Shown: positions 1-49,872 of the stretch, in pieces
How the letters are laid out: every line of letters begins with the position of its first letter
Numbering within the stretch: the first letter of the stretch is position 1
NCBI GenBank assembly: GCA_944392595.1
Contig: CALXXD010000007.1
Location: 1 to 49,872 of the forward strand
DNA length: 49,872 nt
Direction: 5' to 3'
Source of the DNA: an uncultured Alphaproteobacteria bacterium
GTDB taxonomy: Bacteria; Pseudomonadota; Alphaproteobacteria; Rs-D84
The notes under the pieces: generated by a model
What the model saw: only the letters and a program-made list of their open reading frames with translations
The model's database searches: none
Told to the model about the DNA's origin: nothing
Translations under genes and position numbers: made by a program

Positions 1-47
1 TTCCAGTGGGGCAACCCATCAGGGTTCAAATCCCTGTACGCCCACCA
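1..47 (+). tRNA. tRNA-Leu (UAG), 3' part only
   Basis: The window opens inside a tRNA-Leu. Visible are the 3' side of the anticodon stem (TTCCAG), a long variable arm (GGG/CCC hairpin), the T arm with TTCAAAT, the acceptor strand TACGCCC and an encoded CCA. The anticodon is outside the window; UAG is inferred from the related copies at 85-176 and 183-254, which both carry the loop TTTAGG. This copy looks the most normal of the three. Confidence 0.75.
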
Positions 48-84
48 AAATTCACGACAGAAAACCGGCGACACGAAGTGGAAC

Positions 85-176
85 GCGAGCGTAGCGCAGC
101 GGTCAAACTGGCAGACGCGCTGGATTTAGGCGCCACGGGGAAACCCGTCAGGGTTCAAATCCCTGTACCCGCACCA
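85..176 (+). pseudogene. chimeric or degenerate tRNA-Leu(UAG)-like gene
   Basis: The region has a leucine-type D arm, the loop TTTAGG (anticodon UAG at 127-129), a variable-arm hairpin ACGGG-GAAA-CCCGT, a T arm with TTCAAAT and an encoded CCA. It is abnormal: the 5' acceptor GCGAGCG pairs only about 5 of 7 positions with TACCCGC, the D region is about 7 bases too long, and the anticodon stem is broken because the 3' strand TTCCAG of the neighbour is replaced by CGCCAC. The 5' end looks borrowed from another tRNA. It may be a decayed or recombined copy; whether it is processed cannot be told. Confidence 0.6.
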
Positions 177-182
177 AATATT

Positions 183-254
183 AAACTGGCAGACGCGCTG
201 GATTTAGGCGCCACGGGGAAACCCATCAGGGTTCAAATCCCTGTACGCCCACCA
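183..254 (+). pseudogene. 5'-truncated tRNA-Leu(UAG) copy
   Basis: This repeats 107-176 almost base for base from AAACTGGCAG through the anticodon loop and variable arm, but has no 5' acceptor strand or complete D arm, so it cannot fold into a tRNA. Its 3' end (TACGCCCACCA) matches the copy at 1-47, not the middle copy, which suggests unequal recombination between neighbouring tRNA-Leu genes. Confidence 0.65.
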
Positions 255-287
255 AAATTCACGACAGAAAACCGGCGACACGAACAA

Positions 288-407
288 TCAATATACTGGA
301 TAATCGCGCGGATAATTCGGATTTGGTATGTCCAGGTCTGATTTCACGCCACATGCCGCGGTCGCCAAAGATAAAATCAGCAAAAATCCCAAAAATATTT
401 TTTTCAT
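288..407 (-). CDS. LptM/YifL-like small lipoprotein
   Basis: A 39-residue reading frame starts MKKIFLGFLL, runs through a hydrophobic signal and ends the signal with the lipobox LATAAC, so the mature protein would be a lipopeptide of about 20 residues starting CGVKSDLDIP and rich in Pro and Tyr. Size, the lipidated Cys followed by Gly-x-K and the Pro-rich tail fit the LptM (formerly YifL) family, which assists maturation of the LptD lipopolysaccharide translocon at the outer membrane. The assignment rests on pattern, not alignment. It is convergent with the tRNA-Leu repeats. Confidence 0.65.
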   Translation of the reverse strand: MKKIFLGFLLILSLATAACGVKSDLDIPNPNYPRDYPVY

Positions 408-467
408 AAGGGTATTATACCCCGCGCACCCCCCAAAAGTCAAATCCTCACGAGTAACCCCGCCACT

Positions 468-718
468 GTCGTTTCACTCCCTCGCGATGACAAAAGGGAT
501 TAAGTAACTAATTCCGCACTCTCTTACCACCCCGTCCCAACCACCCACGCGACACGTCGCGCGGGGCCCGGTATCGTGCCACCCCTCCAATGGAGGGGAA
601 CTTTGCCTGCAACGGGAACGCACCAATGCCCACCGCACCCTGTGTGTGTGGGGGGTGTCGCGCAAAGCGCGACGGGGGGTGGGGTAATACGAGCAACAAG
701 TCACGAGCAACCAGTAAC
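468..718. repeat. interspersed intergenic repeat, copy A (downstream of gap)
   Basis: The gap between the lipopeptide gene and gap has no credible gene. It holds GTCGTTTCACTCCCTCGCG (468-486), found again at 10221-10239, and a longer block from CTCTCTTACCACCCCG through CCAATGGAGGGGAACTTTGC to ACCAGTAACTAAAACGGGG, found again at about 10580-10810. The block is GC-rich and full of short inverted repeats (CCCCTCC/GGAGGGG, GTCGCGC/GCGCGAC). Both copies sit just past the terminator of a minus-strand housekeeping gene. Confidence 0.75.
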
Positions 719-744
719 TAAAACGGGGCGTGCGCCCCGTTTTT
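719..744 (-). terminator. intrinsic terminator of gap
   Basis: On the minus strand an ACGGGGCG/CGCCCCGT stem with a 2-base loop is followed by TTTTAG directly after the gap stop codon. Confidence 0.85.
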
Positions 745-1741
745 ATATCAGTTTCCCCATTGCAACGGCTGTATCGCACATGCGGTTTGAAAATCCCCAT
801 TCGTTATCATACCACGCCGTCACATGTACCAATTTTTCGCCCAACACTTTGGTCTGAGATGCGTCAAATATTGAACTGTGCGCGTCGCCTGTAAAATCGA
901 CCGAAACCATAGGTGTGTCGATGTACCCAAATGTTTCCGATGTTGCCGCACGCATAGCATCATTCACCGCCTCAACGGTTGCTGCGCGTGACAGATTCGC
1001 CACCAATTCCACGACAGACACATCGGGCGTAGGCACACGAATGGCCATGCCGTCCAATTTACCCGCCAAATTCGGCAACACCAAGCCAATTGCCTTGGCG
1101 GCACCGGTGCTGGTTGGAATCATAGACATCGCAGCCGCCCGCGCGCGCCGAAAATCTTTGTGATTTTTATCCAATAATTGTTGGTCGCCGGTATATGAAT
1201 GCACAGTCGTCATCCAGCCTGATTCAATGCCGAACACTTCGTCCAACACGCGCGCCACAGGGGCTAAGCAATTTGTTGTGCATGACGCATTTGATACAAT
1301 TAAATCGTTGGCGGTCAAAGTATCTTGATTAACGCCAAACACGATTGTTTTATCCGCCCCCGCAGACGGCGCAGAAACCAACACGCGCCGCGCCCCGCAA
1401 TCCAGATGCACGCGTGCTTTGTCCGCGCTGGTAAATATCCCGGTGCATTCCATAACGACGTCTATGTTCAAATCACGCCAAGGCAATTTTGACGGGTCGC
1501 GTTCTGACAAACATTTGATTTTCTGATTACCCGCGATTATATATTCGCCATCCAATTTCACGTCCATCGGCAATTTGCGATGCACAGAATCATATTGTAG
1601 TAAATAAGCGTTCTGCTCGGCCGGGGCCAAATCATTAACCGCCACAAATTCAATGTCGTCGCGCCCAGACACCAAAGCCGCACGTAAAACCAAGCGGCCA
1701 ATGCGACCGAATCCATTTATTGCAACACGTATTTTTGACAT
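743..1741 (-). CDS. gap: glyceraldehyde-3-phosphate dehydrogenase
   Basis: The 332-residue protein catalyses the NAD-dependent oxidation and phosphorylation of glyceraldehyde-3-phosphate in cytosolic glycolysis. The N-terminal Rossmann motif INGFGRIGR is at residues 8-16, and the active-site segment SNASCTTNC with the catalytic cysteine is near residue 153; the C terminus has the usual WYDNEWGFSNRM. Length is normal. An AAAGGA-type ribosome binding site lies upstream of the ATG at 1741. It is a single transcription unit, with its own terminator and the GC-rich repeat behind it. Confidence 0.97.
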   Translation of the reverse strand: MSKIRVAINGFGRIGRLVLRAALVSGRDDIEFVAVNDLAPAEQNAYLLQYDSVHRKLPMDVKLDGEYIIAGNQKIKCLSERDPSKLPWRDLNIDVVMECTGIFTSADKARVHLDCGARRVLVSAPSAGADKTIVFGVNQDTLTANDLIVSNASCTTNCLAPVARVLDEVFGIESGWMTTVHSYTGDQQLLDKNHKDFRRARAAAMSMIPTSTGAAKAIGLVLPNLAGKLDGMAIRVPTPDVSVVELVANLSRAATVEAVNDAMRAATSETFGYIDTPMVSVDFTGDAHSSIFDASQTKVLGEKLVHVTAWYDNEWGFSNRMCDTAVAMGKLI

Positions 1742-1872
1742 TTTTATTCCTTTCCTTTGTTATTTAATTACTTCGCGGGTATTTTATCATCCATACGCCA
1801 CGGTGCAAAGCGAAAAATTAAAACGGACAGGTTCTTGAAAATCGGTATTTTCGCGTATATAATACGCCCAAG

Positions 1873-2736
1873 ATGACAGAAAAACACACATCTTATATAA
1901 TCACAGGTCCGACCGCGTCGGGCAAGTCTGGCTATGCACACCAATTGGCAAAGCAGGTCGGCGGTGTGATTATTAACTGTGACAGTGTTCAAATATATCG
2001 CGGAATTGAAAATATTTCTGCAAGTCCATTCGCGGGCCATAAAATAACTGAAAAAATCGACGGTGTGCCATACAGGCTATTTTCGATTTTACCATTGGAT
2101 AAACAAATCAGTGTGGCGGATTATTTGGCGTTGGCGCGCGCCGAATATGATGCGGCAATCGCGTCGGGGCGCACGCCGATATTTGTTGGCGGAACGGGCT
2201 ATTATGTGAATGCGATAACGGACGGGATTTCGCCCATGCCGGAAATAACAGATGAAAATCGTCGCCGTGCGCGTGAAATGGTGGCGAACGATTTGGACGG
2301 GGCGCGCAAAATGTTGCCGCCTGAATTTACTGCAACCGATCCACAGCGTGTTGCCCGCGCAATCGAGGTGTTTTTACAAACGTCTCGTCATATAACCGAA
2401 TGGCAAAAATTGCCACGCAGTGGCGCAATTACCCCAACACCATATAAAATTTTGATAAACCCGGATATGGATGAATTGCGCCCGCGAATTGCGTCGCGCA
2501 TACCGCGGATGTTGGCGGGTGGTGCCGCGACCGAGGCTGCATCCATCATCGATTTTGATTGGTCGCAATCGCGTGCGATTGGTGCGGACCAGTTGTGTGC
2601 ATATATCCGCGGCGAAATTTCGCGCGAAGAATGTATCGCAAAATGGACAACAAAAACAAACCAGTATGCAAAAAGACAGCGAACTTGGTTTCGTACCCAG
2701 TTCGCCGCCGACGAGGTTATAAATCACGCAGTTTAA
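1873..2736 (+). CDS. miaA: tRNA dimethylallyltransferase
   Basis: MiaA adds a dimethylallyl group to A37 of tRNAs reading UNN codons. The P-loop GPTASGKS is at about residues 12-19, followed by DSVQIYRG and the substrate-binding VGGTGYYV near residue 103. At 287 residues it is slightly shorter than the usual 300-310, mainly at the C terminus. Its stop abuts the stop of the convergent gene at 2737. Upstream, gap is divergent and the two share a roughly 130-base promoter region. Confidence 0.95.
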   Translation: MTEKHTSYIITGPTASGKSGYAHQLAKQVGGVIINCDSVQIYRGIENISASPFAGHKITEKIDGVPYRLFSILPLDKQISVADYLALARAEYDAAIASGRTPIFVGGTGYYVNAITDGISPMPEITDENRRRAREMVANDLDGARKMLPPEFTATDPQRVARAIEVFLQTSRHITEWQKLPRSGAITPTPYKILINPDMDELRPRIASRIPRMLAGGAATEAASIIDFDWSQSRAIGADQLCAYIRGEISREECIAKWTTKTNQYAKRQRTWFRTQFAADEVINHAV

Positions 2737-3291
2737 TTATTGCCGATGCTGGTTGCGACCGCGCATTTTTATATAGTGTTGTTGAGCCTCGGTAAAATTT
2801 TTAATTTGTTCGTTTATATCGACTTGGCCGATGCGTTTTCTGACCCTTTTTTGTTGCGGTTCTGCCTGTTGCATTTGATTTAATTTTTTTTCACGTGCCT
2901 GATTTTGTTCCTGAACCTTGGCCATCAGATAACGTACGTGTTTGGATTTTTCAAACAATTCTGACCTTAACGCCACCGCGGCCAGATGACGAGTTCTGAA
3001 TTTGTTGCTGTGAACCGTATATCCAGACAGGTAATCAGCCATACCAACTGTTAATTTTTCAATAAATTTCAGTTGTTTTGGTTTTACGTTAATAAAAATG
3101 AATTGTTTTGTTTTCTCTATCAAAATTTGTTCGATTTTTTCATCATACGGAATAATGTCGCGCCATTTGTCGCCAAATGTATCTGCATTTGCATAACTGT
3201 CAGGCGACAGTTTAACTGCCTCGCAAGTAATATGTTGTTTGAATTCGCAAAACAAATGTACGGCTTTGGCGCGTTCTTGTTCTTTGTTCAT
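2737..3291 (-). CDS. conserved hypothetical protein, paralogue of 3315-3914
   Basis: I recognise no family. The 184-residue protein is soluble and charged, with a Gln/Lys/Arg-rich, probably helical C-terminal third (residues 125-184). It shares a pattern with the next gene upstream: FGDKWRDIIPYDEKIEQIL here against LGDSWRDNILYSPDVEEFL there, then a hydrophobic stretch containing DYLSGYTV against SGYLAVFV, then a basic tail. The pair lie head to tail 23 bases apart and are probably one operon from a local duplication. Function unknown. Confidence 0.75.
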   Translation of the reverse strand: MNKEQERAKAVHLFCEFKQHITCEAVKLSPDSYANADTFGDKWRDIIPYDEKIEQILIEKTKQFIFINVKPKQLKFIEKLTVGMADYLSGYTVHSNKFRTRHLAAVALRSELFEKSKHVRYLMAKVQEQNQAREKKLNQMQQAEPQQKRVRKRIGQVDINEQIKNFTEAQQHYIKMRGRNQHRQ

Positions 3292-3314
3292 GAAATTGCT
3301 CTTTTGGTTTTTAA

Positions 3315-3914
3315 TTATCGCACGTTTGATTTCGCTTGGGCGATAAATGTGTTGATTTTATTTTCCGCATCAGATTTTTTGATATAAACACGCGGTCTTT
3401 TACGCGCCTGGATTTCCGCCAATTTTGCTTTGCGTGCGGCGGCTTCGGCCTGTTTGCGTTGAGTGTATTCACGATTTGCCTGTTTCCGGGCGACGGCGGC
3501 TTCATACTTTGCGCGGGCAGCCTCGTATTCTGATTTTTTTTGATTTATTATATGTTGAACGAAATCAGATTCGTCGAACAATAAATGCTTTAATTTTTTA
3601 CGCGCACGATTCAAACTGCCGGTATCAGGCGCCATTTGAACAAATACCGCCAAATAACCGGATATCATTTTAACCAACGCGCGAATTGCCCACAGATTGT
3701 CTGTATTGGTGTAAAGACGAATAAAAACCCGTGTTTCCAACACCAAGAATTCTTCTACATCCGGGCTGTACAGTATATTATCGCGCCATGAATCGCCAAG
3801 ATTTTCGGCATTTTGAAATGATGTCCCATACCGATCCAAAACTTTTTTCGTTATATACGGACGGTACTGGGCCATTATGCGTTCATTTTCAGCATATATT
3901 TCTTCTTGTGTCAT
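3315..3914 (-). CDS. conserved hypothetical protein, paralogue of 2737-3291
   Basis: A 199-residue protein with no family I can name. Residues 1-115 align by eye with its downstream neighbour around GDxWRDxIxY and xSGY. Residues 120-180 are Ala/Lys/Arg/Glu-rich with a heptad-like pattern, so a long basic helix is likely. A start near 3914 follows a GAGGGAATA ribosome binding site. It is the first gene of the two-gene unit. Confidence 0.75.
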   Translation of the reverse strand: MTQEEIYAENERIMAQYRPYITKKVLDRYGTSFQNAENLGDSWRDNILYSPDVEEFLVLETRVFIRLYTNTDNLWAIRALVKMISGYLAVFVQMAPDTGSLNRARKKLKHLLFDESDFVQHIINQKKSEYEAARAKYEAAVARKQANREYTQRKQAEAAARKAKLAEIQARKRPRVYIKKSDAENKINTFIAQAKSNVR

Positions 3915-3973
3915 ATTATTCCCTCAGGTTAATTTGACACTAACATAGTACAAAAATATAAATTTGTCAATAT

Positions 3974-4717
3974 TTATTTTTTTGAATCGCGCAATTTATA
4001 ATATTCCCACATTGCGATTGGGGCAATACCGGTCAGACGCATTTTATTGCGAACCCGATACAAACCGTAAAATTCGTCCCACAGCGATCCAAAATGCGCC
4101 CATTCCCAATCGATAATCCCTGTGATTTCCATGGTGTCGGGATTTACCAGGATATTGCTGCACATATCGCTATGAACCAGCCCGATGTCTGTTGATTGCT
4201 TTTTGGGGCGCAAATCAGATAACTCGGGCAATTCCGCGTTAAACAAAGCATATATAACCCGACCCAATGTTTCGCCAATTTCCTGGCGGTGCGGCATAAT
4301 TTTTTCCATCGGCAAATCCAGCATAATCCGCCCCGGGATGAATTCAGTCGCATATACGATATATCCGCCGACATTACATACATCTATGCGTGGAACGGCG
4401 ACGGGCACGATTGGTGCGATTGCGTCTGTGATTCTTTTTTCGTACATAAATTTTTTGGTTGCCGCGGCCGCATCATTTTGAAATTTTCGGACTTTGAATA
4501 CATATTTATTATCAACGATGAACGCCAAACTGCCGCCACCCTTGGCCAGGCGGAAATTTTTCCAATTCAAATCATGATAATGGTTACGTAACGCTACCAA
4601 TTTATCACGATACCCGAACAGTTTTTTATCACGAAACACACGACGCCATTTGCGAACCGGTATAAAACACGATAAAAACCAAAGTGTTTCAAAAAATTGT
4701 TTCCAAGGTGCTAACAT
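3974..4717 (-). CDS. APH/choline kinase-family phosphotransferase
   Basis: The 247-residue product carries the aminoglycoside phosphotransferase-type catalytic loop LVHSDMCSNILVN (His-x-Asp-x4-Asn, near residue 185) and the metal-binding IIDWEWA about 18 residues later. A kinase-like N lobe has KGGGSLAFIV and YVFKVRK (probable ATP-binding lysine). The true substrate is unknown; members phosphorylate small molecules, sugars or choline. I chose the ATG at 4717 (MLAPWKQ) because an in-frame upstream ATG at 4975 would run through the start of priA. It is divergent from priA. Confidence 0.75.
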   Translation of the reverse strand: MLAPWKQFFETLWFLSCFIPVRKWRRVFRDKKLFGYRDKLVALRNHYHDLNWKNFRLAKGGGSLAFIVDNKYVFKVRKFQNDAAAATKKFMYEKRITDAIAPIVPVAVPRIDVCNVGGYIVYATEFIPGRIMLDLPMEKIMPHRQEIGETLGRVIYALFNAELPELSDLRPKKQSTDIGLVHSDMCSNILVNPDTMEITGIIDWEWAHFGSLWDEFYGLYRVRNKMRLTGIAPIAMWEYYKLRDSKK

Positions 4718-4765
4718 GACACAAATAGTATTGAAAAAATCGAAAAAAACAAGTATTTTATAACC

Positions 4766-6970
4766 ATGTTCAAAACGGGTGACATTGTTAAAATCTTGAT
4801 ACCAAACGTCGTTAATTCGGGATACGATTACCGACTGACCGCGGATGCAGATTTGGGAACGTTTGTTCGCGTCAGTGTAATGAGGCGTCCGTATATTGGC
4901 GTTGTGTATGGCGTCGGGGACAGCAATTTGCCGCCTGAAAAAATCAAAAATACGATTGACGTTTTTCCCGAACATTTATCCGTCGCAGATTTACAGTGGA
5001 TAAAAAAAATGTCTGATTGGACGTTGATGACGCCGGGCGCGGTATTGCGCTTAATTATAAATGTGCCGGATGTTTTTTCGCCCCCACGTATGGAACAATT
5101 ATATACTTATAATCCAGACACAAAAATTCGTATGACGGACGCGCGTCAATCTGTGGCGGACGCATTTGCATCCAATGACAATGATGCAATGAGTGCGTCT
5201 GATATTCAAAACATTGCGCACGTCAGTGGCGCGGTTGTTCGTGGTATGATTTCGCGTGGGATTTTGATGCCAACAGCATCGCGACCGCGTATGACCGATT
5301 TTTCAAATTATGAATACACAGACAAATGTAATGTCACATTAAACGACGAACAAACCGCCGCCGCCCGGGAATTGGGCACCGCCATCCAACGCGGTGGATT
5401 TTCAGTATATTTATTGGACGGCATAACCGGCAGTGGCAAAACCCAGGTGTATTTTGACGCCGCATGGCGTGCATACAGCCGTGGCGAATCTGTTTTGCTG
5501 ATGATGCCTGAAATCGCATTAACTGCGCAATTTATGTCGCGGTATGAAAAGCGTTTCGGCGCCCCCCCCGTTGTATGGCACAGTAATTTAACCGCTGCGC
5601 GCCGGCGCGAGATTTGGCGCGGTGTGTTAAACGGCAAAATCCGTATGGTTGTTGGCACGCGCAGTGCGTTGTTTTTACCGTGGCAAAATTTGGGTCTGAT
5701 TGTTGTTGATGAAGAACACGATACGTCGTACAAGCAAGAAGATATGGGAAATTACCACGCGCGTGATATGGCGGTTCTGCGTGCAAAAATCGCCGGATTC
5801 CCAGTTGTGTTGGCCAGTGCCACCCCATCGGCCGAAACGCTGCAAAATGTATCTGATGGGAAATATAAAGTTTTGAAATTAACGTCGCGCTTTGGCGGTG
5901 CCACTTTGCCGACAATCGAAACAATAGATTTACGCGAACATCGCCCCGAACAATATAAATTATCCGACGATGCAGATGCGACGCCCATGGCGGGGTATTT
6001 GTCGCCTATTTTATGTGAAGCGATGCGCGAAACATTGGCGGCGGGCCATCAAATAATGCTGTTTATAAATCGGCGTGGTTTTGCCCCAATTGTCCAGTGT
6101 CGTAAATGTGGTTGGGTTGCCCAGTGCCCCGATTGCAGTGTTGGAATGACATATCATAAACAGATTGGCAAATTGTTGTGCCACATGTGCGGTCGCACTA
6201 TGACGGTTCCGCAAAAGTGCCCTGATTGTGGTAACGATGTATCATATCGTGGTGCGGGGCTGGAAAAAATCCAGGAAGAGGTCGCCATAAAATTCCCCAC
6301 GGCACGTACCGCATTGGTGTCCAGTGACACAATTATGTCGCGCCAGGCATTGGAACGTATTGTGCATAAAATGGAATCGGGCGAAATTGACATAGTAATC
6401 GGTACTCAAATTTTGGCCAAAGGTCACCATTTCCCGAACTTAACCTTGGTCGGTGTGGTTGATGCAGATATGGGGTTATTCGGCACAGATTTTCGCGCGG
6501 CCGAGCATACTTTCCAGCAATTATTCCAGGTCGCCGGTCGGGCGGGGCGGGGCGATGCGCCGGGGCGGGTGCTGTTACAGACGTATCAACCAACGCACCC
6601 GGTACTGTGTGCGATTTGTGACGGTAATCGCGATGCGTTTATGGCGGCGGATATGGCGGCGCGGCGCGCTGCAAAAATGCCACCGTATGGGCAATTGGTC
6701 GCGTTGGTAATCGAATCAAACAAAGAATCTGTATTAAAAAAATTTTGCGATGCACTGGCGGCGGCCGTACCAAATGCGGCGGGGGTGAAATTTATGGGAC
6801 CGATTGCGGCGCAAATATATCAGATACGTAACTGGTATCGCATGCGTTTTTTGGTTGCGGGTGATGCGCGTGCTTTGTTACAACCGATTGTGGCGCATTG
6901 GTTGTCGTGTGTTCGTGTGCCTGCAAATGTTCGCATAAAAATAGATGTCAATCCCCAGAATTTTATGTAA
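4766..6970 (+). CDS. priA: primosomal protein N', replication restart helicase
   Basis: PriA is the 3'-5' DNA helicase that reloads the replisome at stalled forks. The 734-residue product has an N-terminal DNA-binding region, Walker A GITGSGKT near residue 220, the DEEH box near 316 and LASATPSAET. A zinc-binding insertion has four Cys pairs (CRKCGW, CPDC, CHMCG, CPDCG) at about residues 445-490, followed by the second helicase lobe with VAGRAGRG. Length and order are standard. No strong ribosome binding site precedes the ATG. Confidence 0.96.
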   Translation: MFKTGDIVKILIPNVVNSGYDYRLTADADLGTFVRVSVMRRPYIGVVYGVGDSNLPPEKIKNTIDVFPEHLSVADLQWIKKMSDWTLMTPGAVLRLIINVPDVFSPPRMEQLYTYNPDTKIRMTDARQSVADAFASNDNDAMSASDIQNIAHVSGAVVRGMISRGILMPTASRPRMTDFSNYEYTDKCNVTLNDEQTAAARELGTAIQRGGFSVYLLDGITGSGKTQVYFDAAWRAYSRGESVLLMMPEIALTAQFMSRYEKRFGAPPVVWHSNLTAARRREIWRGVLNGKIRMVVGTRSALFLPWQNLGLIVVDEEHDTSYKQEDMGNYHARDMAVLRAKIAGFPVVLASATPSAETLQNVSDGKYKVLKLTSRFGGATLPTIETIDLREHRPEQYKLSDDADATPMAGYLSPILCEAMRETLAAGHQIMLFINRRGFAPIVQCRKCGWVAQCPDCSVGMTYHKQIGKLLCHMCGRTMTVPQKCPDCGNDVSYRGAGLEKIQEEVAIKFPTARTALVSSDTIMSRQALERIVHKMESGEIDIVIGTQILAKGHHFPNLTLVGVVDADMGLFGTDFRAAEHTFQQLFQVAGRAGRGDAPGRVLLQTYQPTHPVLCAICDGNRDAFMAADMAARRAAKMPPYGQLVALVIESNKESVLKKFCDALAAAVPNAAGVKFMGPIAAQIYQIRNWYRMRFLVAGDARALLQPIVAHWLSCVRVPANVRIKIDVNPQNFM

Positions 6971-7035
6971 ATCGCGTCACTTGAAAATACATGCGTTTTG
7001 TAATATAATTCAAACATAAACCAAGGGGGAAAATT

Positions 7036-7353
7036 ATGGATGTAATCTTTGCTTTTCTGATGTTGTTTTGTTTGGTAACTGTGTGTGTTGCGGTATTGGC
7101 AATACCAATTATGATTGCAAATGCGCGCGGCGTATCCGGTGGCGAAAGAACGGCGATTATAATATTATCTGTGCTGGGCGTATTTTTTGGCCTGACATGG
7201 TTTGTTGCGTTGCTGATGTCGCTTTTGTGCCGGGGCACTTATGTTGTGGGCGACGAACTGGATAAATTGGAAAAATTGTCCAAATTGTATAAAGACAAAG
7301 TAATTTCCAAATCAGAATACGAAAGTATGAAATCTAAATTATTACATGATTAA
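7036..7353 (+). CDS. small membrane protein with C-terminal SHOCT-like segment
   Basis: A 105-residue protein with two hydrophobic segments (about residues 2-25 and 37-63), then a short acidic/basic linker and a C-terminal LYKDKVISKSEYESMKSKLL, which fits the SHOCT domain pattern (short helical oligomerisation domain). Role unknown. AAGGGGGA lies 7 bases before the ATG and a terminator follows at once, so it is monocistronic. Confidence 0.75.
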   Translation: MDVIFAFLMLFCLVTVCVAVLAIPIMIANARGVSGGERTAIIILSVLGVFFGLTWFVALLMSLLCRGTYVVGDELDKLEKLSKLYKDKVISKSEYESMKSKLLHD

Positions 7354-7357
7354 AAAT

Positions 7358-7377
7358 AACGCCCCATTTGGGGCGTT
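7358..7377. terminator. bidirectional intrinsic terminator
   Basis: AACGCCCC-ATTT-GGGGCGTT has T-runs on both sides (TTTATTTTTT on plus, TTTTTAATC on minus). It serves both convergent genes, at 7036-7353 and 7385-7591. Confidence 0.85.
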
Positions 7378-7384
7378 TATTTTT

Positions 7385-7591
7385 TTATCTGTGTTTTTGA
7401 CGGCGACGCGCACACAGTGCCGCGATACCGACAATAATATAATCCATCAAACCGCACTTGTTTAATAATTCCGCCTCGCGCTGTTCAGCTTGGCGCAGGC
7501 TTTCTTGTTCAAATTGTTGCATTTTTTTCACTGTTTCTGGGTTTTCCACACGTTTATCATTATCTGTGATATATAATGGTTCGTTCGGCAT
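7385..7591 (-). CDS. small hypothetical protein with C-terminal hydrophobic segment
   Basis: A 68-residue protein. Residues 1-45 are hydrophilic and helical with many Glu/Gln (EQESLRQAEQREAEL), followed by one short hydrophobic segment LMDYIIVGIAALCA and a basic tail RRRQKHR. An AAGGAG-type site precedes the ATG. It could be a tail-anchored inner-membrane protein. I recognise no family. Confidence 0.55.
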   Translation of the reverse strand: MPNEPLYITDNDKRVENPETVKKMQQFEQESLRQAEQREAELLNKCGLMDYIIVGIAALCARRRQKHR

Positions 7592-7622
7592 AATAAACTC
7601 CTTGGGTAAAATTTACAGGGTA

Positions 7623-8582
7623 TTATACCACTTCTGTTACGGCACGCAAGGCCCCATCGCGAGATAATTGCACAACCCGGATTTTTTTCTTCATTTCGGC
7701 AATCAAATCAGTGCGGTCGTATGCAGGCTGGGTGTGTAAAATGCGGTCTGCGAACGCGGCGTATGCGGCCTCGGCACTTTCGGCGTGAATTGTGGTATAA
7801 AAATGATCGTGCCCAGTCCCCAGCATTTCCCACAGTACCGACGCATTATCGGTCGAAATTTCACCGCCAATGATAACATCAGGCGTCATACGAACAACCA
7901 AATCCAATAACCGCGCATAGTTAAAATCGTTTGTTTGTTCGGTACGTGACAATATAAAATGCACATGATTTGGCTGAGGCACACTGATTTCGCGTGCGTC
8001 TTCGACCGTAATCACACGACTGTTTTTATCAATCAACGTCAGCATGTGATTTAAAAAAGTCGTTTTACCGGTGGCGGTTGCACCACTGATTAAAATGGGA
8101 CTGCCGTCATTGATGGCGGACATTAATCTGTCGTATGGATCATCGGGGCGTTTGGATTCACGTGGTTTGACGCGCATTAGTTTTTGACCCCGTTTCAGAT
8201 GATAATTTTCAAATGATGTTTCCGGCGCAGACGTCCCGCGAATGTTTAACGCAACGCCACCTGTAATATCGCGGTCATCATATTGAACATTCGGACCCGC
8301 GATGGCGGTAAATCTGTGATTGCCGGGCAAAGTGGCATATACGACCGGCATCCCGTGAATTGGATCAAAAGGCCGTTCATATATATTCGCGACGGTATGA
8401 ATCAAATCAACCAAGTATTGTTTCGTTAAAGTTTCTGCATTGTACGCAACCCATGGAACGTGCGCACCGTGCAGACGCATCCAAACCTCGCCCGCGTGAT
8501 TTATGGCAATTTCTTCTACAAACGAAGGTTTATAGAATTCTTCCAGTGGTTTCAACAAAGAATCCAGAACTACATTTGACAT
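7623..8582 (-). CDS. VirB11-family secretion ATPase
   Basis: The 319-residue protein is a hexameric type II/IV secretion ATPase: an N-terminal domain, Walker A SGATATGKTT (about residue 170), an Asp/Glu box VITVEDAREI, Walker B region DVIIGGEI and the His box TTIHAESAEAAY. Known VirB11 proteins power type IV secretion or DNA transfer from the cytoplasmic face of the inner membrane. No other vir/trb gene is in the window, so it is an orphan here. The start at 8582 (MSNVVLDS) is preferred over 8618, but neither has a clear ribosome binding site. Divergent from the lipoprotein gene. Confidence 0.85.
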   Translation of the reverse strand: MSNVVLDSLLKPLEEFYKPSFVEEIAINHAGEVWMRLHGAHVPWVAYNAETLTKQYLVDLIHTVANIYERPFDPIHGMPVVYATLPGNHRFTAIAGPNVQYDDRDITGGVALNIRGTSAPETSFENYHLKRGQKLMRVKPRESKRPDDPYDRLMSAINDGSPILISGATATGKTTFLNHMLTLIDKNSRVITVEDAREISVPQPNHVHFILSRTEQTNDFNYARLLDLVVRMTPDVIIGGEISTDNASVLWEMLGTGHDHFYTTIHAESAEAAYAAFADRILHTQPAYDRTDLIAEMKKKIRVVQLSRDGALRAVTEVV

Positions 8583-8658
8583 CAGATTAATTTTATCACA
8601 AATCGTGACTTGAATCAAAATGCTTTATTTGATAAAATTGAAAAAAAGAGAGATAAAA

Positions 8659-9222
8659 ATGAAAAAAACTTTATTGCTTGCCCTGTTATCGGCCTTTGTT
8701 ATCGCGGGTTGTAATACCGGAAACGATACCCCATATAATACAGAAGATTTCGCGACGGGTGGTGCAGATGCGCCGCTGTATAACGAACGCACAAGTACGT
8801 TTATGACATCCGATAACGAATATTCAAATATTGATTCGTACAAGCCGAAAACCAATGCAGAAAAAGAGGCCAGCAATAACCGCTGGAATACATCGCGCAT
8901 GGAAACCCGGTGGCAAGAATATCGTGGCACAATGGTTCGGGTTCAAATCTTGCTGGGGAATACTGATTTGCGCGAAATGCGTCTGCGTTTGATGCAGAAT
9001 GCCGATGGAATGGATATTGATGGCGACATACGTTCCGTTTTGGCCAAGGTCGCAGATTACGAAATGAAACGTATCTGTGGCAGAAACGCGCAAAGCATTG
9101 TGATTGTGTATGATCGGCCTTCATTTGATGTTATGCGCCCAACGCCATACTTTGATTACCGGGTCGAGGCCGAAGGCTCGACCATGCGCGAATATGGTTT
9201 CAGATGCGTATATGGTGATTAA
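8659..9222 (+). CDS. lipoprotein of unknown function
   Basis: The 187-residue product begins MKKTLLLALLSAFVIAGC, a lipoprotein signal with lipobox VIAGC. The N-terminal 60 mature residues are low-complexity and Asn/Thr-rich; the C-terminal half is folded-looking, ending CVYGD, with two further Cys. I recognise no family. The start at 8659 is set by the signal peptide and AGAGAG upstream. A longer frame to 8620 would add a non-signal extension. Probably co-transcribed with the peptidyl-prolyl isomerase 38 bases downstream. Confidence 0.7.
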   Translation: MKKTLLLALLSAFVIAGCNTGNDTPYNTEDFATGGADAPLYNERTSTFMTSDNEYSNIDSYKPKTNAEKEASNNRWNTSRMETRWQEYRGTMVRVQILLGNTDLREMRLRLMQNADGMDIDGDIRSVLAKVADYEMKRICGRNAQSIVIVYDRPSFDVMRPTPYFDYRVEAEGSTMREYGFRCVYGD

Positions 9223-9260
9223 ACAATTTTAATAACAATCAACAAAACAAAGGTGAAAAT

Positions 9261-9590
9261 ATGAAAAAGTTCATGTCAGCGGTTGCAATTTGTGGTGCAA
9301 TGTTTTTAACGGCCTGTGACAGCAATGCGGGCGCACAAAATGGCGATACTGTTGTTATCGATTTCGCAGGCTATAAAGACGGCGTTGCATTTGATGGCGG
9401 TACTGCTGCGAATTTCCCATTGGTTTTGGGCAGTGGCCAGTTTGTACCGGGTTTCGAAGAACAATTAATTGGTATGCAGGTCGGCGAAACACGTGACATT
9501 AACATTACATTCCCAGAAAACTATGTACCCGAATTGGCGGGCCAGGATGTTGTATTTACGGTCACGGTAAATCAGATAATAGAAAAATAA
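9261..9590 (+). CDS. FKBP-type peptidyl-prolyl isomerase lipoprotein
   Basis: A 109-residue protein with signal and lipobox FLTAC at residues 15-19. The mature part is one FKBP fold: DTVVIDFAGYKDGVAFDGG, then PLVLGSGQFVPGFEEQLIGM, then GETRDINITFPENYVPELAGQDVVFTV. This is the short, trigger-factor-like version. It probably assists folding of envelope proteins in the periplasm. AAAGGTGA precedes the ATG and a terminator follows. Confidence 0.88.
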   Translation: MKKFMSAVAICGAMFLTACDSNAGAQNGDTVVIDFAGYKDGVAFDGGTAANFPLVLGSGQFVPGFEEQLIGMQVGETRDINITFPENYVPELAGQDVVFTVTVNQIIEK

Positions 9591-9591
9591 A

Positions 9592-9611
9592 AATCGCCCA
9601 CCCGGGCGATT
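9592..9611. terminator. intrinsic terminator after the FKBP gene
   Basis: AATCGCCCA-CC-CGGGCGATT is followed by TTTTATT on plus; A-runs on the other side also allow minus-strand termination. A near-copy lies at 10051-10073. Confidence 0.8.
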
Positions 9612-9650
9612 TTTATTACGCATAATCAGTCATACGGCCATCAGACAAAA

Positions 9651-9818
9651 TTATTTGATAAAAGTCGGCTTGAAATCGTGCTGCTTTGCATTGTTTTTGC
9701 GACGTTCCTCCATTAATCTGGTAACTGCTGGTTCCATTCTGTAAATTAACCCTTTTAATTGTAAAAAAGCATTGATTAATTCGCCCGCGATATCGTTTTT
9801 CGTCATATTTTTTTCCAT
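9651..9818 (-). CDS. small hypothetical protein downstream of RNA R1
   Basis: A 55-residue reading frame (MEKNMTKNDIAGELI... to ...KPTFIK) with balanced composition and an amphipathic central helix (ELINAFLQLKGLIYRM). A second start at 9806 (MTKND) has GGA seven bases upstream and may be the real one. No family recognised. It starts 16-28 bases beyond the terminator of the structured RNA R1 and is the only candidate target of that leader. Confidence 0.45.
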   Translation of the reverse strand: MEKNMTKNDIAGELINAFLQLKGLIYRMEPAVTRLMEERRKNNAKQHDFKPTFIK

Positions 9819-9833
9819 TGGTTATTATTAAAC

Positions 9834-10037
9834 AAAAAACCACCGCATGTAATATCAGTGGTTGGAGGATACAAACTATAACCAAGCATAGTGGGCTTAT
9901 TCAATATATTCGCCGCCCTCCAACCAAGGTTGGAGTAATTTACGTCACTGCTGACGCTTGGTTTTGGGTTTTGTATCACCCACAACGACAATACATCGTC
10001 GCAATGTATATTATAAGTGGTGTTTTTTTTATTGCAA
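9834..10037 (-). ncRNA. structured leader RNA R1 with attenuator-like terminator
   Basis: Read on minus: promoter TTGCAA (10032-10037), 16 bases, TATAAT (10010-10015); 5' hairpin CGAC/GTCG (9985-10001); stem P1 (9968-9977 with 9868-9876) and P2 (9956-9963 with 9880-9887, AACCAAGC/GCTTGGTT). Inside are hairpin a (CGTCA/TGACG), hairpin b (CTCCAACC-TT-GGTTGGAG) and hairpin c (GGGC/GCCC). Directly after P1 comes CCTCCAACC (9860-9868), which can pair with the 3' arm of hairpin b (9917-9925) or lend AACCAC to the terminator AACCACTG/CGGTGGTT plus six T. No known family matches; same architecture as R2 and R3. Confidence 0.65.
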
Positions 10038-10050
10038 CGGAAATATGAAT

Positions 10051-10073
10051 AAAAAATCGCCCATCCGGGCGAT
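10051..10073 (-). terminator. terminator-like hairpin
   Basis: On minus, ATCGCCCGG-A-TGGGCGAT plus TTTTTTATT; nearly the same hairpin as at 9592-9611. It would insulate R1 from transcription entering from the repeat region. Confidence 0.55.
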
Positions 10074-10079
10074 ACCAAT

Positions 10080-10260
10080 ACGAGTAACTCGTGTCCCCAC
10101 CGCTGTCATTGCGAAGGAGCGCGAAACGTTGAAAACGTTGTCGTACGACTGCGGCAATCCAGTTATAATATGTCTGCGGGCGAATGCCCGCAGTGCTTTT
10201 TTATTTACTGGATCGCCACGGTCGTTTCACTCCCTCGCGATGACAATGGGGAGTAAGTGC
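10080..10260. repeat. palindromic intergenic repeat segment
   Basis: No gene is supported. GTCATTGCGAAGGAGCGCG... ending in GCAATCCAG (about 10105-10160) resembles the CGTCATTGCGA...GCAATCCAG family common in alphaproteobacterial spacers. GTCGTTTCACTCCCTCGCG (10221-10239) recurs at 468-486. TGTCTGCGGGC/GCCCGCAG hairpins lie between. Confidence 0.6.
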
Positions 10261-10280
10261 TCAAGCCCACACTTTCTTTG

Positions 10281-10343
10281 TCATTCCCGCGCCCGGGGCC
10301 CCCGCAAACATGAATATGTTTGTGGGGTGGATAAGGCGGGAAT
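10281..10343. repeat. nested palindrome repeat, copy 1
   Basis: An outer inverted repeat ATTCCCGC...GCGGGAAT encloses CCCGGGGCCCCCGC, the hairpin CAAACAT/ATGTTTG and GTGGGGTGGATAAG. Copy 2 is at 10489-10549, nearly identical. The bare outer palindrome without the insert is at 10371-10392. Confidence 0.8.
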
Positions 10344-10370
10344 TCTATATCCTTTCAGCAATAATTCTTG

Positions 10371-10392
10371 TCATTCCCGCGAAGGCGGGAAT
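10371..10392. repeat. short ATTCCCGC/GCGGGAAT palindrome
   Basis: TCATTCCCGCGAAGGCGGGA is the simple form of the repeat that carries an insert at 10281-10343 and 10489-10549. Such palindromes are common intergenic repeats in many bacteria. Confidence 0.7.
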
Positions 10393-10488
10393 AGGGTCTA
10401 TTAAATTCATATCGCGGATTACGAGTGAATAAAAAAATACAACGCTGAAATATTCCCCAAATAAAATAATTAAAACAACCCAAGCCCT

Positions 10489-10549
10489 ATTCCCGCACCC
10501 GGGGCCCCCGCAAACATGAATATGTTTGTGGGGTGGATAAGGCGGGAAT
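10489..10549. repeat. nested palindrome repeat, copy 2
   Basis: ATTCCCGCACCC...GGCGGGAAT with the same inner CAAACAT/ATGTTTG hairpin as copy 1; differs by single bases at the 5' edge. Confidence 0.8.
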
Positions 10550-10578
10550 GACAAGTTAAGAGACTAAGTGGATAATTA

Positions 10579-10805
10579 GACACTCTCTTACCACCCCGCC
10601 CCGTTGCCACCCCTCCAATGGAGGGGAACTTTGCCTGCAACGGGAACGCACCAATGCCCACCGCCCCCGGGCCCCGCGCGACGTGTCGCGTGGGTGGATA
10701 CCGGGCGGGGGGTGTCGTGCTTTGCACGACGGGGGGTGGCCCGCCACCCGAAGCCTTGGCGAAGGGTGAGAAATACGAGTAACCAGTAACGAGTCACGAG
10801 TAACT
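10579..10805. repeat. interspersed intergenic repeat, copy B (downstream of rne)
   Basis: Shares CTCTCTTACCACCCCG, the stretch CCAATGGAGGGGAACTTTGC and following bases through ACCAATGCCCACCGC, the GACGGGGGGTGG hairpin and the ACGAGTAA/ACCAGTAAC tail with copy A (468-718). Internal parts differ by insertions (here CCCCCGGGCCCCGCGCGACG). Frames crossing it read as Pro/Arg-rich noise. The whole 9.83-10.83 kb interval has no supported gene. Confidence 0.75.
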
Positions 10806-10829
10806 AAAACGGGGCATTCGCCCCGTTTC
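10806..10829 (-). terminator. intrinsic terminator of rne
   Basis: On minus, ACGGGGCGAATGCCCCGT plus TTTTAG directly after the rne stop. Confidence 0.85.
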
Positions 10830-12626
10830 TTACCCAACCAATTTGTGCCAAATACTTTGCTTTTTTGCGGGTTGTTTTTTCCGCTTGCGCCGTGGGGCAT
10901 TCATGGTTGTTTTACGCGCGTCCAAATGCCGTGCGTTTTTCCGCTTGGCATCGGTCGATGGTGCGTACGCATTCAGCAAATCTTCGGTTTTATTTTGCTC
11001 GGGCGCGACGCGTTGAATTGAATACTGGTCGATATTCATCAAACTGTCGTCGCCGACAATCACGATTTCTGTATCGAATTCAGATTCCATTGCCGCCAAT
11101 TCCGCGCGCTTGTTATTTAACAGATAAATTGCCACATCCGTCGGCACAGTCATAATAATTTTCTGGGCACTTTTGGCCAGCAATTTTTCTTGCAGATGAC
11201 GGAACAAGATGATGGCAGCGGTCTGAATCGACGGCACAACGCCTGCGCCCATACAGTGCGGACATTGCACATACGACGATTCCATAAAACTGCTGCGCAG
11301 ACGTTGCCGCGACAGCATTAATACGCCGAAATTGTTGATTTTCGCGACCTGGGTTCGGGCGCGATCGCGTTTCATAACTTCGCGCATTTTGGATTCCAGT
11401 TTGCGGTTGTTTCTCTCTTCCTCCATATCAATGAAGTCAATCGCGATAATCCCCGCCAAATCACGCAGACGCAATTGCAGGGCGATTTCTTCGGCGGCTT
11501 CCAAATTAGTATTCAGCGCGGTTTGTTCAATATCTTTTTCCTTTATCGCGCGGGACGAATTAACGTCGATTGTAACCATGGCTTCGGTCTGATTAATAAC
11601 CAGCGATCCGCCCGACGGCAATTGTACGTATGGGCCGTGCATGCCTTCCAGTTGTTTTTCTATGCCGGCTTTGACCATAATTGGCACGGCTGGGTCACGA
11701 TATTGTACCAATTGTTTGCGCGACACGCGTCCGTACATTTGCTGGAAATATTGCTTTGCGGCATCAAATGCCTCTTCCCCTTGGATGACCAAAACGTCAT
11801 CCTTGTCCGACAGAAAATCCCGCACCACACGGCGCAACAAAGAATCTTCGGTATGGATGGTAACCGGTGCCACGGATTCCAGTGTTGTTTTGCGAATTTC
11901 ATTCCACAAATTCACCAAATAATCATAGTCTTTGGCAATATCAACGGCATTTGCACCGAACGCAGCCGTACGCAGAACAACCGTCATGCCGCGCGGAATT
12001 TTCAAATCGTGCAAAATTTCACGCAGACGCGCCCGTTCGGCTTTGTCCGATATTTTTTTAGAAATCCCATAACTGTTACGTTTGCGGGAATTCGGCATTA
12101 AAACGGCAAAACGCCCCGCCAACGACAAGTAAGTCGTCATGGATGCACCTTTTTGGCCGCGTTCTTCTTTTACACCCTGGACCAGCAAGATTTGTTTTGG
12201 TTTTATAACGTCCTGGATTTTGAATTCGTGCGAACGTTTTACCAGTTCTTTGTTATCTTCGCCCGCGCTGTGATCGTCATATTCTGCGACTTCATCAGCC
12301 TCGTCATCGGGGTCGTCATCGTCATCGACGATATTGGCATGCGCCAGTTCTATTAATTTCTTTTTCTGTTCAGGCGTAACCTGGTAATAATCAGGATGGA
12401 TTTCAGAAAACGGCAAAAATCCGTTTTTTCCAGACCCGTAATCAACAAAGGCAGCCTGTAAAGAAGGTTCGACGCGAATAACCTTGGCCAGATAAATATT
12501 GCCCTTTATCTGGGGTTTTGTGGTTGTTTCAACGTCAAAATCAGAAACACGATTTGTTGCGGTATCCACAACGACTACACGCGTTTCCTCTGGGTGGATT
12601 GCATCCACATAGATTTTCTTTGACAT
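10830..12626 (-). CDS. rne: ribonuclease E/G
   Basis: The 598-residue endoribonuclease processes rRNA, tRNA and mRNA. An S1-like N-terminal domain contains an unusual acidic insertion rich in Asp (near residues 95-130). The catalytic region has TIDVNSS and IAIDFIDME, whose Asp residues bind Mg2+, and the Zn-link CPHC (near residue 480) is typical of RNase E rather than G. The long C-terminal degradosome scaffold is missing; only a basic tail follows. The start at 12626 follows AAAGGA. Single gene with its own terminator. Confidence 0.93.
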   Translation of the reverse strand: MSKKIYVDAIHPEETRVVVVDTATNRVSDFDVETTTKPQIKGNIYLAKVIRVEPSLQAAFVDYGSGKNGFLPFSEIHPDYYQVTPEQKKKLIELAHANIVDDDDDPDDEADEVAEYDDHSAGEDNKELVKRSHEFKIQDVIKPKQILLVQGVKEERGQKGASMTTYLSLAGRFAVLMPNSRKRNSYGISKKISDKAERARLREILHDLKIPRGMTVVLRTAAFGANAVDIAKDYDYLVNLWNEIRKTTLESVAPVTIHTEDSLLRRVVRDFLSDKDDVLVIQGEEAFDAAKQYFQQMYGRVSRKQLVQYRDPAVPIMVKAGIEKQLEGMHGPYVQLPSGGSLVINQTEAMVTIDVNSSRAIKEKDIEQTALNTNLEAAEEIALQLRLRDLAGIIAIDFIDMEEERNNRKLESKMREVMKRDRARTQVAKINNFGVLMLSRQRLRSSFMESSYVQCPHCMGAGVVPSIQTAAIILFRHLQEKLLAKSAQKIIMTVPTDVAIYLLNNKRAELAAMESEFDTEIVIVGDDSLMNIDQYSIQRVAPEQNKTEDLLNAYAPSTDAKRKNARHLDARKTTMNAPRRKRKKQPAKKQSIWHKLVG

Positions 12627-12832
12627 CAAATAATCCTTTGGTTTTGTACGCGTATGCAATGGCTATAACCCGTCCCCGTGGGGCGTCCAAGCCCATGCCA
12701 AGGGAATGCGCCACGATAATAATCAGCGCATAACGAATTAACGAAAACAGTGACCATACAAACACTTTATATTAATCCCATTTCATACGTCGGACACCAG
12801 CATAACATGCCACGCCCCCGCACGCAAGGCAT

Positions 12833-13861
12833 TTATTTTTTACGATGTTTGATATTTTTAATTTTGTTGGGAATCTGGGGAATTTTGTCCTTGGCTTCAT
12901 TTAACCAGCGTTTCATTCGCGTACGCAACCAATGTTCATATATGAAAAACATCCCGCCAACACCGATTAATGGCAATACATAGTAAATTATTCTGTACGC
13001 CAACAATGCGCCAAATATATCCGCTTTATCGACAGTATCGGGCAATGCCAGCAAAAATATGCTTTCGAATACGCCGATTCCGCCCGGGACTTGGCTGAAA
13101 ACACCAGTTGCCTGGGCGATAACGAATAATCCGATATAGGTGCCAAACGGAATATGCACAAATGGCGTCAGGCAAAAATACAGCACCAATCCAGCCAAAA
13201 CGCTGTCCGTTGCACCCAACAAAATTTGCAACAAAGCGGTTTTGGTTTTGGGCACTTCGAATTTAATTTTTCCGATTTTTAATGTTTTACGGTTGAATAT
13301 CAGCGTTGCAATCAAATAAGCCACCACCGCCGCAGTACATATCATAAATAACGTACTTATCCCAACGCTTGCCCCGACGGATTTATCCAAAATATGAGAC
13401 GGCACCAAAAAATAACCTGCAATTACAATCGCTGAAAATCCCAAAAAGAAAGTAAAACCTGAAAAAGTAATCATTTTAACGATGTCGGCCCCGCTGATGC
13501 GCCAACGCGTATAAAGCCGATACCGAATTGCGCCACCACTGACCACCGCGTTACCGGCGTTGTTACTGATAGCGAACCCCAGCATCCCCGCCAGCATCCA
13601 TTTCCACCAAGATATGCGCCCACCCGCACCGATATATCGCAACGCCAAATAATCATACAGCGATAATGCCAAATAACCCAATGCGCACGCAACGCACGCA
13701 GCAATCAGATTAATAAACGGTATATTAATCAGCGCGTGAAAAATATCAGATAAACTGTATTCACGCAATTGCCACCACAGCATAAATGCGGCCAACACAA
13801 AAAAGAACAAGCCTGAATAACTGACTAACTTTTTGAACAGGCGTTTTGCCTTTGCTGACAT
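12833..13861 (-). CDS. UPF0104/LPG-synthase-like integral membrane protein
   Basis: A 342-residue protein with about eight transmembrane segments, ending in a very basic tail. The pattern SNNAGNAVVSGGAIRYRLY and GVFSQVPGGIGVFESIFLL is that of the flippase/transporter half of lysylphosphatidylglycerol synthetase and the related UPF0104 family, without the C-terminal aminoacyltransferase domain. It probably handles or moves a phospholipid in the inner membrane; the substrate is not readable. AAAAAGGA precedes the ATG. Confidence 0.82.
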   Translation of the reverse strand: MSAKAKRLFKKLVSYSGLFFFVLAAFMLWWQLREYSLSDIFHALINIPFINLIAACVACALGYLALSLYDYLALRYIGAGGRISWWKWMLAGMLGFAISNNAGNAVVSGGAIRYRLYTRWRISGADIVKMITFSGFTFFLGFSAIVIAGYFLVPSHILDKSVGASVGISTLFMICTAAVVAYLIATLIFNRKTLKIGKIKFEVPKTKTALLQILLGATDSVLAGLVLYFCLTPFVHIPFGTYIGLFVIAQATGVFSQVPGGIGVFESIFLLALPDTVDKADIFGALLAYRIIYYVLPLIGVGGMFFIYEHWLRTRMKRWLNEAKDKIPQIPNKIKNIKHRKK

Positions 13862-13983
13862 AAAAATCCTTTTTCAATGTCGCAGGATACACATATTGAT
13901 TACAAAAAGCAAACGTAAAAAACGTTGCAATCAAACGCATCTGTTATATAGTGATACGAAAACAAAACAAAGGATAATATAAA

Positions 13984-14700
13984 ATGATGCGACCATCCGC
14001 GCGAAAAAATGATCAAATGCGCCCTGTATCAATGGAAACGGGCGTCAATAAATGGGCCGAGGGTTCTTGCTTAATAAAAATGGGTGGCACCCAGGTTTTA
14101 TGTACTGCGTCCGTTGAAATGAATCAACCGTTATGGAAACGTTTGCAAAATAAAACGGGCGGCTGGGTGACGGCTGAATATTCTATGTTGCCACGTGCGA
14201 ATGGAACGCGCAAAACACGTGATGCGATGATGCGCGACCACAGAAACGCTGAAATATCCCGCTTAATCGGGCGCGCAATGCGCAGTGTTGTTGATATGGA
14301 AAAACTGGGACGACACACAATAACCATCGATTGCGATGTAATCCAGGCGGACGGTGGCACACGTTGTGCGTCGATAACGGGCGGATATGTTGCGCTGGTA
14401 TTGGCGGTACGTAAATTAATGGATGCGGGGCGCGTGAATGAAAATCCCATTCGTGACTATGTTGCGGCGGTATCGGCGGGATTATGGAATGGTGAATTAA
14501 TACTGGATTTGGAATTCGAAGAAGATTGCGCGGCCGAAATGGATTCGAACTTTGTTGTTGCGGGCAATGGTGATTTTGTGGAAATCCAGGCCACCGGCGA
14601 ACAGCATCCGTTTAACCATGACCAGATTGAAAAATTAATGGATATGGCGCGCGGGGGTTGCGCAAAGTTAATCGAATTGCAAAAAAAAGTGCTGGAATAA
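13984..14700 (+). CDS. rph: ribonuclease PH
   Basis: A 238-residue phosphorolytic 3'-5' exoribonuclease that trims tRNA precursors. The usual N terminus (RPSARKNDQMRP) is followed by GTQVLCTASV, EYSMLPRANGTR and DCDVIQADGGTRCASITGG in order, and GDFVEIQATGEQ near the end. Full length. AAAGGA lies upstream of tandem ATGs. Divergent from the UPF0104 gene. Confidence 0.96.
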   Translation: MMRPSARKNDQMRPVSMETGVNKWAEGSCLIKMGGTQVLCTASVEMNQPLWKRLQNKTGGWVTAEYSMLPRANGTRKTRDAMMRDHRNAEISRLIGRAMRSVVDMEKLGRHTITIDCDVIQADGGTRCASITGGYVALVLAVRKLMDAGRVNENPIRDYVAAVSAGLWNGELILDLEFEEDCAAEMDSNFVVAGNGDFVEIQATGEQHPFNHDQIEKLMDMARGGCAKLIELQKKVLE

Positions 14701-14723
14701 AAAACGGGGCGCGTCCCCGTTTT
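14701..14723 (+). terminator. intrinsic terminator of rph
   Basis: AAAACGGGGC-GC-GTCCCCGTTTT begins right at the rph stop codon. Confidence 0.8.
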
Positions 14724-14812
14724 GTATTATTGTGCCAGATTAAATAAGTTCTGAACACTTGACAACTATATTTTTTGTATTACAATCAGTTTGATGAATT
14801 AAAGGATTTATT

Positions 14813-15079
14813 ATGGTGATTTCTAAGATACCGGATATTTGGTATCATAAATATGCCGACGATTTACAGCAGGAAAATGACAGCCTGCGTCGTGAAATGC
14901 CGGCCCAGCGTGCGCGTTTGGCGGATGCACAAAAATTAAAAGATATGGCCGAACAAGAATTATTAACCGAACAAGAACGGAATGCCGCGTTACAGGAATA
15001 CTGTGATGAATTGAATACTATGCGCATAAAATTGTTGCTGCGGTTACGAAATTATGAACCGCAGATGAAAATCAGATAA
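14813..15079 (+). CDS. small coiled-coil protein 1
   Basis: An 88-residue protein, almost all predicted coiled coil from residue 14 on (YADDLQQENDSLRREMP and EQELLTEQERNAALQEYCD). No membrane segment. First of three short coiled-coil genes in a row, each with its own AAAGG ribosome binding site and 15-20 base spacers, closed by one terminator at 15663. Size and pattern resemble ZapB or other small scaffold proteins, but there is no specific signature. Function unknown. Confidence 0.75.
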   Translation: MVISKIPDIWYHKYADDLQQENDSLRREMPAQRARLADAQKLKDMAEQELLTEQERNAALQEYCDELNTMRIKLLLRLRNYEPQMKIR

Positions 15080-15095
15080 TTAAAGGTACAAAACG

Positions 15096-15332
15096 ATGAC
15101 AAATGCAGAAAAGCGTTACAAGCAAAAGGTATTGGAAAACAAGGATTTGTTGGAAGAAGTACTGAAATTGGACGAGCAATGCTATGAATATGTATGCGCG
15201 GCCGATGCGGCGTCTGCGGCGGCGCGAAAATTGCGCACAGAAAATGCAAAATTATTGGCCGAGGCACAGCGACAACATGCCGAAATCCAGGCAATTGTGG
15301 ATAAATTGGTCGGGCATAAAAAAGCCCGATAA
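15096..15332 (+). CDS. small coiled-coil protein 2
   Basis: A 78-residue, highly charged helical protein with an Ala-rich centre (CAADAASAAARKL). AAAGGTA lies upstream. Probably one transcript with its neighbours; the three may form hetero-coiled-coils. No family recognised. Confidence 0.75.
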   Translation: MTNAEKRYKQKVLENKDLLEEVLKLDEQCYEYVCAADAASAAARKLRTENAKLLAEAQRQHAEIQAIVDKLVGHKKAR

Positions 15333-15350
15333 TAATCAAAGGGGTTAATC

Positions 15351-15644
15351 ATGGCAAATATGATAGATTTAAGTCAAAAATTGGAAATATTACAGGAACG
15401 CAACGCACGCCTGAATGACGAGGTAAATAATCTGCGTTTCAAAAACAGTGCATTAAAAACCGAGGCGCAAAATTGGCAACAGCGTGTCGAAAACCGCGAC
15501 ATGGTGATAAACGAATTAAATGCCAAAATTGCGAAGTTGGTTGATGAAAATCGCAAATTGCAACAACGCTTGGAAACAGTTGTGGAAATTAACAAGCGTC
15601 TGAATGACAAAATGGAACAACAACGTTACCAACGCGTGCGTTAA
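15351..15644 (+). CDS. small coiled-coil protein 3
   Basis: A 97-residue protein with near-continuous heptads (LSQKLEILQERNARLNDEV then KLVDENRKLQQRLETVVEI). AAAGGGG precedes the ATG. Last of the three-gene set, followed by a terminator. Probably structural; no catalytic motif. Confidence 0.75.
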   Translation: MANMIDLSQKLEILQERNARLNDEVNNLRFKNSALKTEAQNWQQRVENRDMVINELNAKIAKLVDENRKLQQRLETVVEINKRLNDKMEQQRYQRVR

Positions 15645-15662
15645 TGTGCTTTATATAAAAAA

Positions 15663-15682
15663 AACGGGGCAACGCCCCGTTT
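15663..15682. terminator. bidirectional intrinsic terminator
   Basis: AACGGGGC-AAC-GCCCCGTT flanked by A- and T-runs; ends both the coiled-coil operon (plus) and ackA (minus). Confidence 0.85.
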
Positions 15683-15683
15683 T

Positions 15684-16925
15684 TTATTTTGCAAATGAAT
15701 AATCCATTTCCAAATGGTTCGGATTATAAGTCCCATTCATAATTGCGATGGTATCTTCCACGATAACCAATTCTTCATTTGTGGCAACCATGAATATTTT
15801 GACACGACTGTCGGGTGTGGAAATTTCCATTTCATCGACACCTTTGCGTGCCAAAGCCGCGGCGTTTTTTTCTTTATCCAGTTTAACGCCCAATTCTTCC
15901 AATCCCGCACAGAATTTTTCGCGCAGGAAATCGTCGTTTTCACCAACGCCCGCGGTAAATACCAACGCGTCTGTGTGACCCAATTCAGCCATAAATGCAC
16001 CGATGTATTTTTTTACATTGTGGGCCTCCATCTCGATAGCCAGACGGCATTTATCATTCGTTTCACGATTTTCTTCCACATCGCGGCGATCGACAAAGCA
16101 TTCCGTCAATCCCAACAGACCTGAATCTTTGTTCAGATGCATTTGCATTTGATCTGCGGTTAAATTCAAACGCTGCATAACGTACAGAACAACACCTGGA
16201 TCCAAATCGCCTGGACGTGTTCCCATGGTCAGCCCCGCCAACGGCGTCATTCCCAACGAAGTATCAACCGATACGCCATTTTTGATTGCGGTTGCGGACG
16301 CGCCCGAACCAATGTGTAATGTCACCAAATTGCATTCAGACGCCGGTTTGCCCAACATTTTCGCCGCGCGTTTCGAAACATACAGGTGCGATGTGCCGTG
16401 GAATCCGTATTTACGCACACCCAATTCTGTATACCATGCGTGTGGCACGGCATATCGATATGCGTAATCAGGCATAGTCTGATGGAACGCGGTATCAAAC
16501 ACTGCAACCTGGGTTGCGTTTGGCAATAATTGCTTTGCTGTGACAATACCCATCAACGCGGCCGGATTATGCAGCGGCGCAATTTGTGACAATTCATCGA
16601 TTGTACGCATAACTTCGTCTGTAATTTCGACGGACGATGCGAATTTATCGCCCCCCATAACCACGCGGTGTCCAACGCCACGGATTTCGTTCATGTCGAT
16701 GGATGCCTCGCGCAGCATGAACAAAACGACGTTTAATGCCTCGTTATGATTTTTCATTTCTGTATCTTTGCGGGTTTTTGTGCCGTCTGGATATTTCTGT
16801 GTGATAAAAGAATCCGGCAATCCGATTTTTTCCACATTTCCGCCAACCACATATTTTTTGGAATCAGCGTCAAAAACCTGGTACTTTAATGAAGATGAAC
16901 CACAGTTCAAAGCAAGTATGTACAT
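15684..16925 (-). CDS. ackA: acetate kinase
   Basis: A 413-residue enzyme interconverting acetyl phosphate plus ADP with acetate plus ATP in the cytosol. ASKHA-fold signatures are present: LNCGSSSLKYQVF at residues 4-16, GHRVVMGGDKF, FDTAFHQTMP and YGFHGTSH, and VFTAGVGEND near the end. The start at 16925 is set by AAAGGGGA and the family N terminus; a longer frame to 16997 has no support. pta is not in the window. Confidence 0.96.
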   Translation of the reverse strand: MYILALNCGSSSLKYQVFDADSKKYVVGGNVEKIGLPDSFITQKYPDGTKTRKDTEMKNHNEALNVVLFMLREASIDMNEIRGVGHRVVMGGDKFASSVEITDEVMRTIDELSQIAPLHNPAALMGIVTAKQLLPNATQVAVFDTAFHQTMPDYAYRYAVPHAWYTELGVRKYGFHGTSHLYVSKRAAKMLGKPASECNLVTLHIGSGASATAIKNGVSVDTSLGMTPLAGLTMGTRPGDLDPGVVLYVMQRLNLTADQMQMHLNKDSGLLGLTECFVDRRDVEENRETNDKCRLAIEMEAHNVKKYIGAFMAELGHTDALVFTAGVGENDDFLREKFCAGLEELGVKLDKEKNAAALARKGVDEMEISTPDSRVKIFMVATNEELVIVEDTIAIMNGTYNPNHLEMDYSFAK

Positions 16926-17056
16926 AAATGTCCCCTTTGTTTTTCCGCGTCCAGCATAACACACAGACCGCGCCGTTTCAACACCAAAAATACACATTTT
17001 ATGGTGGCAACTTTCCGATTGCCATTTTTCGACAATTTGATTAAATTTATGGTGTA

Positions 17057-19111
17057 ATGAGGCATGAATTATTTGAATTTTTAACGACAGATTTGCAATT
17101 TATTCGCGGGGTGGGGCCTGTGTTGGCGGCGCGCTTTAATGATGTATTGGGCGGGCGCAGGGTGTTGGATTTTTTACTGCACACACCGGCGTACATCCGC
17201 GCACGTGGCGTGACTGAAAATATATCAACCGCCACCGCGGGCGATGTTGTCACAGTGCCATTGTTGGTTAAATCGCACAAGCAGGGCGGGGTGTTTCGCG
17301 GTCGTCGTCGCCCGACCCAGATTATATGCAACGACAAAATGGGCAACGGCGTTGTGATTCAGTTCTTTAATGTGAATTTTTTGGATTATTGGTTGAAAAA
17401 ATTGCCGATTGGCGAATGGCGCATGGTCAGTGGTAAATTAGATCGCGGCGCACGCCCAACCATAAATCACCCCGACTTTATCGAAGAAATGCAAAACGCC
17501 GATAAAATCCCGGCAATTCAGGCGATTTATCCCGCGGGCGAAGGTTTAACCCAAAAAACTTTTTCCAACGTTCGGGATCAGATTTTTAACGCATTACCCG
17601 ATAAATTGGTTGGGGAATCTGATTCAAATGTGACGGAGTTTTTCGACGCGCTGCGTCACGTTCATTATCCAACCGGGGCGGATGATTTATTGCCGAATTC
17701 GACGTATATGGCAAAATTGGCGTATTGGGAATTATTGGCGCATCAGTCTGCAATTGTTATCAGTCGCCGCAACCGCAACGATGTGCGCAATCGCCGCGCA
17801 CCGCGCCCAAAGAAATATGATTTGATGGGCAAATTTTACGCCACGATACCATTTGAATTAACGGGTGCGCAAACGCGCACACTGCGTGAAATATTCGATG
17901 ATTTGGCGCGTGACGTGCCGATGATGCGCCTGGTCCAGGGCGACGTGGGCAGTGGTAAAACAATTGTCGCATTGGCCGCGGCGGTTAAAATGGCTGAATC
18001 AGGCGCCCAGACGGCATTGTTGGCACCGACCGACACGTTGGCCCAGCAACATTTTGCAAAAATCAAACCCGTATGCGACAAAATGGGAATTGTTTGCGAT
18101 ATATTAACCGGCCGGGACAAAGGTGCGCCACGCCGTGAAAAGTTAATATCATTGCGGTCTGGGCGAACCAAGATAATCGTCGGCACGCACGCGTTATTTT
18201 CAGACGACGTCGAATACAAAGATTTAGGATTGGTTATCGTTGATGAACAACATCGTTTCGGCGTGTCCCAGCGCGAGGCTTTACGCGCCAAAGGCGCAAA
18301 TCCAGATTTATTGGCATTGTCCGCCACGCCAATACCGCGGACTTTGTCCATGACGATTTACGGCGATATGGATGTGTCGATTATAAATGAAAAGCCCGCC
18401 GGCCGATTGCCGATTATAACGACCAAGTTGCCAATTGCCCGAACAAATGATTTAATTGCGCGATTGAAATTGCAAATCGATGCGGGTGCCAAAGTGTTTT
18501 GGGTATGCCCACTGGTGGAAGAATCCGAGACATCTGATATGACGGCGGTTAATGCGCGATATGCGCAATTACAGAAAATTTTCCCAACCGCGGGTTTGGT
18601 GCATGGGCAAATGGATAAAAAGCAGCGCGATGCGGTTATGGCGAAATTCGCAGACGATAATTCAGATATGAAAATCTTGGTCGCCACCACTGTTATCGAG
18701 GTCGGCATCGACGTCCCCCGCGCGACCATTATCGTGATTGAAAACGCGGAAAGGTTTGGCTTGGCGGCTTTGCACCAGTTGCGTGGCCGTGTGGGGCGGG
18801 GTAATGCGCAGTCTTATTGCATTTTGCTGTATGGTAATAATATCAGCGAAGTTGGGCTGAAACGTTTGGATGTATTAACCGAAACAGATGACGGATTTGC
18901 GATTGCCGAACAAGATTTAATTATGCGTGGCACAGGCGAATTACTGGGTACGCGCCAAAGCGGTTGGATAAATTATCATTTTGTGGATTATGCGCGTCAT
19001 CGCGACTTGTTCAAATTGGCGGCGTCTGCGGCGCGTGATATGGACGCGCCAGATTCTTGGACACGTGATTTAATGTTTATATTTGACCGCGGGGTGACAA
19101 TCAGTGCGTAA
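17057..19111 (+). CDS. recG: ATP-dependent DNA helicase RecG
   Basis: A 684-residue branch-migration helicase acting on stalled forks and recombination intermediates. An N-terminal wedge/OB domain is followed by Walker A QGDVGSGKTIVA near residue 300, VDEQHRFGVSQR (DEQH box), LSATPIPRTL and the second lobe with GRVGRGNAQSYC; the C terminus keeps GTGELLGTRQSG. Complete. The last 8 bases overlap the GTG start of the next gene, so the two are translationally coupled. Confidence 0.96.
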   Translation: MRHELFEFLTTDLQFIRGVGPVLAARFNDVLGGRRVLDFLLHTPAYIRARGVTENISTATAGDVVTVPLLVKSHKQGGVFRGRRRPTQIICNDKMGNGVVIQFFNVNFLDYWLKKLPIGEWRMVSGKLDRGARPTINHPDFIEEMQNADKIPAIQAIYPAGEGLTQKTFSNVRDQIFNALPDKLVGESDSNVTEFFDALRHVHYPTGADDLLPNSTYMAKLAYWELLAHQSAIVISRRNRNDVRNRRAPRPKKYDLMGKFYATIPFELTGAQTRTLREIFDDLARDVPMMRLVQGDVGSGKTIVALAAAVKMAESGAQTALLAPTDTLAQQHFAKIKPVCDKMGIVCDILTGRDKGAPRREKLISLRSGRTKIIVGTHALFSDDVEYKDLGLVIVDEQHRFGVSQREALRAKGANPDLLALSATPIPRTLSMTIYGDMDVSIINEKPAGRLPIITTKLPIARTNDLIARLKLQIDAGAKVFWVCPLVEESETSDMTAVNARYAQLQKIFPTAGLVHGQMDKKQRDAVMAKFADDNSDMKILVATTVIEVGIDVPRATIIVIENAERFGLAALHQLRGRVGRGNAQSYCILLYGNNISEVGLKRLDVLTETDDGFAIAEQDLIMRGTGELLGTRQSGWINYHFVDYARHRDLFKLAASAARDMDAPDSWTRDLMFIFDRGVTISA

Positions 19112-20396
19112 AGTATTGTTTATTATTTTATGTGTAATATTTGCGACGCCTGGATACGCGGCATCGCTGATAAACGATACAGAAACCGAACGTGTAATAA
19201 CCGACTTGATTGCACCATTGGCGGCCGCGGCCGATATACCGGATGGACGCCTGAGGGTGCATATTGTTGGCGACAACCAATTCAACGCATTCGTTATGGG
19301 GGGCGAAGACGTATATGTTTATACTGGATTGCTGACACAAATTAAATCGCCCGATGCGTTACAGGCCGTTGTCGCGCACGAATTGGGGCACACGATTGGC
19401 GGCCACATGACGCAAATGTCCGACCGAATGAGTGCCGAAATGTTGCGGACTATGATAATCCAGGCATTGGGGATTGGACTTATGGCGGTCGGGGGCGATC
19501 CATCGCTGGGGGCGGGCGTGTTGGCCGGTTCCAGTGGTGTTGCCCAGCAATCTATGTTGGCATTCACGCGTGACGAAGAACGCATCGCCGACGATATGGG
19601 ATTAAAACTGATGATACGCGCGGGATTAAAACCCGACGGATTTGTCCAGGTGTTTGAACAAATGGGGCACATGACCGGCGCGATGGAATCGCGTATAAAT
19701 CCAAATCGAATAAACCATCCGCTTACGGCGGAAAGATTAAATAACGTGCGCGCCCAAATTGAAAAAATGGATTCAGATTACATACCAACCAACGCGCCAA
19801 CGGATGCCCAACGCTCAGAATTTGAATTGGTTCGGGCAAAGTTAATTGGGTATTTGGATTCGGCTGAAAATGTCGCGACGGCATATCCAAAATCAGATAC
19901 ATCCGACGCGTCATTATACGCGCATGCAATTGCATATATGCGCGGTGGCAATTTGGATGCTGCGCGTACGACAACATTGGCACTGATTGACCGCGCGCCG
20001 GACAATCCTTATTTTTATGAATTGTTGGGCGATGTTGAATACCAGTTGGGACATTATGACGACAGCGTTTCCGCATACGAAAAATCATTGGAATTAACCG
20101 ATAATGCCCCCCAGATAGAAACTGCGCTGGCATTGGTATTATCCGAACGGAATAAATCAGGCGATCGTGCGCGTGCGATTGAATTGTGCAAACGTGCATT
20201 GCTGACGTCGCCAATGCCATTGACGTATTGGGTGTTGGCGCGCGCATACGACGACGGCCGTGCAGATTGGGCACGTGCAGAATACTATCACATGATGGGG
20301 AAAAAAGAATTGGCGCGCGAATACGCACGCCGTGCGCGAAAATCGTTAAAACCAAACACCCCCGAATATATTAAATCAGGCGATATTTTGGGATAA
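19104..20396 (+). CDS. M48 metalloprotease with TPR repeats (BepA-like)
   Basis: A 430-residue exported protein with a signal peptide (residues 1-19, ending GYA). The M48 catalytic domain has the zinc motif HELGH at residues 92-96 and the third ligand in DEERIAD near 155. From about residue 250 tetratricopeptide-like helices follow (YFYELLGDVEYQLGHYDDSV). Known BepA-type proteins check LptD and other outer-membrane proteins in the periplasm. GTG start at 19104, overlapping recG. Confidence 0.9.
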   Translation: MRKVLFIILCVIFATPGYAASLINDTETERVITDLIAPLAAAADIPDGRLRVHIVGDNQFNAFVMGGEDVYVYTGLLTQIKSPDALQAVVAHELGHTIGGHMTQMSDRMSAEMLRTMIIQALGIGLMAVGGDPSLGAGVLAGSSGVAQQSMLAFTRDEERIADDMGLKLMIRAGLKPDGFVQVFEQMGHMTGAMESRINPNRINHPLTAERLNNVRAQIEKMDSDYIPTNAPTDAQRSEFELVRAKLIGYLDSAENVATAYPKSDTSDASLYAHAIAYMRGGNLDAARTTTLALIDRAPDNPYFYELLGDVEYQLGHYDDSVSAYEKSLELTDNAPQIETALALVLSERNKSGDRARAIELCKRALLTSPMPLTYWVLARAYDDGRADWARAEYYHMMGKKELAREYARRARKSLKPNTPEYIKSGDILG

Positions 20397-20408
20397 CCAC
20401 CTACGCCG

Positions 20409-22757
20409 TCATGTTGTACTTTTTACCATGCCGTACTTTTTCAAATAATTCGCATAATACGCCTGGAATTTTATCTGGGATTCTTTCATATTTTTTTCTT
20501 TACCGAACGCATCGGCGGCTTTACGCATTTTGTCGGCTTTTTTCTGTTTTGCTGCTTTACTTAGTGGCGAACGAGAATCCATTTTTCCACTGATTAAAAA
20601 ATCCCAGTAAGCCATCAGTTCATGGTATTTGTGTTCGTCAGAGTTATCAAGTTCTTCTTTTCTTTTTTCTTCGTTTTCTATTAAATTATCATATTCTTTT
20701 AATGCCTCGGCTTGGTCTTCCAGTTCCTGTTTTTTGCGCCGTTTTTCTTGTATATTATCAGAAAGGTTTGCGATGACAGATTGCAAATCACGCATTCTGG
20801 TCAGTTTTTCACGTACGTCATCTTCTGTAATGTCTTTCAAATAATCATCATCAACAGTGTCTCCAATGGATATATATGTCATGGCATCTTCAATATAGTC
20901 GTGCAGCGCGTGACCACTGTTTTTCTTTAACCATATACGAAGTTCTTTGGATAATTTGTCATATTCAGGTTGTAATTTTTCATCGCGCAGTTTGGTTCTG
21001 CTTTCTATATTTGAATCCAAATATCCTTCTGGATCGTAACGGTTGCGCAATTCTTCCAGTTTCTTTTCTTGAATTTCTTTGTCTTTTGTGAAAGCTTCGA
21101 TATTCTTCTCGATTTCGGTACGTGTCTTTTCAGCCGCTTCCGTTTTTGCTTTTGCGGCATTGCCCAAACGTCCATACTGACCCTTGAATTTCGCGCCAGA
21201 TAATCTGACCGCATTTCCAACCGCTGTAATTCCATAACCAATTGCGTTAAAGGCAAATTTTATCGTATTATCCATGGCGCTGGTCAAGAAACGCATAGCT
21301 TCGCCGCCTTTTTGATTCCATGAAAAATCTTTATCTGAAAATATGGTCAAGTCAGATTTTCTGAAAGTTTCCATAACCTTGCTGGTGGTATAACCAAATC
21401 TGATAACGGCCAATACCTCCATCGCGGTTCTGGCTTCTTCGACCTTGTTTTCGCGTATGGCACGTATAATCATGTGCGATACAATTGTACGCAGGCGACG
21501 CCCGTCTTTTAATGCACTGGCAAACGCCTTGGGTTCTTGGTCTTTCAGATCGTTAAGTACGGTTACGCACCAATCGAAATGCCCGGGTGCATTTTTTGAT
21601 TCAGCCAAACGCTTTTTTATGGCATCTTTGCTTTCAAGAATTTTTATCAGTCCATCAGTGGGTTTGATTTTTTCTTTATCAATTGCCTTGCAAATAGACT
21701 TGGCATAGGGTGACATAAATACATGGTCGCCACGGAATCGCGAATATTTTTCAAAATAATTTTCATACGTATCATCCCACCACTTGGATATACGCTGTGG
21801 CAAAGTTAAATCGTCTTTTAACTTTGGTGGCACATAACTTTTGCTTTCTTTGTTGTTGTAACTTAAAAATTCCTTGGCGTCTTCCAATGATTTTGAAATT
21901 TTGCTGGAATCATGCGCCTGGAATACTTCAAAGACTTTTGGTTTATCAAGTAACGTCGTTAATAATTCGCGGTAATACTGTTTTAATAAAGAAATCTTAT
22001 CTGCACGGACTGCTTTATTTTCAAATCCCTGGGCGATTGTGCTGAAATCCAGTCGGGATTCGGGACCAACAATTTTGCGTACGACACTGTCGCTATGTTG
22101 CAAATCATTATCCAGCGCGCCGGCAACATCAATCATTCGCTGTCTGAATTTCGGATCTTTATTGTACTTTTGATCTTCCAATCCCTTGATTAAATCTTCC
22201 CAAGAAAACTCGTCATTAAAATATTGTCCGCGATTTCCCGACGAATTAAACCATTGTTTCAAACGTTCGCCGTGTGGCCCACTTAATAACTTATGCAATT
22301 CTTGTATTTTTTCTTCTGCTTCGCGCGATGCAGTCGTATATGCAAACAATTTCACTTTGGCGTCGGGGCCGAAAAAGCGCTCTAAAAATGCCTTGGCTTT
22401 GTCATTTGGGTTGGGATATTCCAGTGATTTTTTCTTGCTGTACATCGACTGGAACGCGTCATTAAACGCGTTGTACATTTTTTCCCATTCTGCGTCGGTT
22501 AATTGCCAATCGTCACCGGGCGTTTCTTCAACAGGGTCGGGAACTTCTTTACGTACATATAATTTTGTTGCAGGATCTTTAACGTATTCGTCGCCATCTT
22601 TGCGCAACAATTGATTGCGCCAATACTTCATATTGCCGCCCAAATCATCCTTATCCACGTATTCACAGAAACGAACAAATTGTTCATCCGGCATATTCAA
22701 AAATATCAGCCGCTTGAAATACTCGGATACAAAATCAACCATTGACTTATCAGACAC
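20409..22757 (-). CDS. large hypothetical protein with long coiled coil
   Basis: A 782-residue, very charged, soluble protein with no family I know. Residues 1-480 are helical and Lys/Asp/Glu-rich with no visible catalytic motif; a short hydrophobic, Gly/Ala-containing patch lies at about 490-520 (FAFNAIGYGITAVGNAVRL); residues 540-720 hold two long coiled-coil stretches. The GTG start at 22757 has AAAGGGG seven bases upstream. It could be a cytoskeletal, scaffold or secreted effector protein, but nothing decides between these. Confidence 0.8.
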   Translation of the reverse strand: MSDKSMVDFVSEYFKRLIFLNMPDEQFVRFCEYVDKDDLGGNMKYWRNQLLRKDGDEYVKDPATKLYVRKEVPDPVEETPGDDWQLTDAEWEKMYNAFNDAFQSMYSKKKSLEYPNPNDKAKAFLERFFGPDAKVKLFAYTTASREAEEKIQELHKLLSGPHGERLKQWFNSSGNRGQYFNDEFSWEDLIKGLEDQKYNKDPKFRQRMIDVAGALDNDLQHSDSVVRKIVGPESRLDFSTIAQGFENKAVRADKISLLKQYYRELLTTLLDKPKVFEVFQAHDSSKISKSLEDAKEFLSYNNKESKSYVPPKLKDDLTLPQRISKWWDDTYENYFEKYSRFRGDHVFMSPYAKSICKAIDKEKIKPTDGLIKILESKDAIKKRLAESKNAPGHFDWCVTVLNDLKDQEPKAFASALKDGRRLRTIVSHMIIRAIRENKVEEARTAMEVLAVIRFGYTTSKVMETFRKSDLTIFSDKDFSWNQKGGEAMRFLTSAMDNTIKFAFNAIGYGITAVGNAVRLSGAKFKGQYGRLGNAAKAKTEAAEKTRTEIEKNIEAFTKDKEIQEKKLEELRNRYDPEGYLDSNIESRTKLRDEKLQPEYDKLSKELRIWLKKNSGHALHDYIEDAMTYISIGDTVDDDYLKDITEDDVREKLTRMRDLQSVIANLSDNIQEKRRKKQELEDQAEALKEYDNLIENEEKRKEELDNSDEHKYHELMAYWDFLISGKMDSRSPLSKAAKQKKADKMRKAADAFGKEKNMKESQIKFQAYYANYLKKYGMVKSTT

Positions 22758-22884
22758 GATGAACCCCTTTTAATCTGTCCCTGCTATTATAGTCTTTTTT
22801 TGGCGAAATTTCAAGTTTGTCGGGCGGTGTTGTGGGGATACGTTCCTGTCGCTTTGGCGGCTTGTTTCGGGCACAATAGGGCAC

Positions 22885-23553
22885 ATGAAGTTCCGTTTGC
22901 ACGATTTTTTGCTGAAAATGATACCCTATGTACTGTCTATCGCGGGCGGATTGGTGTTGTTTATCGTTACAAAAGACGACATTCATGACCCAAATATGAC
23001 TGATTTGATAAATAACATTGCGGCATCGTTGCTGTCCATACCGCTGGTGTTTTTGCTGTACGATTATTCGAATTATCGCGTATCAAAGCAATTACAAAAG
23101 ACCATGGCGGACAGCGTCGGCGACAAAATCAACGTTATATTGCTGCGCGTGGCAATAGTCATTCGTGGCATTACCGGCATGCGTAAAAAATTGACGTTTA
23201 TGACGTTGAATAATATGAGTGACATCAGTGTATCCCGAATATCGACGCGGTTAAAAATCACGCCATCGGCATTGTCTGAATTGCACAGCCTGCACGACCA
23301 GTTATATGATTTTATTTACCATGGCGCGAATACAAATGTTTTGTCTGTGGATCAAATTCAGTCTTTGTCAGGATTATTGCGTGAAATATCCCAGTTAATA
23401 AACGAACACGAATTCCGCCGCAATCGCCGCATTGCCGCCCGATACATCAAAAACATAATGGGGCATATCGCGGATTGGATGGATTCAGACGCATTCGCAT
23501 CGTTGCACTTTGACAAATTACTTGGCACCGCCCAGTTAAGTAAAAAAGATTAA
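22885..23553 (+). CDS. hypothetical membrane protein, two N-terminal TM segments
   Basis: A 222-residue protein with two hydrophobic segments (about residues 8-31 and 44-60) around a short loop rich in Asp, followed by a cytoplasmic domain of about 160 residues with helices and a His/Arg-rich stretch (INEHEFRRNRRIAARYIKN). No family recognised. An AGGG site precedes the ATG; divergent from the 782-residue gene. Confidence 0.7.
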   Translation: MKFRLHDFLLKMIPYVLSIAGGLVLFIVTKDDIHDPNMTDLINNIAASLLSIPLVFLLYDYSNYRVSKQLQKTMADSVGDKINVILLRVAIVIRGITGMRKKLTFMTLNNMSDISVSRISTRLKITPSALSELHSLHDQLYDFIYHGANTNVLSVDQIQSLSGLLREISQLINEHEFRRNRRIAARYIKNIMGHIADWMDSDAFASLHFDKLLGTAQLSKKD

Positions 23554-23627
23554 CCAAACACTTGGTGATATTGCGCTGATTTTTGCGGGGGACGGGGTAT
23601 TGTTTTGCATAATTATGATTAATCTCA

Positions 23628-23883
23628 TTGACGAATGTACATAAATGCTTGTATTATTGTCTTGCCCATGTAGCAATACTGGGCCGAAAACTGTTAGTAG
23701 ATAAAGGGCTTAATCACCCGATATTACTGATGCACGTTTGCATTATTGACACTGTACAGTCCCGACATTTGTGTCGGGAAGTCGTTGTTATACAATACCG
23801 TTTCTGCGGAAAAGCAACGAGGTCTTTGTAATATCGGACTGATTAACTTCCCGACACCTGCTTTCAGTGGGTGTTTTTTATTA
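23628..23883 (+). ncRNA. structured leader RNA R3 upstream of the lipid A operon
   Basis: Promoter TTGACG (23628-23633), 18 bases, TATTAT (23652-23657). 5' hairpin GCCCA/TGGGC (23664-23684). Stem P1 TTAATCA/TGATTAA (23710-23716, 23840-23846) and P2 CCGATATTAC/GTAATATCGG (23718-23727, 23828-23837) enclose hairpin a (ATGCA-CGTT-TGCAT), hairpin b (CCCGACA-TTTG-TGTCGGG, 23761-23778) and hairpin c (TCGTTG/CAACGA). Next to P1 is CTTCCCGACA (23847-23856), which can pair with TGTCGGGAAG of hairpin b or share ACACC with the terminator before TTTTTT (23854-23879). The next gene starts 18 bases on. Same architecture as R1 and R2. Confidence 0.75.
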
Positions 23884-23900
23884 TCAAAAAGGATATTACA

Positions 23901-24431
23901 ATGACAAAATCGGTTGTGGGGGCTGTCACAATCATTGCAATTACCAGTGCGGGTTTCGGCGCACATGCCCGATCCGTCACAGAAGAAATTGGTGACGCAT
24001 TTCAAGTTATCGTACCGGCGTATGCGTTCGGTATGGCGGTTAATGAAAAAGACTGGGGCGGGGTCAAAGAATTCGCGCATTCATTCTTGGCGATGGAGGC
24101 ATCTGTCCAGGGCCTGAAATTGATCATAGATGAACGCCGCCCCGACGGCAGTGATACAAATTCTTTCCCCAGCGGACATACCGCAGCGGCATTTTCCGGC
24201 GCAACATTCATACACAAACGATACGGCATAAAACGCGCAATTATACCTTACTTGATGGCGGCTTTTACCGGATATTCCCGGATTGCAGCCGACCGACACT
24301 ATTTTCACGACGTGTTGGCCGGTGCCGCAATCAGCAGTTTATTTACATGGGTTTTCGTCAGCAAGTATGACGATGTGCAAATCGCCGCCAGCCAAGATTC
24401 TGTATCTGTGCGGTTCCATACGACATTTTAA
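23901..24431 (+). CDS. PAP2-family phosphatase, probably lipid A/undecaprenyl phosphatase
   Basis: A 176-residue protein with signal or TM segment (residues 4-24) and the three-part PAP2 acid phosphatase signature: KLIIDERRP (about 73-81), SFPSGHTAA (about 87-95) and SRIAADRHYFHDVLAG (about 120-135) with the catalytic His. Such enzymes remove phosphate from lipid A, undecaprenyl-PP or phospholipids on the periplasmic side. Being directly before a PagL-like gene favours lipid A. AAAGGA precedes the ATG at 23901; expression is probably gated by leader R3. Confidence 0.85.
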   Translation: MTKSVVGAVTIIAITSAGFGAHARSVTEEIGDAFQVIVPAYAFGMAVNEKDWGGVKEFAHSFLAMEASVQGLKLIIDERRPDGSDTNSFPSGHTAAAFSGATFIHKRYGIKRAIIPYLMAAFTGYSRIAADRHYFHDVLAGAAISSLFTWVFVSKYDDVQIAASQDSVSVRFHTTF

Positions 24432-24454
24432 TTTTTAATCAATGGTGAATAATT

Positions 24455-25006
24455 ATGAAAACTTGGAATTTTGTTTTAATAATATTAACATCTGTTATCG
24501 CATTAACATTCGTTGCCAAAACTGCGTTTGCATCTGACAACGACACGAACATATTATTTGGTGACGCAAAACATCAAATATCGGTATATGGCGGCGTATC
24601 ATTGCGTCACCAGTTTGAAAATCTGTATATGTTTGAAATTCAATATAGCCAGGCAAACACGTTTTTCGGACTGGATGCGCGCCAAAATCTGGAATTAATT
24701 ACTGCACGTGGTTTTGGCGACGCCCAGAAATACAGCCAAGATATCATACTGGGGATTTCCGAAGACGCGATTGTTTTTCATACCCAGCGTTTTTATATCG
24801 GGGCAACACTGGGCGCATATATAAAATCGCAAAAAACAGACAGAATCAGTTCAAAATTTACATTCGGGCAAAAGTTTTTCATCGGACTAAAATTCTTGCA
24901 AAACAGTGCCATGGAACTGTATGTTCGTCATTTTTCTAATGGTTCGCTGACTGAATTAAACTCTGGCCAAAATTTCATGGGGTTAAGTTATACGATTAAT
25001 TTTTGA
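24455..25006 (+). CDS. PagL-like lipid A 3-O-deacylase
   Basis: A 183-residue outer-membrane beta-barrel candidate: signal peptide (about residues 1-26, ending AFA) and alternating hydrophobic strands. The C-terminal catalytic segment YVRHFSNGSLTELNSGQN carries the His-x-Ser pair of PagL, with a terminal SYTINF that fits the aromatic outer-membrane sorting end. PagL removes the 3-position acyl chain of lipid A. Follows the phosphatase gene after 23 bases; the two form a lipid A remodelling operon. Confidence 0.8.
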   Translation: MKTWNFVLIILTSVIALTFVAKTAFASDNDTNILFGDAKHQISVYGGVSLRHQFENLYMFEIQYSQANTFFGLDARQNLELITARGFGDAQKYSQDIILGISEDAIVFHTQRFYIGATLGAYIKSQKTDRISSKFTFGQKFFIGLKFLQNSAMELYVRHFSNGSLTELNSGQNFMGLSYTINF

Positions 25007-25036
25007 AAACATATACAAACCAGGTAAATAGACAAA

Positions 25037-26110
25037 TCAATTCACAGCATTAACAGTATGATATATATTGCCATTAAAATTTACATGTATTGCATTGCTT
25101 GTCCGCCCGGGAACTAAATCTATGTAACAAGTTGTTGTGTCGTCCGGTTGCAGTACAAGTGCAGGCCATGTATTACGTTTGGCGAATATATTTGCCGATA
25201 CGCCCACGTCCGTGCGCAATGTTTTGCAGCCCGATTTTGCACACAAAAGCATACATGTATCATTCACCGTTAAACCAAATCCTGTGTCGCATTTCCACGG
25301 GCAATCATTATTAAAACCGATGCCGGTAAAATGGGCGTCTTTTGGCGCATTTGTGCATTGTGACTGGGCGGTGCATGTGCTGATTGATGGGCCTGCAATA
25401 AAATCACCATAACCACTGTTCGGATAAAAAGATTTTGTCACAGTGTCATATAACCCAATTTCGCCGTCGGAACGCCTTTGTGCTGGGTAATAAGCACGCA
25501 CTGAATTGCCATTGCCGTCCAGAATTTGAAAACTGTAAATGCGCAGCGGGCCGTTATTCCATTGGTCGCTGTCCCAATTTGTTTTGAATAACCACAGTGT
25601 GCCACCTTGGTGTGGTTCAAAATTTTCGCCCGTCCAATATGGATACAATGTGCCATTAACGTTAATGCCGTCGCTGTTCTGGATAATCGTGTTTTTTGAA
25701 TTCAAATCCATATAACGAAAAAAGAATGTTATCCGCGCGTCGCCCCATGTGCTGGACCCGGAATTAACCACTGGCCAAAACGTAAATCCATAATAATATG
25801 GTGTGGTAATATATGGTTTGTCGCCCCAGAAAAAATACCCGTTTCGTGGCAAAGACGTTGGGTCAATTACTGCGCGGATTTCGTAATCATATTGCATCAA
25901 AACGCCTGTGTCTATATATTGTGCCCCAGTGCCGTGAATATATTCTAATTCGGCATAATCATTTGGAATATTGCAATTTGTGCCATAATATCCATTGTTA
26001 ATCGGTGTGCATGCATCATTGTTTTGATATTCCCCAGCGGCGCACGTCGCGCCCATTGCCGACGCAGTGGCAAATGTTAAAAACAACATAATGGCGAAAA
26101 ATCTTATCAC
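25037..26110 (-). CDS. secreted lectin/LamG-like protein with Cys-rich C terminus
   Basis: A 357-residue secreted protein: signal peptide (residues 1-20, ending MGA), a short Cys motif (TCAAGEYQNNDACTPI), then a concanavalin/LamG-type beta-sandwich marked by LEYIHGTGAQYIDTGV, LRIYSFQILDGNGNSVRAYY and GEIGLYDTVTKSFYPNSG (about residues 48-245), and a Cys-rich tail with at least ten Cys. Such domains bind glycans or proteins on the surface. The GTG at 26110 sits directly after AAGGGG, too close; ATG at 26089 is too far, so the start is uncertain. It lies 26 bases past leader R2. Confidence 0.7.
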   Translation of the reverse strand: MIRFFAIMLFLTFATASAMGATCAAGEYQNNDACTPINNGYYGTNCNIPNDYAELEYIHGTGAQYIDTGVLMQYDYEIRAVIDPTSLPRNGYFFWGDKPYITTPYYYGFTFWPVVNSGSSTWGDARITFFFRYMDLNSKNTIIQNSDGINVNGTLYPYWTGENFEPHQGGTLWLFKTNWDSDQWNNGPLRIYSFQILDGNGNSVRAYYPAQRRSDGEIGLYDTVTKSFYPNSGYGDFIAGPSISTCTAQSQCTNAPKDAHFTGIGFNNDCPWKCDTGFGLTVNDTCMLLCAKSGCKTLRTDVGVSANIFAKRNTWPALVLQPDDTTTCYIDLVPGRTSNAIHVNFNGNIYHTVNAVN

Positions 26111-26135
26111 CCCTTAAATCCCCCGCACACACATC

Positions 26136-26403
26136 AAAAAACCGCCGGTGCAATTCCAGCGGTCGGGGTGTTAGCAATCAAATTATCAATGATTCTGCTG
26201 TCTTCGGGTAACCCCTGTTTTATAATCAGCAGCGCCCCGACCTTTGACAGATCAGGGATGAATAACGATGCAATATCATGAAATACCAGACTTACGGTGT
26301 TTCATTATATCAATGCACCGGATAATTAGGCCTGCTAAAGCCCCGAACGCGGTTCCCACCGTGTTCAGTAACAATTATAATATGAAATTATCGTGATGTT
26401 CAA
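26136..26403 (-). ncRNA. structured leader RNA R2 upstream of the secreted protein
   Basis: On minus: TTGAAC (26398-26403), 18 bases, TATAAT (26374-26379); 5' hairpin GAAC-A-CGGT/ACCG-C-GTTC (26345-26366). P1 TTAGCA/TGCTAA (26333-26338, 26171-26176) and P2 AATTATC/GATAATT (26321-26327, 26181-26187) enclose hairpin a (CGGTG/CACCG, 26295-26320), hairpin b (CCCTGATC/GGTCGGGG, 26250-26257 and 26235-26242) and hairpin c (CTGCTG/CAGCAG). After P1 is CCCCGACC (26161-26168), able to pair with the 3' arm of b or to give ACC to the terminator ACCGCTGG/CCGGCGGT plus six T (26136-26163). Same plan as R1 and R3. Confidence 0.7.
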
Positions 26404-26432
26404 GACGAAAAAAGAAAATTTATATACAAACA

Positions 26433-26460
26433 AAAAATCCCGCGGGTGTCTGCGGGTTTT
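26433..26460 (-). terminator. intrinsic terminator of tRNA-Lys
   Basis: On minus, CCCGCAGACACCCGCGGG followed by ATTTTTTG, directly downstream of the tRNA. Confidence 0.75.
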
Positions 26461-26462
26461 CT

Positions 26463-26538
26463 TGGTGGGGACACAGGGACTCGAACCCTGGACCCAATGA
26501 TTAAAAGTCATTTGCTCTACCAACTGAGCTATGTCCCC
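26463..26538 (-). tRNA. tRNA-Lys (UUU)
   Basis: A complete 76-base cloverleaf: acceptor GGGGACA/TGTCCCC, D arm AGCTCAGTTGGTAGAGC, anticodon loop CTTTTAA with TTT, T arm with GGTTCGAGTCC, discriminator A and an encoded CCA. Confidence 0.95.
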
Positions 26539-26706
26539 AAAACTGAACTGGAAATGGATGCGTTTGCATCACATTTTCCAAAGTTCGGGGCTAATTCTGC
26601 CACATAAAAAATAAAAAATCAAGAAAAAATACCATATTTTCATATTTTTTTAATCGATCACAAAATTCCACCCCCGAATTCATTTAACCGTTGGCGGATT
26701 TTTCCA

Positions 26707-26736
26707 TTGACGTGGGCGTGCGAATTTAACTATACT
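26707..26736 (+). promoter_or_regulatory. sigma-70-type promoter for the 26778 gene
   Basis: TTGACG (26707-26712), 18 bases, TATACT (26731-26736), about 40 bases before the start codon. Confidence 0.6.
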
Positions 26737-26777
26737 GCCCATCGGGAAATCTTTGGTACAAGTGTAAAGGTGGCAAA

Positions 26778-27500
26778 ATGTTGGATTTGGCACACATGTA
26801 CAAAGACAGGGTTATTAACAAACCGGCTGATAATTTTGCGTTGCAACGTGTTTATTCTATTGACGGGATTTCAGATTTAATAAATCAATGTTACCCGAAC
26901 ATAGTTGCATTTCTTGATATGAATATGGATAAATCCGATACGGAAAATCCGTGCATTAAACTTGTTTTGACGGACGTGGGTTATCCAGTGCCCTTTATTG
27001 ATGCGAATAAACGCGATTTTGGTGGTGCGTGGTTAGTTAATTTTTTATCGCGCCAACCGGTCAAAAACGTGCATATTAACGGCACAAAATTGGAAAATCC
27101 AGTCGGCATTCGTCTGGAAACGCCGGCTTTGGCGGATAATGTTTCATTGGGCGTTCCGGCTTTGTTATATACCACTGCGCGTATCGGCAACAATTGTCAT
27201 TTTGAAACAGTAGAGGCACGTGGCGTACAAAGCATAGGCGATAATTTTTCTGCAAATACATTGATTGCACCGCAATTAACCAGTGTTGGTCGTGGATTTA
27301 ATGTAAAAAAATTGGATGCGCCGGCGTTGCCCCATCCGGCCAATGTCGGACTGTTTGATGCGCGTATTCGTGACCAAGATGCAAAAATTGCTGCGGCCAT
27401 GGGTGAAATTGAACGTATCAAATTAAAGGTGGCAGAAATGCAAAACGCGCGTGAAAAATTGGTGGCTCAACGCGCAATATGCTTGCAGAATACAAAATAA
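26778..27500 (+). CDS. hypothetical protein with BspA/LRR-like segment and C-terminal coiled coil
   Basis: A 240-residue protein. The middle (about residues 100-190) shows short repeats with a beta-strand rhythm (TARIGNNCHFETVEARGV, QSIGDNFSANTLIAPQL, TSVGRGFNVKKLDAPAL), similar to BspA-type leucine-rich repeats. Residues 195-240 form a coiled coil (KIAAAMGEIERIKLKVAEM). No signal peptide. AAAGGTGG lies before the ATG; a terminator follows. Perhaps a binding scaffold; function unknown. Confidence 0.65.
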   Translation: MLDLAHMYKDRVINKPADNFALQRVYSIDGISDLINQCYPNIVAFLDMNMDKSDTENPCIKLVLTDVGYPVPFIDANKRDFGGAWLVNFLSRQPVKNVHINGTKLENPVGIRLETPALADNVSLGVPALLYTTARIGNNCHFETVEARGVQSIGDNFSANTLIAPQLTSVGRGFNVKKLDAPALPHPANVGLFDARIRDQDAKIAAAMGEIERIKLKVAEMQNAREKLVAQRAICLQNTK

Positions 27501-27501
27501 C

Positions 27502-27523
27502 AAAACCGCCGTAATGGCGGTTT
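27502..27523. terminator. bidirectional intrinsic terminator
   Basis: AAAACCGCC-GTAAT-GGCGGTTTT between the convergent genes at 26778 and 27527. Confidence 0.8.
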
Positions 27524-27526
27524 TTA

Positions 27527-28276
27527 TTAATCATTCAGGCTGCGGCCTATTTTTGCATTTATTACGTTAAATAACTTGTCCATGTGCTGCTTGCGAATTT
27601 TTTTCATATTTGCATCGTACGCAGACCAATCGGATGAACGCATCATCTGGACCATGTTCAGGCCATACATCATGCTTTGATTGCCAAATGTAAAAAATTG
27701 TCTTTTGGCCTGCGCCAGGTTTTGCGACCGCAACAGTATTTCAGGTGCCGTTTCATACATTACGTTTTGCAAAATCATAACTTCCGTACCGCCCAGGCGA
27801 ATAATCTCGTCAATATCGTCGGATATAAAATCGACAAAGGTTTTGAAATAAGGACGCGTTTGATATGCGTCGGATGCGTCACGCAAAGCACGCGCAACTG
27901 CGTTCGGCGTTGGGTTGGACTCTGCATACATATATCCGGCCGCGGTTGCGGTTATTTCGTCCAGAACCTGCAACTCCATTTTTTCGTAATGCGAGTTTGC
28001 ATTTCTGTAATACACATGTGGCGTGTTTTGTATGTGGTGTAATTCATGCGCCAATGTTTCGGGGACGCTGTCATTTAATATTTTGACGTCACGTTTCAGT
28101 GCGGCCATCAAATCATCCGGCAAGCGCATTTTTTCATCGATTTTGAATTTGTATATTATGACTTCGCCGGTGCGTGTATTTGTCTGGCCACTGCAAACGG
28201 AACGATTTGTTCGCATTTTGTTCAAAGTCTCGTACGTCAATATAACAGTTTCATAACGAATTTTTGGTGTTATCAT
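27527..28276 (-). CDS. putative zincin-like metalloprotein (HELHH motif)
   Basis: A 249-residue protein with the zinc-peptidase motif HELHH at residues 77-81 in the context VPETLAHELHHIQN; acidic residues in LDEITATAAGY about 30 residues later could supply the third ligand. No signal peptide or membrane segment, so it is probably cytosolic. I cannot place it in a named peptidase family. The start at 28276 (MITPKIRY) has AAGGA 11 bases upstream; the frame extends to 28375 without a better start. Confidence 0.65.
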   Translation of the reverse strand: MITPKIRYETVILTYETLNKMRTNRSVCSGQTNTRTGEVIIYKFKIDEKMRLPDDLMAALKRDVKILNDSVPETLAHELHHIQNTPHVYYRNANSHYEKMELQVLDEITATAAGYMYAESNPTPNAVARALRDASDAYQTRPYFKTFVDFISDDIDEIIRLGGTEVMILQNVMYETAPEILLRSQNLAQAKRQFFTFGNQSMMYGLNMVQMMRSSDWSAYDANMKKIRKQHMDKLFNVINAKIGRSLND

Positions 28277-28343
28277 CGTAATTAATTCCTTAACTTTATT
28301 GACAAAATAACAATGCACATACAATTTGTCAAGTGTATAAAAG

Positions 28344-28368
28344 TAAAAAAACGCCCCGATTGGGGCGG
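28344..28368 (-). terminator. intrinsic terminator of the DUF378 gene
   Basis: On minus, CCGCCCCAATCGGGGCG plus TTTTTTTAC. Confidence 0.8.
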
Positions 28369-28396
28369 ATGACATGAAAACTGTTGATTAATTTTG

Positions 28397-28609
28397 TTAA
28401 TCGTTGCGATTTGACGTTCTGTCAATAATCATCCAAATAACCCACGCCAACGCTGCGATACCGATAATGGAATATACGATACTGCTGGCGATGCTCATCG
28501 GGCCAAAGATAAACGCAACCAAGTCAAAACCAAAGATTCCAATCAGACCCCAGTTCAGGGCGCCCAAGATTGTCAATGGCATTAACACGTATGTTGTCAG
28601 TCCTCTCAT
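28397..28609 (-). CDS. DUF378 small membrane protein (YuzA-like)
   Basis: A 70-residue protein with two membrane segments and the family pattern LTILGALNWGLIGIFGFDLV, then SSIVYSIIGIAALAWVI. These are inner-membrane proteins of unknown role. AAAGGAG lies before the ATG. Single gene. Confidence 0.85.
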   Translation of the reverse strand: MRGLTTYVLMPLTILGALNWGLIGIFGFDLVAFIFGPMSIASSIVYSIIGIAALAWVIWMIIDRTSNRND

Positions 28610-28778
28610 CTGTTTTTCTCCTTTTGACTGTTATTCATCTGGGTGATACCCAAGACATACATATTATAAACGTTTTTATATGCGCTTGCAATCACAATAC
28701 AGTCGTTGGGAAAACGTTCTTATGTCCGGGAGTCTGGGGATTTATTCGTATGTGCGGGTGTGTGTTGCCGCGTTTGTT

Positions 28779-29456
28779 TTAATGGTTTATTATATAATTA
28801 ATCGCATGGTTCGCGGCTATTAACCCAAAAATACCCGTCACAGTCACAATCGATCCGAATACGCGGGCCACATCGGTCGGTGCGGCGGGTTCAGTTGAAT
28901 ATACCACATCAAAGTCTGGTAAATTTGCATCACGCACCATTTTGCGAATTTTTGCGGCCAATGGACAAACGGTTGTTTTTGATAACTTTGCGATTTTAAT
29001 ACACGATGGATTCGTTTTTCGTGCCGCGCCCATACTGGAAATAAACGGGATATTTCGTGCCACGCACCATTTATACAGCGCGATTTTTGATGGAACTGTA
29101 TCAATGGCGTCAATCACAAAATCGGGCGTCACATTTAATTCGGTCGAGTCGTCAAAAAAAGTCCGTATCGCGGTAACAAGTATATCTGGATTTATGTCAT
29201 GAATTCGCGCACGTGCAACATCAACCTTTGGCATTTCGATGGTGGTGTCGGTTGCAAAAATTTGCCGATTGATATTTGATTCTTCGATTACATCTGAATC
29301 AATTATTATTAATTTGCCGACGCCTGTGCGGGCCAGTGCCTCGACGGCAAAAGAACCGACCGCACCGCATCCGACAATCATAACGGTTGCCTTCTGCAAT
29401 TTTTCTATGCCGGTATCGCCAAATAATAAACGGGTTCTGTGTAATCTGTCACTCAT
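28779..29456 (-). CDS. tcdA: tRNA threonylcarbamoyladenosine dehydratase (ThiF/E1-like)
   Basis: A 225-residue E1-like enzyme. It has the Rossmann ATP-binding motif VGCGAVGSFAVEALARTGVG near residue 29 and IDSDVIEESNINRQIFA, then DAIDTVPSKIAL; the CPLAAKIRKM and YSTEPAAP segments are those of the TcdA (CsdL/YgdL) branch. TcdA cyclises t6A37 of tRNA to ct6A. It overlaps the end of tatD by four bases (ATGA), so tatD and tcdA are one operon. Confidence 0.88.
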   Translation of the reverse strand: MSDRLHRTRLLFGDTGIEKLQKATVMIVGCGAVGSFAVEALARTGVGKLIIIDSDVIEESNINRQIFATDTTIEMPKVDVARARIHDINPDILVTAIRTFFDDSTELNVTPDFVIDAIDTVPSKIALYKWCVARNIPFISSMGAARKTNPSCIKIAKLSKTTVCPLAAKIRKMVRDANLPDFDVVYSTEPAAPTDVARVFGSIVTVTGIFGLIAANHAINYIINH

Positions 29457-30175
29457 TTCAAAATCTCGGTTGTGTTTTTGTAAATTGTATCGGCAACTTC
29501 ATCCAAATCAACAGATTTTATTTCGGCCACGCGTCGCGCCACAGAAATCACTTTGGTTGGGTCGGCATCGTCACTTTCGATTAAAATGCGCGACATTGGC
29601 GTTTGACGAACTGTGTCGATTAAACGGCCGCGGCGACCGTCCATAATCATCGGCGAATAAGAAAAATAAAAATCGTACCCATCCGCCAAAGTGCGCATAA
29701 TATCGACCGAGCCTGCAAACGCATGCGCAACCATCGCGCGCGGCAATCGGTTGCGGCGCGATTTTAATATTTGCAATACACGATTCCACGCGCCAACGCA
29801 GTGTATAAACGCGGGGCGTGAAAATTCAGCCGCCATATCCAAACAATCGATAAAAATATTTTCCTGTAATTCTGGGGCAGGGCGATATTTATCCAAACCG
29901 ATTTCACCAACCATAATGTCGGGACAATCGGTCAAAATTTCGCGCATACGTGTTGCCCAATCGGATACTGTATTTTGAACATACCACGGATGAACACCAA
30001 TTGCACTATAAACGCCTGGAACATTACGCGCGATACCCAGCACATCCGCCCAATCCGCCGGGGTTGTGCCATTGCATATCGCACCACATACGCCGGCATC
30101 CGCGGCGCGCGCCATTACATCCGCCACACGGGACGTATTTTGTAAATGACAATGCGCATCAAAGTATTTCTGCAT
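29453..30175 (-). CDS. tatD: TatD-family metal-dependent hydrolase
   Basis: A 240-residue TIM-barrel metal-dependent nuclease or hydrolase: DAHCHLQN at residues 5-12 (metal-binding His-x-His), VGEIGLDKY near 82, FIHCVGAW near 117 and LIESDDADP near 194. Many members act as 3'-5' exonucleases or D-aminoacyl-tRNA hydrolases. The start at 30175 (MQKYFDAHC) fits the family; the ribosome binding site is weak. The upstream tetR gene is divergent. Confidence 0.88.
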   Translation of the reverse strand: MQKYFDAHCHLQNTSRVADVMARAADAGVCGAICNGTTPADWADVLGIARNVPGVYSAIGVHPWYVQNTVSDWATRMREILTDCPDIMVGEIGLDKYRPAPELQENIFIDCLDMAAEFSRPAFIHCVGAWNRVLQILKSRRNRLPRAMVAHAFAGSVDIMRTLADGYDFYFSYSPMIMDGRRGRLIDTVRQTPMSRILIESDDADPTKVISVARRVAEIKSVDLDEVADTIYKNTTEILK

Positions 30176-30257
30176 GCAAACATTATCCACCCCCGCACAC
30201 AAAAAATCAAGCCCACAAAACTGTATCAAAGAATGTCGTTGTATATGTAAATATAAC

Positions 30258-30299
30258 TTGACACGGTGTCAGGTCGTGTGATATTCTGACATCGTGTCA
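30258..30299. promoter_or_regulatory. twin palindromic operators over the tetR promoter
   Basis: Two perfect inverted repeats, TGACACGGTGTCA (30259-30271) and TGACATCGTGTCA (30287-30299), 28 bases centre to centre. They overlap a TTGACA -35 (30258-30263) and cover the probable -10 TATTCT (30282-30287). Likely sites for the TetR protein encoded just downstream, giving autorepression of the operon and possibly affecting divergent tatD. Confidence 0.75.
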
Positions 30300-30321
30300 G
30301 AACAGTGGGAAGGGAATCAAA

Positions 30322-30957
30322 ATGTCAAACGTTACGCATGGTGATAAACGCAGGGCTGAAATCGTACGCGCATGTCGCGAATTGTATCAAACAACCTCGT
30401 TCAAAGACATTACGATTAAAGAAATCAGCAAATACACCAGTTTTTCCAGACCATCCATTTATAATTATTTTACAACCAAAGAAAGCATTTTTCTGGAAAT
30501 ATTCCGTGAAGAATACGCCCTTTGGTGTGATGATATGGATGCCATAATAATAAAATACAAAAAACTGAGTGTAAAAAAATTTACGGACAAATTGGCGCAA
30601 ACATTGGAAAATCGCCCCGTGTTATTAAAATTGCTGTCTATGAATCTGTATGATTTGGAAGAAAATTGTTCGTTGACCGACTTAACAACGTTCAAGCGTG
30701 AATACCGGCGTGCTTTGGATACAGTCGAACGTTTATTGACGGTATATTTCCCGCGTATGCACAAATCGGACAGGGAACGTTTTATATACATATTCTTTCC
30801 GTTTATGTTCGGGCTTTATCCATACGCAAATGTTACGCCAAAGCAAAAACAAGCGATGATTGCGTCTGGGATAAAATTTCCAACCAAACGTGTTTATGAT
30901 TTTGCATATCAAACAATATTTTCATTGTTAATCAACCAAGGGGAAACAAATGAATAG
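30322..30957 (+). CDS. TetR-family transcriptional regulator
   Basis: A 211-residue repressor. The N-terminal helix-turn-helix (RAEIVRACRELYQTTSFKDI then TIKEISKYTSFSRPSIYNYF) ends near residue 55; the rest is the helical ligand domain. GAAGGGAA precedes the ATG. It heads an operon with a flavodoxin, a hydrolase and a DUF362 protein and probably binds the two operators upstream. Its stop overlaps the flavodoxin start by 8 bases. Confidence 0.9.
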   Translation: MSNVTHGDKRRAEIVRACRELYQTTSFKDITIKEISKYTSFSRPSIYNYFTTKESIFLEIFREEYALWCDDMDAIIIKYKKLSVKKFTDKLAQTLENRPVLLKLLSMNLYDLEENCSLTDLTTFKREYRRALDTVERLLTVYFPRMHKSDRERFIYIFFPFMFGLYPYANVTPKQKQAMIASGIKFPTKRVYDFAYQTIFSLLINQGETNE

Positions 30958-31441
30958 TATTTTATCTTCTGTTCTTATTGCGTATTTTTCTGCAACAGGC
31001 ACAACGGCAAATGTTGCGCAAAAATTGGCGTCGGCACTGGATGCGCCCATTTATGAAATCCAGCCCGCCCAACCATATACAGATGCGGATTTGGATTGGA
31101 ACGATGAATCCAGTCGTTCATCTTTGGAAATGGATGGAAAAATACCGTATCCTGAATTGGCGGATTTGGATGCGCCGGTAAAGGATTACGACACGATATT
31201 TTTGGGATTCCCGATATGGTGGGGCACATCGCCCAAAATTGTAAATCAGTTTGTAAAGACCTATGACCTGACGGGCAAGAAAGTGATTTTATTTGCGACG
31301 TCTGGTTCCAGTGGTCTGGGCGATACCGCATCTGATTTATCGCAAGACGCCACCGGCACTCCTGAAATAATAAACGGTCGGCGTTTCCCGGCCAGTGTCA
31401 GCACAACCGAACTGAAAACATGGGCTGAAAGCATAAAATAA
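30950..31441 (+). CDS. flavodoxin-like protein
   Basis: A 163-residue FMN-binding protein. The phosphate loop YFSATGTTANVA is at about residues 11-22 and the ring-binding FLGFPIWWGTSPKIV near 84. No signal peptide, so cytosolic. Such flavodoxins serve as low-potential electron carriers or quinone/nitro reductases. Within the TetR operon it may supply electrons to the other gene products. Confidence 0.85.
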   Translation: MNSILSSVLIAYFSATGTTANVAQKLASALDAPIYEIQPAQPYTDADLDWNDESSRSSLEMDGKIPYPELADLDAPVKDYDTIFLGFPIWWGTSPKIVNQFVKTYDLTGKKVILFATSGSSGLGDTASDLSQDATGTPEIINGRRFPASVSTTELKTWAESIK

Positions 31442-31458
31442 CAAAGGGGGAGCAACAA

Positions 31459-32496
31459 ATGAAAACAGCAATAACAATAGTTTTAACTTTAATCGGAATC
31501 ACAGCAATCGCAATAGGGGTAAAAAGCATGACAAAACAAACCTGGGATAAAACATTCCCGCAAAACGAAAACGTGACTGTTGAAAAAGTAAAATTCAAAA
31601 ATCGATTTGGTATCGAATTGGTTGGTGATTTATATATGCCAAAGAATAAATCCGCGGACGCGTCTGCTGCGATTGCAATTTTAGGCCCATTTGGTGCGGA
31701 CAAAGAACAGGCGTCCGGCCTTTATGCCCAGGAATTGGCCAGTCGTGGTTTTGTAACACTGGCATTTGACCCATCTTTTACTGGTGAAAGTGGCGGCACA
31801 GTGCGTAATATTGCGTCCCCTGAAATCAGTGTAGAAGATATGTCTGCGGCGGTGGATTTCTTGTCCAATAATAAAAACGTGGATGCGAATAAAATTGGCG
31901 TGCTGGGGATTTGCGGCTTTGGCGGTTTTGCATTAAGTGCCGCAGCAATAGACACACGTATCAAGGCAACAGTCACATCAACCATGTATGATATGAGTCG
32001 CGTAAATGCGAACGGTTATTTTGATTCAATGACCGCCGCAGACAGATATGCGTTAAAAGAAAAACTGAACACGCAGCGTACGGCGGACTTTGCATCCGGT
32101 ACCTATGCCGTTGGCGATGGATTGCCCCAGAAAATAACCGGGAATGAACCGCAATACGTTCAAGATTACTATGATTATTACAAAACGCCACGTGGATATC
32201 ATGTACGGTCTAAAAATTCCAACACAGATTGGACATTAACAACCGCGCTGCCATTTATGAATATGCCGATTTTGTCATATATACATGAAATTCGCACACC
32301 TGTGTTGATGATTCATGGCGAAAATGCGCACAGTCGCTATTTCAGCGAAGATGCGTTTCGGCAATTAACCGACGATAACAAAGAGTTACTGATTATCCCA
32401 GACGCTGTCCATGTCGATTTATATGACGGCGGCAAGAATCATGACAAGATTCCATTTGATAAAATTGAAACGTTCTTTAAGACAAATCTGGAATAA
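31459..32496 (+). CDS. membrane-anchored alpha/beta hydrolase, atypical nucleophile
   Basis: A 345-residue protein with an N-terminal membrane anchor or signal (residues 4-24), then an alpha/beta hydrolase fold (ELVGDLYMPKN, AILGPFGADKEQAS, RGFVTLAFDPSFTGESGG). The nucleophile elbow reads GICGFGGFA; homologues as I recall them have Ser where this has Phe, so only the Cys could act. Catalytic Asp/His candidates are MIHGENAHSRYF and PDAVHVDLY. AAAGGGGG lies upstream. Substrate unknown. Confidence 0.75.
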   Translation: MKTAITIVLTLIGITAIAIGVKSMTKQTWDKTFPQNENVTVEKVKFKNRFGIELVGDLYMPKNKSADASAAIAILGPFGADKEQASGLYAQELASRGFVTLAFDPSFTGESGGTVRNIASPEISVEDMSAAVDFLSNNKNVDANKIGVLGICGFGGFALSAAAIDTRIKATVTSTMYDMSRVNANGYFDSMTAADRYALKEKLNTQRTADFASGTYAVGDGLPQKITGNEPQYVQDYYDYYKTPRGYHVRSKNSNTDWTLTTALPFMNMPILSYIHEIRTPVLMIHGENAHSRYFSEDAFRQLTDDNKELLIIPDAVHVDLYDGGKNHDKIPFDKIETFFKTNLE

Positions 32497-32509
32497 CACG
32501 GGGGGGCGC

Positions 32510-33502
32510 ATGAACTATAAAAAACTTTGGATAATTTTGGGGTGCGTGGCGATTGTTGGGGCAGTTGTCGGCACCGTTGCAACAAACATGATTAAATCGG
32601 GGGATAAAATGAAAAACACACCTGCCAAGGTATATTATGTCAAAGAAATCACACCGGAAAATCTGATAAAAATCTATGACGCGTTGGGCGTTGAATTAAA
32701 GGGCAACGTCGGCGTCAAAGTATCCACCGGCGAAGCCGGATCACGCGGTTATTTGAAACCTGATTTAATCGGGCCATTGGTGCAAAAATTAAATGGCACG
32801 ATTATAGAATGCAATACCGCATACGCAGGGCAGCGTAACACGGCGGCCGATCACTTGCGGGTTGCCGCGGAACACGGTTTCACAAAAATCGCAAACGTCG
32901 ATATTATGGACGCAGATGGCGAAATGAAAATTCCCGTCAATAATGGAAAGCACTTGAAATATAACCTGGTCGGGACGCATTTGGATAACTATGATTCTAT
33001 CTTGAACCTGGCGCATGGCAAGGGACACGCGATGGGCGGTTTCGGCGCGAATTTGAAAAATCAATCTATTGGTATCGCATCCAGAAATGGCAAAGCGTAC
33101 ATCCATTCTGCTGGATTCACAGCGGATCCGGATGCCGCGTGGTCTAATTTACCAGAACAACAGGCGTTCATAGAATCTATGGCCGAGGCCGCAAAATCAG
33201 TCAGCGATTATTTCGCATCACAAAACAAGCAGATAGTTTATATAACTGTGATGAACTTTTTATCTGTGGATTGCGATTGTGACGCGCACCAGACTGACCC
33301 TGTTATGGCGGACTTGGGCATTGTTGCATCCACCGACCCGGTTGCAAACGACCAAGCGTTTGTGGATATGATATACGCATCCACCGACCCAGGCGCCAAG
33401 AAATTACAAGAACGTATCGACCGGCAAATGGGGCGGCACATATTGCCGTACGCGGAATCGATTGGATTGGGAACAACTAAATACGAACTGATAGAATTGT
33501 AA
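32510..33502 (+). CDS. DUF362 domain protein
   Basis: A 330-residue protein with an N-terminal hydrophobic anchor (about residues 5-25), then the DUF362 pattern: VGVKVSTGEAGSRGYLKPDL, TIIECNTAYAG, DIMDADGEMKIPV, GKGHAMGGFGANLKNQSIGI and a CDCDAH motif. The usual 4Fe-4S cluster of longer members is not obvious. Function unknown but often found with redox proteins, which fits the flavodoxin in the same operon. The start at 32510 has GGGGGG just before it. A hairpin follows at 33506. Confidence 0.8.
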   Translation: MNYKKLWIILGCVAIVGAVVGTVATNMIKSGDKMKNTPAKVYYVKEITPENLIKIYDALGVELKGNVGVKVSTGEAGSRGYLKPDLIGPLVQKLNGTIIECNTAYAGQRNTAADHLRVAAEHGFTKIANVDIMDADGEMKIPVNNGKHLKYNLVGTHLDNYDSILNLAHGKGHAMGGFGANLKNQSIGIASRNGKAYIHSAGFTADPDAAWSNLPEQQAFIESMAEAAKSVSDYFASQNKQIVYITVMNFLSVDCDCDAHQTDPVMADLGIVASTDPVANDQAFVDMIYASTDPGAKKLQERIDRQMGRHILPYAESIGLGTTKYELIEL

Positions 33503-33505
33503 AAC

Positions 33506-33566
33506 AAAAACCGCCCTTGGTGGACGGTTTGTAATTCTTGGCTCGGGCACCAGACATACGGACTGG
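33506..33566 (-). repeat. tRNA-Asn 3'-end remnant 1 with terminator hairpin
   Basis: ACCGCCC/GGACGGT hairpin (33509-33529), then AATTCTTGGCTCGGGCA (33533-33549), identical to the end and flank of the tRNA-Asn at 48329, then CCAGACATACGGA, a shortened match to the tRNA T and variable region. A decayed attachment site and left edge of the accessory region. Confidence 0.75.
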
Positions 33567-33708
33567 CGATTGAATCAGGATGAATAGAGCAAGATAATTA
33601 AACCTGTGGTTGAATTGCATAACGCTTTTACGCATAAAAATACATAATAGAAAATATTGACAGGCAGTACTTGTTTGATAAAATCCTTCGCAAAGAATAG
33701 GTATAAGT

Positions 33709-33807
33709 ATGCTCTGGCGATTAAAGTATTATTTTAAAACAGACCGCGAAATACGTGTCGCAGACAAACGTAAAAAACTTGTATGGAAAAAGACCTGGGT
33801 AAATTAG
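33709..33807 (+). CDS. short hypothetical reading frame
   Basis: A 32-residue, basic frame (MLWRLKYYFKTDREIRV...) preceded by a possible promoter (TTGACA at about 33658, TAAAAT at about 33679). No family. It may be a remnant of a larger gene in the degraded start of module I. Confidence 0.25.
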   Translation: MLWRLKYYFKTDREIRVADKRKKLVWKKTWVN

Positions 33808-33933
33808 TAGAGTGCGGATTCATCACAAATTTACATTATTATTATACAAGTTCGTTCCCCAAAAGTGGCTTTTCATCAACGTCATATAATGTTCAGCTAT
33901 TATACAACGAGTGTACTTGAATAATGGTTATAA

Positions 33934-34217
33934 CATGGAATAAGTTTTGCAACCGAGGCAATCCAGTTTGTAGCAGAAAAGATCGGAAACATCCTGAGAA
34001 CGAATGAAACAAATATAAAAAAACTATCAAAGCTAAGACAAGCCTGCAGAAGATATGGCATAGGTGTGGCCGGAATAAGCCAAGATTGGAAAATGCGGAT
34101 TTGGTCTTCTATTGTCGGGGCATAGAGGGCAAAGCAAATATCAAGCTTGAAAATCCAGGCATAATGATCACACTAGAAATAGAAGAAGAAATGTATAAAG
34201 AACGTAAATCAGAATAA
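33934..34217 (+). pseudogene. frameshifted gene fragment
   Basis: Two overlapping frames read as one broken protein: ATEAIQFVAEKIGNIL...ACRRYGIGVAGISQDW to a stop at 34125, continued one frame over as ADLVFYCRGIEGKANIKLEN...EEEMYKERKSE to 34217. No start codon is present for the first part. The string RRYGIGVAGISQDW recalls the end of VirB4/TraC-type ATPases, but this is only a resemblance. The rest of 33567-34271 shows nothing I can support. Confidence 0.4.
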
Positions 34218-34271
34218 ATATTGCGAACTGAAAACATTCATGGCACAATTCAGCAAAGTAAAGGGCAAGAA

Positions 34272-34742
34272 ATGGCTGAACGTGCTATGTTTAAGGGTGT
34301 AATTAACCTGATTATAAAAAATGACGACAAAGTCTTGCTTTTCTTCCGCAATGATGGCTTTTTTAACTATGATGGTGGTTGGTGGGTTCTGCCGGCAGGA
34401 CACATTGAACAAGGCGAAACTGCCATGGCAGCAGCAATACGTGAGGCAAAAGAAGAACTGGACATTGATATCGCACCAGAAGACATAAGATGCGTTCACA
34501 TCACCAGCAATCTGGCAAGTCGCACAGAATCTTTTGATTTCTTTTTCGAGGTATCAAAATACACCGGCACAATTCGCAACTGCGAGGGCGACAAGTGTGC
34601 AGATATGCAATACTTTACATTGGACCAGGTTGCAAATCTAAAGAACGTTGTTTCAACCACACGTATATCATTGGCTGGATTGGCCAAGGGCGAAATTTAT
34701 TCGGAATGTAAATCATATCGCAACGCACAGGGAAAGGAATAA
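34272..34742 (+). CDS. Nudix hydrolase
   Basis: A 156-residue protein with the complete Nudix box GHIEQGETAMAAAIREAKEELDI (G-x5-E-x7-REAKEEL) near residues 42-64. Cleaves a nucleoside diphosphate linked to X; substrate unknown. The start at 34272 (MAERAMFKG) follows AAAGGGCAAG; a TTG start at 34221 is less likely. The next gene begins with its stop codon. Confidence 0.85.
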   Translation: MAERAMFKGVINLIIKNDDKVLLFFRNDGFFNYDGGWWVLPAGHIEQGETAMAAAIREAKEELDIDIAPEDIRCVHITSNLASRTESFDFFFEVSKYTGTIRNCEGDKCADMQYFTLDQVANLKNVVSTTRISLAGLAKGEIYSECKSYRNAQGKE

Positions 34743-35536
34743 TGATGATAAAAGAACTTAGCTATTCTGCATATGTTCTGCCGGTACGTGACGGCAAAGT
34801 CGCCTTACTAAAATATGGCGAAAACGGCTACGGGCCAATTGGTGGCAGGTTAGATGACGGCGAAGATTCTAAGGCGGCACTGCGCCGGGAACTGACCGAA
34901 GAATTGGGTGCTGTTGCATCTGGGTTGGTGGACAATGTGGTTGAGATACCTGTGCCGTATGCTTTTCGTCACCCGACACCCGAACGTGCGCAAAAGCGTG
35001 GTGCATATGCCGAAGAACACCATTTTTTCATTGTTCATATTTCAGATGATATGGAATTGACATTCTGTGAAGACCGCCCCGAAGATATATCAATTGTATG
35101 GATGCCGGCGACCGAATTGTTAAGCCAACAAATCACACCGTTTGATGATATGCGTGAATTTTATACGTCACATATTTTGCCAAATTTAGATTGTCGGTTT
35201 TCAATGAGTCTTCGCCCCGAATACTATGAAATGTTGGTGTCGGGTGAAAAAGATATAGAACTGCGCTTGTACGATGAAAAACGGCGCAAAATGAACAATG
35301 GCGACATTGTTCTAATTTACAACGCATCAAATCGCAGTGATTACATTCAGGCAAAAATCACACGCCTGCACATTGCAAAAAGTTTTGCAGAACTGAATAC
35401 AAAAATCAGTATGCCACGCACAGGATTTGCAAGCCTTGGCGCATTGATGTCTGCGATATCAAAATTCTACGATGCCGAAATGGAATCTAAATACGGCATT
35501 GTGGGGATTGAATTGAAAGTTATAGAACAAAATTGA
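34742..35536 (+). CDS. Nudix-ASCH fusion protein
   Basis: A 264-residue two-domain protein. Residues 1-135 are a Nudix hydrolase (GGRLDDGEDSKAALRRELTE, with EELGA following). Residues 155-262 form an ASCH domain, a PUA-like RNA/nucleotide-binding fold, starting SLRPEYYEMLVSGEKDIELR and containing KMNNGDIVLIYN. Fusion of a nucleotide pyrophosphatase with an RNA-binding-type domain suggests action on modified nucleotides or RNA ends. AAGGAATAATG couples it to the preceding gene; the following gene overlaps by a few bases. Confidence 0.82.
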   Translation: MMIKELSYSAYVLPVRDGKVALLKYGENGYGPIGGRLDDGEDSKAALRRELTEELGAVASGLVDNVVEIPVPYAFRHPTPERAQKRGAYAEEHHFFIVHISDDMELTFCEDRPEDISIVWMPATELLSQQITPFDDMREFYTSHILPNLDCRFSMSLRPEYYEMLVSGEKDIELRLYDEKRRKMNNGDIVLIYNASNRSDYIQAKITRLHIAKSFAELNTKISMPRTGFASLGALMSAISKFYDAEMESKYGIVGIELKVIEQN

Positions 35537-35541
35537 TTGCC

Positions 35542-36036
35542 ATGAAAATTTTTGTAACAAAAGAATACTTTGATAAATCACAACAGAAAATCCAAGAGAT
35601 ACAGGAGCGGCTGGCGAAGATACGCAGCGACAAGACCGCCGCATACACCGAAGACACAAATACATGGCATGATAACTTTGCCTATGAACATTTGACACGG
35701 GAAGAAAAGCAGACAGAAAAATTGGTCGCTGATTTAGTGGCAGACTTGGATAATATGCTGATTGTGCCGACCGACAAACCTGTCACCACAGAAACAGTTG
35801 GCTTGTATTGTTGGGTATGCGTCACCCAGGAAAACGAGAAAACAGGCATACAGACAGAGTGTCGCTTTGGGATAGTACCACTTGGGGCAGAAGATGTATC
35901 CAAGAAACTGTACGCATATAACATGCCACTGGTAAAACCTTTGCTGGGATTATCAATTGGGGACGAAATAACGGTGCGTGTTCCATCGGGCGAAATTATC
36001 ACCACAATTTTATCAATAACCCCATTTGATATGTAA
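35542..36036 (+). CDS. GreA/GreB-like protein
   Basis: A 164-residue protein. The N-terminal part (about residues 5-80) is a coiled coil with KIQEIQERLAKIRSDKTAA and a conserved-looking acidic run at its tip. The C-terminal part ends PLLGLSIGDEITVRVPSGEI, the hallmark of GreA/GreB transcript-cleavage factors and relatives that bind the RNA polymerase secondary channel. It is divergent from true GreA. ATG at 35542 is chosen over an overlapping TTG. Third gene of a Nudix operon. Confidence 0.65.
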   Translation: MKIFVTKEYFDKSQQKIQEIQERLAKIRSDKTAAYTEDTNTWHDNFAYEHLTREEKQTEKLVADLVADLDNMLIVPTDKPVTTETVGLYCWVCVTQENEKTGIQTECRFGIVPLGAEDVSKKLYAYNMPLVKPLLGLSIGDEITVRVPSGEIITTILSITPFDM

Positions 36037-36104
36037 ACAAGAATACATAAGAAGACAGAATCCCAGAATTTAAGGAAAAACAGAAAAATAATTTGACAAG
36101 AAAC

Positions 36105-36415
36105 TTGAAAAAAGAAAATTTTTGCCCTATAATAAAATTTGAAAGCCGATGACCCTCTAACAATGGCGAGGCGGAAGAAGAACGGCGGCAAGTTTCCTTG
36201 CGCTTACTAGAACTTCCCGGGACTGCCCGTTACAGCAGTGGACTCTTTAATGGTATGGCGAACCCAGCGAGAGTTAAAAAGGCAACCCTGGCGACAGTGT
36301 TGCGAAACAAGGTGGCACCACGTTGTCACGCATATTTTCAGATTACTGGCATATGCGTTTAACGTCCTTGTGTTCTTATTAAAGCATAAACAACGAACAC
36401 AAAAGGAGGTTAAAG
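36105..36415 (+). promoter_or_regulatory. T-box-like leader with promoter and sequestered ribosome binding site
   Basis: Promoter TTGAAA (36105-36110), 17 bases, TATAAT (36128-36133); a 275-base leader full of hairpins precedes aspS2. AAGGTGGCACCACG at 36310-36323 matches the T-box core (consensus AGGGTGGNACCGCG). Its TGGC is what a tRNA with discriminator G needs, as tRNA-Asn at 48329 has. ACGTT and ACGCATAT pair with ATATGCGT and AACGT (36321-36365) with no T-run. AACGTCCTTGTGTTC (36361-36375) can pair with GAACACAAAAGGAGGTT (36396-36412), hiding the AAAGGAGG site. This suggests translational control. The specifier codon was not identified. Confidence 0.7.
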
Positions 36416-37732
36416 ATGTCTAAAATAAGAACGCATATCGCCGAAATTCCACAAAAAATTGGCGAAACAATAACTGTCAAAGGTCACGCACAAACTATCC
36501 GTGCGCAATCAAGCGTTGCGTTTATTGTCCTGCGTGAAATCACCGGCACGGTTCAATGCGTTGTTGAACGTGGAACAGCGGCCTTTGAATTGGCAAAACA
36601 AATAACAACAGAATCTGTTATATCTGTGACAGGTACGGTTGTAAAAACACCCAGCACGGAATCAGGATTTGAAATCCACGTTTCTGAACTGGAAATCATG
36701 TCGTTGGCCGAGGCGACCCCAATCCCCGTAACCCCAAAGGGCAGTGTTGAAGTAACGCCTGAAAAAGCCCAGGATTGGCGTTTCTTGTCCCTGAGATCCC
36801 CGCGTGGCGCAACGATAATGCGTGCGCTGTCTGCGATGACGGCCGGATACCATGAATATTTGGAAAAGCGTGGATTCATTGAAATCCAGACCCCAAAGAT
36901 TATGGCAACACCGTCTGAATCCAGGGCGGAATTATTCAAATTGGAATACTTTGGCCAAACGGCATACTTGGCGCAATCGCCACAATTATTCAAACAGATG
37001 GCAATCGCGGCGGGTCTGGAACGCGTGTTCGAGGTTGCGCCGGCATTCCGTGCAGATCATTCCTTTACCACACGGCATTCAACCGAATTTACATCGTTTG
37101 ACGGTGAAATGGCGTATATCGAAAGCTTCGAAGAAGTGATGAGTGAACTGGAACAGGCGGTGCGCTATATGCTGACATCCATCAAAAAGACATGTGGTAA
37201 AGAAATTGAAAAATACTTTGGCATATCAGAGTTTCAGTTAAAGAAACCAATCCCACGCATCACCATGGCACGTGCCAAGGAAATTTTGCGAGAAATAGGT
37301 TGCGCCAGCGAAGAACCGGACATAACCACCGCCGAAGAAAAGGCTTTGGGTGAGTATGTTCTAGAACACTATGGTTCTGATTTTGTCTATATCACCGAAT
37401 GGCCATGGGAATGCCGGCCGTTCTATCACAAGAAAGGCATTGGCGAACATGGGCAAGCGATATCTGTGTCGGCTGACTTGCTGTATCGTGGGGTTGAAAT
37501 TGTGACCTGCGCCCAGCGTGAAGAGTCATACGAAAAGCTATGCGAACAACTGCGCGAAAAAGGATTACACCAAGAGGGGCTGCAGTGGTACCTGGAGTGC
37601 TTCCGATATGGTATGCCACCGCATGGTGGTTGGGGTATGGGCGGTGCCAGATTCATAAAACAACTGCTGGATCTGCCCAGTTTGCGCGAGGCTACATTCC
37701 TGTTCCGTGGACCGACCAGACTCATGCCATAA
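36416..37732 (+). CDS. aspS2: archaeal-type (non-discriminating) aspartyl-tRNA synthetase
   Basis: A 438-residue class II synthetase. It has an OB-fold anticodon domain (about residues 15-110), then the catalytic core with motif 2 FEVAPAFRADHSFTTRH and motif 3 GWGMGGARFIKQLL...FLFRGPTRLMP. The compact length, without the bacterial insertion domain, and FVYITEWPWECRPFYH mark the archaeal/eukaryal-type AspRS, whose members often also charge tRNA-Asn with Asp. In Clostridia such second AspRS genes can be T-box controlled, which fits the leader and points to transfer. Hairpin and tRNA-Asn remnant follow directly. Confidence 0.85.
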   Translation: MSKIRTHIAEIPQKIGETITVKGHAQTIRAQSSVAFIVLREITGTVQCVVERGTAAFELAKQITTESVISVTGTVVKTPSTESGFEIHVSELEIMSLAEATPIPVTPKGSVEVTPEKAQDWRFLSLRSPRGATIMRALSAMTAGYHEYLEKRGFIEIQTPKIMATPSESRAELFKLEYFGQTAYLAQSPQLFKQMAIAAGLERVFEVAPAFRADHSFTTRHSTEFTSFDGEMAYIESFEEVMSELEQAVRYMLTSIKKTCGKEIEKYFGISEFQLKKPIPRITMARAKEILREIGCASEEPDITTAEEKALGEYVLEHYGSDFVYITEWPWECRPFYHKKGIGEHGQAISVSADLLYRGVEIVTCAQREESYEKLCEQLREKGLHQEGLQWYLECFRYGMPPHGGWGMGGARFIKQLLDLPSLREATFLFRGPTRLMP

Positions 37733-37736
37733 AAAC

Positions 37737-37772
37737 AACCGCCCAACCGGGCGGTTTGTAATTCTTGGCTCG
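37737..37772 (-). repeat. tRNA-Asn 3'-end remnant 2 with terminator hairpin
   Basis: AACCGCCC-AA-CCGGGCGGTT hairpin, then TTGTAATTCTTGGCTCG (37756-37772), matching the tRNA-Asn end and flank at 48320-48336; the match stops after TGGCTCG. It also serves as terminator of aspS2 and marks the border between modules I and II. The following 37773-37986 is AT-rich with no gene seen. Confidence 0.75.
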
Positions 37773-37986
37773 CCATTATTGACAAACTTCGAACCAAAAG
37801 TGCAAAAATAGTACTATCTTTGACAGAAGAACTGAACCCAGTCTATGAAGAGTTGGTTAGCATATACGAAACAAAGACAAAAATAAACTCTTGATTAATA
37901 TTAATTAGGTCTATTACTTACGGTATGTTTTATATAAAATATATTCCTTGAACTCTTGAAGAAGTTTGTGGTAAAACTTCATCTAA

Positions 37987-39510
37987 ATGAATACTAATAA
38001 TTTTTTGGCTTATAAGTTTCCTAATGCTGGGCAATTTTATTCGGACCCAAATTGTCTGAAGCCGTTGTTTATTGGACAGATAGAAATTATAAAGAATAAG
38101 ATATACATAAAAGTTCTATCAACAGAGTCATATCTATATTACTGCAATAGAACATTATATGCTCGTTTCTCTTCTGATAATGAACTAACCAGGCTAGTTT
38201 CTTATACATTTTTTGACTGTGAATTGAGTGGTGACTCATTTACAAAATATCGAATTAAGTTCAGTTCGTTTATAAGTCACGATAACGGTAATTTTTATGG
38301 TGCCGCAAGCGAACCTTTAGAAAATAAAGCTTGTCTACCTAATTTTATAGAGCAAAATGATACATTTAAGAAAATTTCTTTTCAAATTGACAATTTAGAT
38401 AAATGGTTATGGAGACTAAGTTTAGAAGAAGAAAGAGACGATAGAAAGTTAAAACAATCAGAGTTTGCAGCAGAATATCTTGATAATAAAGGGAACATTT
38501 ATAAAGGTTATAGGACTTTCAATGGGTATGATAAGTCTATAACCAAAATGCAAATTCCGTTTAAAAGTCTAAAAAAGACTATTAAATTAAATGACGATAC
38601 TTCTTTGACTATATGCTCAGAACCAAATGCAATAGGCAGTCTGTTCCCAGATTTTTCAGTTAACCAGATAAGTTATATAGAGATAAAAACGAGAACCCCT
38701 CAGCCATTTTTATTCTTTGCAAGAATAATTGCCAAGACACAAAAGTACTTGTCCATATTAACTAATTCAGAATGTAAAATTCATAGGATATACAACTTTA
38801 CACCTAGAAGTATAAAAAAACAGGAATATCATAATATAGAATTTTATGATAATAGGCTTGTTTGGGATCTAGAGCAAACAGAGCAGGATGCTTGGCATGT
38901 AAGTTATAATATGACATATAGAAAAATAAAAAAGGATTTTGCTAACTCTATCAAAAATTTTTTTGATAAGTACAGTAAATTACATTTGCTTATAGATTTT
39001 ATTTTAAATGGTGAACATAAAACAGATTTTTTAGAATTGTATGTAGCCACTCAGATTCAATTGGTTGAAATTTATGGTAATTTAAAATCCATGAGAGCAG
39101 GCAAAAAAACGAAAAAGGATATAAAATTAGCATTATCGATGATACCAGATAAAGCCTTTGATTTGATATTTATTCATTATTATAAAACTAGAAACTCTAT
39201 TCCTTGCTTTGATATTTTTGGGGATATTTCTAAAACCAAGGATACTGTTCAAGCGGAAGTAAATAAATATCGCTCAATTCTGGAAGACAATTTGATGGAA
39301 CTAAGAAATTTCATTATACATCCTTGTAGAGGAGGGGATTTAAAAAAAGCAGAAAAAGAAAATATTTATGATTTTTGGTGTTGTTCAAAAACACATGGGT
39401 TGAATTATAGGGCTATTTCACAATTGTCAGTAAGCCTTAATAAAATGATTAGATTTTTGATTTTACAAGAAATAGGTTTGGAAAATTACTTCTATAAGGA
39501 AAATGAATAA
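37987..39510 (+). CDS. ApeA-like HEPN anti-phage protein
   Basis: A 507-residue protein with a beta-rich N-terminal region (residues 1-310) and a helical C-terminal domain (about 330-500) containing the HEPN ribonuclease motif R-x4-H as RNFIIHP, near residues 440-446, with basic surroundings. Large N domain plus C-terminal HEPN fits the ApeA family of abortive-infection proteins, thought to cut RNA on phage infection. The assignment is from architecture and motif. AT-rich (about one third GC), unlike the core genes, and in a defence cluster, so transferred. Confidence 0.65.
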   Translation: MNTNNFLAYKFPNAGQFYSDPNCLKPLFIGQIEIIKNKIYIKVLSTESYLYYCNRTLYARFSSDNELTRLVSYTFFDCELSGDSFTKYRIKFSSFISHDNGNFYGAASEPLENKACLPNFIEQNDTFKKISFQIDNLDKWLWRLSLEEERDDRKLKQSEFAAEYLDNKGNIYKGYRTFNGYDKSITKMQIPFKSLKKTIKLNDDTSLTICSEPNAIGSLFPDFSVNQISYIEIKTRTPQPFLFFARIIAKTQKYLSILTNSECKIHRIYNFTPRSIKKQEYHNIEFYDNRLVWDLEQTEQDAWHVSYNMTYRKIKKDFANSIKNFFDKYSKLHLLIDFILNGEHKTDFLELYVATQIQLVEIYGNLKSMRAGKKTKKDIKLALSMIPDKAFDLIFIHYYKTRNSIPCFDIFGDISKTKDTVQAEVNKYRSILEDNLMELRNFIIHPCRGGDLKKAEKENIYDFWCCSKTHGLNYRAISQLSVSLNKMIRFLILQEIGLENYFYKENE

Positions 39511-39782
39511 TCTTTCTATGTTGGAATTATTTATTTTGATTAATTATAAAACCACTTTTTACTGGTTGTAATTTATTCGGGATATTATTCGTGAAAGCTA
39601 GTGATTATGTATGGGTCATATATGTGAATTCATAGTATAAATAAACTCTACTTAAACCAGACGGTGCCATATGTGTCAAAATAAAGCCCTTAAGAAGCTT
39701 GACTTTTAGACGGTTTCGAGCCAGGTTACAGCTAATCTTATAAACTCTATTTGGATTTTTACTTTAAACAAAGGGGCATATT

Positions 39783-40346
39783 ATGGCAAAAGTACTTTAT
39801 ACTCGTGTAAGTTCAATTACTCAAAACCTTGATAGACAATTGCAGGAAGCCGATAAGTATGACAAGGTCTATGAAGATAAATGTTCTGGTAAGAATACTG
39901 AAAGACCAGCCTTGCAAGAAATGTTAGGTTATATTCGTGATTCTGACGAGGTGTATGTTCACGAGTTATCAAGATTAGCCAGAAACACATTTGATCTGAT
40001 AGATTTGGTAAATAAGATACTGGCAAAAAATGCATCCATACACTTTATTAAGGAAAATTTACATTTCAGCCCAAATAAAGAAGATGCGACCAGTAAATTA
40101 ATGCTAACTATTTTTGGTGCGATTGCTCAATTTGAAAGGGAAATTTTAAAAATCAGGCAAAAAGAAGGCATTATTATCGCCAAAGCCAAGGGCAAGTTCA
40201 AAGGAACAAAGAAACGATTGTCCGCGGAACAGATTCAAGAATTAAAAGAATTGGCACAGAATAGAAAAGTTTGGACAATACAAAAATTAATGACCAGATA
40301 CCAAATCAGCCGTGCATCCGTGTATAATTATTTGTCCACACTATAA
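39783..40346 (+). CDS. serine recombinase (resolvase/invertase family)
   Basis: A 187-residue recombinase: catalytic Ser10 in LYTRVSSITQNLDRQL, ELSRLARNTFDLIDLV, then IAQFEREILKIRQKEG (E helix) and a C-terminal helix-turn-helix (WTIQKLMTRYQISRASVYNYL). Standard length for a resolvase or DNA invertase. AAAGGGG precedes the ATG. The 272 bases upstream hold no gene. It is the only recombinase in the accessory region and may be cargo resolution rather than integration machinery. Confidence 0.92.
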   Translation: MAKVLYTRVSSITQNLDRQLQEADKYDKVYEDKCSGKNTERPALQEMLGYIRDSDEVYVHELSRLARNTFDLIDLVNKILAKNASIHFIKENLHFSPNKEDATSKLMLTIFGAIAQFEREILKIRQKEGIIIAKAKGKFKGTKKRLSAEQIQELKELAQNRKVWTIQKLMTRYQISRASVYNYLSTL

Positions 40347-40419
40347 TTTTTCTGTTAATCAATAAATTATAAAGGATGTAAGATTTTATATTCATACATC
40401 CTTTTCACAAAGGTTATAA

Positions 40420-42339
40420 CTATAACTTTATAATTTCCTTTATTTTGTCAAAAATAGGTTTAAAAACAGTCCAATCAAAATCTGCTAAATCTGCAACCAA
40501 ATCAGCAAAATCGTTCTTAGATAATGCCACATTGGCTGTTCCGTCTAACACTTTATAAACCTTAGAGTCTATTACCGCATTTATATCTATTTTGTCGCCT
40601 TTCAAATCTGATTTGGCTATGAAGTATTCTCCTGTATTATCTACATAATTTGCTCCGCCATAAATTTTTTTATCAGAAAATTCACCACCAAAGAAAAGTC
40701 TTCTTCCGTCTTTATTAAGCTTCTTGGCTTCAGCCCCATAATAGTGTTCTATAGATATCCTGTCTGCTTCTTCAGATAGCTTAGGAATGCAAAAGGCATA
40801 TACATTATTTCCATAACTTTTATATCCATTTGGTTGTGAAGTTTCAATTTCTTCAACAGTATCTGCTACATCTCTATCAAAAATTCCTATTATCTTATGA
40901 GTATTTCGATTTAAAGCTAGATTTTGTAAAAATGTTTTCACTTTGCTTTCCCCAAAATTTTCGGGAACTTCGACAAAATCAATATCTAAATCCTTAATGT
41001 TTAATTTTAACAAAGCTGTTTGCAAATGCTTTATATCTGTTTTCCCTTCTGTTATTATAGTCGACTTATTTTGTGCCGAAATTTTGGATTTTAATTCATC
41101 AACCTTTTCTTTAAATCGTTCATTTTCAGAAATCATTAAATTATAAGCTTCGTCATATACTTCTGTTGCTTCATAAGGACATATAAGTCCACCTTTGTCT
41201 AAATTAATAATTTGGGTTCTTTTTTCTGTTGTTTTATCTTGCATTAAGCCCATACAAAAAAATGGTGAGTGCGAACTGATTATAAATTGAACATTTGGGA
41301 AAAGACCTATTAATATAGGCAATACCTCTTTTTGCAGTCGTATATGCAAATGCTTTTCTATTTCATCAATTAAAACAATTCCTGAGATTTTTTCTAGGGC
41401 TTCAAGTTCCACACCTATTTTTTGGTATAATGTATCAGACTGTTTTATAAGTTCGATAAAAATATCTATGATAGCAAGTTCTCCTGAACTCATATTATAA
41501 AAATTTGGATATAGCAATTTGTTTGTTTCATCTATTATTGCTAATCTCGTGGCACTTCTATGCCTAGTTCCGATATTCAAAGTTGTATATTTAGAGAATC
41601 CCTTTTGTTTTAAAATATTATAAATTATACTGTTTAAAATAGACAACAAATTGCCACCATACATTTTATAATCTAGAACAACATCTAACATCCAATTAGT
41701 TATATAATGAATATTAGAGACAACCTCTATTTTGTTTGGTAAAAATCCAGAATAACCAGACACTCTCGAGAATTCTAAATCCTCTGATTTAAATACCCCA
41801 TTTAACCATGAGGGTATTTCATTTCTATAGCTAGGGAAATATGTTAAAATATTTTTATTAAATATTTCTTTAGATTCTTTGGTATCTAGTGTATCATTAT
41901 CGAAGTATACTAGTTTTACAAAATCTTGTTCTTCTAAAGACGACTTAAAGCTGATATATGGTATTTTGGAGTCCAAATTTATAACCCTTTCATATTCGCT
42001 TTCAAACTTTTCAGTATTATTAACAGCATAGATATAATCTACTGTTTTTTCATCCATTTTAAATCTCATATACACAAATCCCGGTCGTGTTTTATCTAAT
42101 AAATAAATTGGAGAACTAATTCTATACAAATAATTTTCTTTCTCTTTAAATTCTTGCGGAAAACCAACTTTAGCAATTTCATAAAAAGCATCTACAATGT
42201 AACTAATAATAGTTGTTTTTCCTTTGCCGTTAATGGCAGATAAAACAGTAATTTGGTTTGGTTCAAAATTTAAATCTAGTGTTTTATCAAATGGTGCCAA
42301 ATTATGTATTATTAATCTTTCTATTCTAAACTTAGACAT
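40420..42339 (-). CDS. OLD-family AAA ATPase with TOPRIM nuclease domain
   Basis: A 639-residue protein. It has an SMC/ABC-type ATPase with Walker A SAINGKGKTT (about residues 34-43), signature MSSGELAIIDIF, Walker B GIVLIDEIEKH and the His switch FIISSHSPFF, followed by a C-terminal TOPRIM domain with the Glu in TIITEGKTDIKHL and IGIFDRDVAD. OLD nucleases act in phage defence and DNA repair. No UvrD-like partner (as in Gabija) is adjacent, so it is a class 1-like standalone. AGGGG lies before the ATG. Confidence 0.85.
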   Translation of the reverse strand: MSKFRIERLIIHNLAPFDKTLDLNFEPNQITVLSAINGKGKTTIISYIVDAFYEIAKVGFPQEFKEKENYLYRISSPIYLLDKTRPGFVYMRFKMDEKTVDYIYAVNNTEKFESEYERVINLDSKIPYISFKSSLEEQDFVKLVYFDNDTLDTKESKEIFNKNILTYFPSYRNEIPSWLNGVFKSEDLEFSRVSGYSGFLPNKIEVVSNIHYITNWMLDVVLDYKMYGGNLLSILNSIIYNILKQKGFSKYTTLNIGTRHRSATRLAIIDETNKLLYPNFYNMSSGELAIIDIFIELIKQSDTLYQKIGVELEALEKISGIVLIDEIEKHLHIRLQKEVLPILIGLFPNVQFIISSHSPFFCMGLMQDKTTEKRTQIINLDKGGLICPYEATEVYDEAYNLMISENERFKEKVDELKSKISAQNKSTIITEGKTDIKHLQTALLKLNIKDLDIDFVEVPENFGESKVKTFLQNLALNRNTHKIIGIFDRDVADTVEEIETSQPNGYKSYGNNVYAFCIPKLSEEADRISIEHYYGAEAKKLNKDGRRLFFGGEFSDKKIYGGANYVDNTGEYFIAKSDLKGDKIDINAVIDSKVYKVLDGTANVALSKNDFADLVADLADFDWTVFKPIFDKIKEIIKL

Positions 42340-42441
42340 ATCATTACCCCTAACTTCTAATTTTTTAATCTGGCATAAATTATGTGATATTTTTTATAAA
42401 ATTACAGCAAAAATCTTAAAAATTGGCTGACCATTACCGCC

Positions 42442-42511
42442 TTGATTTTTTAGGCAATTTGTGGTATAATTATGCCCAACAGATTTAGGTGAACTTTGGT
42501 TCGCCTTTTTT
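42442..42511 (+). promoter_or_regulatory. methylase promoter with early terminator
   Basis: TTGATT (42442-42447), 17 bases, TATAAT (42465-42470), then about 18 bases later the hairpin GGTGAAC-TTTG-GTTCGCC with TTTTTT (42488-42511). The methylase starts at 42546. Transcripts from this promoter would meet a terminator within about 35 bases, so expression may be kept low or be conditional. Confidence 0.6.
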
Positions 42512-42545
42512 ATTTTCCCAATTTCACAAATATAAGGTTTTTAAT

Positions 42546-43454
42546 ATGCCACTTAAAAGCACTAAGCTTCATCGTGCCAAGCGATTAAAAAATGACGAGT
42601 TCTATACCCAATACCAAGATATTGAATCTGAATGCTCTAATTACTTAGAGCATTTTTTTAATAAAGTCATATATTGTAATTGCGATACCGCCAATAGCAA
42701 TTTCGTTAAATACTTCCAAAATCTTAAAAGCCAAGGATTAATAAAAGATATATTATGGTCTGGTGGGTTAAATGGGCTGGACTTCCGTAGCAATACATCC
42801 ATAGAACTATTAAAGCAGTCAGACATAGTTGTCACCAATCCGCCGTTTTCTTTATTTATTCCGTATATCAAACAGTTGGTTAAATACGACAAGCAATTTT
42901 TAATTATTGGCAACAGAAATGCCGTCAGTTACAGGGAAGTTTTTGAATTAATCAAAGACAATAAACTCTGGATTGGAACTATACCATTTGGGGCAAGTAT
43001 GCTGTTTGATGTGCCAGAGCCTGAAAAATTATTAATTCAAGGCAAAGAAAACATAACTTATGCTATTAAAGACGGAATTATAAAGGCAAGAGTTCCAGCG
43101 ACTTGGTTAACAAACATCCATCATAAAAATATGCCAAAAGAAATCCCATTGGTTAAACAATATACTGGTAATGAAACCGCATACCCAAAATATGACAACT
43201 TTGATGACATTGAAGTTAAATGTAAAAGAAATATCCCATACGACTATATGGGCATAATGGGTGTTCCTGTAACCTTCATAGACAGATATAACCCACAACA
43301 GTTTGAAATATTGGGTCTGGACAAAGATTTTACTTATGACGGTAAAAGTGTCCGCATAGGTGGTAAAAACCTTTATACACGGATATTTATAAGGCGAAAA
43401 TGCAATATGTCAGAAGTATCTAATGACAACCGGTTATTAAAGACCGCTGTTTAA
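42546..43454 (+). CDS. M.EcoRI-family adenine-specific DNA methyltransferase
   Basis: A 302-residue enzyme closely like M.EcoRI: LHRAKRLKNDEFYTQYQDIE at the start, VIYCNCD, LDFRSNTSIELLKQSDIVVT then NPPF (residues 98-101, catalytic), YDKQFLIIGNRNAVSYREVF and IPYDYMGIMGVPVTF. It is shorter by the insertion M.EcoRI has before DFRS. It transfers methyl to N6 of adenine; GAATTC as target is possible but not shown. Start at 42546, though the frame is open back to 42489. Ends overlap by four bases with the PLD gene on the opposite strand. Confidence 0.92.
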   Translation: MPLKSTKLHRAKRLKNDEFYTQYQDIESECSNYLEHFFNKVIYCNCDTANSNFVKYFQNLKSQGLIKDILWSGGLNGLDFRSNTSIELLKQSDIVVTNPPFSLFIPYIKQLVKYDKQFLIIGNRNAVSYREVFELIKDNKLWIGTIPFGASMLFDVPEPEKLLIQGKENITYAIKDGIIKARVPATWLTNIHHKNMPKEIPLVKQYTGNETAYPKYDNFDDIEVKCKRNIPYDYMGIMGVPVTFIDRYNPQQFEILGLDKDFTYDGKSVRIGGKNLYTRIFIRRKCNMSEVSNDNRLLKTAV

Positions 43455-43870
43455 TATAAATTCCACAGGTAATTAAACTGATTGGTAAATACTTTATTGG
43501 AAGATTGTTGAAAGAAAGTGCAGTTTTCTGCATTTGATTTACTGGCACTTTCTGTCCAATTATAAGAACCATTTTCTATATTCTTGCCGTCAAATATTGC
43601 GAATTTATGGTACATAATCTTATGCTTTACATTTGTTTTGACGGTTATTCCAGCATCAATCAGTTTAGATACCAGCGAATATTTACCCTTAGATTGTAAT
43701 CTGTCTGTAATCACCCTGATTTTAGCCCCACGGTCTTTGGCATTAATTAAAGCATCCACAATCTTTTCGTTGGTTATAGAATAAACGGCTATATCTATTT
43801 TCTTGGCATTATTTATTTGCTCTATGATATTATCTTCGCAATCAGTTCCGGGGGTAAAATAAAGCTGCAT
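43451..43870 (-). CDS. phospholipase D-like (Nuc family) nuclease
   Basis: A 139-residue single-HKD protein: IDIAVYSITNEKIVDAL, then MYHKFAIFDGKNIENGSYNW with the His-x-Lys-x4-Asp motif. Such Nuc-type proteins dimerise to form one active site and cut DNA without metal; BfiI uses the same nuclease for restriction. There is no signal peptide, unlike many Nuc proteins. The ATG directly follows the stop of the upstream EcoRII-N-like gene, so the two are co-translated, and it faces the methylase. Confidence 0.85.
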   Translation of the reverse strand: MQLYFTPGTDCEDNIIEQINNAKKIDIAVYSITNEKIVDALINAKDRGAKIRVITDRLQSKGKYSLVSKLIDAGITVKTNVKHKIMYHKFAIFDGKNIENGSYNWTESASKSNAENCTFFQQSSNKVFTNQFNYLWNLY

Positions 43871-44462
43871 CTAACCGTTTTCTGGAATTTCTGCATTAAT
43901 TGTTGGCAATTCTTCAAGGTCATATTCCGCCGTTTGCTTTGATTCAGATTCCCATAAATTTGACCAGAAAGATTTGCTTTCTTTTGGTTGTTGTTCTTGT
44001 TCAATGCCAAGTACATCATAAAGCTCATTAATTGCGGAATTCCCCTGTTGAATTAAAATTAAGGTTATTTCGTCTGGATTCTTTTTACCAACAACTAATA
44101 AATCACCAGCAATACCAGATTTCATAACTTCATTACTTGGATATTTGAATTCGCCTTTGCCACGACCATTCCAAGACGGTGGGGTATAATATTTCCACTC
44201 AATATCACCATACTCTGTAATTTGATTATCACCGATATAGACATATTCTGTTTCAAATGTCGCCTCAGCAGAGCCAAATAACCCGACAAAAGATTGCGAG
44301 CCCATAATTCTGTTATTGCTATGCTTACCGTATAAAGAATCTCGTTCTGTAAAGGTTTTAACTGCAACCCCCGAATAATCCGCCAGGTCTTTAATTTCAA
44401 ACCCAAAGCAATAAATGGGCAAGCATAAGACGAACAGAAAAGCTAGTATTAGTTTTTTTCAT
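43871..44462 (-). pseudogene. EcoRII-N-like domain protein, signal peptide out of frame at an A7 tract
   Basis: From a TTG at 44422 a 183-residue frame is open. Its pattern (AVKTFTERDSLYGKHSNNRI then GSQSFVGLFG, and YYTPPSWNGRGKGEFKYPSN) resembles the DNA-binding pseudobarrel of EcoRII-N and the DNA-binding part of BfiI. Upstream, the ATG at 44462 is followed by seven A (44453-44459); with six A it would read MKKLILAFLFVLCLPIYCFG in frame with the domain, a good signal peptide. So the gene is frameshifted, phase-variable, rescued by slippage, or misread. The domain call is tentative. Confidence 0.5.
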
Positions 44463-44617
44463 AATCGTGGATTAATTCCTTCAATGGATGTACAGGGATA
44501 ATATCGTAAACATAGTTGTCAATCAAGTTATACTAAAAGTATGATTGTATATGTTGTATTTATTTGATTTTATAGAATAAAACACTTACAATAGTATATA
44601 AATTCAAGGTGTTCATA

Positions 44618-44770
44618 ATGTATAGAGTATTTTTATTGTTGCTATTAGTTAGCTTAACCGCTTGCAATTCTTTAAGATGTGAGTTTACACATCCTGATGA
44701 TATGAGCCCAGAAATGTTGCAGCTGTGTTCTGCATATGCAAAATCTGATAGTATTTACATAGCAAAATAA
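44618..44770 (+). CDS. small lipoprotein
   Basis: A 50-residue frame MYRVFLLLLLVSLTACNSLRC... with lipobox SLTAC at residues 12-16; the mature 35 residues contain two more Cys. AAGGTG lies 8-13 bases upstream. Ends at a shared terminator (44776-44794). Too short to assign; lysis-type or immunity lipoproteins look like this, but nothing here shows that role. Confidence 0.6.
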   Translation: MYRVFLLLLLVSLTACNSLRCEFTHPDDMSPEMLQLCSAYAKSDSIYIAK

Positions 44771-44775
44771 AAATT

Positions 44776-44794
44776 AACCACTTTAATGGTGGTT
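44776..44794. terminator. hairpin between convergent genes
   Basis: AACCACTTTAATGGTGGTT with A/T-rich flanks between the small lipoprotein gene and the gene at 44813. Confidence 0.55.
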
Positions 44795-44812
44795 ATATAA
44801 AAGTTATTAATC

Positions 44813-45181
44813 CTATTCTGCTATTACAACAGGGACGGTCTTTAAAAATTCTCCCTTTGTCTCATATTGGTATGTACCAATTTGACGAAAGCATTTGGTG
44901 GCTTTTACAATTTGCTCGTCATAATATACCTTATTTTCATCGTTTACTAATAAAACAAGAATGCCATTATAGCCATAGTCACCTTTGGTAGTTGCCAAAG
45001 CAGCGGTAGGTTCAATTACCTGAAAAATTTCTACAGAGCCCTTTGCTAAACATTCACCAGGTTTGTCAAATATGTTAACCCCATTGTTTGAAGTACTTGT
45101 GCTTCCTATGATAAAAATTGTTAAAAATGTCATTATTATTCCGCAAATAAAGCCGCCAAAAAATAATAGAAACTTTTTCAT
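44813..45181 (-). CDS. hypothetical membrane-anchored protein
   Basis: A 122-residue protein: N-terminal membrane anchor MKKFLLFFGGFICGIIMTFL and on to residue 26, then an extracytoplasmic domain of about 95 residues with two Cys and no known motif. The start at 45181 has AAAGGA 8 bases upstream. The region 45182-45474 after it has no gene I can support. Confidence 0.65.
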   Translation of the reverse strand: MKKFLLFFGGFICGIIMTFLTIFIIGSTSTSNNGVNIFDKPGECLAKGSVEIFQVIEPTAALATTKGDYGYNGILVLLVNDENKVYYDEQIVKATKCFRQIGTYQYETKGEFLKTVPVVIAE

Positions 45182-45474
45182 AAATAATCCTTTTAATACT
45201 ATAACCATAATTTACTAAAAGAAATAATAATAATCAAGATGTTTCCCTCTTTTGCTGCAAAAATACAACCGACAGCTGAACTATATGCTGTAAATACGCC
45301 GATATCAGCGCACGATGAACGTATCATATAATAAAAATCCCACAATGAGTTGATTAACCCGCGGATGATTCTTGGTTTACATAACGCATACTTATTAAAT
45401 AAAAAATCCGGACGCATTTATTAGTTCAGGTTAATAGTGCGAGATATTTCTAAAAATCAGAATGGGGCTTAATA

Positions 45475-46296
45475 TTATTTTATCCTATATAAATCGTTTA
45501 ATGTTTTTCCAGCCTTGTTTTTCCATTCCGTCCAACCATTGGCGTTTCTTGCTAGTACAATTTGCGCAGCAGATGAAACAGTAGAGAAAAGAGTATCTTC
45601 TGTTAACTTATAGAAGCCGTTCTCTTCTTGTAAAACAGCCTTTTTAATCAAGTCATCTCGTTTAGATAAACTTTTTGTTCCTCTGTGTACTTTCATACGA
45701 CATTTTGCGCCTTTAAGTAATAAAAAGCCAGAATCTGGATTATAGCGTCCTTGGCCAAAACTTCCGTATTTATCTTTACACGTTAAAATATTATCTTTCG
45801 ATTCATCTTGAAAACATTTTAAACCTAATGTTGATAAAATGAATTCGATCGTTTCAATATAACAAGTTAATTCATCTAGTTTTTCGTCTTGTAATTTTTG
45901 AATTTGTGGGATTTGTCTGTTTTCTTCTGAATCAATATTGTCAAATTCTTTTGCTTTTTTTATAAAATAATATTCAAGATAGGAAATGTCAGTATCACTA
46001 AATCCATTTATACTATCAAGTTGAATGGCAAATACTGTATTCCAAAAACTTTTCTTTTTTATGTGGTGCTGAATTCTACTTTTTACTTTACCTTTTCCAA
46101 TATAAAGTTTTGGTTTTTCTGTCGTTACACTATCAATCAAGATATAAATGCCATTAAAATCTAATTTATCAATGTTATTGCTTATTTCTGTAAGTGGTAT
46201 TTGAAACACGACTGGTTTTTCGGTAGTGATTGACGCTTTCCTTAATCCATTAGGCTTTCCGTTTGGTAAATAAATTTGAATAGTTTTTCCTGCCAT
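45475..46296 (-). CDS. GIY-YIG nuclease with C-terminal DUF4357
   Basis: A 273-residue protein. Residues 46-130 hold a GIY-YIG domain (GIYILIDS then KLYIGKGKVKSRIQHH). The C-terminal 60 residues (LFSTVSSAAQIVLARNANGW then TEWKNKAGKTLNDLYR) match DUF4357, a small domain often attached to restriction-type nucleases and methylases. Probably a DNA endonuclease of a defence or mobile module. AT-rich like its neighbours; no partner methylase adjacent. Confidence 0.82.
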   Translation of the reverse strand: MAGKTIQIYLPNGKPNGLRKASITTEKPVVFQIPLTEISNNIDKLDFNGIYILIDSVTTEKPKLYIGKGKVKSRIQHHIKKKSFWNTVFAIQLDSINGFSDTDISYLEYYFIKKAKEFDNIDSEENRQIPQIQKLQDEKLDELTCYIETIEFILSTLGLKCFQDESKDNILTCKDKYGSFGQGRYNPDSGFLLLKGAKCRMKVHRGTKSLSKRDDLIKKAVLQEENGFYKLTEDTLFSTVSSAAQIVLARNANGWTEWKNKAGKTLNDLYRIK

Positions 46297-46513
46297 AATA
46301 AATACCTATTGTTGCTAGTATGATACTAATAGAAAAATTACAAAGTTTCAAATAAAATCGTAAAATCTCCACTTGTCACGGACATAAATTCAACTAATTT
46401 ATCATCAAGAGCTTTTATTTTGTGGCACCAGGTCATCATATTAAGTTAAATTTTAATATTAAAATAGCCGCTTTTGAAAGTATATAGGTAACATAAGAAA
46501 AGCAAAAGAAAAA

Positions 46514-46561
46514 GGGTTCCACCTGGAACCCTTATAATCCTTGACTCGGGCAAGCGTGCAA
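46514..46561 (-). repeat. tRNA-Asn-like remnant 3 with hairpin
   Basis: GGGTTCCACCTGGAACCC hairpin (46514-46531), then AATCCTTGACTCGGGCAAGC and GTGCAA (46536-46561). The core CTCGGGCA matches the tRNA-Asn 3' end; the extension AGCGTGCAA is shared only with remnant 4, so 3 and 4 form a direct-repeat pair around the peptidase E gene. The 307-base gap 46297-46603 holds nothing else. Confidence 0.65.
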
Positions 46562-46603
46562 ATGTCAAGAAAAATTCTCGGTATTTTTTCAAAAATAATG
46601 ATA

Positions 46604-47341
46604 CTAATCCCTTTCTCGTGTTTTTGCTTGTATTGGGTTTAGGCAATAAATATTTTTATTTGGTTGACTGGTTATGGTTGATATTTTACCGTTGTCAAAT
46701 ATAATTGCTGCACAATTATCTAACGCATACCCTGTAACACCACGTTTTTTTAATAACGCATTAAAATACATTCTGTCAGATTCCGATTTTGTATCATAGT
46801 GTGGTACGCAGAAACCTTTTATAAAACCAAGACCAGGCAAAAAATCTAATTTTTCCCAATCAGTTTTACCTGTTTCATCTTTTATATAATCGTCATTGTC
46901 ATAATACTCGAACCAACATATTGCCCCTGCAGATAGTCCAGATAGAATAACACCTTTATCGCCATATTCTTTTAATAATTTATCGAAACCTGTTCTACGC
47001 CAACAATTTATCATCAGCAATGTGTCGCCTCCACCAACATATATGATATCAGTGTTATCTAAAATTTTTCGAATATTATCTATGGTCGGAGGATTGTTGA
47101 TTAAACGCAGTTCTGAAACATTAGCCCCCAAGGATTGAAAATGTGTTATCAGAAAATCTGTATAAGACGGCAAATCGTTGCCAGCTGTTCCTAGAATTAG
47201 AATATTAGGATTCTTTTTGCCAGATAATTCGATAATTTTTTTGTTAATTAGTGTATTTTCAAAAGGGTATTGTTTTATTGTACCGTCTGGTAGTATTTTG
47301 GTGCGCCCATTTTCGCCGCCTCCGATAGCAACAATTTTCAT
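46604..47341 (-). CDS. peptidase E (S51 family)
   Basis: A 245-residue cytosolic Ser peptidase. The nucleophile is Ser137 in ILSGLSAGAICWF, with YVGGGDTLLMI before it (near 101) and GYALDNCAAIIF near 205 bearing the likely acid/His region. Peptidase E (PepE) releases N-terminal Asp from dipeptides; homologues also include cyanophycinases. Low GC, flanked by direct repeats at 46536 and 47507, so a one-gene module. AAAGGATAAA lies upstream. Confidence 0.85.
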   Translation of the reverse strand: MKIVAIGGGENGRTKILPDGTIKQYPFENTLINKKIIELSGKKNPNILILGTAGNDLPSYTDFLITHFQSLGANVSELRLINNPPTIDNIRKILDNTDIIYVGGGDTLLMINCWRRTGFDKLLKEYGDKGVILSGLSAGAICWFEYYDNDDYIKDETGKTDWEKLDFLPGLGFIKGFCVPHYDTKSESDRMYFNALLKKRGVTGYALDNCAAIIFDNGKISTITSQPNKNIYCLNPIQAKTRERD

Positions 47342-47483
47342 GTTTTATCCTTTTTGAGTATATTTTGTAATTATACGATTTGGGTTAAAAATATTCAAGA
47401 TTAATTCGATAATTTAGACAAAAGGGTAATAATTCTCATAAAAAATATCGAAGTATGTGGAATTTTAATCATAGTAAAACAAA

Positions 47484-47535
47484 AACCGCCTTGACAGCGG
47501 CAGGTTGAAATCCTTGGCTCGGGCAAGCGTGCAAG
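47484..47535 (-). repeat. tRNA-Asn-like remnant 4 with hairpin
   Basis: AACCGCC/GGCAGGTT hairpin (47484-47506), then GAAATCCTTGGCTCGGGCA and AGCGTGCAAG (47507-47535). Same tRNA-derived core as remnants 1-3, and the same extension as remnant 3. Confidence 0.7.
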
Positions 47536-47599
47536 TATCTAAAATAATTGCCTTGATAATTTTATAATATTTATGATATTCTTCCTTAAAAGGATATAT

Positions 47600-48220
47600 A
47601 TGCCATTGGTTAAAAAGTCATATTATCATGGAAGTGCTACGGAAATACAAGATGACGCCTTAATGCCAAAGGAACAGTGGAATAGTGTTCAAAATGCACG
47701 TGTTAAAGGTGCTTTTGTTACAAGCGATAAAAATTATGCAAAATTTTTTGCTATTGTAAGATGTGTTTCTGGTCGTGGACAAATACAGTTGCATAATAAG
47801 AAAATTTATATAGAACGATTGTCAAAGCATATTAAACCGAATTTTTATGTTTATACTGTTTATGAAATGCCGGATGCACCTTTTATACATGATAAAGGTA
47901 AGGAATATTATTCAGAAAGCCCCATAAAAATTGCCAAAAGAGAAAAATATGATACAGCAGTTGAAATTGAAAAGTTGGGGTATGAAGTTTATGTACTAAA
48001 TACTTGTTATGATAACGCCAAAACAACTCAAGGTGATAACAATTATGACAAACAAAATTATATGAATGAGGCAATTCGTAAAGGTGAATTTCATCGTGTA
48101 AATATAGTGGATTTATTGAAACGGCAGGCTACATCAGATTTGAAACGTGGTACTAATAAATTACGGATTAAAATTGGTAATATTTCTAGAGCTTTGCAAA
48201 GTATATTTGGCAGAGAATAA
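47600..48220 (+). CDS. putative ADP-ribosyltransferase-fold (Arr-like) protein
   Basis: A 206-residue protein whose N terminus, KSYYHGSATEIQDDALMPK, followed by GAFVTSDKNYAKFFAI, resembles the FYHGT...vyLT...A segment of rifampin ADP-ribosyltransferases (Arr) and related NAD-using folds. The C-terminal third is basic. If right, it would modify a small molecule or macromolecule using NAD+, perhaps as a toxin or resistance factor; no antitoxin is adjacent. AAAGGA precedes ATG 47600. Low GC; the sole gene of module IV. Confidence 0.4.
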   Translation: MPLVKKSYYHGSATEIQDDALMPKEQWNSVQNARVKGAFVTSDKNYAKFFAIVRCVSGRGQIQLHNKKIYIERLSKHIKPNFYVYTVYEMPDAPFIHDKGKEYYSESPIKIAKREKYDTAVEIEKLGYEVYVLNTCYDNAKTTQGDNNYDKQNYMNEAIRKGEFHRVNIVDLLKRQATSDLKRGTNKLRIKIGNISRALQSIFGRE

Positions 48221-48296
48221 CTCGATAACTTGTAAAAGTGATTAATTTTATATATTAAAATTGTCGAATAGTATAAACACTATGTGTATTCAAACG

Positions 48297-48322
48297 AAAA
48301 CCGCCCCGATAGGACGGTTTGT
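48297..48322 (-). terminator. intrinsic terminator of tRNA-Asn
   Basis: On minus, AACCGTCC-TATC-GGGGCGGTT plus TTCG, just after the tRNA. Related hairpins stand beside remnants 1, 2 and 4. Confidence 0.75.
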
Positions 48323-48328
48323 AATTCT

Positions 48329-48404
48329 TGGCTCGGGCAACTGGACTCGAACCAGTGACATACGGATTAACAGTCCGTTGTTCTACCGACTGAACTATGC
48401 CCGA
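48329..48404 (-). tRNA. tRNA-Asn (GUU)
   Basis: A complete 76-base cloverleaf: acceptor TCGGGCA/TGCCCGA, D arm AGTTCAGTCGGTAGAACA, anticodon loop CTGTTAA with GTT, T arm CTGGTTCGAGTCCAG, discriminator G and an encoded CCA. It is the intact copy at the right edge of the accessory region and the likely integration target. Confidence 0.95.
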
Positions 48405-48524
48405 ATAGCCCGCATATCATATAACCTTTTTTATCCGATTTCAAGTACTTTTTTTATCCGTTGCGATTTTGCTTTTTTAGTGCTATATTTTTACCCGTCC
48501 AATAAAAAACATAGAGGAAGCAAA

Positions 48525-49343
48525 ATGTTATTAAAAGGAAAAAAGATTTTAATTACTGGTGTCGCAAATGATTGGTCTATGGCGTGGGCTATTGCCCGCC
48601 GCGCGCATGACGAAGGCGCAGAAATCGCCATGCCGTATGCTATGCCAAATTTGGAAAAACGCGTGCGTCCGTTGGCTGAATCCATCGGCGCAAAGTTCGT
48701 CCAGGAATGCAATGTTCAAAATGACGAACAAATGGATTCTTTGTTTGCGAACATTGAACGCGAATGGGGCAAACTGGACGGCATGCTGCACGCGATTGCG
48801 TTTTCAGATAAAAACGAATTGACCGGTCGTTATGCAGACACAACACGTGCAAATTTCAAAAATACTATGGACGTGTCAGTATATTCTTTGGTTGATTTGA
48901 CGCGTCGTGCATCCAAACTGATGACAGACGGCGGCAGTATCGTTACATTAACATACTACGGCGGTGAAAAATCAGTACCAAATTACAATGTAATGGGTGT
49001 TGCAAAATCAGCGTTGGACAGCAGTGTTCGTTATCTGGCATCCGACCTGGGGCGTGATAAAATTCGCATCAACGCAATCAGCGCGGGCCCGATTATGACG
49101 TTGGCGTCGTCTGGTGTTGGCGGGATGAAATCCATGCTGCGCCTGAATGCGGAACAAACCCCATTGCGCCGCAATATGACGTTGGACGATGTGTCCGGTG
49201 CGGCTGTGTATTTGTTCAGTGACCTGTCCAGCGCGGTTACCGGCGAAGTACATCACGTTGATTGCGGATATTCCACAACTGGGATGATTCCAAACGATTT
49301 GAAAGATGTTTTATTACGCGGCTTGGACGAACAGGATAAATAA
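48525..49343 (+). CDS. fabI: enoyl-[acyl-carrier-protein] reductase [NADH]
   Basis: A 272-residue short-chain dehydrogenase fold enzyme that reduces enoyl-ACP in fatty acid elongation. It has the FabI N-terminal pattern KKILITGVANDWSMAWAIA, the LHAIAFSDK segment, the Tyr-x6-Lys type active site YNVMGVAKSAL near residues 155-166, and ISAGPIMTLASSG. AGAGGAAG lies before the ATG at 48525; a longer frame back to 48261 crosses the tRNA. Terminator downstream. Confidence 0.95.
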   Translation: MLLKGKKILITGVANDWSMAWAIARRAHDEGAEIAMPYAMPNLEKRVRPLAESIGAKFVQECNVQNDEQMDSLFANIEREWGKLDGMLHAIAFSDKNELTGRYADTTRANFKNTMDVSVYSLVDLTRRASKLMTDGGSIVTLTYYGGEKSVPNYNVMGVAKSALDSSVRYLASDLGRDKIRINAISAGPIMTLASSGVGGMKSMLRLNAEQTPLRRNMTLDDVSGAAVYLFSDLSSAVTGEVHHVDCGYSTTGMIPNDLKDVLLRGLDEQDK

Positions 49344-49365
49344 AAAATCGTTTTGATTCAGCATA

Positions 49366-49391
49366 AAAATCCCGTCATTTGACGGGATTTT
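49366..49391 (+). terminator. intrinsic terminator of fabI
   Basis: AAATCCCGTCATTTGACGGG followed by ATTTTTTA. Confidence 0.85.
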
Positions 49392-49494
49392 TTATCAGAA
49401 TATTTTCCTGTAAAAAATAATTGATTTTGGTTAAGGATTCAATCATAATAAGAATATAGTCAAGACAACGTGCGGAAAAATCAGGAGGGAAAAA

Positions 49495-49740
49495 ATGATA
49501 ACGAATGCAATGTTTTGGCGTGCAATAGATAATTTGGCCGCGGCGCATAATATTTCTTGTTCGCGCATGGCGCAAATCAGTGGAATGGATATAACGGCAC
49601 TGAATAAATGCAAGCGTCGTAGTGCAGATGGCAAACCACATTGGATGTCGGTCGGCAGTTTAGTCAAAATCATGAATGCCACAAATACCACTTGGCGTGA
49701 ATTTGCAGATTTTTTCCCACCCGACCGCGGCCGTGAATAA
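49495..49740 (+). CDS. small phage-repressor-type HTH DNA-binding protein
   Basis: An 81-residue protein with a helix-turn-helix (about residues 21-40, SCSRMAQISGMDITALNKCK) followed by GSLVKIMNATNTTWREFADF, the layout of short Cro/CI-like or LexA-like regulators lacking the peptidase domain. AGGAGGG lies before the ATG. Target unknown; monocistronic with a terminator. Confidence 0.7.
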   Translation: MITNAMFWRAIDNLAAAHNISCSRMAQISGMDITALNKCKRRSADGKPHWMSVGSLVKIMNATNTTWREFADFFPPDRGRE

Positions 49741-49750
49741 AATTATATTT

Positions 49751-49778
49751 CCGTTGTGTTAACAGCGGATTTTTTTTA
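49751..49778 (+). terminator. intrinsic terminator
   Basis: CCGTTG-TGTTAA-CAGCGG followed by ATTTTTTTT. Confidence 0.8.
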
Positions 49779-49789
49779 TAATCAGGGGT

Positions 49790-49872
49790 ATGAGTAAAAC
49801 ACCTGATTTATTGATATTGGCCGAACACGCAGATTTAATGAAAAAATTAAACGCGTGGGACATAGCATATCA
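49790..49872 (+). CDS. 5' end of a gene running off the window, perhaps DNA ligase LigA
   Basis: An open frame MSKTPDLLILAEHADLMKKL...NAWDIAY continues past the window end, with AGGGG before the ATG at 49790. The string LNAWDIAYH is similar to the LigA N terminus, where a short helical start leads into D/AYY and a later DAEYD, but only 27 residues are visible. Confidence 0.45.
   Translation, partial: MSKTPDLLILAEHADLMKKLNAWDIAY

Follow-up and report, generated by a model that had tools for sequence, protein, structure and literature searches.

What kind of RNA precedes the PAP2 gene in this stretch of DNA (the window, 49,872 nt from an uncultured Alphaproteobacteria bacterium), and how might it control the genes behind it? 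The leader in question, R3, stands in front of two plus-strand genes, one encoding a PAP2 superfamily phosphatase (23901-24431; PF01569, E 2.2e-17) and the other a PagL-like lipid A 3-O-deacylase (24455-25006; PF09411, E 8e-12), and had been described in a first-pass annotation as a new attenuator class. The analysis presented here indicates that R3 is most likely an antisense leader of the C4 type to which a transcription terminator has been added, predicted to control PAP2-PagL, and that it probably belongs to a lineage known to Rfam by its 3' half alone (sRNA-Xcc1, RF02221).

Architecture of the R3 leader

Every R3 element named in the first-pass annotation was found at its position, and the full layout was confirmed. 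Reading along the plus strand, the leader begins with a sigma-70-like promoter, TTGACG-18-TATTAT (23628-23657; -35 TTGACG at 23628-23633, -10 TATTAT at 23652-23657), with a -10-like TATAAT at the matching position in the consensus of 60 aligned leaders. There follow a 5' hairpin predicted by folding (23664-23684), the a1 hairpin GGG-CTTAATCA-CCC (23706-23719), which carries a1 (23710-23716) in its loop, and b1, GATATTAC (23720-23727). These segments provide the upstream side of a long-range stem in two parts, TTAATCA (23710-23716) pairing with TGATTAA (23840-23846), and CCGATATTAC (23718-23727) with GTAATATCGG (23828-23837). The middle hairpin (23760-23779) has a 3' arm that doubles as the 5' arm of the outer stem (23772-23781/23847-23856) of a C4-like RNA, the sRNA-Xcc1 part of the leader (23772-23856, placed from an RF02221 match at 23773-23863 and the fold). 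Enclosed by this stem are a core hairpin (23782-23820), a second hairpin (23822-23839) with b' (23828-23835) in its loop, and a single-stranded a' (23840-23846). The pre-terminator segment CTTCCCGACA (23847-23856) supplies the other arm of the outer stem, and the first bases of the intrinsic terminator (23853-23879) lie within it. A putative target site covers the PAP2 ribosome-binding site (RBS; 23880-23900) and consists of a degenerate a2, ATTATCA (23880-23886), and b2, GATATTACA (23892-23900).

R3 folds with a minimum free energy of -81.4, against -59.0 +/- 4.45 for shuffled sequences (z -5.03), and none of the 200 shuffles equalled it. That these are chance hairpins in an AT-rich intergenic region is barely credible: no supporting point was found, and both the shuffle z of -5.0 and the covariation and model matches across relatives given below contradict it.

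A conserved family with an sRNA-Xcc1 3' half

The first-pass annotation had proposed a comparison with Rfam, expecting a new class. No Rfam family reaches its cut-off on R3, and no Rfam riboswitch model matches it; below the cut-off, however, open thresholds reveal a match to RF02221 (sRNA-Xcc1) that scores 41.4 bits against a gathering cut-off of 53 bits (E 3.3e-6) and covers the whole model. R3 aligns full-length (model positions 1-87) to the sRNA-Xcc1 consensus structure, with the AUACAAUACC / GGAA core. Among genomes of the window's family, RF02221 matches occur at an open threshold in 90/142, compared with 0/14 control genomes at the same threshold; four of the 142 have a copy above the RF02221 cut-off, and a full-length leader model matches 135/142 of these relatives. 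Copy numbers per genome in the four relatives scored more fully were 16, 29, 22 and 17.

The 60 aligned leaders share a conserved core (GUCGGG, UAUACAA, GAA, CCCGAC) which, together with the RF02221 match, overturns the earlier statement that the RNA has none. Across these 60 relatives the outer stem, core hairpin and b' hairpin are 83-98% paired, the helix matching the R3 a1 hairpin is 96% paired, and the b1/b' long-range helix shows two-sided changes at 7/7 pairs. In alignment A3, whose structure includes pseudoknots, 87.5% of cells are paired, two-sided changes number 446 vs 156 in shuffles, and the covariation score is 0.399 vs <=0.107 when partners are slid. Further copies, strong compensatory change and the folding energy mean that R3 passed the checks on all three points, which supports the view that the leader RNA is real and conserved and that it combines mutually exclusive pairings with a terminator. 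The claim of a new class found no support, as the 3' half is homologous to RF02221 and the module as a whole has the architecture of the phage C4 antisense leader.

In this genome the RF02221 model picks up five leaders and the full-length covariance model seven copies, including one (at C4:32598) newly found by the latter, which precedes an outer-membrane-protein-like gene. R2, the second copy (minus strand, 26135-26379; leader about 26372-26135), lies before a 357-aa ORF (26110-25037) and repeats the R3 layout, with its -10 at 26379-26374, a1 hairpin at 26344-26329, C4-like part at 26242-26161 and terminator at 26164-26135; its fold scores z -4.8 against shuffles. Although R2 and R3 had been called unrelated in sequence, both share UAUACAA/UAUAAAA...GAA and GUCGGG/CCCGAC and form one alignable family. 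R1, a reduced third copy on the minus strand (9833-10037; leader about 10003-9833), precedes a 55-aa ORF (9818-9651) and comprises a promoter (10037-10010), a1 hairpin (9981-9966), C4-like part (9925-9858) and terminator (9860-9833), matching RF02221 with E 6.6e-4 in a search of one genome. R2, R3 and several relatives were included in the model-building alignment, so their own scores follow from that construction.

Other features of the window were noted in passing. Adjoining R1, a repeated stretch at 10270-10560, CATTCCCGCCTTATCCACCCCACAAACATATTCATGTTTGCGGGGGCCCCGG, folds strongly on both strands. A class II (D,K,N) tRNA synthetase gene (ORF 36416-37732) is preceded on the plus strand (36105-36415) by a promoter-like site and a leader of ~280 nt with AAGGTGGCACCACG, resembling a T-box antiterminator motif; the Rfam T-box model gave no match to this leader, and T-boxes are rarely found in Alphaproteobacteria. 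In L210 a related leader stands before an apparent 2-isopropylmalate synthase gene. Finally, 37987-39507 and 39783-42339 may form a defence island, with a protein carrying an ApeA-like N-terminal domain, a resolvase and an AAA_21 (AbiEii-type) ATPase.

Antisense match to the PAP2 ribosome-binding site

The segment previously read as one side of the long-range stem can pair in that way, and it is also antisense to the PAP2 RBS: 23822-23835 is complementary to 23892-23905, over the PAP2 start codon (inverted repeat I19), a relation absent from the earlier reading. The match of R3 b' to the start site extends over 14 nt with one mismatch, and the duplex has P 0.005 against shuffled RBS sequences. 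In the orthologue L098 the RBS carries TTAATCA and GATATTACA, copies of a1 and b1 (P 0.0007), and a2 plus b2 are present at the RBS in both L098 and a further orthologue, L106, a2 being the degenerate element in R3. Taken over many loci, b'-a' pairs better with its own RBS than with those of others (z -6.3 for 19 non-redundant canonical loci and z -5.0 for 38 loci of the window's family, with 0/20000 permutations in each case), and swapping the partners of the upstream a1-b1 pairing gives z -9.2 for canonical loci and -16.8 for the window's family. On this measure of complementarity the RBS match is cognate-specific. Taken alone, the match fails to reach significance in five copies of this genome, R1, R2 and three others (P 0.11-0.66), and this is the main weakness of the C4-type reading.

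A proposed double lock

On the predicted pairings, b'-a' can associate either upstream with b1-a1 or downstream with the start site, and the outer stem overlaps the terminator. This overlap recurs in relatives: an automatic search placed the first four bases of the terminator, which pair next to the T run, within the outer-stem arm at 19/40 loci. As long as the RBS has not been made, the energies calculated for R3 without pseudoknots put the a1b1 state ahead (-61.9 vs -59.0 at 23858 and -73.6 vs -64.4 at 23883), and with the RBS included the a1b1 (-81.9), outer-stem (-80.0) and RBS-paired (-82.6) states are too close to rank.

From these sequence features we infer that R3 would not be a ligand riboswitch but a double lock made of RNA, its two parts being the terminator and the antisense. 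With a1-b1 holding b'-a', the middle hairpin would form and the terminator would be complete, so that transcription stops. Formation of the C4-like fold would instead let the outer stem take the basal pairs of the terminator, allowing polymerase to read through, and would at the same time free b'-a', which may then block PAP2 translation either in cis or, were the RNA set free, in trans. PAP2 would be expressed only once another partner engages b'-a', such as a short a1-b1 RNA supplied in trans as with IsrK.

Genes downstream of the leaders

The leader is kept before PAP2 in L135, L136 and L139, and the second PAP2-like gene of this genome also has one (L160). The PAP2 gene has named relatives in uncultured gut Alphaproteobacteria, whose samples were of goat, rumen and termite type. 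In two PAP2 leaders (L160, 1501-1685, and L139, 2735-2928) a plain hairpin replaces the UAUACAA core loop. Copies typically lie 40-50 nt before a start codon, and a terminator-like hairpin is present in 36/40 leaders of two relatives. In the same two relatives 28/40 (70%) of the downstream proteins look secreted vs 8/41 (20%) of the window ORFs, the signal-peptide-like call being a simple hydrophobicity rule. Pfam matches among the downstream proteins include beta-barrels, YadA anchors, PMP repeats and glycosyltransferases, with no common pathway.

These observations bear on a ligand- or protein-sensing transcription attenuator, in which the UAUACAA...GAAA internal loop would bind, the long-range stem would report and the terminator would be the sole output, RBS complementarity being incidental. 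The conserved unpaired bases of the core hairpin, the frequency of terminators and the terminator/outer-stem overlap are all in keeping with such a device, yet we consider it unlikely, given that the RBS complementarity singles out the cognate gene, that L160 and L139 have exchanged the core loop for a plain hairpin, that the downstream genes lack a common pathway and that R3 matches no Rfam riboswitch. A ligand-type trigger, taken earlier as the natural reading, is not supported, and a C4-type antisense architecture is favoured in its place. Three further candidates were set aside: a riboswitch (no Rfam class, unrelated downstream genes, a core loop lost from two leaders), a type III toxin-antitoxin system, which has the order promoter-RNA-terminator-gene (the genes are mostly unrelated surface proteins), and a retron or HEARO-like RNA (Rfam gave no match and no gene is linked).

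The sRNA-Xcc1 family in proteobacteria and phages

Across the phylum, 55 of 398 genomes have RF02221 matches. The Rfam model describes only the 3' half of an R3-type RNA, the a1, b1 half being absent from Rfam, whereas canonical RF02221 loci also carry a 5' half, in the order GC hairpin with a1 in its loop, b1, hairpin plus T run, and sRNA-Xcc1 part; a1 could be located in nearly all of them. Genes following the canonical loci encode Bro-N (5/27), Rha (3), SymE (2), P22_AR_N and KilA-N proteins, of which Bro-N, Rha and KilA-N are of antirepressor type. In phage records the RNA lies directly before ant or KilA-N-type genes (e.g. Rac-SA53, Pasteurella phage Pmp1 and Vibrio phages), and one such record annotates it as sRNA-Xcc1. 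In Xanthomonas integrons sRNA-Xcc1 is found upstream of symE (PMC12444791), and blastn of a SymE-type locus against plasmids returned short matches only. A C4-type antisense facing the start site of the next gene would explain the position of sRNA-Xcc1 before SymE and phage antirepressors. An integron attC site was also considered, sRNA-Xcc1 being cassette-borne in Xanthomonas, and was rejected as the repeats are explained by covarying RNA pairings. Separately, in L053, where an RF02221 locus precedes a P22_AR_N gene, a sub-threshold match to c4-2 (RF02944; 2890-2958, minus strand) lies ~1.4 kb from that locus, and therefore two C4-type lineages may share one prophage.

The published account of sRNA-Xcc1 is of a free RNA, detected at 88 nt by RACE and Northern blot (PMC2996969), and R3 could by analogy be a trans-acting sRNA directed at distant mRNAs, its place before PAP2 being incidental. 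The terminator that follows the RNA in R3 would suit this, but the short distance of the copies from start codons, the fit of the antisense segment to the cognate RBS and the conserved position before PAP2 in relatives make it very unlikely. The reading of R3 as a C4-type leader also gives sRNA-Xcc1, an Rfam family with no established target, a testable function as the 3' half of a C4-type module.

C4-type regulation itself is known. The presence of many C4-derived RNAs in one bacterial genome has likewise been described, in Acinetobacter (PMC5320573). What appears to be new, within the literature that could be searched, is the union of RF02221 with C4, the 5' half missing from Rfam and the set of surface-protein genes with its terminators. 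The novelty of the union is suggested because RF01695 (C4) and RF02221 share no Rfam clan and because, within that literature, the one paper that names both sRNA-Xcc1 and C4 antisense RNA lists them as separate hits. The occurrence of the module before genes for secreted proteins, outer-membrane proteins and lipid A modification in one gut family points to domestication, such that a decision circuit of phage origin may by now govern the cell surface. More tentatively, a phage antirepressor switch could have been turned into a general regulatory device in one lineage of small-genome gut Alphaproteobacteria. A genome would hold up to ~29 copies that evolve separately, every one having an antisense address and a terminator of its own. 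Together they would make a network built of RNA only, where cross-talk in trans between terminated leaders selects the surface proteins and lipid A modifications to be expressed; we regard this wider scheme as possible, if rather doubtful.

Comparison with known systems

Of the RNAs compared, sRNA-Xcc1 resembles R3 in that its model aligns from end to end with the 3' half of R3, and differs in the sub-cut-off score of R3, in an Rfam model without the a1/b1 half, and in a published role as a trans-acting RNA without an established target, whereas R3 is a leader before PAP2. The C4 RNA of phages P1/P7 (RF01695 with RF03163, c4-a1b1) offers the fuller parallel. The annotated order before icd-ant in P1 is a1, b1, C4 RNA, a2, b2, and this stretch scores with the C4 (68.8 bits) and c4-a1b1 models, and below cut-off with isrK. 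R3 shares the order promoter, 5' hairpin, a1-in-loop hairpin, b1 and hairpin, followed likewise by a C4-like RNA and by a putative a2/b2 at the RBS; it passed a test for the C4-type fold (outer stem, hairpin, b'-in-loop hairpin, single-stranded a'), its core has the same folded topology as P1 C4, and its upstream a1/b1 are complementary to a'/b' as in C4. Unlike C4, however, R3 has no match to the C4 model RF01695 at E<=5, its core hairpin contains a conserved internal loop, a terminator stands between RNA and gene in the window's family, which is not so in P1, and the gene that follows is PAP2, not a phage antirepressor such as the icd-ant system that C4 controls. R3 would thus work like C4 whilst failing the C4 model and controlling no antirepressor. 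The 5' end of the P1/P7 C4 RNA is reported to be made by RNase P (work cited in PMC5320573).

IsrK of the Salmonella prophage Gifsy-1 (RF01394) resembles R3 in that an upstream segment and the RBS compete for one strand, and there a short RNA of the a1b1 type opens the leader in trans (PMC4825925). No T run follows the inner hairpin of R3 (23728-23745), so that R3 is not expected to yield a short IsrK-like product. The Group 1 (C4-derived) sRNAs of Acinetobacter baumannii, lastly, are a precedent for many C4-type RNAs per genome, processed from longer transcripts (PMC5320573); they match C4 itself and lack established targets, whereas the copies in the window's family directly precede surface-protein genes.
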